From a virus, in IMG/VR virus record IMGVR_UViG_3300044625_000541, positions 1 through 38,412 of that record: DNA of 38,412 nucleotides; one strand, 5' to 3'. Positions 1 to 38,412 of this stretch are shown piece after piece. Numbering within the stretch: position 1 is the stretch's first letter; the number at the start of each line of letters is the position of its first letter. Both the position numbers and the translations under genes were made by a program. The notes under the pieces are model-generated. The model was given only the letters and a program-made list of their open reading frames with translations, had not been told where the DNA came from and did no database searches.

Positions 1-127
1 AGCTTTGTAGTTCCTACAACCGTAGGACTTGCTATCTTGTCAATGTTGACTTTGCTATCAATAGCGTCAACCAACATATTACCTACCCGCGTGGCCGTGT
101 TTGCACCCGGTGACGTTTCGTTTTTTA
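1..127. repeat. terminal direct repeat, left copy (circular closure)
   Basis: These 127 bases are identical to the last 127 bases of the window (38286-38412), and one reading frame continues across the join. The simplest explanation is a circular or circularly permuted genome whose assembly overlaps itself by one k-mer length (127). A true short terminal repeat of the packaged DNA cannot be excluded from sequence alone. Confidence 0.95.
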
Positions 128-173
128 TTACGTTTGCGTCCGTGGTTAATTGAGCGTCTGTTCTTGTTGCCAT
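1..173 (-). CDS. tail protein, 5' part (continues at 38285 on the circle)
   Basis: The start codon is at 173-171, one base after the stop of the 284-residue tail gene on the other side of it, and the frame runs off the left edge. Joined across the repeat it makes 203 residues, beginning MATRTDAQLTTDANVIKNET. This N-terminus, rich in D, N and T with a following ANTATRVGNMLVDAIDSKVN stretch, resembles N-termini of tail or fibre proteins in Bacteroidetes phages. The rest of the gene is described under 37847-38412. The assignment to the tail comes mostly from position between tail-fibre and tail-tip genes. Confidence 0.8.
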   Translation of the reverse strand, partial: MATRTDAQLTTDANVIKNETSPGANTATRVGNMLVDAIDSKVNIDKIASPTVVGTTK

Positions 174-174
174 A

Positions 175-1029
175 TTAAATAATGTTTCGTATCAAAGTAT
201 TTTTTCTGCTTAACCAAACTTTACCAAACTGCAAAGGGTTTCTTTTGTCCGGGTTGCTTCGCTCATATCCTTCTGTAACCGTCCACTCAAAGCCATCGAT
301 CAACAAAGAACCGCGCACCGCATGAGCTAAAGCCAATTGAATCTTATTGTGCATGTAGTCAGGCATCATGTAGACATGAAGGTATTGCTGTAGGCTTAAG
401 ATAACAGACGTGTTAATGACCTTTGAATTGCTCAACTTCAAAGATGACTGACTGGTATCGTTTCTTTGCTCGAAGAACCGACAAGGTATTCTCAAATTAA
501 AGTAGTTGCCATTGTTGGGGTAATTTAACCCGGCAAAATTAGACTGTGATCCAAAATTACCTATTGATTTGTATTGTAAAAGGAATGTCCCGTAAGCCGG
601 GTTTGTCTTTATCAACGTACTGAATTTTACCAGATCGCTTTTGTAAAGAACGGTGAGCGATGCGCCAAGAAAAGTACTATCGAATGTATCGTCAAAAGTG
701 GCAACGTCACCGCGCAAAATATAGAACCTAAAATAAGCGTCCTCGCTAGTTAGTGAAGAAATATCAAATGTCAGATCGTAGTGAGCGTATCCGGTTTGAA
801 CTGTTTTTACAAATGATTTAAAGTCTACTTGGTTTCCGTTAACGTCATTGATACGTAGCCAGTACTTGTTATCCGTGTTGGCCTCGTTGCTGACTTGTAG
901 TTTTATAGCATCAGTAATAGTAAACTCTTGAAAAAAACACCTATGTTCGACAAACGCGTTGACCCGTTCGTTGTATGTCTCCGAGGACATAGGCCAGAAC
1001 TGTATAGGTAATGCGTCAGATACATTCAT
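175..1029 (-). CDS. tail-tip region structural protein (284 aa)
   Basis: I do not recognise a named family. The protein is rich in beta-forming and aromatic residues, has no signal peptide or membrane segment, and follows the large tail-tip gene in the same direction with a 39-bp gap. Its stop lies one base from the start of the next tail gene (173), so the tail operon continues across the circular junction. A minor tail or receptor-binding component is likely from position alone. The gap before it holds TAAATTTG on the minus strand, 7 nt ahead of the start, which resembles a Bacteroidetes -7 box but has no -33 partner. Confidence 0.7.
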   Translation of the reverse strand: MNVSDALPIQFWPMSSETYNERVNAFVEHRCFFQEFTITDAIKLQVSNEANTDNKYWLRINDVNGNQVDFKSFVKTVQTGYAHYDLTFDISSLTSEDAYFRFYILRGDVATFDDTFDSTFLGASLTVLYKSDLVKFSTLIKTNPAYGTFLLQYKSIGNFGSQSNFAGLNYPNNGNYFNLRIPCRFFEQRNDTSQSSLKLSNSKVINTSVILSLQQYLHVYMMPDYMHNKIQLALAHAVRGSLLIDGFEWTVTEGYERSNPDKRNPLQFGKVWLSRKNTLIRNII

Positions 1030-1068
1030 CTGGATGCAAATTTATAAATTATTCCCAATATAGTAAAT

Positions 1069-3411
1069 TTATTCATATTGAGATTCGTAGAAATCCTCAT
1101 AATATCTAGTCGGGCTATCATCTACAAAATCAGGAACGACAATATCAAAAGGCTCTTTAGGCCATGCAATCAGCCTCAATAAACCTGTCCCAATTTGGTA
1201 CTCTAGCGTTTTTATGAAGAATTTTTTATGATTTGCCTCGGTTTGGCTGATGCCTATACACAGGTTTCTGTTATCCCTGATTAGCTTGTATTCCTCCCAT
1301 GTTAAATAATGGTTAATTTCATAGGGCATAGGGATAAATAGGAAGTCAGAGGTAACCGAGATGTTGCCTTTCTCATTCACTAAGGTAGAATCACCTAGGC
1401 AAGACGTAGACATTTGCGAGGTCATATCAAAATTACCCTCGCCAGATGCGAACTTGAAAACGCTCCCAACGTAGGATTGAAGGCATCCGTTAAGATAGTT
1501 TGCCCACCGCAAAAAATTTCGGGCAGGGGTAAGTCTGCTATTGTATCGCGTCTCTTTGTTGGTCAGGTTTGTTAGTGTGGTGAAATTCTCGTCTAGTTCC
1601 GGGGTGAAACCGCCAGCTCCTAACGATCTCAAGGCTATTACAAAAGTTTCATCGTCATAGGTGTAGTTTGATGACTTCAATACACCTACTCGCCTTGTAG
1701 TTTCGAGTGTCAAAGAAGCCGCTACCCACTTGGAAAAAAGCGTTATTTTATTTCCTATCCGTCTGAATCGGCTGTTATATGTGTGTTTTGTTTGCGAATC
1801 GTCAATACCAGAAGCCGTACCAGTTCCGGTTGCGGCTTGTGATTGCCATTTGTCGTAACCTATTTCTACCTGATTAAAATGATGTTCGCTGTCGTAGGAT
1901 CGCTTTATCGAGTATACGTTTGAAAGGTTTACCAAAGGTGTTCCATCATCGTAGAAATATTCCTTTCGTTCTACTCTGATAATATCGTTACCGGATAATT
2001 TGTCATACCCCAATCCAAGGTTATAGATCGGGTTTATACCTTGCCACCATTCTTCAGCAGACTTAAAAAAAGGTTTTTCCGTTAGCGTGTATCCTCGTAT
2101 GTGCAAACCTTTAGCGTTGGCCAATAGTGATCCGCATCCAGTCGCTCCGTAAACCCGTGAGGTAAAAGCGTTACCCAGATACTCAGAGTACAAAGTAGCC
2201 TCATTGTCGGTGATCCGCTTGGTGATAGCGTCCATTATGTCGTGAGTGAGAAATGCTTTTGTAGTGGTATCGGGCGCAACTGAATTTATTGTGAATTTTA
2301 TAAAGGTGTTGTCCTTGTCTGGCTGTATTTTTATGTACTCGATATTGTCACCCCCACCTCCATTAAACCCTGCTGATGCTCTTTGGGACTCGGAGTAAAC
2401 ATAAATCTTGTCCCCAGGTTCAACGGCCACACCTAATAGTGTATATGTTGCGGTGACATACCCGGTGCTAACTTCACCAACAGAAGGAAAAACCGGAATT
2501 GATCCTGTAAAAAATTCTCCAAAAGTATTTCTGTTTTTTAGTGCGTTGCTTGCTGATAGATGTTCCCATATAAATCTAACCCTATATCTTTTGTCTGCAC
2601 CTACGTTTGACCCAGCAAAAACTTTAAGTATGTAATTTGATCTTACTTTTAAATCTACATCTAAAACACCTCCAAAGTTTAAGTCTAGTATTGGAAGATC
2701 AACAATTTGTTGAAATGGTGGATATGTTGATTGGCTTGAAATCCAAGCAAAACCATTTGCATAGTTAAAGCCCTGTGAAATTTCGCTTATTATAGGATTA
2801 AGGCTTTCTATGTTTCCGTATAGTGGATTATTTATATTTGAATTAGTCCCTAAAATGTCAGTAAATCCATTTTGCTCAAATTCCGTGTTTGAATTTGGTG
2901 TAGCTGAATATTTTTCTATTACTTTTTGACTAGGCAACGGCAAGGTAATATCATTCGCAGCCGTCACCGCGTCACCGCTCTCCGTAACAGTTGACTTAAT
3001 ATTTACCTTATTCTTGTAGCGTGAAATAAACTTAGTCCAGAATCCATTCTGGGTAAACACCATTTGTAGCATGTGGTCGGTGTCCAATGTCTCCACAAAC
3101 ATAGAAACAGCCAATTGCCCGGTGTATAGGGTTTCAAATACTCCAGTTTCGTCCTCGTCAATTTCTACTAGAATATCTATTTCGGCATCTTGCCCGTGTA
3201 GCTTCTCCACGTTTAGTAACCAGTCGCGGCCTCCATCCTCAGTGCCGTTCGAACCATAAGCGTTGAATGATGACTTGAAATACTCTACCAATGAATGAAA
3301 GTCTGGGTGACGTTCAAAGCCAATAGTAGAAGACTCCCATCCGTCCGGCTCAGATATTACCTTTGTCCCTTCAACCGCGTGTGTTAGTGTGAATCTAAAT
3401 ATCATACCCAA
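1069..3411 (-). CDS. large tail-tip / baseplate hub-like protein (780 aa)
   Basis: This is the second-largest tail gene after the tape measure and lies directly downstream of it, overlapping its stop by 10 bp; the second methionine (3405) could also be the start. That position in siphophages is normally held by the distal tail or hub protein. The N-terminus (LTHAVEGTKVISEPDGWESS) and the W/Y/F-rich body fit a folded beta-rich structural protein. I see no enzymatic motif. The stretch at about 2500-2930 is clearly more AT-rich than the flanks, which suggests exchange of an internal module. Confidence 0.75.
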   Translation of the reverse strand: MGMIFRFTLTHAVEGTKVISEPDGWESSTIGFERHPDFHSLVEYFKSSFNAYGSNGTEDGGRDWLLNVEKLHGQDAEIDILVEIDEDETGVFETLYTGQLAVSMFVETLDTDHMLQMVFTQNGFWTKFISRYKNKVNIKSTVTESGDAVTAANDITLPLPSQKVIEKYSATPNSNTEFEQNGFTDILGTNSNINNPLYGNIESLNPIISEISQGFNYANGFAWISSQSTYPPFQQIVDLPILDLNFGGVLDVDLKVRSNYILKVFAGSNVGADKRYRVRFIWEHLSASNALKNRNTFGEFFTGSIPVFPSVGEVSTGYVTATYTLLGVAVEPGDKIYVYSESQRASAGFNGGGGDNIEYIKIQPDKDNTFIKFTINSVAPDTTTKAFLTHDIMDAITKRITDNEATLYSEYLGNAFTSRVYGATGCGSLLANAKGLHIRGYTLTEKPFFKSAEEWWQGINPIYNLGLGYDKLSGNDIIRVERKEYFYDDGTPLVNLSNVYSIKRSYDSEHHFNQVEIGYDKWQSQAATGTGTASGIDDSQTKHTYNSRFRRIGNKITLFSKWVAASLTLETTRRVGVLKSSNYTYDDETFVIALRSLGAGGFTPELDENFTTLTNLTNKETRYNSRLTPARNFLRWANYLNGCLQSYVGSVFKFASGEGNFDMTSQMSTSCLGDSTLVNEKGNISVTSDFLFIPMPYEINHYLTWEEYKLIRDNRNLCIGISQTEANHKKFFIKTLEYQIGTGLLRLIAWPKEPFDIVVPDFVDDSPTRYYEDFYESQYE

Positions 3412-5840
3412 TCACCCATTGACAAAGATCGAACTTTCTTTGTAAGATTCTCTCCTACCTTTCTGCTTTCGTACACCGTTGCCATGTTGCGGGTAAGTTT
3501 AGGATTGCTTGGTTTGTTCTTAGCCGTTATTTCCTTCAATGATCGAAGCTCTTTCAATAGCCTGTCATCTGATCTCGACTCGCTTCTTTCCGGTCTGCTA
3601 ATTCCGGCCATTGCCAGCATCTTCATTGTTTCTTCGTTCGGTATAACCTCTGTTCCACGTGGAAGATCCAAGACTGTAGCGGTTGCGGGTGATAGCCTAA
3701 CGTCACCAGATGGCATTACCATTAACTCCTCCCCTCGTTCACCTACTATAGCAAGTCCTCCAGGATGATTTTCGGTTCCTTTAAAGTATTGAGGGATCGG
3801 TTTTGATGAAATAGCCGCTACCTGAACCGCTGCCAATGCTGCGTAAACAGCCGCTAAAGGTGGGCCGCCTTTAACAAGACCAGCTAACGTTGCCTGTATT
3901 CCTTTGATAGTAGCGTCAATAATATCCGCATCTCTTTGCCTGATCGCTACCTGTCTTTGCTCTTGCCTCCTTTTTCTTTCAAGTGCCTCAATTCTTAAAG
4001 CTGATTGAGCCTCGATTTTAGCTTTTGCCTCCGCATTACCTCCCGCTATTAGTATTTCATTGGCAGCACGTTCGCGCTCTTTGTTTATCTCGCTTTCGAT
4101 GTTTAGTATCCTCTGTTGCGATTGATTGTTTTGGAGTAAATTGACGGCCTGTGAGAATTGACTATAAATCTGGTATGCTTGCCCTAGTGAGTTAGATACC
4201 TCTTTAACTTGAGAAATAAACAAAGCCCTTCGATTTTCCGCATAAGCTTGATCTGTTTTAAGCATGTCCGCGTCATGCTTTGCTTTTTCATTTAGCTCTT
4301 GATTCCATGCCTGATCTAATATATTTTTTGTTTTGCCTAACAGGTCATCAAGCTGATCCAGAACTTTAGGAGAAAAGTCAGCAACGGTATCGTCATAAAT
4401 AATAGATACATTGTAGTCAAGAGCCTGATCCGCTTCCTCTTCTGCTATTAAAGCCTTTATTTTCTTGATCCTTTCCTGACCTTCTTTTATTAATTTGTCG
4501 GTTATATCTTTGGCATCGTCTATTTGCTTTTGTTTTCTACGTGCTTCGATCAATTCTATTTCATTCTCTGCTGACTTTTTTGCCTCATTGAACTCTTTTA
4601 GCTTTGACATCTTTTCTTCATTGACAGTAAAGACAATAGACCTAGCGGCTAAACTTGCCAAGTAGTCTATTTTCATTATGTCACCAGCTGACTTGATAGC
4701 TGTTTCCGCTGTCTTGATAATTGCTCTTTGCTTTTCAAGCTCCAGTTCGGTAGCATCTCCGTGAGCTATTTCCATTAGTTTTATCTCATGGTCGTATCGT
4801 TTTGTCAACGCGTCCATTTCCCTCTTTGACCTCTCAATCATTGAAGTGGTTAGCTTTTCTGCTTGCGCCTCAAAATATTTGAAAGCGATGATAGCGGCAG
4901 CAATTGCTCCGGCAATCAAGAAAATTGGATTTGTTAAAAGAGCCTTGCCAAGTTGACCCAAAGCCGAACCGAACCCACCGAGTCCAGCAATAGCCTCTTT
5001 AAATGTCATCTGTTTTGCTAGTTCAGCAATCCCTTTTATCTGAACAGCAGCGCCTCTAAAGTCTAGGTTCCTGACCTTTTCACCTAACATCCCGAACCTT
5101 GTCCCAAGATTTTCCAGTGATGTATCACCCTGAAATGCTTTTGCCTCGTCTTTAGCGTCTGCAATCTTATCCCCTATTTCACCAGCGCGCCTTGCTGCAT
5201 CCTGATATTCTTTGGAAGATTGACCTAATGTATCGGCAATGGCTACCATTTCTCCACGGGCGGCCTTTAGTTCTGCTTTTAATCCGGTCAATGCCCCTTC
5301 ATAATTTCCAACTGTGTCTTTGTGGACACCCATGCCTTTATTGAGCTTTACGACTTCATTGTATTGCTCTTCAATGGCTTTACTTAAATCCTTTCCGGTC
5401 TTGGTATTGCGTTCTTCCTCGGTTCTTAGAGCCGCATAAGCCGCCCTGTTGGCTTTCAATGCAGCCTCTAATTCTTTAATCGAAGAAGTGGCAGCCCTAA
5501 CGTTGATCGCCTCTTTGTCTCCAAGTGCGTTGCGTTGCTTTTGCTGTTCCTTCAAGTCTTTTAATATCGTAGCTTGCTTTTGGTATTCATCGCTTTGCTT
5601 TGCGGTTTCTGTTTTGATCTGCTTACTTACCGTGGCAAGTACACGCATTTCCTCAGTCAGCTTGTTAGTATCTTCTTTGGATTGTTTTAGTCCGGCTCCA
5701 CCGATGCCCTGCCCGATTTCCTTACTTGAAGTCTTTACTTGACCAACAACTACCAAAAGTTTTTCCAACTCCTTTGTAAGTATCGCAGGGGCTTCCAGCG
5801 CGTCATCACTGATGAGGTCTTGTCTAGTTATCTCTGACAT
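3402..5840 (-). CDS. tail tape measure protein (812 aa)
   Basis: The tape measure protein sets tail length and fills the tail tube. It is the longest frame of the window, with long charged helices typical of coiled coils over about residues 20-240 and 330-660. A hydrophobic segment lies near residues 298-322 (LLTNPIFLIAGAIAAAIIAF). A C-terminal module near residues 690-745 contains GGLAIVGERGEELMVMPSG, which is typical of tape measure C-termini in phages of this host group. At 812 residues, about 1.5 A per residue would give a tail near 120 nm; that figure is inference. It overlaps the genes on both sides, indicating a tightly coupled operon. Confidence 0.93.
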   Translation of the reverse strand: MSEITRQDLISDDALEAPAILTKELEKLLVVVGQVKTSSKEIGQGIGGAGLKQSKEDTNKLTEEMRVLATVSKQIKTETAKQSDEYQKQATILKDLKEQQKQRNALGDKEAINVRAATSSIKELEAALKANRAAYAALRTEEERNTKTGKDLSKAIEEQYNEVVKLNKGMGVHKDTVGNYEGALTGLKAELKAARGEMVAIADTLGQSSKEYQDAARRAGEIGDKIADAKDEAKAFQGDTSLENLGTRFGMLGEKVRNLDFRGAAVQIKGIAELAKQMTFKEAIAGLGGFGSALGQLGKALLTNPIFLIAGAIAAAIIAFKYFEAQAEKLTTSMIERSKREMDALTKRYDHEIKLMEIAHGDATELELEKQRAIIKTAETAIKSAGDIMKIDYLASLAARSIVFTVNEEKMSKLKEFNEAKKSAENEIELIEARRKQKQIDDAKDITDKLIKEGQERIKKIKALIAEEEADQALDYNVSIIYDDTVADFSPKVLDQLDDLLGKTKNILDQAWNQELNEKAKHDADMLKTDQAYAENRRALFISQVKEVSNSLGQAYQIYSQFSQAVNLLQNNQSQQRILNIESEINKERERAANEILIAGGNAEAKAKIEAQSALRIEALERKRRQEQRQVAIRQRDADIIDATIKGIQATLAGLVKGGPPLAAVYAALAAVQVAAISSKPIPQYFKGTENHPGGLAIVGERGEELMVMPSGDVRLSPATATVLDLPRGTEVIPNEETMKMLAMAGISRPERSESRSDDRLLKELRSLKEITAKNKPSNPKLTRNMATVYESRKVGENLTKKVRSLSMGDWV

Positions 5841-6486
5841 GCTTTTGGTTTCTTTCGTTGATGATCTTTTTGTACTCGTTAAATCTTGCCAGCTTCAACC
5901 CTTCCGGTAAATCAAACTCCAGACAAATAGTAAGCCCTGCCATTATCTCTTCAAACGTTGCGGCCTTTTGCCCCTCTTTTGGCAACATGCCGGCTATTTC
6001 GTTGGATTTCATTTTCATTCGCGTGATTAACCCGTCTGACTTACGCATAGCCGCGTTAATACTTTGCACGTATGACAATGAATCTTTTGTGTCTATCCTA
6101 TACCCTTTCTCGTTTAGTTCTGATATGTAGTTGTCATCAACAAAAAACATCAACTGAATTAGCGTACACTTAACCACGTTGTACTCTGCGATCAGGTAAT
6201 TATACCCTTCGATCACATCACAATAGTTCAAGTAATCAAAGCCACCATTCAGCTTGTAATTTTCTCTTACTAACTCTTCCCACTTTTCAAACAACTCTTT
6301 TTCACTTGCCTTGCCTTTAATAAGTAACCCTTTCAAGTCCATTGTCTGTGCAATAGTGAGATAATTTTGTAGGGTTATGTCATTGTAGGTGTAAAACTTT
6401 GCGGTATTCCTTTTGAACTTCTGGCTTAATTTCTTGCCTGTATTCTTCCAGGCTGTCTTGATTGAGTCCAAATATTTCAGTCCCAT
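5824..6486 (-). CDS. tail assembly protein upstream of the tape measure (220 aa, start uncertain)
   Basis: I do not recognise the family. The gene sits immediately before the tape measure and overlaps it by 17 bp, the position of tail assembly chaperones in siphophages. The protein-like sequence seems to begin near KFYTYNDITLQNYL (nt about 6408), but no ATG, GTG or TTG lies close before it in frame. The first upstream ATG (6486) makes a 107-bp overlap with the preceding gene, whose frame encodes a convincing C-terminus over that stretch. The next in-frame ATG is at 6342. Either a long overlap, a ribosomal frameshift from the upstream gene, or an unusual start is needed. Confidence 0.7.
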   Translation of the reverse strand: MGLKYLDSIKTAWKNTGKKLSQKFKRNTAKFYTYNDITLQNYLTIAQTMDLKGLLIKGKASEKELFEKWEELVRENYKLNGGFDYLNYCDVIEGYNYLIAEYNVVKCTLIQLMFFVDDNYISELNEKGYRIDTKDSLSYVQSINAAMRKSDGLITRMKMKSNEIAGMLPKEGQKAATFEEIMAGLTICLEFDLPEGLKLARFNEYKKIINERNQKHVRDN

Positions 6487-6817
6487 ATTTTTGCATTAAC
6501 TCGCCAGTCTTTTCATCCGTACTTGAAAACGTGATCGGGAACTTGTCAGTCCTGGCAAAGAATCCCTGATAAAAGTCACCACTAAGTTTTAAGTCTACAA
6601 CGCCAGCCGGGTTTAACGATCTCTTAAATGCTGCATAGTTCGGATTTCGATATTGTCCTAAACTCTGACCGTTTGCATCCTTACCCGAAAACAACTGATC
6701 AGTGTTTAAGTCTATGGCCTGATTCTTTGACTCCACGACAACTTTCAATAGCATGTCCTCAATTTCTTGAGTTCCTAACGATTTGATTTTGTCCAAGTAG
6801 TCCTTAATCTTTCCCAT
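6380..6817 (-). CDS. neck / tail completion protein candidate (145 aa)
   Basis: The sequence has a helical N-terminus and a middle section DLKLSGDFYQGFFARTDKF that resembles small tail-completion or minor capsid proteins found next to the tail tube gene in Bacteroidetes phages. It follows the probable major tail protein and precedes the tail assembly and tape measure genes, which fits a completion or joining role. Its start lies directly against the T-run of a strong terminator (6818-6850). The 3' end overlaps the next frame by 107 bp. Confidence 0.65.
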   Translation of the reverse strand: MGKIKDYLDKIKSLGTQEIEDMLLKVVVESKNQAIDLNTDQLFSGKDANGQSLGQYRNPNYAAFKRSLNPAGVVDLKLSGDFYQGFFARTDKFPITFSSTDEKTGELMQKYGTEIFGLNQDSLEEYRQEIKPEVQKEYRKVLHLQ

Positions 6818-6850
6818 AAAAAAAGGAGACCGGGTCTAAGTCCGGCCTCC
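6818..6850 (-). terminator. Rho-independent terminator after the major tail gene
   Basis: On the minus strand the sequence reads GGAGGCCGG, an 8-base loop, CCGGTCTCC, then seven T. The stem is nine pairs with one G-U. The T-run touches the ATG of the next gene at 6817. It should cut transcription after the highly needed tail-tube product and lower expression of the tail-completion and tape measure genes. Confidence 0.9.
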
Positions 6851-6858
6851 AATTAAAC

Positions 6859-7722
6859 CTAAACCGTAACCTTTCCGCCAGTCGATTCGTAACCGGGTAT
6901 GCTCAATAAACTTGCAGCTCTGATGTTCACAATGTCACCCACCGTGAATGCAGCGCTTGAGTTGATTGAATAAGTACCGTCAGTTGCTTGCGTTACCGTG
7001 GTGATCGTGCGAACGGTTCCACCAGAAGAAACTACCGAGAAGTCAGCAGCAACCAATCCGTCAAGGCTTGTTCCATCACAGGTAGCCTTAACTGTTACTC
7101 TGATCAATGAAGTTGTAGCCGATCCAACTTGGACAACATCCACGTCAACGATTGAAAACAAAGCGTTTACAAATCCAGCCGTACTTACAATAGTACCGTT
7201 AACGTCCAATTCCTTATTATCGGAAAGAACCATGTAGATAGGTGTTTTTGTGGATACCGTTCCAGCAGCAAACTTCAATTTCTCCACGTTCAACAGTTCA
7301 ATGTCGAAGCCTACAAAGTTTCCGTTTTCAGTTGTACCAATGATCTGGTTTTCTGAATCGATCAAGAATACTTTGGCGCTTGCATTTCCGCTATGCGTGA
7401 ACATAGCCTTATGCAAACAAAGGCTTTCACGAACGGCCATTTTGAAACGATAGCGACCATCACGAACCTTCAACGAACTCAATTCGGTTTCCTCATAAAC
7501 GGCATCTTCGCTTGCATCTTCAAACATTTTGAACTTAGGCCACAGATAGATTCTGTTTGAGGCAGAAGCTAAAAGAGCCGCTTGCCATTGTGCCTGAAGT
7601 AGCGCGTTGGTAGGGGTCAAAAAGAATCCAGCAGGGGTAGTAATCATGCCTTTGATTAACTCAGGCAATGAGTTACACTTGGATATTCCAAGATTTTTTT
7701 TAAGTATTACGCAATCTGGCAT
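6859..7722 (-). CDS. probable major tail (tube) protein with C-terminal Ig-like region (287 aa)
   Basis: The gene lies between the tail-terminator-type gene and the completion/tape-measure genes and is followed by the strongest terminator in the window, both expected for the major tail subunit. The N-terminal about 190 residues are mixed alpha/beta. The last about 95 residues (after VDVDVVQVGSATTSLIRVTV) form a T/S/V-rich repeat-like beta domain that resembles Ig-like additions on tail tubes. There is no signal peptide. The function is inferred from position and composition, not from a recognised motif. Confidence 0.65.
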   Translation of the reverse strand: MPDCVILKKNLGISKCNSLPELIKGMITTPAGFFLTPTNALLQAQWQAALLASASNRIYLWPKFKMFEDASEDAVYEETELSSLKVRDGRYRFKMAVRESLCLHKAMFTHSGNASAKVFLIDSENQIIGTTENGNFVGFDIELLNVEKLKFAAGTVSTKTPIYMVLSDNKELDVNGTIVSTAGFVNALFSIVDVDVVQVGSATTSLIRVTVKATCDGTSLDGLVAADFSVVSSGGTVRTITTVTQATDGTYSINSSAAFTVGDIVNIRAASLLSIPGYESTGGKVTV

Positions 7723-7741
7723 AATTTTTTACTTTAAATTG

Positions 7742-8254
7742 TTAACAATTTTTTTTCTTCTTACTACTAATCTTTAAATTGGTAATCTCTATCGCGTCAA
7801 TTGGATCTGAAAAGATGTTTGCAACCTTAATCGAACCTGATTCGGTACCCCAGAAGTATCGCCTTGTTTCGGTGTGTGGTGGGTATTCTTGATCACCGTC
7901 CCATGTAAACAAGCCGACCTCTCCAAGACATTGCATGAATAATTCATACAATGGGATCAGAATTGGTTTAAAAACCTTTTCAAGCCTTTCCGGTGCGTTG
8001 TACTTTTGATCCGTTCTGTTGACTATTGCCATGTTCAAAGTATGATCGGTAACGTTCCCATCAACGCTTCCAGAAGTATCCAACCGCAAAATGATTAGCG
8101 GATACTTTTTACTCCTGTTTATCGGGTCTGTTTCCTTCAATTGCAGCCTTTGATTTACCTCTTGAATATGTCCGTACATATACTCAGGCGTTGTCGTTCC
8201 CAACTTAACCCGCATCAATGCGACCACCTGTTCCATTGCTTCCTCGATTATCAT
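7742..8254 (-). CDS. neck / tail terminator-like protein (170 aa)
   Basis: The protein starts with an amphipathic helix (MIIEEAMEQVVALMRVKLG), has a central beta section and ends with a lysine cluster (KISSKKKKNC). It overlaps the connector gene by 4 bp (ATGA) and precedes the tail tube gene. In siphophage order this is the place of the tail terminator or a neck protein. No catalytic motif is visible, so the assignment is positional. Confidence 0.6.
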   Translation of the reverse strand: MIIEEAMEQVVALMRVKLGTTTPEYMYGHIQEVNQRLQLKETDPINRSKKYPLIILRLDTSGSVDGNVTDHTLNMAIVNRTDQKYNAPERLEKVFKPILIPLYELFMQCLGEVGLFTWDGDQEYPPHTETRRYFWGTESGSIKVANIFSDPIDAIEITNLKISSKKKKNC

Positions 8255-9006
8255 AAACCAAAATTGTTTATGTATTCAGGGAAATAAAACTTTGTATTCA
8301 AGTAAGACCTGAAATCAGTGTATCCTTTAGATTGTACCTCTGCGTTAAAAGACGCGTGGTTTGAGTAGAGGTAACCATATAAAGAATCTTCGTGATAAAG
8401 TCCGAACGTTCCAAAGTGTCCTAGTCTTCCAAAGGCACGATCATACAAACCAATCCCGTCATAACTTCCCATCTTTTCGACAAACCTATTATAGTGCCTG
8501 ACGATTATCTGGTTAGGTGAAACAATATCGGAGTTTTGAGACTTTGCCTTGACAACACCAAGAGGCGCAACGGTTGAATCATACTCTTTCAGGTACATAG
8601 AGTGAACATACGGCTTTAAGCCATCAACAAATCCATCCCAATTATTTTCTTTGCCCTCGTTGTCGTACTTGTCACCATTGCTTAATTTAAGCCACTTGTT
8701 TACGGGTTGTAAATCCCACTTGCTCGAAATGCCCGGGACTTCCCCTGCTGTTGTGAGTGCATTGGCTTGGTAGATATTACTCCCGTAAACAACTTGACTT
8801 AAACTTGCATAGGCAACTGTCGCAGACCATTCCGCAGGCAGCGCTTCGATACCGGATTTTAAAGCATCGTAGAAAACAGACCCCAACAGTTTTTTAAGCA
8901 TACGTTCCTCGGTGTCCTTAATGTAGGCATTGATACCATTGGTATTTTCTGCCTGTGTAGGGATCAGGTAAGGAGCAATGTAAAAATCTGTTGAGGTCAA
9001 AAACAT
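8251..9006 (-). CDS. head-tail connector protein with carbohydrate-binding-like insertion (251 aa)
   Basis: The gene follows the capsid genes and precedes the neck gene. The start FLTSTDFYIAPYLIPT and the helical and aromatic C-terminus resemble a conserved connector-type family of Bacteroidetes phages (I believe DUF6712, not checked). Residues about 60-100 look inserted: W60, Y66, VVYGSNIYQAN, GEVPG, then W97 match the spacing of the CBM5/12 chitin-binding fold. Flanking residues continue the connector-like sequence. The insertion could be surface-exposed on the neck and bind glycans; this is inference. Confidence 0.7.
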   Translation of the reverse strand: MFLTSTDFYIAPYLIPTQAENTNGINAYIKDTEERMLKKLLGSVFYDALKSGIEALPAEWSATVAYASLSQVVYGSNIYQANALTTAGEVPGISSKWDLQPVNKWLKLSNGDKYDNEGKENNWDGFVDGLKPYVHSMYLKEYDSTVAPLGVVKAKSQNSDIVSPNQIIVRHYNRFVEKMGSYDGIGLYDRAFGRLGHFGTFGLYHEDSLYGYLYSNHASFNAEVQSKGYTDFRSYLNTKFYFPEYINNFGL

Positions 9007-9007
9007 C

Positions 9008-9463
9008 TTATTGCTTGTTTCGGTATAACAACGCGCTAAAACTTGCCGACATGGTACCTGTACCCGTCCACGAAACTCGGTAGAACAAAAACGGTGAACC
9101 AGCTAGCCTCCAATGATAACTAGCCGTTGCGTCTGCTGCCGTTACTGTTGCTAAAGCCGTTTGAGTGTCAACCGTATTCAATGCCCTCCAGTTAACACCG
9201 TCAAGGCTACCTTGTAAAGAAATTGTGCCTCCAACGGTTCCGGAAATTTTAGTCACGTTGACCTGAACGGTTGTATTTGTAACCGCAATATCACGAAGTA
9301 AGCGACATTGAACTGTACCAGTAGCGGTATTCGTTACCGTATCGGACTGAGGGAACACTCCACCAGTTGACAGGGCATTGAAGAAAGGAGCTACTTGAGC
9401 GTTTGCAAATGAGATCGAAACCAAGGCTACCAAGATTCCGATAAATAGATTTTTCATTTTCAT
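9008..9463 (-). CDS. capsid-adjacent beta-rich protein with Sec signal peptide (151 aa)
   Basis: Residues 1-22 (MKMKNLFIGILVALVSISFA, then NA before Q23) form a clear signal peptide. The mature part is a beta-rich domain with GTISLQGSLDGVNWRAL, a pattern of discoidin/jelly-roll-like structural domains. The gene lies between the major capsid and connector genes and is transcribed with them. A decoration or accessory head protein is possible, but the signal peptide argues for export to the periplasm or cell surface. Either M1 or M3 could be the start. Confidence 0.65.
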   Translation of the reverse strand: MKMKNLFIGILVALVSISFANAQVAPFFNALSTGGVFPQSDTVTNTATGTVQCRLLRDIAVTNTTVQVNVTKISGTVGGTISLQGSLDGVNWRALNTVDTQTALATVTAADATASYHWRLAGSPFLFYRVSWTGTGTMSASFSALLYRNKQ

Positions 9464-9476
9464 ATTCTTTCAAAAA

Positions 9477-10739
9477 TTAAGCGATACCCAAAGCAGCAAT
9501 TGCAGCGTCAATGTTTGACACCTTCAAGAATCCGTCACGATCAACGTTTCTGATCAACAAGAAAATTTCTTGTTCAGCGCGGATAGTCCATTGATTTTTC
9601 AAGAATTGATCGTTAACCAATCCCATTTCAATGGTCACGTCTTCGCCTTGGTGAACGCTTCCATAGGAGAAGTCACCAATTGCCAAAGAGTTTGCGGTAA
9701 CGCGTGAAGACTCAACAACCATTACGTTGTCAATCTTTGTTCCGTCAGCTGAGATGAAAGGAGGTAGCAAATAATGACCGTCAACAGCTTTTGAAAGTTT
9801 GTATTTCAAAATGTCGATAGGGTTCATCAATACGATATTTGGCATGTACTTGCTTTGCTTTCCAGTACCAGCAGCCCCACCATTCATGATGGCCACGCGC
9901 AAAGCAGAAACCAAATCATAAAGGTTTGAATCTACTACCGTTCCGAAACCAGGCAATGTAATGTCAAGAGCCTGAGCAGGTGCCACGGTCAACAATCCGT
10001 TAAGGTTAGGGCTTACGCCTGACCCGTCATAGATTTGACCGTCAACTACTAGCTCCAAGTTTTTGTTAAGCAAGTCGTTGATTTGCTGGGACACAAATCC
10101 AAGATGACGATACGCCTGTTTTGAAACAGGGATGGTGTCAGCTAGAACTTGGAAAGACTCGGTACGCTCAATCCATGTAATCGCAGATTCTGGTTTTGTA
10201 CCGTTTTCAGCAACAGCAGCAGCGTTACGGGTGATAGCGTTTTGATCCATCCAACGCACAACTCCATTCGATTCAGCCATTTGAGCTGGTGAGTAGTTGT
10301 ATTGAGTGAATAGAGAACGGATAACTGCTTTGCGGGTAGCAAGCTCGCCAATTCCTGGGATGCGGATTCCCATCGTATTGTTTGATACAGATGATCTTTG
10401 CACCAAAGTCTTGTTTATCTTCAAAGATGCCCGGCCTGAATTGTCACCAGATGCAAGAGCTTTGATAGCATCCGCATTCTTAGCAACGATTTCCTCAACG
10501 CTGGTTCCTTTGTCCGCGCCTCCGTTTGAGGTCAACTTGCCTAGCTCGATTCCCTGCTTTTCGATTGCGGTGGTAAGCTCTTGGATAGACTTTTCAGTCA
10601 CGCCAAACTCACCCAACTTTGCCGCTAACTGATCAGCAGTGATGAAGCCTTTTACAGCCGCTTCAATAGCCGACTTAGTTGCATCGCCATTTTCTTTGGC
10701 CATGCCTTTAAGTAAGAGTTCTAATTCTTCTTTGTCCAT
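9477..10739 (-). CDS. major capsid protein, HK97 fold (420 aa)
   Basis: The N-terminal about 105 residues are charged and helical, as in the scaffolding delta domain removed from HK97-type capsid proteins. A well-ordered section then begins near NNTMGIRIPGIGELATRKAV. The C-terminal section with LVNDQFLKNQWTIRAEQEIF and RDGFLKV resembles the P-domain region of this family. The gene directly follows the prohead protease, the usual order, and is 2 bp from it. The product forms the icosahedral shell. Confidence 0.92.
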   Translation of the reverse strand: MDKEELELLLKGMAKENGDATKSAIEAAVKGFITADQLAAKLGEFGVTEKSIQELTTAIEKQGIELGKLTSNGGADKGTSVEEIVAKNADAIKALASGDNSGRASLKINKTLVQRSSVSNNTMGIRIPGIGELATRKAVIRSLFTQYNYSPAQMAESNGVVRWMDQNAITRNAAAVAENGTKPESAITWIERTESFQVLADTIPVSKQAYRHLGFVSQQINDLLNKNLELVVDGQIYDGSGVSPNLNGLLTVAPAQALDITLPGFGTVVDSNLYDLVSALRVAIMNGGAAGTGKQSKYMPNIVLMNPIDILKYKLSKAVDGHYLLPPFISADGTKIDNVMVVESSRVTANSLAIGDFSYGSVHQGEDVTIEMGLVNDQFLKNQWTIRAEQEIFLLIRNVDRDGFLKVSNIDAAIAALGIA

Positions 10740-10740
10740 T

Positions 10741-11676
10741 TTAAATGTGGTTTTTTGGTTGATAATACTTAATTAATTCCTTTGCTTTTAGAGTGCTTTT
10801 TGGCGGCTCTGTTTTTGGAGTGCCAACTGGCGGCTCCTCTTTTGTTTGCTCTATTGATAAAGTGGGCGTTGCCCAATTAGATCCTCTTTTAACAGCGCTT
10901 CCTTCGATGATCTTTGCCTCGGATACAGCCCAGAAGTAACCGGCTTCCAGCGCATCTTCTTTGTTTGCTATGTCATCAAAATACTTTTCCCAAATAGCGT
11001 ACTCCTTTTCGTATCTGTCATCATTGACGGCTAAATCAATCTTCACGTATTGCATCCCTACCGAGTGATTATTAACCTTTCCGGTGCGATACTTTTCAAA
11101 CATGAATTCATTTTCGTTTTTGTCAATCAACGAATCAAATACAAGAGCCTGAGTTTTTCCCTCAAAGTTTATCCCCATGTCATGCCAAGCGATCTGTTTA
11201 GTAAAGGCTTTAACATTGTCAGAGATTGTCCCCTTGAAGCTGAATTGATGTTCTTGAACCAGAGAAATACCTTTGTTTTCTTTCAGGGACTTATTCCAAA
11301 GTTGGTCTAAGTGAACATCACCGTGGGAGTCAAATAGCTTTGTCGTATTGATTATAGATCGAACTTTTATTTGAGTTGCCGTGTCTGGTATTTCTACTGA
11401 TTGCATTCCGGCCTTTACAGTAAATTCAGATTTGTCTTTGTCGATTACCAATTCAACACAATGACTCACCCCGTCAGATTCCTTAGTGACGCTTTTCTTT
11501 TGTGCAATGAGCTTGCTTTTGTTGACTATCAGGTAGTCAATCAATTGGGACTTTTCTGGAAATTGTGGCAGTTCGAGTTTCATTTCTTTACTATTTGCTT
11601 TTCCTTTACGATCTTTTCCTTGATCGCTTTTATCTTTTGTATTTCTTCCAGCGTTGGCTTTTCCATTAGTATTCAA
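10741..11676 (-). CDS. prohead protease-like protein (311 aa)
   Basis: This protein probably matures the capsid by cutting the delta domain. It has the layout of caudoviral serine proteases: KVRSIINTTKLFDSHGDVH, a histidine in VQEHQFSF, and a serine in GKVNNHSVGMQ, which would be the catalytic His and Ser. Residues 1-35 are a basic, low-complexity leader (RNTKDKSDQGKDRKGKANSK), and the tail is rich in proline, lysine and glutamate, which may be a scaffold segment. It stands directly ahead of the major capsid gene. Confidence 0.78.
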   Translation of the reverse strand: MNTNGKANAGRNTKDKSDQGKDRKGKANSKEMKLELPQFPEKSQLIDYLIVNKSKLIAQKKSVTKESDGVSHCVELVIDKDKSEFTVKAGMQSVEIPDTATQIKVRSIINTTKLFDSHGDVHLDQLWNKSLKENKGISLVQEHQFSFKGTISDNVKAFTKQIAWHDMGINFEGKTQALVFDSLIDKNENEFMFEKYRTGKVNNHSVGMQYVKIDLAVNDDRYEKEYAIWEKYFDDIANKEDALEAGYFWAVSEAKIIEGSAVKRGSNWATPTLSIEQTKEEPPVGTPKTEPPKSTLKAKELIKYYQPKNHI

Positions 11677-11950
11677 CTAAAAAGTTTTGAGTGCCAGCAC
11701 TTGCTTTTGCCCATAAGCTTTCGTTGCGGTTAACAGTGAGCGTTATTGTCTGGCTTGCTCCATAAGCAAAGGCATTAGTCAAGGCTGGAGCAGATCCTTT
11801 CTTTGATATTCCGAATTGGATAGTCCCTGCATTACCAGAAGCAGTCTTAATAATCAACTGGTAAGACCCAGAGCTATTTTGGACTAAAGGAAATTCAGTA
11901 GTTGTGGTATTGGCAAGAGCTGCCGTTTCCGCTTTTCTTATATCTGGCAT
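11666..11950 (-). CDS. small beta-rich structural protein (94 aa)
   Basis: No family is recognised. The protein is short, rich in T, S, A and G, and built of alternating polar and hydrophobic residues (SYQLIIKTASGNAGTIQFGI) that suggest a beta sandwich. It overlaps the protease start by 11 bp and lies between portal and protease. A head decoration or fibre function is possible but rests on position and composition only. Confidence 0.6.
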   Translation of the reverse strand: MPDIRKAETAALANTTTTEFPLVQNSSGSYQLIIKTASGNAGTIQFGISKKGSAPALTNAFAYGASQTITLTVNRNESLWAKASAGTQNFLVEY

Positions 11951-11952
11951 GG

Positions 11953-12249
11953 CTATTTTGGTTTACGTCTGTTTCTTAGCATATCTGAAAAAGATAATCT
12001 ATCCCTTTTTACAGGTTGTGGCACTGGCATAGATGTAGGTTCAGCGTCTCCTTTTTGTTCTTCAGCTACTTCCTCGGTTACCTTTTCAATTGTTTCGGTA
12101 AAGTCACTAGACTGAGTTGATAGCACTTGGTCGCTTTCTACTTCTGGCAATACTTCGCTACTTTCTTCAATAAAGCTAGGAACCTGGCTTACAGATTCGC
12201 TCTCAATGATTGGCGTTTCAATCTTTGGTTGTTTGTTTTTTCTGCTCAT
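11953..12249 (-). CDS. acidic, low-complexity protein after the portal (98 aa)
   Basis: The central part is strongly acidic and rich in E, S, V and T (ESESVSQVPSFIEESSEVLP) and probably disordered, while the last about 20 residues are basic (RDRLSFSDMLRNRRKPK). It overlaps the portal stop by 4 bp. A scaffold-like or packaging accessory role is possible from its place between portal and protease, but no family is recognised. Confidence 0.6.
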   Translation of the reverse strand: MSRKNKQPKIETPIIESESVSQVPSFIEESSEVLPEVESDQVLSTQSSDFTETIEKVTEEVAEEQKGDAEPTSMPVPQPVKRDRLSFSDMLRNRRKPK

Positions 12250-13508
12250 GGTGTTGTGAATTTGAATCCTAGTTTTTTTAATTCTTCCTGATACATTTTA
12301 ACATCGATCGCCTGATCGGCTAAAGCCTTTGATAAAGCGTTTACCAAAGTTGTCATAGCCTCGCCCCTTGCTTTTAAGTCCTCCTGAAATATTGGTAAGT
12401 GTAGGTATTCAGCAACTATCGATGTCTTACTGTCTGGCATGAACTCACTCGATAGACCGCCTATCCACTCATTAGCCTCAGGCATTACGGTACGGATATA
12501 AAGCCCCTTTTCGGCTTGGTGTTGGTTTTCGTATGTCGATCCCATCTTGCGTACAAACAATTCAGCAGGAACCCCGAACGTGTCAAGGCATTTGTCAAAG
12601 CCCTGTTCTATTTCTTCGAATAGTCCGAGATTCTTTGGATTGTTAGTTCCGGCCTGCTCCCATCGAATAGGCAGATCGGTTATAATCGTTTGCTTTTGAC
12701 CTCTTGCAGTCCCGTACTGGGAAAAGGTATCTTGAAGCCTTTTCTTTTCGGTTTCGTCAAGTGGCACCGCCCCAGATACTACGTCCTTTCCATCGTTCAC
12801 CCATGCCCCGTTAGCGCCTCGAAACGCCAATATAATACCCCGGCTTTCGTATGCCTGCCTGATGTTATTGATCACAGGCTTTAAGGCGCAAAGTTTAGAT
12901 TTACCTTTTAACAGGTTCTTGTCTGTCGCGTGCTTTATTTCTATCCTGTTATCATTGAAGTGAATGACTAGCGATGAGTCTATTTCTGTTTCTTTTTTAT
13001 CGTCAATCTTGACTTTGTATATTACATTAGGGCGATCTGCATGTAGGAAGAAAGGCGTGCTGTTATCGTATTTAGGTTCTACAATGTTCCCGGGTAAGGT
13101 ATATAAAGCCTTTACGCGCTCAATTTTAGGATCGAAACCGATAGGAGCTGTTTTGTAGATATACTCATTACCGAATACCTCCCTTAATACCTTAGTATTA
13201 ATTAGAAATTCTTTGTATTGCTGAAACCAATTAGGGTTAGTCAGAAGCTTTATAAGCGCCTGTCCTTGCGGTGTAGGTGTTTCCGCCCCTTCTTTGTTTA
13301 CCTCTTTGAGCCGCATGTTACTCCATGCCCGCGCTTTCATGTTAATGATAGCGTTTACCTCAGGCACTTCTTGGTAGGATTTCAGCTCGTCAATGTCACC
13401 AAAGGGGTCTTTATTAGAGCCAAATGCATAAAAATAGCCGGCACCATCCTTTCTGATGCGGAAAAGGTTATCGTAAATTACAGGCGGAAGCCAGTCCTTT
13501 AGTACCAA
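12246..13508 (-). CDS. portal protein (420 aa)
   Basis: The portal ring is the DNA entry pore and connects head and tail. The sequence shows features of the HK97-type portal family: an N-terminal wing with YQEVPEVNAIINMKARAWSN, a central section, and a helical segment near the C-terminus (LKARGEAMTTLVNALSKALA). It follows the large terminase. The frame starts with TTG at 13508-13506 just downstream of a good promoter (13525-13557). No ATG occurs near the N-terminus, so a TTG start is likely. Confidence 0.88.
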   Translation of the reverse strand: MVLKDWLPPVIYDNLFRIRKDGAGYFYAFGSNKDPFGDIDELKSYQEVPEVNAIINMKARAWSNMRLKEVNKEGAETPTPQGQALIKLLTNPNWFQQYKEFLINTKVLREVFGNEYIYKTAPIGFDPKIERVKALYTLPGNIVEPKYDNSTPFFLHADRPNVIYKVKIDDKKETEIDSSLVIHFNDNRIEIKHATDKNLLKGKSKLCALKPVINNIRQAYESRGIILAFRGANGAWVNDGKDVVSGAVPLDETEKKRLQDTFSQYGTARGQKQTIITDLPIRWEQAGTNNPKNLGLFEEIEQGFDKCLDTFGVPAELFVRKMGSTYENQHQAEKGLYIRTVMPEANEWIGGLSSEFMPDSKTSIVAEYLHLPIFQEDLKARGEAMTTLVNALSKALADQAIDVKMYQEELKKLGFKFTTP

Positions 13509-13524
13509 TTTTGGAATGTTTCAC

Positions 13525-13557
13525 CAAAAGTAATACTTATTTAAAGAACTTTACCAA
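13525..13557 (-). promoter_or_regulatory. promoter for the portal-capsid operon
   Basis: On the minus strand the 73-bp gap between large terminase and portal contains TTG, a 22-bp spacer and TACTTTTG, which matches the Bacteroidetes consensus TTG-N17-23-TAnnTTTG. Transcription would start about 5-8 bases after the -7 box and leave a leader of about 11 nt before the TTG start at 13508. Confidence 0.65.
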
Positions 13558-13581
13558 ATTGGGAGGATTATTTTTTTGGGA

Positions 13582-14796
13582 CTATATTCTAAAGTCACCC
13601 ACAGTAAGGTAACCTGATGCGCTCCAGAAGTCATCGTACTTGTCAATAGTCTCAGAAAGTTGAATGCCATCCACAACGCGGTAGCAAAAGTTTTCCTGTT
13701 CGCGCTTTACGTCAATGTCACGGATCAGGTGAATGTTGTACTTATGCAGCATGGCAATCCAGTAGAGGCGTGACCCCGGAAACTTCTTTGTGAGTAAGGC
13801 TTTGATTCCGGCTCTTCTCATATCACTTACCCATCCTATGCCAGTGTTTGTATTGTCCATGTTCGTATCGCACCAGATATGATGATTGATACCAAGCAAT
13901 TTAACCGCGTCAATTACCTCGTTTGAGGTCTGGCATGGGTTGTAATAGAGTTTTTTTAGGAACAAATCAGGTTTGGGAGACTTAGCTCGAACGCCTCCTT
14001 TTACTATTACAGTTGGGTGAGCCGATCCAAAGTCTAGGCCATAGCCGAACTTCTCAATATCTGGCGGGAAGTCATCGACATAAGTAACCAAAGGAAAGAC
14101 TAAGCCTTCCCGATTTGCCCGTACCCCTCGTCCGTACACATCCCAACGGTATCGATCTGCTGTCCCGTTGGCTACGTTTTCAGGATTGCCAGGGTCATAG
14201 CTTTCAATCTCTTTGATTACAGATTCCTGAAGGTGCCTGTTATTAGTGTATGTGGAATGGGTGAATACGGTATCGCTCCGCTTTTCAAACGCAAAGAACC
14301 AGTGATCCGTATATTTAGGGTTCCAGTCAGCAACTACGAGCTTTCTACACCGCATGATCCAATTCATTACCCGTTCCTTTTCGCACCCGGAAAGTACCTC
14401 GTTAAAAAATATTATGTCTGAGTCGGTGGCTTCCTTTATTTCGGTGGTGTTATCGTCTAAGCCTCGGAACTTGATCTCTTGCCCGAATAGAATGTAGATA
14501 GGCTTCCCAGCGTTATCCCGATAGTTGGCTTGGTTGTATATCCCGATAACTTGTAAGCAGTTTTTGAAGTCTTTGAATAGGTACTCTTTGCAGTTTACCA
14601 GCGTGTCCCTGAAAAGGAATATGTCGAGTTTCTTACCCCTGTTGTGGTCGCATATCCACACTAACAGGTGAATAAAGTCCCACGTTTTTGAAGACCTAGA
14701 CCCGCCCTCGTTACCGATTATTAGCTTGGTGTTTGGCTGCCGGCCTGCAACCATTTGCGCCATCTTAAAGAACAGCCCGTTAGGCTTCCAGATCAT
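13582..14796 (-). CDS. terL: terminase large subunit (404 aa)
   Basis: This is the DNA packaging motor. A Walker A variant GGSRSSKT lies at residues 31-38. The Walker B-like strand IIFFNE is at 128-133, with E133 as the likely catalytic carboxylate. The nuclease domain begins near GYGLDFGSAHPTVIVKGG, with D255 as a metal-binding residue. It lies between the small terminase and the portal. The N-terminal overlap with the upstream 46-residue gene is 4 bp. Confidence 0.93.
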   Translation of the reverse strand: MIWKPNGLFFKMAQMVAGRQPNTKLIIGNEGGSRSSKTWDFIHLLVWICDHNRGKKLDIFLFRDTLVNCKEYLFKDFKNCLQVIGIYNQANYRDNAGKPIYILFGQEIKFRGLDDNTTEIKEATDSDIIFFNEVLSGCEKERVMNWIMRCRKLVVADWNPKYTDHWFFAFEKRSDTVFTHSTYTNNRHLQESVIKEIESYDPGNPENVANGTADRYRWDVYGRGVRANREGLVFPLVTYVDDFPPDIEKFGYGLDFGSAHPTVIVKGGVRAKSPKPDLFLKKLYYNPCQTSNEVIDAVKLLGINHHIWCDTNMDNTNTGIGWVSDMRRAGIKALLTKKFPGSRLYWIAMLHKYNIHLIRDIDVKREQENFCYRVVDGIQLSETIDKYDDFWSASGYLTVGDFRI

Positions 14797-14933
14797 TGTA
14801 TTTCCTTAACGCCAAAAACGCCTTGAATATTACAGATTATGTAATCCCAATAATCCACATCGGCCATTAATCGCCATAGCGGTTTATCAAATTTTAAATC
14901 GTAAAGTTTTCTTATCCTAAATTTTGGCTTCAT
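14793..14933 (-). CDS. small protein between terminase subunits (46 aa)
   Basis: The start at 14933 (MKPKFRIRKLYDLKFDKPLW) overlaps the stop of the upstream small gene as ATGA, and its own stop overlaps the terminase start by 4 bp. A longer in-frame version would run into the upstream gene and is less likely. The protein is basic at the N-terminus and rich in W, Y and D in the middle. Function is unknown. Confidence 0.55.
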   Translation of the reverse strand: MKPKFRIRKLYDLKFDKPLWRLMADVDYWDYIICNIQGVFGVKEIQ

Positions 14934-15112
14934 TTCAATAATATGAAATCCATAAACGCAAAGAAAGCATCCAAAACGCCAACCTTTTGCATTACCCAAA
15001 TAAGCACCTTCGCAATATAATACCCAAGATTACATGCCGCAATGAATATCAGCGGGTAAAATAGTATAAACAAAATTTTATTTCGTTTCAAAAGTGTTTT
15101 GTCGGTAATCAT
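14930..15112 (-). CDS. small membrane protein (60 aa)
   Basis: A basic N-terminus (MITDKTLLKRNK) is followed by hydrophobic stretches (ILFILFYPLIFIAACNLGYY and VLIWVM, then AFFAFMDFILL), so one or two membrane helices are expected. It is placed between the terminase subunits and coupled to the next gene by an ATGA overlap. Function is unknown. Confidence 0.55.
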   Translation of the reverse strand: MITDKTLLKRNKILFILFYPLIFIAACNLGYYIAKVLIWVMQKVGVLDAFFAFMDFILLK

Positions 15113-15127
15113 AAAAATATTATTTGG

Positions 15128-15478
15128 CTATTTCATTTCCCCGTCTATAATCTGACCGTCTACCATTGCCGTAATGACGGGGCTCAAATCAACACTAGTT
15201 ATATTCATCTCCTGCTTTGCCTTTCCCTCCACGCGGTCAAATATCTCAATAATTGCGCGAAGGTCGCCATCGTTGGCCTTCTTCAAAAGTTTACGGATGA
15301 TGACCTCCTGAAACTGCCTGCGCTCCTTCTTGTTGTCAATAACCACTTCAACGTCCTCTTCCAGCATGGCCTTCAAGATCGTGGATAGGTTCTTTGCACC
15401 TTTCGGCCTTCCCTCCTTATTAATCCTGTTCGGGTCAGTGTGGAAGCCCTGCCCTTCTAAATTCTCTGGATTAGGCAT
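15128..15478 (-). CDS. terS: terminase small subunit-like protein (116 aa)
   Basis: The protein has a basic N-terminal segment GRPKGAKNLSTILKAMLEED, typical of small terminase and DUF5681-type DNA-binding proteins, then helices (RRQFQEVIIRKLLKKANDGD and LRAIIEIFDRVEGK). It would recognise phage DNA for packaging with the large subunit encoded downstream. It overlaps the ParB-methyltransferase gene by 8 bp. Confidence 0.8.
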   Translation of the reverse strand: MPNPENLEGQGFHTDPNRINKEGRPKGAKNLSTILKAMLEEDVEVVIDNKKERRQFQEVIIRKLLKKANDGDLRAIIEIFDRVEGKAKQEMNITSVDLSPVITAMVDGQIIDGEMK

Positions 15479-16613
15479 TTATCGTAGTTTCTACGTTGTT
15501 TCTGACGTATTCCTTCCCGTTTAGCTTTATAGTGAGCGTGGGGTCAAGTTTAATCATCCGGTCAACTATTACTTGGCAATACTTCGGGTCAAGTTCCATG
15601 CCGTAGCATTTTCGTTTTAATTGGTGTGCTGCTACCATTGTTGAGCCTGAGCCGAGAAATAAATCTAAAATATTTTTACCAGCTTGAAATTCATTAAACG
15701 CCCATTCAGCCAAAGCAACTGGTTTTTGGGTTGGATGTACTCTTTTTTCTTTATTTTTCATATCCTCTTGTAGCATTCCCATCCATTTCCATTTGAATTT
15801 TTTTACTGACTTTTTATAACTTGTCCAAGCTAATTCGCAATCTGCAAAATCAGTATCTCCATTATCTTTATCCCAAACTATCCAACAAGAAGATGGTGGT
15901 AATTTATCAGCATAATAATTAGCACCCCATAAAACTACATTATCACAAATTGATAAACTTAAATTAATTGCATCATAAGGTATTTGTTTATCCCATTCAT
16001 TAATACCATAATCTATTTTCTTTGCAACTCCGCCTCCTTTACCTTGACTTTGATTTCCAATGTTAATTCCATAAGGAGGGTCAGTAAATACCATATCAGC
16101 CTTTTGTCCGTTCATTAGCTTTGCCACTTGGTCGCTATCTGTACTATCACCACAAAGTAATCTGTGTTCCCCTATCTCAAATAAATCCCCAAGTACAATA
16201 TCCGTTTCAATACCGCCTTCGGGTACCTCAAAGTCATCCTCCTCCGCATCAAGCTGTTGAATATCCGGCACATCTAAACCCCACTCGGTTAGCTGCTCGG
16301 CATCCCATTCATTCGCCAAAATATCCCAATCCCACTCACCGCCTGATACGTTGTCTTTGATTATAAACTCGCGCTGCTGTTCTTCGCTCCAATCTGCCAC
16401 GATAACCGGAACGTCCTTCATTCCAGCTTCAATACAGGCTTTGAGGCGCATATTGCCACCCAAAACTATCATATCCTTGTTTACCACGATAGGCCGCTTG
16501 TTGAGCATATCGGGAAAGTCTTTGATTGACTGGACTAGCTTTTTAAACTTCTCGTCTTTGATTAACCTCGGATTGTTCGGGTTAGGTTTTATCTGTGAAA
16601 CCAGCATCACCAT
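15471..16613 (-). CDS. ParB-like domain fused to DNA methyltransferase (380 aa)
   Basis: Residues about 1-115 form a ParB/sulfiredoxin-like domain (IKPNPNNPR, PIVVNKDMIVLGGNMRLKAC). A DNA N6-adenine or N4-cytosine methyltransferase follows, with DPPYG at 178-182 and the SAM-binding motif DLFLGSGST at 317-325; the order DPPY before FxGxG is that of beta-class enzymes. The likely role is protection of phage DNA from host restriction. Such fusions are common beside terminase genes. The segment between the two motifs (nt about 15660-16080) is much more AT-rich than the rest, so the catalytic core may have been exchanged. It overlaps the genes on both sides. Confidence 0.9.
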   Translation of the reverse strand: MVMLVSQIKPNPNNPRLIKDEKFKKLVQSIKDFPDMLNKRPIVVNKDMIVLGGNMRLKACIEAGMKDVPVIVADWSEEQQREFIIKDNVSGGEWDWDILANEWDAEQLTEWGLDVPDIQQLDAEEDDFEVPEGGIETDIVLGDLFEIGEHRLLCGDSTDSDQVAKLMNGQKADMVFTDPPYGINIGNQSQGKGGGVAKKIDYGINEWDKQIPYDAINLSLSICDNVVLWGANYYADKLPPSSCWIVWDKDNGDTDFADCELAWTSYKKSVKKFKWKWMGMLQEDMKNKEKRVHPTQKPVALAEWAFNEFQAGKNILDLFLGSGSTMVAAHQLKRKCYGMELDPKYCQVIVDRMIKLDPTLTIKLNGKEYVRNNVETTINA

Positions 16614-16804
16614 TTCCCCACCGGGCAGTTTAAATTTGGGTTCCTTAGTCTCATTTGAAGATTACATCCACATTTGCCACACACGCCCCAAAGGCTATAC
16701 ATTGGGCATTCAAAACACACAGCAACCCTTTTTTGATATAGTTCTTCATTATTTCCTAGCAAGTAATCCTTAACGCCAATAACAATATCTAACGGACTGT
16801 CCAC
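16607..16804 (-). CDS. zinc-ribbon-like small protein (65 aa, GTG start)
   Basis: Six or seven cysteines in CFECPM, CGKCGC and NCPVG suggest a bound zinc. The frame starts with GTG directly after the stop TGA of the upstream 44-residue gene, and ends overlapping the ParB-methyltransferase start by 7 bp. Similar cysteine-rich small proteins occur in phages of this group, but no function is known to me. Confidence 0.7.
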   Translation of the reverse strand: MDSPLDIVIGVKDYLLGNNEELYQKRVAVCFECPMYSLWGVCGKCGCNLQMRLRNPNLNCPVGKW

Positions 16805-16939
16805 TCAATTCTGCTCTTTTAGCTTTGCCTTTATCCCGTCCATCGTTACCCCTGTCCTTTGAATCTTCCTGAATGAAAACAGGCTTTCCAATTCAAAACA
16901 ACCGTATATCACCGCTAAAACGTTTAAAGTGCCTTTCAT
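16805..16939 (-). CDS. small protein (44 aa)
   Basis: The frame reads MKGTLNVLAVIYGCFELESL at its start and ends KAKLKEQN, with the stop abutting the GTG of the zinc-ribbon gene. It is the first frame after the hairpin at 16949-16983. The tight join to the next gene supports translation. The function is unknown. Confidence 0.5.
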   Translation of the reverse strand: MKGTLNVLAVIYGCFELESLFSFRKIQRTGVTMDGIKAKLKEQN

Positions 16940-16948
16940 GTTTAAATC

Positions 16949-16983
16949 AAAGAGGCCGACCAAGCGCTAGAGTCAGCCTCTTT
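16949..16983. terminator. hairpin terminator, usable on both strands
   Basis: AAAGAGGCCGAC and GTCAGCCTCTTT form a 12-pair stem with one mismatch or G-U around an 11-base loop. The A and T ends of the stem can serve as U-runs in either direction. It would separate the HNH/early genes from the methyltransferase-terminase operon. Confidence 0.65.
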
Positions 16984-17099
16984 CTAAGTGATAGATTCAT
17001 TACCTTAGATCACGTTTATTGCCGTGTGCGATACAAAATACTGTAAAAATTGGGACTTTTGCAATGATTTTTACCAAATTAGCCAAATCCCCGCACACA

Positions 17100-17216
17100 T
17101 CAAAGTTGCTTGATCGCTTTTAAGGCTTTCCTTGTTGCCTTGGTTAGCCTGACAATCTCTTGAGCGTTGGCCTGAATACTGGCTTGCAGCTCATCGCGTT
17201 TCTTTTGTAAGTCCAT
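17100..17216 (-). CDS. short helical protein after HNH gene (38 aa)
   Basis: The frame MDLQKKRDELQASIQANAQE continues with IVRLTKATRKALKAIKQL and is a single heptad-like basic helix. It overlaps the HNH stop by 26 bp. The sequence upstream of the neighbouring 16.9-kb genes otherwise has no frame. It is plausible as a small coiled-coil protein, but no homologue is recalled. Confidence 0.4.
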   Translation of the reverse strand: MDLQKKRDELQASIQANAQEIVRLTKATRKALKAIKQL

Positions 17217-17466
17217 TGTTGGTTAGTTTTTGGTTATGAATGTTTTGTAAAAATACTTTAAACTGTTTGCGGTCGCCATATTTTTCGTGGCAAGTCCTAC
17301 AAAGTAACATCAAGTTTTCGATCACGTCCTTTCCCTTAGTGCCTCCCATCTTTCGGCTGTCAATGTGATGGATGTCGATACCTGGCGCCCAGCATACCTC
17401 GCAGGGCAGGAACTCCGTGCCATCATATCCGAACGCTTTAAGGTATATAGCAGTGTGCTTTTTCAT
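17191..17466 (-). CDS. HNH endonuclease (91 aa)
   Basis: The metal-binding fold is visible: C22 and C25 (CEVC), the catalytic DIHHID at 31-36, N51, and CRTCH at 56-60. HNH enzymes near the terminase genes often take part in DNA packaging cuts, though here the methyltransferase gene lies between. It overlaps the upstream gene by 4 bp. Confidence 0.88.
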   Translation of the reverse strand: MKKHTAIYLKAFGYDGTEFLPCEVCWAPGIDIHHIDSRKMGGTKGKDVIENLMLLCRTCHEKYGDRKQFKVFLQNIHNQKLTNNGLTKETR

Positions 17467-17720
17467 TTCGTGAGTTGCGTTGTTTCGGTTATCTTCTCAA
17501 TCTTCGCCCAATAGTCCCTTGCCTTTATGTCCCCGTGACCGTTCACATGGATGCCGCGTTCCGCATACCACTTTTGGAGCTGTAGGTAATAACAGGCTTT
17601 CTGAATCTCTTCTTCCGTTAGTACGATAGATCGAATCTCGGCCTCTTGGCGTTGCCTTACTTGGTCGTAGTCGTTAGACGCTGCGGTGTTAAAGTCTCCT
17701 TCGTTATTTGATAGCGCCAT
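17463..17720 (-). CDS. small helical protein (85 aa)
   Basis: No family is recognised. The N-terminal part is rich in N, D and Q, followed by helices (EAEIRSIVLTEEEIQKACYY and DIKARDYWAKIEKITE). It overlaps the HNH gene by 4 bp and may be co-translated with it. Confidence 0.65.
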   Translation of the reverse strand: MALSNNEGDFNTAASNDYDQVRQRQEAEIRSIVLTEEEIQKACYYLQLQKWYAERGIHVNGHGDIKARDYWAKIEKITETTQLTK

Positions 17721-17724
17721 AATT

Positions 17725-17811
17725 CTATTTTAATTTATTTATAAATCCAGCCCGAGCAAGCAAATAAGCAACCGTAAAACCTAAACCAAAGCCGATAATT
17801 ATTTGAGTCAT
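17725..17811 (-). CDS. single-pass membrane peptide (28 aa)
   Basis: MTQIIIGFGLGFTVAYLLAR is followed by AGFINKLK and is one membrane helix with a basic end. It lies 4 bp from the next gene in a chain of tightly packed small frames. Its small size limits certainty. Confidence 0.4.
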   Translation of the reverse strand: MTQIIIGFGLGFTVAYLLARAGFINKLK

Positions 17812-17820
17812 TCTATTTCG

Positions 17821-17916
17821 TCATAGGCCGTCCCGTTCAGATTTATATCTTTCAACGGTATAGGCATGAGATTCTAGTATCTCTTTTAATCTGGTTTCTA
17901 ATCCTGTTTTTTCCAT
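17821..17916 (-). CDS. short helical peptide (31 aa)
   Basis: MEKTGLETRLKEILESHAYT and VERYKSERDGL form a charged helix. The start lies one base from the stop of the 52-residue frame and the peptide belongs to the packed chain at 17.7-18.3 kb. Function unknown. Confidence 0.4.
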   Translation of the reverse strand: MEKTGLETRLKEILESHAYTVERYKSERDGL

Positions 17917-17917
17917 T

Positions 17918-18076
17918 TTATCCAATGTGTATGCAAACGTGCCACCAAATTAACATAAATCTGATGCCCCAGTTATGAATCTGTATTCCGAAATTCCACC
18001 ATCTATGCCCTATCATTAACAAAAACCTTTCGCTATTGTGGCAGATAATTTGTGACTTAAGTACGTGTATTTCCAT
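17918..18076 (-). CDS. small W/H-rich protein (52 aa)
   Basis: The frame begins MEIHVLKSQIICHNSERFLL and ends with IRFMLIWWHVCIHIG, unusually rich in W, H and I. It starts inside a 21-bp direct repeat (18070-18090) that also covers the start of the preceding gene, so its start may have arisen by duplication. Whether it is functional is unclear. Confidence 0.4.
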   Translation of the reverse strand: MEIHVLKSQIICHNSERFLLMIGHRWWNFGIQIHNWGIRFMLIWWHVCIHIG

Positions 18077-18087
18077 ATCGTTAAAGT

Positions 18088-18255
18088 CTACTCAACTTCC
18101 ATTTCTTCCCATTCATATCCCCTGTCTTTATGGTCATCACAAAATTTAATTGCTATTTCTTTAGTATAGAAAATTCTAATCGTTACTGGCTCTTGATAAT
18201 AATTGCTTTTATCAATTACACAATAAACTACTTTTAAATCGTTTTCTTTTTCCAT
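18088..18255 (-). CDS. small protein (55 aa)
   Basis: The start at 18255 (MEKENDLKVVYCVIDKSNYY) is preferred over an in-frame ATG at 18282 that would overlap the upstream gene. The section VTIRIFYTKEIAIKFCDDHK resembles small alpha/beta phage proteins. The gene is framed by a 21-bp direct repeat at 18249-18269 and 18070-18090. Confidence 0.6.
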   Translation of the reverse strand: MEKENDLKVVYCVIDKSNYYQEPVTIRIFYTKEIAIKFCDDHKDRGYEWEEMEVE

Positions 18256-18259
18256 ATCG

Positions 18260-18859
18260 TTAAAGTCTAATCCACTCGTCAAAGCTAATAAATCCGTCTA
18301 ACTCTTTGCCCGTTATTGGGTCAAAGTTTGCAAGCATCCAACGCCTTCTTAATTCTAACATAACAACATCTTCCTGACTTGGTTGAACCCATCCGCTGGA
18401 ATAACTTACCTTTTTAGGCTTCCTTTGGCCGTTTTCTTTGATGTAATTCTCTGACAAAGCAGGAACCTTTTTGAAGTCCGAAAGCGAGTTCATAAAGTCC
18501 TGTATCATTTTTTCGGTTTCGGGTGTCGTGTCGGCTGGCACCTCAAACTCTACTTTCTTCATCTTCACGTTTTGATGCTCGCGCTCGATGCGGTCGGCTT
18601 CTCTTTCCAAAGTTATTCTCATCCACTCGCTAATCGTGTCCGGTGTTAGCCGCCAATTCTTTTCGCCCGTACTTGGGGGGCGTTCTAAGCACTTAACTAA
18701 TACCTCCACAGGTTCGTACTTGTATCGCTCTATCGTGTCCTCGGCTAGAAGGATACAGGCTTCTTCGTCAAAATTAGGTATCTGGTACATTCTGGCTATT
18801 TTTAAAATCAATAGCGCAATATGCCCTTCTAACTTTTCCCTATTGGTTTGTTCCTTCAT
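18260..18859 (-). CDS. replication-region protein of unknown family (199 aa)
   Basis: The gene follows the replisome-organiser-like gene with a 20-bp overlap, if the start at 18859 (MKEQTNREKLEGHIALLILK) is used. An upstream in-frame ATG at 18928 would give 222 residues but the extra part looks like out-of-frame sequence of the neighbour. The protein has helices with DEEACILLAEDTIERYKYEP, and a C-terminus with LDGFISFDEWIRL. I do not see a Walker motif. A helicase-loader or replication accessory role is only suggested by its neighbour. Confidence 0.7.
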   Translation of the reverse strand: MKEQTNREKLEGHIALLILKIARMYQIPNFDEEACILLAEDTIERYKYEPVEVLVKCLERPPSTGEKNWRLTPDTISEWMRITLEREADRIEREHQNVKMKKVEFEVPADTTPETEKMIQDFMNSLSDFKKVPALSENYIKENGQRKPKKVSYSSGWVQPSQEDVVMLELRRRWMLANFDPITGKELDGFISFDEWIRL

Positions 18860-19529
18860 GATAGTGCCTGGCTTTAAGGAGGCTGGCAAATTTGTCTTTG
18901 TCGAATTTAACCCCGTTTGATTTTCCATTGTTTTGTTGTTTTAGTTCAAATAATCCTTGCCATGAATTGGATATACTTTCCTCGATCATTTTGATTGCTG
19001 TTGCCTCTGGATGTTCGGATAGCTTTTTGAGTGCAGCTTGTTCGCTCATCACCGACCTGTAAGGTTTGCCAATCTGCTTTCGGTATGTAATCCAATTTGA
19101 CCAAGCTCTTTCAAAATTTTCGCTTTCAAAAGGTTTAATTACAATTGTATTTATATTTTCAATTTCATTTCCATTTCCATCTTCCAAGTGTTGAACACTT
19201 GTTTTTGACTTCTTTTTGATATGTTTTTTACTTGTTTCTACTTTACCCAAACGATTCTTTGATCTGGAGTCAGAAAAGGCCTTTCTCTTGTTTATCTCTA
19301 ATTCTAGGCGCGCATTAAAATATTTTCCGTTTTCATCTCGCACGAATTTGTCAAAGATTTGTTCATCTTTTGTTTTACATATGATTAACATATCTTTTTC
19401 ATGTAAATGACCTGTCAAATGCTGGGCGCAAAGTAATCTGATATACTTTCCTACCTGTTCATTATCCATGAACATAGTGCCAGACATGAAGTTATCAGAA
19501 TAAAAAAGGAAAGCCGGGTCTTTTGCCAT
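18840..19529 (-). CDS. replisome organiser / replication initiation-like protein (229 aa)
   Basis: The N-terminus MAKDPAFLFYSDNFMSGTMF with DNEQVGKYIRLLCAQ matches the winged-helix start of DUF1376-type phage replication proteins. A basic, low-complexity linker (KKHIKKKSKTSVQHLEDGNG) leads to a C-terminal domain (FERAWSNWITYRKQIGKPYR) similar to DnaD-like or organiser C-domains. The start at 19529 is chosen because family similarity begins there; the in-frame extension to 19637 runs through a long hairpin. The protein probably loads host replication machinery at the phage origin. Confidence 0.75.
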   Translation of the reverse strand: MAKDPAFLFYSDNFMSGTMFMDNEQVGKYIRLLCAQHLTGHLHEKDMLIICKTKDEQIFDKFVRDENGKYFNARLELEINKRKAFSDSRSKNRLGKVETSKKHIKKKSKTSVQHLEDGNGNEIENINTIVIKPFESENFERAWSNWITYRKQIGKPYRSVMSEQAALKKLSEHPEATAIKMIEESISNSWQGLFELKQQNNGKSNGVKFDKDKFASLLKARHYHEGTNQ

Positions 19530-19538
19530 AAAATAAAT

Positions 19539-19583
19539 AACCCTTGTCGGGTTTGAGATTGCGGCTCGCCCCCTACAAGGGTT
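19539..19583 (-). promoter_or_regulatory. long hairpin directly before the replisome-organiser start
   Basis: On the minus strand AACCCTTGT at one end pairs with ACAAGGGTT at the other, and GGG/CCC extends the stem after a single mismatch. The 3' arm is followed by ATTTATTTT and then the ATG at 19529, so the stem ends 9 nt from the start codon. It could be a terminator, an attenuator, or a translational operator that covers the ribosome site. Confidence 0.65.
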
Positions 19584-19757
19584 TTCATTAATGCTTTTAC
19601 GCCTCCGCAATAGGCTACCGATCATTTCGGTACACAAATATAAAAATAAAAACGGGATTCGCTACGTCCCAGAGCTAACTTTTGATCGCGTCCCTTCGCC
19701 TTTATAAACATTACGTTTCCCGAGATCACGTCTACTCGTTATCGTCCTATGCTCTAG
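19584..19757. other. non-coding stretch ahead of the replication genes
   Basis: Together with the hairpin and the tRNA-like element this forms a 329-bp gene-free region (19530-19858). This part shows no convincing reading frame. It holds short GC-rich words (for example GATCACGTCTACTCG) and an AT-rich run near 19630-19655. A replication origin would fit this location next to the organiser gene, but no iterated binding sites are evident. Confidence 0.35.
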
Positions 19758-19837
19758 TGGAGTAAACGGGGAATCGAACCCCGCAATACAGCCCGGCAGG
19801 TTAGTCCCTGCTGCTTAGGCTATCGGGAAAACACTCC
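19758..19837 (-). tRNA. tRNA-like element, class and anticodon not resolved
   Basis: The 3' half is tRNA-like: a T-arm CGGGG-TTCGATT-CCCCG, then TTTACTCC and A. The 5' end GGAGTGT pairs with the 3' TTACTCC in six of seven positions (one G-T). The middle does not give a standard cloverleaf: CCCG/CGGG encloses a hairpin GCAGG-GACTAA-CCTGC. A convincing D-arm and anticodon loop are missing. It may be a degenerate tRNA, a tRNA with an insertion, or another tRNA-mimicking RNA. CCA is not encoded. Confidence 0.45.
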
Positions 19838-19858
19838 GATGCCGCTACCCCGTATAAT

Positions 19859-20089
19859 TTACAGTTCAAAAAATCCTTTCAACTCTGGATTATTCTCTAC
19901 AAATCCGTGGAGCATACCGCCAATGTCATCGCGTCTCCCACGAATGTATCGGCTGCAAAGTTCGTCCTTGCCAGCGACAAAGAGGTAGTTGTATTCGTGT
20001 TTGTCCATGAACTCGACTAGAGGCTTTAACAGGCTCAATAGCTCATGGTGGTTACTTTCTTTTACTGGTGTGAATATTTCTGTTTGCAT
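19859..20089 (-). CDS. small early protein (76 aa)
   Basis: No family is recognised. The sequence contains a helical N-half (HELLSLLKPLVEFMDKHEYN) and RYIRGRRDDIGGMLHGFVEN toward the end. It lies 3 bp after the next upstream gene and just before the tRNA-like element. Confidence 0.6.
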   Translation of the reverse strand: MQTEIFTPVKESNHHELLSLLKPLVEFMDKHEYNYLFVAGKDELCSRYIRGRRDDIGGMLHGFVENNPELKGFFEL

Positions 20090-20092
20090 AAT

Positions 20093-20347
20093 TTACAGTT
20101 CGTTTGTTGCTTTTTCAACACTTGAAACCATATCCTCAAACTCTGATCCTTTTTGATAGTCAGGGTGTACCCTGACGGATAGACAAAGTCTTTCTACCGA
20201 CTTAATCAGTTGTTGATATTTGTCTTGAGGACAGATTGCAAAATTGCCCGCTGATACCTTGTAATCACTTGGCATCTTGAATGACCAAATACACTTTTTA
20301 AAATTGGCATCATCTGCCGTTCCGAATTGCGCTTTTAGTTTTGACAT
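20093..20347 (-). CDS. small early protein (84 aa)
   Basis: No family is recognised. It is a mixed alpha/beta protein with the section KMPSDYKVSAGNFAICPQDK and a helical C-terminus (FEDMVSSVEKATNEL). It stands in the packed early operon, 11 bp after the 58-residue gene. Confidence 0.6.
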   Translation of the reverse strand: MSKLKAQFGTADDANFKKCIWSFKMPSDYKVSAGNFAICPQDKYQQLIKSVERLCLSVRVHPDYQKGSEFEDMVSSVEKATNEL

Positions 20348-20358
20348 AGTTTTATTTT

Positions 20359-20535
20359 TTACAGTTCAATTATCGTCCTACGTTCGGCCTTGTTGCCTTT
20401 CATAAAAGCTGCAAAGCGGTTCATTTCCTTTACGTCACGCGCTGCATATTTGCGCCCGTTCCATGTTACAAAATACTTTCTTTTTGTGTGACCTTTGTAG
20501 GCTACCTGAATAACGGGCAAATCTGATCGGCTCAT
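20359..20535 (-). CDS. small basic protein (58 aa)
   Basis: The frame begins MSRSDLPVIQVAYKGHTKRK and continues YFVTWNGRKYAARDVKEMNR. Its start overlaps the stop of the 166-residue gene (TAATG) and nothing else fills this 190-bp gap. High charge suggests a nucleic-acid or protein-binding role; function unknown. Confidence 0.6.
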   Translation of the reverse strand: MSRSDLPVIQVAYKGHTKRKYFVTWNGRKYAARDVKEMNRFAAFMKGNKAERRTIIEL

Positions 20536-21035
20536 TAGTATTCAATGTTTTCGTTCCAGCAAATTATCTGTCCAAAAAAAACGTCTTTAAAGCCTTTTTG
20601 AGTTGGATTTCCAAACCAGTCTAAAAAATCTTTAGTACTTAATCCGTCATTTTTAGCCAACTCTTTATAATCAATTGGAAACATCATTCCGCTATAATTT
20701 ATCCAATGAGCAATAGTATGAATGCGAATATCCCAAACCTTCTTTATCTCAATGTCTGGCGCAATAATAATCTGCTTTGATTGGTAAGGCTTTCCAGACC
20801 ATACACGGGGCGAAAATTTATCGCCTACTTTCCATCGGTGACCAGCGCGGATAGTGTGGTGTTTAGCCTCGCAGATGTAATACATTTCATTTGAAAATAT
20901 TTTATTTAGTATGTCCCAAGGCTTTAATCCTTGCTCGTGTAGTGATCTTGTTATCTTTTCCACAAAATAAGTTGGCTCACCTTTACGCGGATGGTAGCTA
21001 GGGAATACCCGGCTGAATGTTAATACTTTGCTCAT
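20535..21035 (-). CDS. conserved early phage protein, possibly ASCH/PUA-like (166 aa)
   Basis: The N-terminus MSKVLTFSRVFPSYHPRKGE is one I associate with conserved hypothetical proteins of Bacteroidetes phages. The middle (KHHTIRAGHRWKVGDKFSPR followed by VWSGKPYQSK) resembles the ASCH fold, where GDKF and a beta strand line an RNA-binding groove. It overlaps the genes on both sides by 1-4 bp. RNA binding is therefore a tentative suggestion. Confidence 0.65.
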   Translation of the reverse strand: MSKVLTFSRVFPSYHPRKGEPTYFVEKITRSLHEQGLKPWDILNKIFSNEMYYICEAKHHTIRAGHRWKVGDKFSPRVWSGKPYQSKQIIIAPDIEIKKVWDIRIHTIAHWINYSGMMFPIDYKELAKNDGLSTKDFLDWFGNPTQKGFKDVFFGQIICWNENIEY

Positions 21036-21244
21036 TGCTTCAATCCTTTATAGTAAGTTTCAATTAGTTCCTCATCGCTGTAAACCTCCGCGCTAATGTC
21101 AACAATAAACTTGCCTGAAGTAGACCTGAATATGTAGTGGAAGAAGTCGCTAAAGTCTACCTTCGTGGAGTTATCCCATGCAAACCTGACAGCCTTGTCG
21201 ATGGTGTCGAATTTCTGTGGGTATTCGGTTAAGATGGTTCCCAT
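21032..21244 (-). CDS. small early protein (70 aa)
   Basis: No family is recognised. It is acidic, with FDTIDKAVRFAWDNSTKVDF and a C-terminal helix (YSDEELIETYYKGLKQ). The start overlaps the previous stop by one base and the stop overlaps the next start by 4 bp. Confidence 0.6.
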   Translation of the reverse strand: MGTILTEYPQKFDTIDKAVRFAWDNSTKVDFSDFFHYIFRSTSGKFIVDISAEVYSDEELIETYYKGLKQ

Positions 21245-21585
21245 TATTGTTTTAGCTTTACAACTAGGTCACCGCCAAAAACATCTAGCACGTACTTTTT
21301 TCTGCACTTTCCGCATGACGCAATATTTCCTTGCATTTCTTCAATTACATCGTCATCGTTACCTATTTCTCTATCATGGAAATAAACCCCACCACCACAA
21401 ACGCATTCGATTGAAACAGATACTTTTACTACCTCTTCAATATCTGGATAAACTACCATTCCGTCACCAGTAAGCTCATCCATAGTTCTTTTCGCCTCGT
21501 TAATCAATTTAATTTGTTCTTTGTTTCCAAACTCAATAGGGATAACCCGGTCACCCTCATAAAACTTTCCTTCAATTAGTCTCAT
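21244..21585 (-). CDS. zinc-binding-like early protein (113 aa)
   Basis: Two cysteine pairs (CVCGGG near residue 57 and CGKCRKKY near residue 93) suggest a zinc ribbon. The N-half contains EGDRVIPIEFGNKEQIKLIN. It is coupled to neighbours by 1-4 bp overlaps. The function is unknown. Confidence 0.6.
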   Translation of the reverse strand: MRLIEGKFYEGDRVIPIEFGNKEQIKLINEAKRTMDELTGDGMVVYPDIEEVVKVSVSIECVCGGGVYFHDREIGNDDDVIEEMQGNIASCGKCRKKYVLDVFGGDLVVKLKQ

Positions 21586-21797
21586 TTTACTTTGGGTTTA
21601 GTGTAAACATACTTCGCAAATTTAACAGGATGTAGGTACTGCATCTGAGTGTCAATGTTGTGACCGTCTGCGCGGAGGTCGTTGATCCTAGAGGCTAGGC
21701 GGTAGACCCCGTAAAGGTTTAGGGCTTCCATTGGCATGATACACTTGTGTTTCTTCAAGTGATCGAGAATCATTTTGTTTTGGCTTTCTGTTTTCAT
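21582..21797 (-). CDS. winged-helix (HTH) protein (71 aa)
   Basis: The sequence KMILDHLKKHKCIMPMEALN, then LYGVYRLASRINDLRADGHN, matches the small helix-turn-helix family in phages in which the motif NxxGxxRLAxRIxxLR/KxxG forms the recognition helix. It probably binds DNA, and is a candidate regulator of the early operon; no gene target is shown by the sequence. Confidence 0.75.
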   Translation of the reverse strand: MKTESQNKMILDHLKKHKCIMPMEALNLYGVYRLASRINDLRADGHNIDTQMQYLHPVKFAKYVYTKPKVK

Positions 21798-22048
21798 TTG
21801 TTCAGGATTAATTTTTTAACAACTCTTACAATTAACATCGACATAGGAATACCCAACCCGATCAACGTCCAACCAAGCTGCCACATGGGGCTAATCGAGT
21901 CTATACGCTTTGCGTACATCACAACCAAGCCTATCAAAATGGAAACAAAGAATGGCAAGAAAAAAAAGAACACAACGCACATTATCCACGGGTCAAATTG
22001 GTCGCGGTCTGGCTCGTATGGCAGGCACTTGTATTTTACGTTTCTCAT
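21794..22048 (-). CDS. membrane protein with two helices (84 aa)
   Basis: Two hydrophobic segments, IMCVVFFFFLPFFVSILIGL and WTLIGLGIPMSMLIVRVV, follow a charged N-terminus. It is placed in the early operon with a 4-bp overlap. It may act at the host membrane during early infection; that is inference. Confidence 0.65.
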   Translation of the reverse strand: MRNVKYKCLPYEPDRDQFDPWIMCVVFFFFLPFFVSILIGLVVMYAKRIDSISPMWQLGWTLIGLGIPMSMLIVRVVKKLILNK

Positions 22049-22049
22049 A

Positions 22050-22253
22050 TCAACTGATTTTGCGTTTAGCTTCCCAATGTTGCATAAATGTTTTCTTTAT
22101 CAATTCAGCGTATTCTTCAGCTTCCTGTTTAGTGAAATGACTAATAGGGAAGCCGTCATTTACTTTAAATCCATCTTGCTTTAACCCTGCCTCTTGTTTA
22201 AATCTTACAAAGTTTGGCATCATCGGAGGTAGTACTTCAAATTTCTTTTCCAT
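22050..22253 (-). CDS. small early protein (67 aa)
   Basis: No family is recognised. The protein is basic and helical at its C-terminus (FTKQEAEEYAELIKKTFMQH). It is separated by one base from each neighbour. Confidence 0.6.
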   Translation of the reverse strand: MEKKFEVLPPMMPNFVRFKQEAGLKQDGFKVNDGFPISHFTKQEAEEYAELIKKTFMQHWEAKRKIS

Positions 22254-22254
22254 A

Positions 22255-22476
22255 TCAAAATTTAATTAGTGGCTTAACTGGAGTAGTAGGGGAGGCAAAG
22301 AAAGAACCGCTATCAGTTGTAACTATGTAGTTGTTTTCTCCTTTCTGGTAGAAAGTGTAAACAGTCCCTCCCGTGTGTCTCAATCTAAAAGTTGCCCCTT
22401 CAGTCAGGTCTTTGAGAAAGCATTCGCGGCCTTCCATTACTTGTTTAGTTTTTTTTTCATTGCTTTTGTTTTTCAT
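22255..22476 (-). CDS. small beta-rich early protein (73 aa)
   Basis: The section GATFRLRHTGGTVYTFYQKG with ENNYIVTTDSGSFFAS is a string of short strands typical of small SH3-like phage proteins. It overlaps its upstream neighbour by 4 bp. The function is unknown. Confidence 0.6.
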   Translation of the reverse strand: MKNKSNEKKTKQVMEGRECFLKDLTEGATFRLRHTGGTVYTFYQKGENNYIVTTDSGSFFASPTTPVKPLIKF

Positions 22477-22673
22477 TTAGATTTCTTGGCTTCATTAGTT
22501 AAAAATTGAATCTGTGAAATTCTAATCGGGTAAACAGACTCTCCCATAATGTTAGTCTCGATTTTACCTTTGTCTATTTCTTCACAAGTAAAAACGTTTT
22601 CTGATTTGCTTTTGATCCTTAACCGTTCACCGTCTAAAAGATGATAAACGAAATCGCCTATACTTAATGTCAT
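22473..22673 (-). CDS. small beta-rich early protein (66 aa)
   Basis: MTLSIGDFVYHLLDGERLRI with VFTCEEIDKGKIET suggests another small SH3-like barrel, similar in layout to the next gene downstream. It starts inside the stop of the 41-residue basic protein (ATGA). Confidence 0.6.
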   Translation of the reverse strand: MTLSIGDFVYHLLDGERLRIKSKSENVFTCEEIDKGKIETNIMGESVYPIRISQIQFLTNEAKKSK

Positions 22674-22795
22674 GGTTTTGAATTTAAATCCTTCACTTCT
22701 TCAACTTTTGAAAGTCTGATTCGCATTAACTTAGTCGGCTCTTTTCGCTTGCGACCAGCTCCATTACGCTTGCCTCCGTGTGATTTTTTTTTCAT
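22670..22795 (-). CDS. small basic protein with GAGRK motif (41 aa)
   Basis: The frame MKKKSHGGKRNGAGRKRKEP followed by TKLMRIRLSKVEEVKDLN resembles the common phage pattern GGxRxGAGRKxxEPTxxxRxxxxxVExxK of small DNA-binding (ribbon-helix-helix-like) proteins. Its stop overlaps the next start as ATGA. Confidence 0.65.
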   Translation of the reverse strand: MKKKSHGGKRNGAGRKRKEPTKLMRIRLSKVEEVKDLNSKP

Positions 22796-22808
22796 TTGGT
22801 TTGTTGTT

Positions 22809-23018
22809 TTAGTCATTATGCAATTCTGCGTATTTATTTGTTAAAGTAACAAATCTGTCCATTGTAATTCCAAACCAAACTTCATAACCATCAGAAGTAT
22901 AAGATCCACCAAACTCAAAAAACTTTGGTGATTTTCCGCTTCCACCTAATCGAGCATTGCATCCTAAATTTTCTGCTTTGTCGTTAAACTCGTTTCTGAT
23001 TTTCATTTTTGTTGTCAT
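22809..23018 (-). CDS. small early protein (69 aa)
   Basis: The protein is basic at the N-terminus (MTTKMKIRNEFNDKAENLGC) and shows a glycine-rich middle (NARLGGSGKSPKFFEFGGSY). It is the first gene after the promoter at 23042-23072. The function is unknown. Confidence 0.6.
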   Translation of the reverse strand: MTTKMKIRNEFNDKAENLGCNARLGGSGKSPKFFEFGGSYTSDGYEVWFGITMDRFVTLTNKYAELHND

Positions 23019-23041
23019 TGCTTTAGCGTTTAATTATGATG

Positions 23042-23083
23042 TAAATATACAGCGACAACTTGAATATTGCAACAAATTTCAAG
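23042..23083 (-). promoter_or_regulatory. early promoter with overlapping inverted repeat
   Basis: On the minus strand TTG (complement of 23070-23072), a 20-bp spacer and TATATTTA (complement of 23042-23049) match the Bacteroidetes TTG/TAnnTTTG consensus with one difference. An inverted repeat CTTGAA-N13-TTCAAG (23059-23083) covers the spacer and -33 box and could be an operator. The leader to the ATG at 23018 would be about 18 nt. The surrounding 23019-23146 is very AT-rich and gene-free. Confidence 0.6.
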
Positions 23084-23146
23084 ATTATTTTATAATTATT
23101 TTTTTTATTCTCAAAAAACCCTGTTTTTAGGCTAATTTCGCGCTTT

Positions 23147-23287
23147 TTAGATTACAATTAAATAGCCGAAAAATGGAAGTTTCCAGTCAAAAATTGCTTT
23201 CCAGTTGAAAACATACTCAACTGACTTAACGTCTCGCTTCATTATATCGCGCCTGACGGCTTCGATGTCGGTGGTGAATAGGGTCAT
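23147..23287 (-). CDS. small protein, paralogue of 24971-25126 (46 aa)
   Basis: The frame reads MTLFTTDIEAVRRDIMKRDV and then KSVEYVFNWKAIFDWKLPFF. It starts inside the stop of the upstream gene (ATGA). It is clearly similar to the 51-residue protein at 24971-25126: both have MTxFTxxxE, VKSxxxVFNWKAxFxWxLPF and GY. The paralogue pair supports both as real genes. The function is unknown. Confidence 0.75.
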   Translation of the reverse strand: MTLFTTDIEAVRRDIMKRDVKSVEYVFNWKAIFDWKLPFFGYLIVI

Positions 23288-23463
23288 ATCTTAGAGTTAT
23301 TACGTTCACTTGATACCATGCTCTGCCAGATCGTTTGCATCCGATCACGTACACTTGTAGGGTAAATAGCCCGCTCCCACCAATGATTTGCTTTGTCATT
23401 AAAAAAACTTACTTTAAGATACGGCTGCATCATTCCTGTCTTTGAGGTTCGGTTGGCTTTCAT
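23284..23463 (-). CDS. small protein in the recombination operon (59 aa)
   Basis: The start at 23463 (MKANRTSKTGMMQPYLKVSF) lies directly after the stop of the SSB-like gene and avoids a 111-bp overlap that a longer frame would need. It contains WWERAIYPTSVRDRMQTIWQ. The function is unknown. Confidence 0.6.
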   Translation of the reverse strand: MKANRTSKTGMMQPYLKVSFFNDKANHWWERAIYPTSVRDRMQTIWQSMVSSERNNSKI

Positions 23464-23464
23464 A

Positions 23465-23710
23465 TCAAAAAGGTAAATCGTCTTGAACTGAATCTTGCTT
23501 GTGTGGAACGTATGCCCCCGGATCGGCTCTCTTTTCGGATGCTGACAAAGAAAAGAATTTACCTTTTTTGCCATCCTTTACCCATGCTGCAAACTGCCAT
23601 TCTTTGCCGTTTGCATCTTTCCAAGTCCCCTGATAATCTGGATGATTTGTCGCTGTCTTGCGGTCGTTCTTAAAAAGTACACCGCTGTTTGGTTTCTGTT
23701 CGAATGCCAT
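23465..23710 (-). CDS. small protein with SSB-like acidic tip (81 aa)
   Basis: The start at 23710 (MAFEQKPNSGVLFKNDRKTA) is preferred over an upstream ATG that overlaps the nuclease gene. The body has DYQGTWKDANGKEWQFAAWV and GKKGKFFSLSAS, a compact beta-rich fold. The C-terminus QDDLPF resembles the acidic tip of bacterial SSB (DDDIPF), which docks replication and repair proteins. Position next to nuclease and annealing genes fits a DNA-binding or partner-recruiting role. It is much shorter than true SSB. Confidence 0.7.
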   Translation of the reverse strand: MAFEQKPNSGVLFKNDRKTATNHPDYQGTWKDANGKEWQFAAWVKDGKKGKFFSLSASEKRADPGAYVPHKQDSVQDDLPF

Positions 23711-23712
23711 GA

Positions 23713-24405
23713 TTATAATTGGTTTAAAAAGTTTCTGCAAAATATTACTCTTTCGTGTGCTTTGTCAATCGCTGCCTGATCTCGTGGTATTTGAAATTCA
23801 ATGTACTTCTTTTCGTTTGGAATGTCATCGTAGTTTGAATTCTTGTCCACTTGTTCACAGGCTTTCAAATACGCCTCGTCTGCCTCTGGGTCGATCACAC
23901 CCATTGTCCACATTAGTTTTTTCTTTTGATCCTCTACTAACTTAAAAGGAGTGTTAACCAAACAGTAAACAAGTTTAGCCGTTTGAGCTCCAGTTAAATC
24001 CATGTAAGCCTGAAGCTGCCAGTAATACATTTTATTGATTGGCTTACCCATTACCGAAAAAAAAGTAAATATATCCCAACTTGTTTTAATGTCAACGATC
24101 AAATCACCGTCAACAATGTCAGGCGTACCGATAAAGAAATCATTTTGAAAAGTAATCTCATTCTTAATAAATAGCTTATCTTTTACCAATGTGTAAAGAT
24201 CAAACGAGTCCTCTTCAGCTAGTAACCCCTTTTCAATGTACTTGTTTGTTACGTCTTTATTGCGTCCGTAAACTTTTGAAACGTAGCACTCGATTAAGTG
24301 AGATTTAGCCGTTTCGCCTAACTCTTCTTTGGTCCGGCTCTCGGTCATAATCAAACCTAGTGAGGATGGATGGAATTTATAATCGTCAAACATTTTTTTT
24401 ATCAT
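23713..24405 (-). CDS. PD-(D/E)XK exonuclease, recombination partner (230 aa)
   Basis: The catalytic core is visible as GTPDIVDGDLIVDIKTSWD (D of TPDI and D-x-K of VDIK) followed by the helix motif YYWQLQAYM (QxxxY), as in RecB/lambda-exonuclease-like nucleases. Such enzymes resect DNA ends for single-strand annealing by the neighbouring Rad52-like protein. The start may be 24405 or the next methionine at 24393 (MFDDYKFHPSSLG), and it overlaps the annealing gene by 8-20 bp. Confidence 0.85.
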   Translation of the reverse strand: MIKKMFDDYKFHPSSLGLIMTESRTKEELGETAKSHLIECYVSKVYGRNKDVTNKYIEKGLLAEEDSFDLYTLVKDKLFIKNEITFQNDFFIGTPDIVDGDLIVDIKTSWDIFTFFSVMGKPINKMYYWQLQAYMDLTGAQTAKLVYCLVNTPFKLVEDQKKKLMWTMGVIDPEADEAYLKACEQVDKNSNYDDIPNEKKYIEFQIPRDQAAIDKAHERVIFCRNFLNQL

Positions 24406-24967
24406 TTAAAAGTTGTTTTCTTTTTTCTACTCGGTCAATTATTGCGGTATCTGGTTGGAATGGAATGGTATCTTTCCGATTCAAGTTAGCACCAAAGATG
24501 TTACCAAAGTGGTCACAAGCGTCTTTTATTGCCACCGTCTTAGCGATTGGAAAGGCCATTGAGATAGCCCCGTTATTAATGTTTATCAAATCACTAGGTG
24601 ACGTTCCTTTCTTTGTCTGTAATTGCGCGGCACCTATTCCATCGTGCCAGTCCATTTGATTAGTAGCTGGATTGAAGTAGTGAACTCGGACGACTACAAA
24701 AACACCATTAAAAGCAGTTCCCTCCCTTAGGACCTCAACCCTGTACGATTTGAATATCTTTCTTAGCAGATATTCGACCTTATCAATCGGTAGGTACTTG
24801 TAGTCTGCAATAAACGGATGAGTCTTAACCCATGCAGCCGGGGGGTTAGCGTTTAAAATAGCGTTTAAGCCCTCAGACTTTGCTGCTACCTCTATACTGC
24901 CTTCAAATAATTCTTGCAATGTAGGCAGGTTGCTTTCAATTTTAGCTGGTATTTTAGGCGTTTCCAT
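24386..24967 (-). CDS. Rad52/Sak-like single-strand annealing protein (193 aa)
   Basis: The C-terminal half AISMAFPIAKTVAIKDACDH followed by FGNIFGANLNRKD matches the Rad52 family pattern A-x-P-x-A-K-x-x-A-x-K-D-A-x-D-x-x-G-x-x-F-G-x-x-L-N-R. The core before it (YLPIDKVEYLLRKIFKSYRV and VFVVVRVHYF) is the expected beta-sheet. It would anneal single strands made by the downstream nuclease during phage recombination. It follows the small 51-residue paralogue by 3 bp. Confidence 0.85.
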   Translation of the reverse strand: METPKIPAKIESNLPTLQELFEGSIEVAAKSEGLNAILNANPPAAWVKTHPFIADYKYLPIDKVEYLLRKIFKSYRVEVLREGTAFNGVFVVVRVHYFNPATNQMDWHDGIGAAQLQTKKGTSPSDLININNGAISMAFPIAKTVAIKDACDHFGNIFGANLNRKDTIPFQPDTAIIDRVEKRKQLLNDKKNV

Positions 24968-24970
24968 AGT

Positions 24971-25126
24971 TTAAAATTGTGGTGTTTCGATTTCCATTTT
25001 GTAGCCCCAGAAAGGTAGGCTCCAGTTAAAAAGAGCTTTCCAGTTGAACACGAAGTCAAGCGATTTAACGCCTCCCATTTTAACGTTGCGGGTAACTGTT
25101 TCAAAGTTGTCTGTGAAGATTGTCAT
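24971..25126 (-). CDS. small protein, paralogue of 23147-23287 (51 aa)
   Basis: The frame reads MTIFTDNFETVTRNVKMGGV, then KSLDFVFNWKALFNWSLPFW and GYKMEIETPQF. It shares MTxFTxxxE and the VFNWKAxFxWxLPFxGY core with the 46-residue protein at the other end of the recombination operon. It is 4 bp from each neighbour. Function is unknown; it may work with the recombination proteins it brackets. Confidence 0.75.
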   Translation of the reverse strand: MTIFTDNFETVTRNVKMGGVKSLDFVFNWKALFNWSLPFWGYKMEIETPQF

Positions 25127-25130
25127 AGGT

Positions 25131-25307
25131 TTATTTGGTTATTGATTTAAGATACTTTCTTAATGCCCGTACCGCTTGTGCCTCCGTCCAGAAGTGGTAA
25201 GTATTTTTCGCAAAGTCTACCGCATAGTAGTCTAATGTTTTTATGTGTCGGATCATCTTTTTATTATTATTATGAAGTCCAATAACAAAGCCATCCATCC
25301 AAATCAT
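25131..25307 (-). CDS. small early protein (58 aa)
   Basis: The frame reads MIWMDGFVIGLHNNNKKMIR and then HIKTLDYYAVDFAKNTYHFW before a helix TEAQAVRALRKYLKSI. The start lies in the stop of the first early gene (ATGA overlap). The function is unknown. Confidence 0.6.
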   Translation of the reverse strand: MIWMDGFVIGLHNNNKKMIRHIKTLDYYAVDFAKNTYHFWTEAQAVRALRKYLKSITK

Positions 25308-25495
25308 AAATTAATAGTTTTTGCGTCTGTAAAATACTCTTCCAAAGCCTCAAGCAAATCCGCCTCGTCTCCTTTGTATTGATGCTCTTTAATGTTGATC
25401 TCTTCGCCATCCCATAGGCTATAATAGACTACCATTACTCTTACACCGTTTACTTTAACGTGTATTTTTTCGGGTTTTGCTAGTGTCTCTTCCAT
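25304..25495 (-). CDS. first leftward early gene, small protein (63 aa)
   Basis: The start at 25495 (MEETLAKPEKIHVKVNGVRV) is chosen because the upstream part of the frame lies in the AT-rich divergent promoter region. The protein is beta-strand rich with an acidic end (DEADLLEALEEYFTDAKT). It is the promoter-proximal gene of the leftward early block. Confidence 0.65.
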   Translation of the reverse strand: MEETLAKPEKIHVKVNGVRVMVVYYSLWDGEEINIKEHQYKGDEADLLEALEEYFTDAKTINL

Positions 25496-25572
25496 GTTGT
25501 TTGCCTTAATGACATTACAACGTTCGGAAAAATAAATTGATAATCCTATTTTTTTTATTAATATTTTTATTG

Positions 25573-25580
25573 TACGTTTG
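25573..25580 (+). promoter_or_regulatory. rightward promoter -7 box
   Basis: TACGTTTG is a perfect TAnnTTTG match 19 bases before the ATG at 25600, in an AT-rich tract between divergent gene blocks. A clear TTG at the expected -33 distance is absent. It should drive the rightward island. The leftward early promoter must lie in the same 25496-25599 interval. Confidence 0.6.
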
Positions 25581-25599
25581 TAGGGTAAATTAAAAACAA

Positions 25600-25785
25600 A
25601 TGAAAAAACCACAGTTTAAAGAGACTAGAGGTAGGCCGCGATCATACGCACCTCCAGTAAAAAAAGGTGACGTAATTGTCACTAAACGAACTCAAGCGGC
25701 TGTTTATGCTCATGCTAGGAAATTTGGGTACAAAGTTCGCACATGGAAAGATAATGGGTGTGTTAACGTTGAGAGGCTTAGTTAA
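25600..25785 (+). CDS. small basic protein (61 aa)
   Basis: The protein MKKPQFKETRGRPRSYAPPV continues with KKGDVIVTKRTQAAVYAHAR, is strongly basic, and has a GRPR (AT-hook-like) start. Small DNA-binding proteins of this type are common beside divergent early promoters. It is the first gene of the rightward strand. Confidence 0.7.
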   Translation: MKKPQFKETRGRPRSYAPPVKKGDVIVTKRTQAAVYAHARKFGYKVRTWKDNGCVNVERLS

Positions 25786-25809
25786 TTATAACAATTAAAC
25801 AAAAATAAG

Positions 25810-25986
25810 ATGAAAAATATACCAAGAAGTATTCAACTTGACAAGATGACTCCAGCGGAAAAGGCTATCAGAGAAGCAATGCTTATTGTCGAAGAAATGG
25901 GGGCGGATATAAAATTAACGCGAGCAATAATTCATTTGCAGGATGCTAAAAAATGTGTCGCTGATTTTGTTGATGGTATAAAATAG
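25810..25986 (+). CDS. small protein (58 aa)
   Basis: The frame reads MKNIPRSIQLDKMTPAEKAI and then REAMLIVEEMGADIKLTRAI, ending KKCVADFVDGIK. It is helical and follows the first rightward gene by 24 bp with an A-rich leader (AACAAAAATAAG) typical for this host group. The function is unknown. Confidence 0.6.
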   Translation: MKNIPRSIQLDKMTPAEKAIREAMLIVEEMGADIKLTRAIIHLQDAKKCVADFVDGIK

Positions 25987-26049
25987 TAATGAGTTATGAA
26001 ACACAACAATAAACATCTGTTATAGTCTGGTGCGGCAATTAAAAAGAAA

Positions 26050-26322
26050 ATGTATAACAAAGAACACATTCAATTTGTAGGCAAACACGACTACGACAAA
26101 GAATCTGCAATAACTGAAAGTGGATGGAATAAAAATTTTTCAGTTGGAATTTTTAAATGGGAACTAAAAAACAATGGTAAATCAATGAAAAAGGGGAAGG
26201 CTATTGTTAGAGTTTCGGGATTAGTCGAGAATAAGGAAAAAGTTTTTGAGTTTGCTGAAAATGTGGTAAAAGATTTAGATGCTAATTTATGGGATGGTCG
26301 TAAATCAATAGTCATAAAGTAG
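26050..26322 (+). CDS. cassette-island protein (90 aa)
   Basis: No family is recognised. The protein has charged helices and strands (FSVGIFKWELKNNGKSMKKG and VFEFAENVVKDLDANLWDGR). It is preceded by CTGTTATAGTCTGGTGCGG and followed by a similarly imperfect palindromic spacer, the first of the island's cassette-like spacers. Its AT-rich codon use differs from the methyltransferase-terminase region. Confidence 0.6.
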   Translation: MYNKEHIQFVGKHDYDKESAITESGWNKNFSVGIFKWELKNNGKSMKKGKAIVRVSGLVENKEKVFEFAENVVKDLDANLWDGRKSIVIK

Positions 26323-26383
26323 CGCTTGCATATAATGAACAAGAGTTTATTCAGTTGCGATTGTTATCACTAAACTAAATTAT

Positions 26384-26863
26384 ATGGTACAAACTGTAGA
26401 ACAGACACACGATGAGAAAGTTGAGATGTATAAGAAATGCACAAAAATGGAATTAATAGGGATGCTTATTAGTTCCAATCTTCATATCGAATCCGTCACT
26501 AAGCAATTGAACAAACCTGTTGTTATGCAAGTGCCGCAATTCGAGGAACTTCTTCAAGTGCGGTTGGATGAACTTCCATATACAAAACACCTTGATGACG
26601 GTCAATACAATGATGGAAAGGCATACGGTTTTGAATGTGGTGCGCGGTGGGCATACGAAACACTGTGTGAGCGGTTAAAACTAACCTGTCAATGCGAAGT
26701 GCCAACTGGTCGAACAGTAACAGCCGACTTTGAAAATGAAATATGTGAAAGTTGCGGAAGGTTAGTTACTTGTGCTACCGCGAAGGATGGGCTTGCCACA
26801 CTTCGTAAGCAAATGCCAACTGCTGCCAATGTACCTAGTGTATGCGTTAGTAAAAGCGGCTAA
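26384..26863 (+). CDS. cassette-island protein with C-terminal zinc ribbon (159 aa)
   Basis: A helical N-terminus (HDEKVEMYKKCTKMELIGML) is of a type I associate with Bacteroidetes phage proteins. A putative zinc ribbon follows (CQCEVP and CESCGR). The last about 15 residues (PTAANVPSVCVSKSG) are encoded by a repeat that recurs at 29313-29358 in non-coding DNA, so the C-terminus reads into a cassette boundary. Confidence 0.65.
   Translation: MVQTVEQTHDEKVEMYKKCTKMELIGMLISSNLHIESVTKQLNKPVVMQVPQFEELLQVRLDELPYTKHLDDGQYNDGKAYGFECGARWAYETLCERLKLTCQCEVPTGRTVTADFENEICESCGRLVTCATAKDGLATLRKQMPTAANVPSVCVSKSG
26815..26860 (+). repeat. cassette-boundary repeat, copy 1
   Basis: The 46 bases starting GCCAACTGCTGCCAATGTA and ending GTTAGTAAAAGCG are similar to 29313-29358 (GCCAATTGCTGCCAATGTA ... 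GTAGTAAAATTTGCG). Here the repeat forms the 3' end of the zinc-ribbon gene. Confidence 0.7.
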
Positions 26864-26931
26864 CGAGATGAACTAAGATTGAAATGCTAAGAAACCTTTA
26901 AATTTTAAATACCCCAGCGCGGGGGAAAATT

Positions 26932-27462
26932 ATGGATAAAACTAAAATCAAACACACAACCATCAGAAATCAAAAGTTATTATGTACCCATTGCGGTGGT
27001 GAATACGCATTGCAGTTCCCGCTACCAATTGAAGGAGTAGGAAGTATGACTGATAAAATTGACGCTTTCAATTCACTACATGCCGATTGCAAACCAACAT
27101 GGAAAGAACCAGAAGCAGACCAAAATAAAAACGTTATGGAAAAAGCCTTATGGTGGATTTCAAACGGGCATGTAGGCATGAGTTCTAAAACTATGTGGAA
27201 TTGCTTAATGAATAGCACAAAGCCATATCCTATAAATCACCCATACGACCCTGACGATTTTAGTAGGTGTTATAAACTTCTACAAGCTGTTCCTGAGTGG
27301 AAAACAGAGATCCATAAACTTAAACCGCTTTCAAAAGCATGGTCAAACCTTGTTGACAACTGGGATAAATTGACCGAAATGTATGAACAGAACGAAAGGG
27401 AGAAATGGAAAAACTATAAGAAAATAGGTATGTATGAATTTATGAACACACTTATTTGTTAG
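26932..27462 (+). CDS. cassette-island protein with N-terminal CxxC (176 aa)
   Basis: A CTHCGG zinc-knuckle start is followed by a helical domain with WWISNGHVGMSSKTMWNCLM, a stretch I associate with conserved hypothetical phage proteins of this host group. The start is preceded by TTTAAATTTTAAATACCCC and then GCGCGGGGGAAAA, the shared cassette 5' element. The function is unknown. Confidence 0.65.
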   Translation: MDKTKIKHTTIRNQKLLCTHCGGEYALQFPLPIEGVGSMTDKIDAFNSLHADCKPTWKEPEADQNKNVMEKALWWISNGHVGMSSKTMWNCLMNSTKPYPINHPYDPDDFSRCYKLLQAVPEWKTEIHKLKPLSKAWSNLVDNWDKLTEMYEQNEREKWKNYKKIGMYEFMNTLIC

Positions 27463-27592
27463 TCGCGCGGTGGCGGCATTGCCACCAATGATTCTGGTGT
27501 ATGACCAGTGGCGGCCTTATACTAAACTACATGAGCCACACGGCCTTGCGCAGTTTGGCGGTGTGAGCGGTGAAACACTAAACTTAATAACT
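27463..27592 (+). repeat. structured spacer before the Gp37/Gp68-like gene
   Basis: This 130-bp stretch has several hairpins: GGTGGC/GCCACC, CTGGT/ACCAG, and CACACGGCC/GGCGGTGTG. It starts immediately after the upstream stop with GTTAGTCGCG. The density of palindromes and lack of T-runs suit a recombination site better than a terminator. Confidence 0.5.
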
Positions 27593-28393
27593 ATGGGAAA
27601 TATATCTGCTATTCAATGGACTAACTCAACTTGGAATGTCGCTCGTGGCTGTACCAAAGTTGACGAAGATTGTAAGTATTGCTACATGTACCGCGATTCA
27701 TTCGATGGTAGCCGTTACAATCCGCTTGAGATTGTAAGAACAAAAACTGTTTTCAATTTGCCGTTAAAGTTGAAAGAACCATCATTGATATTCACTTCAT
27801 CATTGACTGACTTCTTTCATCCGGCAATTGATAGCTACAGAAATGAGGCTTGGGACATTATCCGAAAATGCCCACAACACACATTTCAGATTTTAACGAA
27901 GCGACCTGAGCGGATTAATGACCACTTACCGAGCGATTGGGGGCAAGGATGGGATAACGTTTGGTTAGGCACAAGCGTAGGCAGCCCAAAAGGTATGCAC
28001 CGGATTTACGATTTATTGACGGTGCCAACTAAAGTAAGATTCCTTTCAATGGAGCCATTGCATGAGCGTGTAGATATGAATATTGATATTATTGACTTAA
28101 TAAATATTCACTGGGTAATAATTGGTGGCGAAAGCGGAAATAAAAACGGCAAGTACAAATACCGCCAATGCAGAATAGAGTGGATTGAAGAACTGATAAA
28201 AGACTTCACGCCAACTACTGCGATTTTTGTCAAGCAACTCGGCACATATCTGGCAAAAGAAATGAAGTTATCAGACCGTCATGGAGGCAAGATGTCCGAA
28301 TGGCCTGACCACTTACAAATTAGACAGATGCCACAAATAATCGGCACGGATGCAAGGGCTTTGGCTGATCGTGAGAAGCAAACTGACCGATAA
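27593..28393 (+). CDS. phage Gp37/Gp68 family protein (DUF5131), radical-SAM-like (266 aa)
   Basis: The start at 27593 (MGNISAIQWTNSTWNVARGC) is where family similarity begins. C20, C27 and C30 (CTKVDEDCKYC) match the conserved Cys pattern W-N-x-x-x-G-C-x-K-x-x-x-x-C-x-x-C-Y of this family, thought to hold an iron-sulfur cluster. Later motifs are SLTDFFHPAID, QILTKRPERI, VWLGTSVGS, FLSMEPL and WVIIGGESG. The family is common in phages; its reaction is not established. It sits in the cassette island. Confidence 0.88.
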   Translation: MGNISAIQWTNSTWNVARGCTKVDEDCKYCYMYRDSFDGSRYNPLEIVRTKTVFNLPLKLKEPSLIFTSSLTDFFHPAIDSYRNEAWDIIRKCPQHTFQILTKRPERINDHLPSDWGQGWDNVWLGTSVGSPKGMHRIYDLLTVPTKVRFLSMEPLHERVDMNIDIIDLINIHWVIIGGESGNKNGKYKYRQCRIEWIEELIKDFTPTTAIFVKQLGTYLAKEMKLSDRHGGKMSEWPDHLQIRQMPQIIGTDARALADREKQTDR

Positions 28394-28471
28394 CGTGTTT
28401 TCGCTTGCCGTCATGTGGGGCAATCGAAGCACTAATTTTCAAACCACCTACAAAATTCAATAGTAGCAAAA

Positions 28472-28825
28472 ATGAACAATAAACCACTAAAGCCTTACTT
28501 GCGGCAAACGAATGTTGGCAGCTGGGCTTCCTCTGAACTGAAAGACAAAGTAAAATATCACTTAGAAATGTCAGTCAAAGCGTGGCACGATTGGGAGATA
28601 GATTTACCATTACAAGTTGAAGTGATTTGTAATGAGGTCAAAAGGAATAGAGGGCAATTCCTTAACGTAAAACGTTGGTTGATTATTCCGCCACAATCAG
28701 GATTAAAAGAATGTTTGGTAGCCGAAATTGATAATGATGTTCATATTCATATTAATCACTTGGTTCCATCCGCCCTGTTTTATTGCGGAGGCCAGTTGTT
28801 GATAACGGACGCTGGTTTATGCTGA
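28472..28825 (+). CDS. cassette-island protein (117 aa)
   Basis: No family is recognised. The protein has KVKYHLEMSVKAWHDWEIDL and VKRWLIIPPQSGLKECLVAE. The last about 12 residues (GGQLLITDAGLC) come from sequence that looks like a cassette boundary (GTTGATAACGGACGC). The leader is A-rich. The function is unknown. Confidence 0.6.
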   Translation: MNNKPLKPYLRQTNVGSWASSELKDKVKYHLEMSVKAWHDWEIDLPLQVEVICNEVKRNRGQFLNVKRWLIIPPQSGLKECLVAEIDNDVHIHINHLVPSALFYCGGQLLITDAGLC

Positions 28826-28865
28826 ACAAAGGCACACAGATAAAATGAATATGAAGTACAAAATA

Positions 28866-28888
28866 AATTTTAAAATTTTTAACACCCT
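28866..28888 (+). repeat. left 23-bp inverted repeat around the 70-residue gene
   Basis: This AT-rich stretch ending TTTTTAACACCCT is a perfect reverse complement of 29122-29144. It is followed by GCGGGGGAA, 13 bp before the gene start at 28902. Together the two arms enclose a single gene. Confidence 0.9.
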
Positions 28889-28901
28889 GCGGGGGAATCC
28901 A

Positions 28902-29114
28902 ATGAAAGAATTTATTGTTTATCAAATGCAAATTGATTCGGAAGAAATAAATGGAGTCAACCGAACCACAAAAATGTCAACTCTTGTAAGACGTGTAAAA
29001 GCTAAAACACAAGAAGAAGCAATAGGAAAATTTGTTCTCGAATCAAATACAATTCCAGCTATCAAAAAACTAAATGTCGAGTGCATTCCTCTTGATTTAT
29101 TGAAAACTATTTGA
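28902..29114 (+). CDS. small protein inside an inverted-repeat cassette (70 aa)
   Basis: The start at 28902 (MKEFIVYQMQIDSEEINGVN) is preferred because the in-frame ATG at 28845 would translate through the inverted repeat. The protein is basic and mixed alpha/beta (RRVKAKTQEEAIGKFVLESN). It resembles small phage proteins with a KAKTxxEA helix, but function is unknown. The two 23-bp arms begin 14 bp before it and 8 bp after it. Confidence 0.65.
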   Translation: MKEFIVYQMQIDSEEINGVNRTTKMSTLVRRVKAKTQEEAIGKFVLESNTIPAIKKLNVECIPLDLLKTI

Positions 29115-29121
29115 GCTCGGG

Positions 29122-29144
29122 AGGGTGTTAAAAATTTTAAAATT
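29122..29144 (+). repeat. right 23-bp inverted repeat around the 70-residue gene
   Basis: AGGGTGTTAAAAATTTTAAA plus three bases is the perfect reverse complement of 28866-28888 and begins 8 bp after the gene's stop codon. Confidence 0.9.
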
Positions 29145-29335
29145 CTGTCCCACGATATGACTATGGAATGCGCACTTGGAGCCTTTGTTTTGCATAAACC
29201 TGTTGTTGGCAGAACGAAGCGTCAGCACGTGGGTAGGGTGGCAGTTGGCAAAGCGGGGAGGCACGGCCAAAAGTATTAGCCCTCCGTGGCTTTGGCTGTG
29301 GTCGTTGGGATTGCCAATTGCTGCCAATGTATCAA

Positions 29336-29358
29336 GTATATGAGTAGTAAAATTTGCG
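29336..29358 (+). repeat. outer inverted repeat, left arm, of the methyltransferase unit
   Basis: The arm begins GTATATGAGTAG and ends ATTTGCG. It matches the reverse complement of 30111-30133 with one difference in 23 bp. It lies within the second copy of the cassette-boundary repeat. Confidence 0.85.
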
Positions 29359-29362
29359 TATC

Positions 29363-29381
29363 CGAACTATCTATGAAATAC
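29363..29381 (+). repeat. 19-bp direct repeat left of the methyltransferase unit
   Basis: The word GAACTATCTATGAAATAC recurs in the same orientation at 30083-30100, just outside the right inner inverted repeat. This layout resembles a target-site duplication around an inserted unit. Confidence 0.85.
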
Positions 29382-29386
29382 ACACT

Positions 29387-29404
29387 AAAAATATTTTTAA
29401 ATGC
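29387..29404 (+). repeat. inner 18-bp inverted repeat, left arm
   Basis: AAAAATATTTTTAAATGC is the perfect reverse complement of 30057-30074. It contains the ATG of the methyltransferase frame and is followed by GAAGCGGGGGAATTG, the shared 5' element. Confidence 0.9.
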
Positions 29405-30042
29405 GAAGCGGGGGAATTGAATTACTGAATTGTGATTGTATGGACTATATGTCCGGTATTGATGATAAGTTCTTTGACTTGGCAATAGTGGACCCTCCAT
29501 ACGGAAATAATTTGTCCGGTGGGCGGTCCTCTAAAAATGGATGGAACCAAAGTATTGATTGGGATAAGTGTAACAAAGGTTGGAATTTAGAAATACCAAA
29601 ACCTGAATACTTTGCAGAACTTCAACGAGTTTCAAAAAATCAAATAATTTGGGGCGGTAACTATTTTGCAAATCTATTACCACCTTCTGAGTGTTGGTTA
29701 ATTTGGGATAAAGGACAAAGGGATTTTAGTTTAGCAGATGGTGAAATGGCTTGGACTTCTTTTGATAAAGCCATGAGGATAAAAACCATACACAGGGCGG
29801 TTGCAAATCAAGAAACTAAAATACACCCAACTCAAAAGCCCGTGAAATTATACCAATGGATTTTAAATCAATTTGCAAAAGAAGGGGATTTGATTTTGGA
29901 TACTCATTTAGGAAGTGGCTCAATTGCAATTGCTTGTAGCGAGTATAAAGTAAATCTTACCGCCACTGAAATTGATAAAGATATATATGACGCGGCCTGT
30001 ATTCGAGTATCTCAATCACTTGCACAAATCTCAATGTTTTAA
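29401..30042 (+). CDS. DNA methyltransferase in an inverted-repeat cassette (213 aa)
   Basis: This is a stand-alone DNA N6-adenine or N4-cytosine methyltransferase. DPPYG is at residues 31-35 and the SAM motif DTHLGSGS at 167-174, the beta-class order. KIHPTQKP and IIWGGNYFANLLPPSECWLI are close to the catalytic core of the ParB-fused enzyme at 15471-16613, so the two are homologous. The ATG at 29401 lies in the left inverted repeat; an ATT or later start cannot be excluded. It probably protects phage DNA or switches its methylation. No restriction enzyme is adjacent. Confidence 0.88.
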   Translation: MRSGGIELLNCDCMDYMSGIDDKFFDLAIVDPPYGNNLSGGRSSKNGWNQSIDWDKCNKGWNLEIPKPEYFAELQRVSKNQIIWGGNYFANLLPPSECWLIWDKGQRDFSLADGEMAWTSFDKAMRIKTIHRAVANQETKIHPTQKPVKLYQWILNQFAKEGDLILDTHLGSGSIAIACSEYKVNLTATEIDKDIYDAACIRVSQSLAQISMF

Positions 30043-30056
30043 CCTTGTGCGGTGGG

Positions 30057-30074
30057 GCATTTAAAAATATTTTT
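30057..30074 (+). repeat. inner 18-bp inverted repeat, right arm
   Basis: GCATTTAAAAATATTTTT follows the methyltransferase stop by 14 bp, preceded by TGTGCGGTGGG, a counterpart of the GCGGGG at the left side. Confidence 0.9.
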
Positions 30075-30081
30075 CTTTCAC

Positions 30082-30100
30082 TGAACTATCTATGAAATAC
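30082..30100 (+). repeat. 19-bp direct repeat right of the methyltransferase unit
   Basis: TGAACTATCTATGAAATAC repeats 29363-29381 in the same orientation (18 of 19 bases). Confidence 0.85.
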
Positions 30101-30110
30101 CAAACTCTCC

Positions 30111-30133
30111 CGCAAATTTTATTACTCATATAC
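30111..30133 (+). repeat. outer inverted repeat, right arm, of the methyltransferase unit
   Basis: The arm starts CGCAAATTTTATTAC and pairs with 29336-29358 with one mismatch in 23 positions. Confidence 0.85.
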
Positions 30134-30136
30134 GGT

Positions 30137-30239
30137 GTTATGTGCAGTATTGCGGGAGCGGTGGGGAAAAGCCGTGCGGGCGGGCTTGTGCGTGCCTCCG
30201 TGCGGAAGGCTTTTATTGAGGAGCAATATTGCACATAAC
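30137..30239 (+). repeat. gene-less 103-bp palindromic unit between GTTATG and CATAAC
   Basis: GTTATGTGCAGTATTGC and GCAATATTGCACATAAC pair over 17 bp with one mismatch. An inner stem AAAAGCC/GGCTTTT continues the fold. The unit begins with GTTATG and ends with CATAAC, as an integron-type cassette would, but has no gene. This and the following attC-like site fill the 324-bp gap 30043-30366, which has no protein frame I believe. Confidence 0.7.
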
Positions 30240-30331
30240 GTTTTGGGGCTTTGTGTCTGTTTGCCCCTTGCACAAAGTTTCAAGTTACCACAAATGTTGA
30301 CGGGGCAAATAGCACAAAACCGCTGTTATGC
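30234..30331 (+). repeat. attC-like imperfect palindrome before the MT-A70 gene
   Basis: The site begins CATAACG and ends GTTATGC. Internal arms TTTGCCCC (30260-30267) and GGGGCAAA (30302-30309) pair, and TTTTG with CAAAA extends the stem with unpaired bases, as in the attC recombination sites of integrons. The core words differ slightly from the consensus RYYYAAC/GTTRRRY. I infer a cassette recombination site. Confidence 0.55.
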
Positions 30332-30366
30332 GTAGTGGCGGTTAATTAACGATAAACTCAATTAGA

Positions 30367-30912
30367 ATGAAGAAATATAAAATAATTTATGCAGACCCTG
30401 CTTGGAAATACAACGACAAGCAAAATACACCTAAACTTGGAGGTGCTGTAAAACACTATCAAACAATGACAATAAAAGAACTTTGCAACTTACCTGTGAA
30501 GTGCCTTACAGAAGATAACGCTGTTTTATTTATATGGACTACAAGCCCACTACTTGAAGAAACATTTGCTGTAATAAAAGCGTGGGGCTTCAAATATAAA
30601 AGTAGTTTTGTATGGGATAAAATAAAACACAATATGGGGCATTATAACTCTGTAAGACACGAACTTTTATTGATATGCACCAAAGGAAGTTGCACACCTG
30701 AAATAAAGAAATTGTTTGATAGTGTTGTTTCAATAGAACGCACCGAACATTCAAAAAAACCAAAGTATTTTGCAGACCTAATTGATACGATATATCCGTC
30801 TGGAAACCGAATAGAATTATTTGCAAGGGACGTAAAGCAGGGTTGGGACGTTTTTGGTAACGAGGCAGAAGGGTCTGTCGATTTGGAAACGTATCGTAGC
30901 CATTACGCATAA
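30367..30912 (+). CDS. MT-A70 family adenine methyltransferase (181 aa)
   Basis: The enzyme is a DNA (or RNA) N6-adenine methyltransferase. DPAW at residues 10-13 is a variant of the catalytic DPPW. Other family landmarks are YQTMTIKELCNLPV, LFIWTTSPLLEETFAVIKAW, SFVWDKIKHNMG, RHELLLICTKGS and SKKPKYFADLIDTIYPSGNRIELFAR. The gene is bracketed by GTTATGC (30325-30331) and GCATAAC (30907-30913), and its stop TAA lies inside the right word, as in integron cassettes. Likely role is anti-restriction marking of phage DNA. Confidence 0.9.
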   Translation: MKKYKIIYADPAWKYNDKQNTPKLGGAVKHYQTMTIKELCNLPVKCLTEDNAVLFIWTTSPLLEETFAVIKAWGFKYKSSFVWDKIKHNMGHYNSVRHELLLICTKGSCTPEIKKLFDSVVSIERTEHSKKPKYFADLIDTIYPSGNRIELFARDVKQGWDVFGNEAEGSVDLETYRSHYA

Positions 30913-30941
30913 CAAGTTTATATCGGAGACTCCTTTTTAAC

Positions 30942-30959
30942 AGCCGTTTAAAAACGGCT
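30942..30959. terminator. bidirectional terminator between convergent genes
   Basis: AGCCGTTT-AA-AAACGGCT forms an 8-pair stem with a very short loop between the rightward MT-A70 gene and the leftward spanin gene. A second small hairpin with a T-run (GGAGACTCCTTTTT, 30924-30937) precedes it on the plus strand. Confidence 0.6.
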
Positions 30960-31413
30960 ATTTGGACTGTTTTTTAAATTTAAGGTAAAGAAAGAATAGT
31001 AAAAATCCACCAATAACCGCGCTAATAATAGACGACATTACAACACTGCCAACTGTTATTCCTGATGAAATATTGCGAATGATTTGAACTGGAACGTTAA
31101 CTTTAACCGTGTCCCTTTTAATAGTTCCATCCACGTAAACTGTTTTTTCAACCTCGTTTACTTTGACTTTCCATTTTACCTTTTCAGTTTCAATCCTGAT
31201 CGTATCCTTCAATGTGTTATATCTGACAATAGTATCATGTTTTGTTTCTGGTAGAAATAGCTGAACGTCTTTGTAAACGGTGTCAACTTTTACTTGCGCG
31301 CCTAGCTCTATGGCTTTTCTTGTAGCCCGTTCGGCTCGCTTTAAATAGTAATTAGGGCTACATCCAAATAGAATGAAAGCCAAAATAAAGTAACGCCAGA
31401 TTAATGCTATCAT
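30958..31413 (-). CDS. one-piece spanin (u-spanin) candidate (151 aa)
   Basis: The N-terminus MIALIWRYFILAFILFGC is a lipoprotein signal with lipobox LFGC (C18), and the C-terminus carries a membrane helix near residues 119-145 (GSVVMSSIISAVIGGFLLFF) with a basic end. A charged, beta-rich periplasmic section lies between them. An outer-membrane lipid anchor plus inner-membrane helix in one protein is the topology of unimolecular spanins, which fuse the membranes in the last step of lysis. It is the last gene of the lysis block, after the lysozyme. Confidence 0.8.
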   Translation of the reverse strand: MIALIWRYFILAFILFGCSPNYYLKRAERATRKAIELGAQVKVDTVYKDVQLFLPETKHDTIVRYNTLKDTIRIETEKVKWKVKVNEVEKTVYVDGTIKRDTVKVNVPVQIIRNISSGITVGSVVMSSIISAVIGGFLLFFLYLKFKKQSK

Positions 31414-31427
31414 ATTATTTTTTTTAT

Positions 31428-31435
31428 TACTTTTG
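31428..31435 (+). promoter_or_regulatory. rightward promoter -7 box in the lysis region
   Basis: TACTTTTG matches TAnnTTTG on the plus strand, opposite to all neighbouring genes. No strong TTG partner is visible at -33. It is followed after about 60 bases by a plus-strand terminator, consistent with a short transcript. Confidence 0.45.
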
Positions 31436-31440
31436 TCCTG

Positions 31441-31523
31441 TCGAAGTTAATTTGAAGAGCCGCAGAAGTCAAGTCCCTGTGGTTTTACAAACACGAGAAA
31501 GCCAGTTAACGCTGGCTTTTTTT
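31441..31523 (+). ncRNA. candidate small RNA between lysozyme and spanin genes
   Basis: The plus-strand segment starts about 6 bases after a TAnnTTTG box and ends in AAAGCCAG-TTAACG-CTGGCTTTTTTT, a terminator whose T-run is on the plus strand only. It contains an internal hairpin (GTGGTTTTACAAACAC) and no reading frame. The 115-bp gap holds no minus-strand gene. I infer an RNA of about 83 nt that may regulate lysis or other transcripts. Confidence 0.5.
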
Positions 31524-31528
31524 ATGTG

Positions 31529-31960
31529 TCATGAAAAATAAAGCTTAACTTCCATTTGCCGTCTGCCTATTATTTCCGGTGGCTTGTTGAACCTCAAGAA
31601 AGCCTCTTTAATTGTCGGATCGTTTGGGTTAGCGTTGATCCTTTTTAATACCGTTGATCGTTGAAGGTTACCAACCCCTACGTTATAAGTGAACGAAACC
31701 AAAGCATTGAATTGGTTTTGGGTTAGTTTCGTTTTAACCAAATCATTTACCTGATCTTCAAAGTATTTCAAAGTGATCTGAAACAACTCGTTAGCTGTTT
31801 CTTTGTTAAGCGGTTTATCTTGCATGGTTACCTTTTTACCGTTCGGATAATAAGTATTTCCATATCCGATAGTTGGTATTCCTACCGTGTCCAAGTATGG
31901 TTTTGATCGGTAGCCTTCTCGCTCGTGTAGAAAATCAATACCTGCCTGATCTACTTTCAT
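31529..31960 (-). CDS. phage lysozyme, GH24 family (143 aa)
   Basis: This endolysin cleaves peptidoglycan. The GH24 signature is clear: E15 in LHEREGYRSKPYLD, D24, and T30 in GIPTIGYGN form the catalytic triad. NALVSFTYNVGVGNLQRSTV is the conserved second region, and GRRQMEVKLY closes the fold. There is no signal peptide or SAR segment, so a holin should release it. It overlaps the 26-residue membrane peptide by 4 bp. Confidence 0.93.
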   Translation of the reverse strand: MKVDQAGIDFLHEREGYRSKPYLDTVGIPTIGYGNTYYPNGKKVTMQDKPLNKETANELFQITLKYFEDQVNDLVKTKLTQNQFNALVSFTYNVGVGNLQRSTVLKRINANPNDPTIKEAFLRFNKPPEIIGRRQMEVKLYFS

Positions 31961-32037
31961 TCTTTAAAAAATTGATTGTAAAACCATTTTAAACCCAAAA
32001 CCACCGCAAGCACCCAGAAGGTAATTAGCCATATCAT
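31957..32037 (-). CDS. tiny single-pass membrane peptide of the lysis block (26 aa)
   Basis: MIWLITFWVLAVVLGLKWFY followed by NQFFKE is one membrane helix. The start overlaps the stop of the holin-like gene and the stop overlaps the lysozyme start, both as ATGA-type junctions. This exact fit supports translation. It may be an antiholin or pinholin-like peptide; that is inference. Confidence 0.55.
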   Translation of the reverse strand: MIWLITFWVLAVVLGLKWFYNQFFKE

Positions 32038-32354
32038 TTCTTGAAAATCTTTATCAGCAAGTCGACCAAAGAATTAAAGCTAATTTTGTAAAGAACATAC
32101 TCCCCAATTTTTTCGCCTGATATTGCTATCACTCCGATAATCAAAGGTTGCATTTCGTGACTAAAAGCCCCGGAAACATAGTCGCTAAAAAGGTAAGCTG
32201 ATCCTATGCCGGTTATAAAGCTTGAAATAGCTACACCAAAAGTAATTTTGTTCTTTCTTGACTGGACTGCCAGCTTTATGGAGATTGCAACCATCGCCCA
32301 AATCAACGGCTTTAAAACCCATGTTTTAACCTCTTGGCTTAAGCTCTCTAACAT
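32034..32354 (-). CDS. holin candidate (106 aa)
   Basis: Three hydrophobic segments (WVLKPLIWAMVAISIKLAV, ITFGVAISSFITGIGSAYLF, PLIIGVIAISGEKIGEYVLY) and a basic end (LIKIFKK) are the layout of class I/III phage holins. It lies just upstream of the lysozyme with only the tiny membrane peptide between. The holin would open the inner membrane for the lysozyme. Confidence 0.7.
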   Translation of the reverse strand: MLESLSQEVKTWVLKPLIWAMVAISIKLAVQSRKNKITFGVAISSFITGIGSAYLFSDYVSGAFSHEMQPLIIGVIAISGEKIGEYVLYKISFNSLVDLLIKIFKK

Positions 32355-32676
32355 AGGTGTAACCAGCTATGAACAATGAAAAAAATATTAAAACTACATC
32401 GCTTTTCAAATACCAAGTTATGCCCATTAGCTTGTCTATTGCACTGCCAAAAGAAAGGCAAAACATAAAACAGGCAATGGCTCTCATAATCTTTTCGGAT
32501 AGTAAGAACGTCAATAAAAAGAAAGCCGCAAACATTAGCTCATAGACTCTGTTTCTGCTTGCTATAAAAGCGATGTATTGATCGTAATCCGTTGAGACGT
32601 TCGGATATACCAAACCCAATACTATTGAGTTGAGTAGATACGAAAGCCCTAAAAGTATAAGAATTGTTAATCTCAT
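32326..32676 (-). CDS. four-helix membrane protein (116 aa)
   Basis: Hydrophobic segments lie near residues 3-25, 46-67, 68-84 and 93-110 (for example DVVLIFFSLFIAGYTYV). It overlaps the holin candidate by 29 bp. It may be a second holin or antiholin; no family is recognised. Confidence 0.6.
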   Translation of the reverse strand: MRLTILILLGLSYLLNSIVLGLVYPNVSTDYDQYIAFIASRNRVYELMFAAFFLLTFLLSEKIMRAIACFMFCLSFGSAIDKLMGITWYLKSDVVLIFFSLFIAGYTYVRELKPRG

Positions 32677-32756
32677 CCCTTACCTTTTGGCGGCTTTGGA
32701 TCAGGGTTAACTGTTTTAGTCGTAACTTTTTTCTTTGGTTTGTTTTTCTTTGCCAT
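32673..32756 (-). CDS. lysine/proline-rich peptide (27 aa)
   Basis: MAKKNKPKKKVTTKTVNPDP followed by KPPKGKG is a very basic, disordered peptide. Its stop overlaps the start of the next gene (ATGA) and it is 11 bp after the preceding one. Similar short K/P-rich frames are common in phages of this group. Confidence 0.5.
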   Translation of the reverse strand: MAKKNKPKKKVTTKTVNPDPKPPKGKG

Positions 32757-32767
32757 ATAGTTTTAAT

Positions 32768-33124
32768 TTATTTTTGTTCGTCTATTTTCTTGTTCGCAAT
32801 GTCGACCGCTTTACCTAGTGCCTTGTAGACTATTGCCTGACCTCCGTAACCGATTACTAAAGCCCCGCCAAAGAATGACAGGTCTAAGTATTCGAAGCCG
32901 ATTACACTCGGAGGCGCATAGTTTAAAGTCACAAAGTAGAACAGGCCATAAGCGGCCATGATCCACAAAGAGATAAAAACCGTTATCCTGTCTGTTTTCC
33001 AGAACAGTTTGAACACGTCCTCAAGGGTATCGTCTGGATATAGTTTATCCAGTACAAGGACTTTTTGCCATGCGTTAAATCCGATCCCTAGAATCTGAAT
33101 GATGAAAATTAGTAGATGCTCCAT
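32768..33124 (-). CDS. membrane protein upstream of lysis genes (118 aa)
   Basis: Three hydrophobic segments are seen (HLLIFIIQILGIGFNAW, ITVFISLWIMAAYGLFYFVT, FFGGALVIGYGGQAIVYKAL). It follows the small exported protein by 2 bp. It may belong to the lysis machinery or to membrane remodelling; unknown family. Confidence 0.6.
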   Translation of the reverse strand: MEHLLIFIIQILGIGFNAWQKVLVLDKLYPDDTLEDVFKLFWKTDRITVFISLWIMAAYGLFYFVTLNYAPPSVIGFEYLDLSFFGGALVIGYGGQAIVYKALGKAVDIANKKIDEQK

Positions 33125-33126
33125 TT

Positions 33127-33465
33127 TTAGTTTATGTTTATAGTTGGTTCTGGGACTGCTTTAATGCTCTGCTCTTTCTTGTAATTCTTGTACACATTCC
33201 TCACAAAATCACCCCACACTCGCTCGAACATTTGCGGAGCGGTTTCTGGATTAACAATACGTGGTTTGTTAACCAAATCCTGTAAGCCAGTGTAAAGCGG
33301 ATTGGCCACACTATCAGGATATGGTGAACTTGTAAGTTGCTGCACCATTACCCGGCTGACTTCTTCCACGTTTGCATTTTTGATTTGCAATTTGATTGTA
33401 GTCTTCTGTGAATACCCGACAACCGATGCGAGTAATAATGCAATGATTGTGATTAGTTTTTTCAT
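33127..33465 (-). CDS. small exported protein (112 aa)
   Basis: Residues 1-19 (MKKLITIIALLLASVVGYS) form a Sec signal peptide cut before Q20. The mature part is helical with a proline-rich C-terminus. It is encoded between the tail-fibre cluster and the lysis genes. No family is recognised; periplasmic action is likely. Confidence 0.6.
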   Translation of the reverse strand: MKKLITIIALLLASVVGYSQKTTIKLQIKNANVEEVSRVMVQQLTSSPYPDSVANPLYTGLQDLVNKPRIVNPETAPQMFERVWGDFVRNVYKNYKKEQSIKAVPEPTININ

Positions 33466-33477
33466 TGTTACTAAATG

Positions 33478-33924
33478 TTAAGGTAGCGGACTCCATGAAG
33501 GTCTGTTTCCGAAAAATTCTACCTCCTTAGCGTCTGCCGCTAACTGGAGGTCTGCTGTAAGCTCCGCCCCTGTTTTATCGCTTTGAGTTGATGTTGAAAC
33601 TTCTGCAACAGCGTTTTCAACAGTGCATGATGTAACTAGATTATAAAGTGTTTTTGACTCGTCTTCTGGAAATGGTCCGACAACCTCAACTTGCCACGTT
33701 CCGTTTCTGTTAGTGTCCTGAGTTGTGAAATCTGAATTTGTCTTGATAGCATTTTCCCAGTTTGATGTATGTGTATCAACAGCATCAGAAAACGCCTGAC
33801 TTGGATAAGGAGTAGCGGTTACCCACTGGCTGTTTTCGCTAGCACTGTGGTTTACATTGATTACTACATTTAGGTTGTAGGGAATGATTGGTGTTCCCTC
33901 AGATACAATTGTGAAAGTTGCCAT
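33478..33924 (-). CDS. tail-cluster protein (148 aa)
   Basis: The protein has no signal peptide, begins MATFTIVSEGTPIIPYNLNV and is rich in N, T, S and V. It follows the two large fibre-like genes. A small tail accessory protein is plausible from position only. Confidence 0.6.
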   Translation of the reverse strand: MATFTIVSEGTPIIPYNLNVVINVNHSASENSQWVTATPYPSQAFSDAVDTHTSNWENAIKTNSDFTTQDTNRNGTWQVEVVGPFPEDESKTLYNLVTSCTVENAVAEVSTSTQSDKTGAELTADLQLAADAKEVEFFGNRPSWSPLP

Positions 33925-33937
33925 AGTTTTATTTTTT

Positions 33938-35419
33938 TTAGTTGTGTATAGTGAATCCGGTTACATCGTTCAAGGTAATTGCGGTGTTATCAGTCGTACC
34001 CCTACCTCCAGTTATTGCTACCGTGATAGCTGTTCCAAAAGCAATACCTCCTTCAAAAGAGATAAAGACAGGGTTACTGCTCAATGGTATTGGAATGTCA
34101 AGAGTTGCTGGGGTAGTCCCCAATGTCGGGGTTACAACGTTAAAAACTTTTAAGTATCGCGTTGCCGCATTTGAATTAACCAGTAAAAACCCTATCAATC
34201 TACCTGCTGTGCCTTTCACAGTTTGAACCGCTGGGGTCGCTGGAGAATTTAAAACCGTTGGTGTACCTGCGCCAGTTGCGTTAGTTCGGTATTGAAAGCC
34301 TACGTCACCAATGGCTGCGGTTCCAGCAACAAGTGCTGGCTGTGTAAAAGAAACAGGTAAAGTAACTGGCCTCATAATCTCCACAGCTAAAGGACTGCCT
34401 GGATTCATTGGACTTACTTCTTCAATACTTACGGCTGTGTTTCCGTAGCGAGCCACACCGATAAAACCTATCGTCCATGTTATTGAACTTGCCGGGGCTG
34501 TCGATCCGTTAGCGATCCTGATTTGCAACCTTAGATTTTTATCGTCCGGTATATTTTCTTTTCGATCTGCCCGGTATGTAACGCTTGCTCCAGTAGCCGT
34601 TGCGACCAACTGATCAGAAAATGTTGCAAGTAAATCATTTCCAGTTATGATAGCTAAGTGACCCGGTGAAGCGGTTGTATTTATTGTCGCAGCAGTCGCA
34701 CCAGTTGCGTAGCCATTTCTTTGAGTGTCAAAGTTTGCGCTTGTTGCTGTCGTACCCGTATAGTGTAATTGGTAGTAGTTCCAACCGAAAGCCGAACAAG
34801 TGCCAGTACCTGCCGCAAAGCCTGAAACCGTAAAAGTAATATTGTCACCACTTACCGAGGCTATTGGATAACGACCAGATAGGAAAGTACCTGTCCCACT
34901 AAACAAACCAAGATACATTGATTGTCCTACGTTTTCAGAAGTAAATCCGTGACCGCTTGGAAATGTTACGGTCATTGCTGTGGCTGAACTTATGGTATAG
35001 GCAAGCCCGTCACCAATCACATCAACCAATTCAACAAAGAAGTTAGTATTGATAATTCTACTTGACAGCGTTGACCTAGCCCTTAATCGAATGCCACCTT
35101 GCCATGAATCAGTTGAGCGGATAATTGTTTCACTTCTGGCTGTCGTGCCTGATGTAATTACTAAGTTGCCGCCTGTTTGGTTGACTGCCATGCCCGTACC
35201 AACTGACCCGATAATAGCTCCCCACTCGGAATCAACTGCCCCAGTTATTGCTTTCTCAAATTCAATACGATCAATGTCTTGAGGGACTTGACGAACAATA
35301 GTTCCTAACTCATCGCCTTGCGGAGTTGTATTAATTGATCTCGAAGAACCGTTATAAGGTGGCCCCGCTTGACCAAATGCAGCCGTTGAGATTAAAAGAA
35401 AGAAAAGTATTTTTTTCAT
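33938..35419 (-). CDS. fibre-like protein with signal peptide (493 aa)
   Basis: The first about 17 residues (MKKILFFLLISTAAFGQ) are a signal peptide nearly identical to that of the next gene upstream. The mature protein is a low-charge, T/S/G/A-rich beta structure (for example TTPATLDIPIPLSSNPVFIS), as in fibre or adhesion proteins. It may be a tail-associated adhesin or a protein exported by the infected cell. It stops 14 bp before the next gene. Confidence 0.7.
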   Translation of the reverse strand: MKKILFFLLISTAAFGQAGPPYNGSSRSINTTPQGDELGTIVRQVPQDIDRIEFEKAITGAVDSEWGAIIGSVGTGMAVNQTGGNLVITSGTTARSETIIRSTDSWQGGIRLRARSTLSSRIINTNFFVELVDVIGDGLAYTISSATAMTVTFPSGHGFTSENVGQSMYLGLFSGTGTFLSGRYPIASVSGDNITFTVSGFAAGTGTCSAFGWNYYQLHYTGTTATSANFDTQRNGYATGATAATINTTASPGHLAIITGNDLLATFSDQLVATATGASVTYRADRKENIPDDKNLRLQIRIANGSTAPASSITWTIGFIGVARYGNTAVSIEEVSPMNPGSPLAVEIMRPVTLPVSFTQPALVAGTAAIGDVGFQYRTNATGAGTPTVLNSPATPAVQTVKGTAGRLIGFLLVNSNAATRYLKVFNVVTPTLGTTPATLDIPIPLSSNPVFISFEGGIAFGTAITVAITGGRGTTDNTAITLNDVTGFTIHN

Positions 35420-35425
35420 TTGTTA
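35397..35425. repeat. 29-bp direct repeat, copy 1 (start of the 493-residue gene)
   Basis: The bases covering the stop of the upstream gene, the ATG and the first codons are identical to 37311-37339. The repeat encodes the N-terminus MKKILFF and the TAACAA leader, so the unit stop-leader-signal peptide was duplicated. Confidence 0.9.
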
Positions 35426-37333
35426 GTTAGTTATAATCCATCTTCCGTCAATTCGCTCCATGTGGCATGGAACGTTATAAAGTAATTCAGTTACTACCGT
35501 TACGCGATCTGCTAGGTAAACAGTCGCACCAGTGAAGCTCCAGACTCTTGTGTCTTCAGTATTGTAGAACTTCATCACGTCACCATTAGAGCCTGTGGGT
35601 ATTGTTATCACTCGGTTTGCACTTGCTACACCGTCTAGTATATTGTGAACTCCGTTAACCGTAGCTGTAAAATTTGCGTCCGTGGCGTTAGCTACAAGTG
35701 TTGATGGAGCGTAGTAAGTGCCACCGCTTGAGATAGTAGAACTAGGCAATAACCCATAAGCTGTCAAAACATCCGCAATTCCTTGTGATGTACTAACTGC
35801 ACTTTGTTTTACTACTGATGTTGCGTTAAAGAATCCTAATTTTCCAGTTGCTCTTGTTTGAATATTTACCGCACCTTCTGTCCCACCGCTATTACTACCT
35901 GTGTATATATTTACATTCCCAGATGTTCCCGTAACAACGTCTCCTGTAAAAATAACAACATTAGTTCCATTTGTAGCTCCACTTTGAGGTGGAGTAAGAA
36001 GATTCAGTGTAGTTGTGTTTCCTGATTGTATAGTGTTAATGCCTGTTATTGCTAATCCACTTGTAGAAAAATTAAATCCACCAGTGCCAAACTGATAATT
36101 TGATCCACCACCAGTAAATGAAATAGCACTAGAGCCCTTTGATTGTAATGCTAACCCTATGTCAGTTGCACTTCCCGTTGCAGAAATTGTTCTGGTTGCG
36201 CCTGATAAACTTGTGCCTAAATTTAGGTTGCCTGTTGCATCTGCAAATACTCCGCTAGGTACTGCATTAGTACCATTACTCATCATTAGTTCGTTGTTGG
36301 CTGCTGTGTTGGTTATACCGCCACTTATTGTAGCCCACTCTGTTGCCGTTCCTCCTGCGTTAGTTCTAAAAACTTGTAAAGAAGTCCCTAAAGCTGTTGG
36401 GGCTGTTGGTATTGCACTCCAAGCAGTACCGTTATGGAAATAAGGCACGTTGGTGTCTACTGTTAACATACCATTTTCGAGCGTTGTAATTGCCGATCTT
36501 AAAGCCCTCGGCAATACTAGACCCTGATTGGTGCTTTGAAAATCAGCAAGAGCCGATCCTATCGTGGTGTTGAAAAATACTTTGTTGTTAAAGTTGAATA
36601 CTTGATTATTCGTAATTGCAAATCTGGTAGTGCCTACTTGCCTAAATTGGTAACCAGTTGGAGAAGTAACTGCGTTTATAATAAAATCACTTGTAGCAGG
36701 TGAGTCGATCAAACCCATTTCATAATTCAACAAATTGTCATTTCGTTGAAACCGTATCCCAGAAGCTGTCCGCAGATCAAGTAGTTTATTAGCCCCATCC
36801 CAAAAAAGGTTAGCGTCATCGCCTATCGTAGTTCCAGACGTTGCAACTACTACACGGCCAGAGGTGAGGCCAGAGATTGCACCACCGCCTCCACCAGCTC
36901 CGCGAACTTGAAAATTAGTGCCATCGTACCAAAGCTCTTTAAATTCACCAGCTAAAATATCTCCAGTAACCAAATCCGTTAAAACACTTTTCTTTAAAGT
37001 CTTTGCCCCCAATGGAGAACCAGAGGCCCCTGTAATGTTTATAGTTGATGTTCCAGAATTTGCGTTAGTAAATTGAACGTAAACAGTAAGCCCAAACAAA
37101 TAAGACGTAACGTATGGAATCGCAACCGTGTAGGTATTTGTTCCACTTGCAATAAACGGCCTTATTCTTGACTCTTTACTATCTGTTATCTGGTCGTTAA
37201 TCAAAGAGTGATTGGCGCGCGTAACGTTTGTCGAATTACGGATTAGGTTATTCGTGTTAGTCTTTATCGTAGCGTCAGGTGTCTGCGCTAAAATCGAGAA
37301 GGGTAGTAGTAGAAAGAAAAGTATTTTTTTCAT
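35423..37333 (-). CDS. tail fibre-like protein with signal peptide (636 aa)
   Basis: The N-terminus MKKILFFLLLPFSILAQ is a signal peptide. A long S/T/N/G-rich body has tail-fibre features: LWYDGTNFQVRGAGGGGG, SGRVVVATSGTTIGDDANLF, and short repeated strands typical of trimeric beta-helices. The C-terminus (VLAxx-type SSTISSGGTYYAPSTLVANA and MERIDGRWIITN) resembles fibre tips. The section at about 35800-36110 is more AT-rich than the rest, suggesting module exchange. It probably determines adsorption, although the signal peptide is unusual for a virion protein. Confidence 0.75.
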   Translation of the reverse strand: MKKILFFLLLPFSILAQTPDATIKTNTNNLIRNSTNVTRANHSLINDQITDSKESRIRPFIASGTNTYTVAIPYVTSYLFGLTVYVQFTNANSGTSTINITGASGSPLGAKTLKKSVLTDLVTGDILAGEFKELWYDGTNFQVRGAGGGGGAISGLTSGRVVVATSGTTIGDDANLFWDGANKLLDLRTASGIRFQRNDNLLNYEMGLIDSPATSDFIINAVTSPTGYQFRQVGTTRFAITNNQVFNFNNKVFFNTTIGSALADFQSTNQGLVLPRALRSAITTLENGMLTVDTNVPYFHNGTAWSAIPTAPTALGTSLQVFRTNAGGTATEWATISGGITNTAANNELMMSNGTNAVPSGVFADATGNLNLGTSLSGATRTISATGSATDIGLALQSKGSSAISFTGGGSNYQFGTGGFNFSTSGLAITGINTIQSGNTTTLNLLTPPQSGATNGTNVVIFTGDVVTGTSGNVNIYTGSNSGGTEGAVNIQTRATGKLGFFNATSVVKQSAVSTSQGIADVLTAYGLLPSSTISSGGTYYAPSTLVANATDANFTATVNGVHNILDGVASANRVITIPTGSNGDVMKFYNTEDTRVWSFTGATVYLADRVTVVTELLYNVPCHMERIDGRWIITN

Positions 37334-37339
37334 TTGTTA
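37311..37339. repeat. 29-bp direct repeat, copy 2 (start of the 636-residue gene)
   Basis: This is identical to 35397-35425 and includes the TAA at 37337-37339 that ends a short coiled-coil remnant frame. Confidence 0.9.
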
Positions 37340-37387
37340 ATGGCAATTTGATTTTGATTCTAGTTCTTTCAACTTTTCCTCTATTTT
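37337..37387 (-). pseudogene. possible remnant of a fibre C-terminus
   Basis: In the gap between the HELGH lipoprotein and the 636-residue gene, one frame reads EEKLKELESKSNCH and stops at 37337. Heptad-like K/E/L sequence is common at C-termini of tail fibres with chaperone domains. The stop lies in the 29-bp repeat exactly where the 636-residue gene stops in the other copy. No start codon is left, so it may be the tail end of a replaced gene. Confidence 0.3.
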
Positions 37388-37857
37388 TTAAGGGTGTTGA
37401 ACTGTGATTTATCAAACAATTCGTCAATTAGTACCTTTCTAAATGAATCTCTTTTGTATTCGTAATAATAATCTCCAGAGTTCATAATAGAAACAGATGA
37501 AGTATGACTTCGATTTAGTAAAGCGTGACCCAGTTCGTGCATTACTAATCTTTCCACAAAAATAGTATCTCTATTTCTAAGAAATCTTTCGTAATATTTT
37601 TTATTTATGAGAACCATTATTTGATCACCAACCATTTGAAATTGTCCCGCATTGCTAAAGCCAACCTCTTTATCATCTATAATGGCAATCAAATTTGTTT
37701 TTTGAATATTGATGCCTCTTTTTAACGCCTCATCATAGAATTTATCGACAGATGGCTTCAAAAGCGGATCAATTTTATAATCCACTTCCTGGTCAAAGGA
37801 AGTGCATGAAATAAATGCAATAAAAAATATAATTGTAAAAAACATTCTATGCCTCAT
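37381..37857 (-). CDS. HELGH zinc-metallopeptidase-like lipoprotein (158 aa)
   Basis: The best start for a signal peptide is 37857 (MRHRMFFTIIFFIAFISC); an ATG at 37863 is also in frame. The lipobox FISC gives lipidation at the cysteine. HELGHALLNRSH is a gluzincin-type zinc site, with H, E and H of HExxH; the third ligand is not obvious. The AT-rich sequence sits between tail genes and looks like an added gene (moron). It may modify the host envelope or exclude other phages; not known. Confidence 0.78.
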   Translation of the reverse strand: MRHRMFFTIIFFIAFISCTSFDQEVDYKIDPLLKPSVDKFYDEALKRGINIQKTNLIAIIDDKEVGFSNAGQFQMVGDQIMVLINKKYYERFLRNRDTIFVERLVMHELGHALLNRSHTSSVSIMNSGDYYYEYKRDSFRKVLIDELFDKSQFNTLKK

Positions 37858-38412
37858 ATACAATAGTTATCCAACCTCTATTATATGATGTTGAATCAAA
37901 GTTAGTATTGTCAAAAGAACCAGCGGAAAGTCTTGATAATTGAACCGATGTATCGTCAAATAGTTCTACTGCTCCTTGCACAGCACTGCCAAAATCCATC
38001 CAAGATAAATTATATCTTAATCCCCCCTCAATGTCATTTCTTATAACAACAGAAACAGATCTGATTTTCTCAGCCGCGCCAATTCCATGAGCAACAGAAA
38101 CGCTAGCGGTTGCATCCATATTCCAATCCCCTATTTCAATAACATCTATTTTTAAAAAGGGGCCAGATGTTTTTGTTCGTATTCCTCCATCAAATCTGCC
38201 GCTACCAGATGTATTAAAATTTGATGTTCTTAAAGCAGCTTGAGTTACCGCTCCATCCGTATTTGAAGCAGCTAAATCGGTGTATAGCTTTGTAGTTCCT
38301 ACAACCGTAGGACTTGCTATCTTGTCAATGTTGACTTTGCTATCAATAGCGTCAACCAACATATTACCTACCCGCGTGGCCGTGTTTGCACCCGGTGACG
38401 TTTCGTTTTTTA
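37847..38412 (-). CDS. tail protein, main part (203 aa over the circle; start at 173)
   Basis: This part runs to the stop at 37847 and continues from the frame at 1-173. The part after the start has ALRTSNFNTSGSGRFDGGIR and ends GWITIVYEA. The alternating G/S/T-rich strands and MDATASVSVAHGIGAAEKIR suggest a beta-rich tail or fibre-attachment protein. It lies between the 284-residue tail gene and the lipoprotein gene, whose start overlaps its stop by 11 bp. A start at 38362 (MLVDAIDSKVN) is internal. Confidence 0.8.
   Translation of the reverse strand, partial: KNETSPGANTATRVGNMLVDAIDSKVNIDKIASPTVVGTTKLYTDLAASNTDGAVTQAALRTSNFNTSGSGRFDGGIRTKTSGPFLKIDVIEIGDWNMDATASVSVAHGIGAAEKIRSVSVVIRNDIEGGLRYNLSWMDFGSAVQGAVELFDDTSVQLSRLSAGSFDNTNFDSTSYNRGWITIVYEA
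38286..38412. repeat. terminal direct repeat, right copy
   Basis: This is identical to bases 1-127; see the left copy. Removing one copy gives a 38,285-bp circle. Confidence 0.95.

Follow-up and report, generated by a model that had tools for sequence, protein, structure and literature searches.

What defines the boundaries of a DNA methyltransferase gene at the edge of a phage gene block, and what moves the gene, is the question raised by this locus. The window, namely the whole 38.4-kb stretch of DNA analysed here, is a tailed-phage record with terminase, major head and tape measure genes. Its genes lie mostly on the minus strand, and a plus-strand block stops at position 30913 with an MT-A70 methyltransferase gene as its last member. 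The product of this gene (30367..30912, plus strand) is an MT-A70 family DNA (adenine) methyltransferase, as the preliminary description had proposed. PF05063 is found at residues 4–166 (E 3e-24), and the product also matches PADLOC type II MTase (E 1e-51). A palindrome of ~85 nt lies 5' of the gene block and forms an attC-like hairpin body (30240..30324, plus strand) with a spacer, an L-type stem, inner arms TTTGCCCC/GGGGCAAA and a variable loop. The words from which integron-cassette boundaries had been proposed are indeed present: CATAACG at 30234–30240, GTTATGC at 30325–30331 and the two inner arms, and GCATAAC (30907–30913) overlaps the TAA stop codon (30910–30912) of the MT-A70 open reading frame. 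The preliminary description missed that the two ends of the gene block match each other. The 5' cassette end GTTATGCGTAGTGGC (30325..30339, plus strand), an R-type arm starting at 30325, and the 3' cassette end GCCATTACGCATAAC (30899..30913, plus strand), which overlaps the stop codon and finishes at 30913, are reverse complements with one mismatch, placed at position 11 as in relatives, and the inverted repeat extends over 16 nt with 94% identity (30324–30339 and 30899–30914). The observation of matched cassette-type ends around the MT-A70 gene is confirmed and is larger than first noted. An attC-like fold had also been expected. An R stem, a spacer, an L stem and a loop are present, but the palindrome folds only moderately better than shuffled sequences (z -1.8; -1.2 in a second test), neither value being decisive alone. 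Because a single fold with such a z value is no proof, the proof comes from comparison with relatives.

The MT-A70 gene is found at 98% protein identity in three other viral contigs (L005–L007). The block from GTT to AAC (30325–30913) is 93–96% identical in DNA to these contigs, and homology among the four phage contigs ends at the 3' cassette end: over the 150 nt past AAC, identity is 51–59%, compared with 52% for random sequence. The closest homologues thus keep the ends, the absence of which from other phages had been named beforehand as a sign against cassette boundaries. The hairpin body is common to the window and L007 only (91%), and L005 and L006 carry different hairpins of the same architecture. 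Because the four contigs with the MT-A70 block carry three different hairpin bodies, exchange also occurs at the inner R end. This is not predicted by a strict one-polarity integron and is a point against the model described below. Among the distant homologues inspected (at most 81% identity), such ends are found in L008 only, indicating that the MT-A70 gene is not always a cassette. A scan of bacterial genome contigs with MT-A70 yielded one Planctomycetes locus, which is without such ends.

The MT-A70 block is not the only unit of this kind in the window. A gene-less cassette, short and non-coding (30137..30239, plus strand), lies directly 5' of the MT-A70 hairpin and has matched ends GTTATGTGCAGTATTGC and GCAATATTGCACATAAC, which form a 17-nt inverted repeat of 94% identity (30137–30153 and 30223–30239). 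Its fold has a z value of -3.85, and none of 200 shuffles folds equally well. It is preceded by a cassette-like unit (29336..30133, plus strand) around an N6_N4 DNA methyltransferase gene (29401..30042, plus strand; PF01555, E 1e-16). The ends of this unit, GTATATGAGTAGTAAAATTTGCG and CGCAAATTTTATTACTCATATAC, form a 23-nt inverted repeat of 96% identity with a G/A mismatch of the same type, and its start word is GTAT, not GTTAT. Inside the ends of this unit lies a further inverted repeat of 18 nt, and a direct repeat of 18 nt, GAACTATCTATGAAATAC, occurs at 29364 and 30083. Further upstream, the stop codon of a DUF5131 gene (27595..28394, plus strand) lies within CGATAAC/G (the slash marks the boundary), a possible decayed cassette end for which no matching 5' end was found in the window. 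A hairpin-like sequence is seen 3' of this gene. GTTAT...ATAAC pairs with at least 10 complementary bases occur twice in the window; dinucleotide shuffles average 0.11 such pairs, and none of 150 shuffles has two. No tyrosine recombinase (PF00589) was found within the window. The segment 30914..30947 (plus strand) may represent the array end with a candidate attI-like junction, and homology to L201, a relative of the window phage, resumes at 30948. In L201, a different matched-end unit (2638–2731, reverse complement, beginning GTTGTTATCAACTGC) occupies the position of the MT-A70 cassette.

Cultured phages carry arrays of such units. When the palindrome was used for a DNA search, it matched 43 Flavobacterium phage records, which are Baltic Sea isolates, and in these phages 81–85% identical hairpin DNA sits 5' of a different methyltransferase cassette. 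The 11 arrays examined contain ~5–12 recognisable units each, with ends GTTANN...NNTAAC that are complementary over 9–10 nt. When a cassette of these arrays occurs in several contexts, its 5' hairpin is constant and its 3' neighbour changes right after ATAAC. The upstream hairpin therefore travels with the downstream gene, a polarity opposite to that of the canonical integron, and this linkage test led us to reject the reading that, in the Flavobacterium phages, the hairpin belongs to the preceding cassette. The GTT-to-AAC geometry first suggested for the window holds for the boundaries but not for the canonical polarity. Where the last unit of an array can be recognised, the array stops at ATAAC/TACAATATTACATG, and the last cassettes differ. 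No recombinase (PF00589) was detected in the Flavobacterium phages searched. Like the window, they carry at least two attC sites without an integrase, the arrangement called a CALIN, attC identity being judged by comparison. Two small annotated CDSs, lillamy gp008 (L069 3517–3624) and hattifnatt gp009 (L071 4028–4132), overlie hairpin bodies and are probably not genes.

An integron-integrase scan of array contigs revealed a tyrosine recombinase adjoining the end of the array in two viral contigs, of 59 kb and 362 kb. The 362-kb jumbo contig (L207/G005), which has a terminase gene, encodes its own integrase together with about ten arrayed cassettes. Upstream DNA was usable at 27 related viral loci, and in all of them the array stops ~50–100 nt before an Xer-type recombinase; the distance is mostly 51–52 nt and reaches 97 nt where the conserved part alone aligns. 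In the 4 kb on each side of the integrase, 124 matched-end units were counted upstream and 10 downstream. AAC is followed by a conserved attI-like sequence, TACTATATGTAAA or a variant of it, and the last cassettes differ. Because array, recombinase and attI-like site are linked in these relatives, complete integron-like elements exist. In the window, the attI-like site is putative; the flank of its array end, AAGTTTATATCGG, matches the conserved motif poorly and resembles the integrase-side sites only weakly. Terminase genes score above cut-off in 9 of 23 integrase-bearing contigs. A cultured phage, Polaribacter phage Leef_1 (L255, MT732473), has a complete platform of integrase, array end and units: four matched-end units lie upstream of the integrase, TATATACGC is found at the array end, and the integrase is 34% identical to that of G022. 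The integrase of Cellulophaga phage Ingeline has no array beside it and was excluded from the members.

The recombinases of these loci are proteins of ~268 aa. Their classification rests on profile scores, all of which are below the curated cut-offs; the best profile is XerA (NF040815), after which XerD, XerC and integron integrase score about equally. TIGR02249 is matched in two pieces, also below cut-off. Alignment with IntI4 (2a3v) likewise gives two pieces, between which ~47 residues are absent, so that the recombinase is without the IntI insertion. The predicted fold (pLDDT 87) is that of a tyrosine recombinase, with XerA (5hxy, 4a8e) as the nearest structure and an integron integrase structure next. 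R133, K158, H218, R221, H244 and Y253 are invariant among 25 integrases and are taken to be the catalytic residues of this family. The enzyme thus resembles XerA, XerC and XerD in its best sequence and fold matches and in its full catalytic set. Unlike these proteins, which act in chromosome dimer resolution, it is linked to cassette arrays.

The strongest alternative is that the arrays consist of ordinary integron cassettes, put together by a canonical IntI integron of a host and simply picked up by phages. CALINs with methyltransferases have been described in phages including Polaribacter phage P12002L, one attC site of which recombines with IntI1 (PMC9892861). Units of P12002L, too, have the end anatomy described here. 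As in a canonical integron, the integrase lies by one attI-like insertion point and is read away from the array, the cassettes hold one gene each, the hairpin consists of R stem, spacer, L stem and loop, and the start of a cassette is complementary to its own attC end. However, the adjoining integrase is of the Xer type, and the outer stem is ~15 nt compared with the 7-nt R box. GTTAT predominates as the core word, with T at position 5 in 50 of 84 internal cassettes, and the window has GTTATGC, so the departure from GTTRRRY observed at the outset was correct. Moreover, all scorable phage cassettes have their open reading frames directed toward attI and the integrase (80:0), the reverse of the canonical polarity. 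Capture of ordinary cassettes is therefore unlikely. The proposal of integron-type boundaries on a phage stands as to hairpin architecture and the movement of cassettes between replicons; it fails insofar as these are not canonical GTTRRRY/IntI cassettes.

The ends obey a pairing rule of 10 paired bases, an unpaired position 11 and then 3–4 paired bases. This rule was read from 27 array ends anchored by position and by the attI-like sequence, independently of complementarity. All 27 have an upstream partner with at least 9 complementary bases, compared with 21 of 688 (3%) when ends are swapped among loci. Pairing at positions 1–9 is a selection requirement in this set. Position 10 pairs in 85%, positions 12–14 pair in 70–85%, and pairing stops at 16. 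Position 11 is Watson–Crick paired in none of the 27, with G opposite T on the gene strand in 19. The units of the window show the same G/A mismatch, for instance between 30325–30339 and 30899–30913. Position 11 forms a G–T wobble on the gene strand and an A–C mismatch on the other strand, a possible basis of strand choice. Among matches overall, 50 of 120 lack a partner end; many of these are chance 16-mer matches in unrelated prophages, and some are real cassettes cut by contig ends. The 115 hairpin bodies have a median length of 118 nt and begin with G in 108 cases. They show R stem, spacer, L stem and loop, with strand asymmetry provided by the non-Watson–Crick position 11. The 60 of them that were folded have a mean z value of -3.6, and L-stem complementarity of at least 7 is found in 45% with their own arms versus 3% with swapped arms.

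These properties bear on a second alternative, in which the units are Xer/dif-type modules that recombine as double-stranded DNA, in the manner of the pdif modules known from Acinetobacter plasmids. A pdif site is ~28 bp long, conserved in sequence and has no long hairpin. The affinity of the recombinase to XerA, XerD and XerC and ends such as GCGCATAAC, reminiscent of an Xer arm, speak for such modules, and both systems move single genes by Xer-type recombination. An Xer-like tpnF even lies beside tet(X3) on pHH1107 (L253 4001–4729). This protein is 45% identical to the phage integrase; no array was found there and it was not counted. In contrast to conserved pdif sites, however, the arms of the present units vary without constraint, each being matched by a compensating partner (27 cassettes have 20 distinct 9-mers), and a folded single strand fits a hairpin of ~118 nt better than a double-stranded site does. 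We consider this explanation a little less probable than capture of ordinary cassettes.

Comparison of near-identical Flavobacterium phages reveals differences by whole single cassettes. These clean indels of 288–506 bp have boundaries ATAAC/G and are compatible with excision or insertion. A 439-bp cassette indel distinguishes lillamy and sniff from snork, hemulen and stinky, and its flanks are identical at 400 of 400 bases on each side (lillamy compared with snork and hemulen). Relative to mumin, indels of 342 or 412 bp occur at the array end. No target duplication was found at the single-cassette indels, including the 439-bp one. A transposon-like unit with terminal inverted repeats, either a MITE or a single-gene transposon moved by a transposase, would account for the inverted terminal repeats of 10–16 nt on each gene block. 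However, the missing duplication, the head-to-tail arrays, the conserved hairpins and the single conserved insertion site all speak against it, and it was rejected by the end-swap test, in which ends match within a cassette only and differ between neighbours; its probability is very small. Equally improbable is that the hairpins are terminators or regulatory elements and that genes are exchanged by homologous recombination, because, although phage genomes are mosaic and the hairpins intergenic, the junctions share only ~6 nt (ATAACG), many independent exchanges coincide to the base, and the adjoining integrase would be left unexplained.

Cassettes of this kind are also found outside phages. 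A DNA search of plasmids with the hairpin gave no match, and plasmid platforms were found later by a protein route. Flavobacteriaceae plasmids encode 42%-identical relatives of the recombinase. A Flagellimonas and an Arenibacter plasmid share the same backbone and carry different cassettes at an identical attI position followed by the integrase; the attI-like sequence after both arrays is identical, and erm(F) is present on one of the two. The erm(F) cassette has constant boundaries (L250 3622–4911, NZ_CP092416; also L256, L257, L258 and L259). Many Bacteroidota plasmids preserve its exact 3' end, and several, including those of Myroides, Sphingobacterium and Riemerella, preserve the two ends exactly, although the neighbouring genes vary. 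Truncated or interrupted copies also occur. The genes ere(D), tet(X2) and OXA-347 likewise lie between matched ends on Bacteroidota plasmids. Gene orientation in the plasmid cassettes is mixed, unlike that in phages. The suggestion that a phage could move such cassettes to and from host arrays is thus indicated for the platform by the platform-bearing plasmids, but not for the MT-A70 gene itself.

Taken together, the best explanation, to which we assign a probability of about 85% as a whole, is that the MT-A70 gene is the terminal cassette, adjoining the insertion site, of an integron-like array of a Xer-type recombinase on a Bacteroidota phage. A cassette consists of a gene block with self-complementary ends and one attC-like hairpin of ~85–120 nt. 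In this model, the single-stranded hairpin would present the GTT...AAC end region to the Xer-type tyrosine recombinase, which would swap cassettes at GTT...AAC and insert new ones where the array ends, at the attI-like site. In some phages and plasmids, the recombinase gene adjoins attI. No integrase is encoded by the window phage, and its array, like those of the Flavobacterium phages, would need a recombinase supplied in trans, perhaps from a co-infecting phage, a plasmid or the host. The cargo is mainly DNA-modifying enzymes, and a cassette swap should alter the protection of the phage against host restriction. In the integrase-bearing phages, the cargo includes C5 and N6/N4 methyltransferases, Mom proteins and an SspD-like PAPS reductase.

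Phage integrons as a kind are already known (PMC9892861). Integrons and CALINs have been published for 21 bacteriophages on the basis of canonical attC models (Qi et al. 2023, PMC9892861), and these CALINs, like the arrays described here, consist of gene cassettes with hairpin attC sites and methyltransferase cargo. The units of P12002L were matched by anatomy, not by the published attC site. That text does not mention a Flavobacterium phage, and the sections consulted do not describe reversed polarity, an Xer-type integrase, an attI-like site or the position-11 rule (PMC9892861). Neither integrons nor cassettes are mentioned by the discoverers of the Flavobacterium phages, who linked plating efficiency on one host to the presence of a specific methyltransferase (PMC7077304). 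In Bacteroidota, complete integrons have been reported in isolated cases only (IntegronFinder 2.0, PMC9024848). In the open-access papers searched, preprints apart, we found no account of an integrase platform of the Xer type, of a reversed polarity, of an end rule spanning 15 nt, of such units being abundant in flavobacterial phages or of erm(F) being one of the platform's cassettes. It is somewhat more likely than not that these elements constitute a separate Bacteroidota integron class, with an Xer-type integrase apart from IntI, its own end anatomy and a gene-toward-attI polarity in phages, which is encoded by phages and spreads modification genes, and that clinically important resistance genes on plasmids, such as erm(F), ere(D), tet(X2) and OXA-347, are unrecognised cassettes of it.

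Because Leef_1, with a complete element, and phages with integrase-less arrays are both in culture, the model is directly testable. An Xer-type enzyme doing integron-like work is relevant to the origin of integron integrases. If the model is correct, it would provide a mechanism by which erm(F) and other resistance genes spread as cassettes within Bacteroidota. It would also explain how phages of a very large phylum swap DNA-modification genes one at a time, and a cargo consisting mostly of such genes should aid phage escape from restriction.
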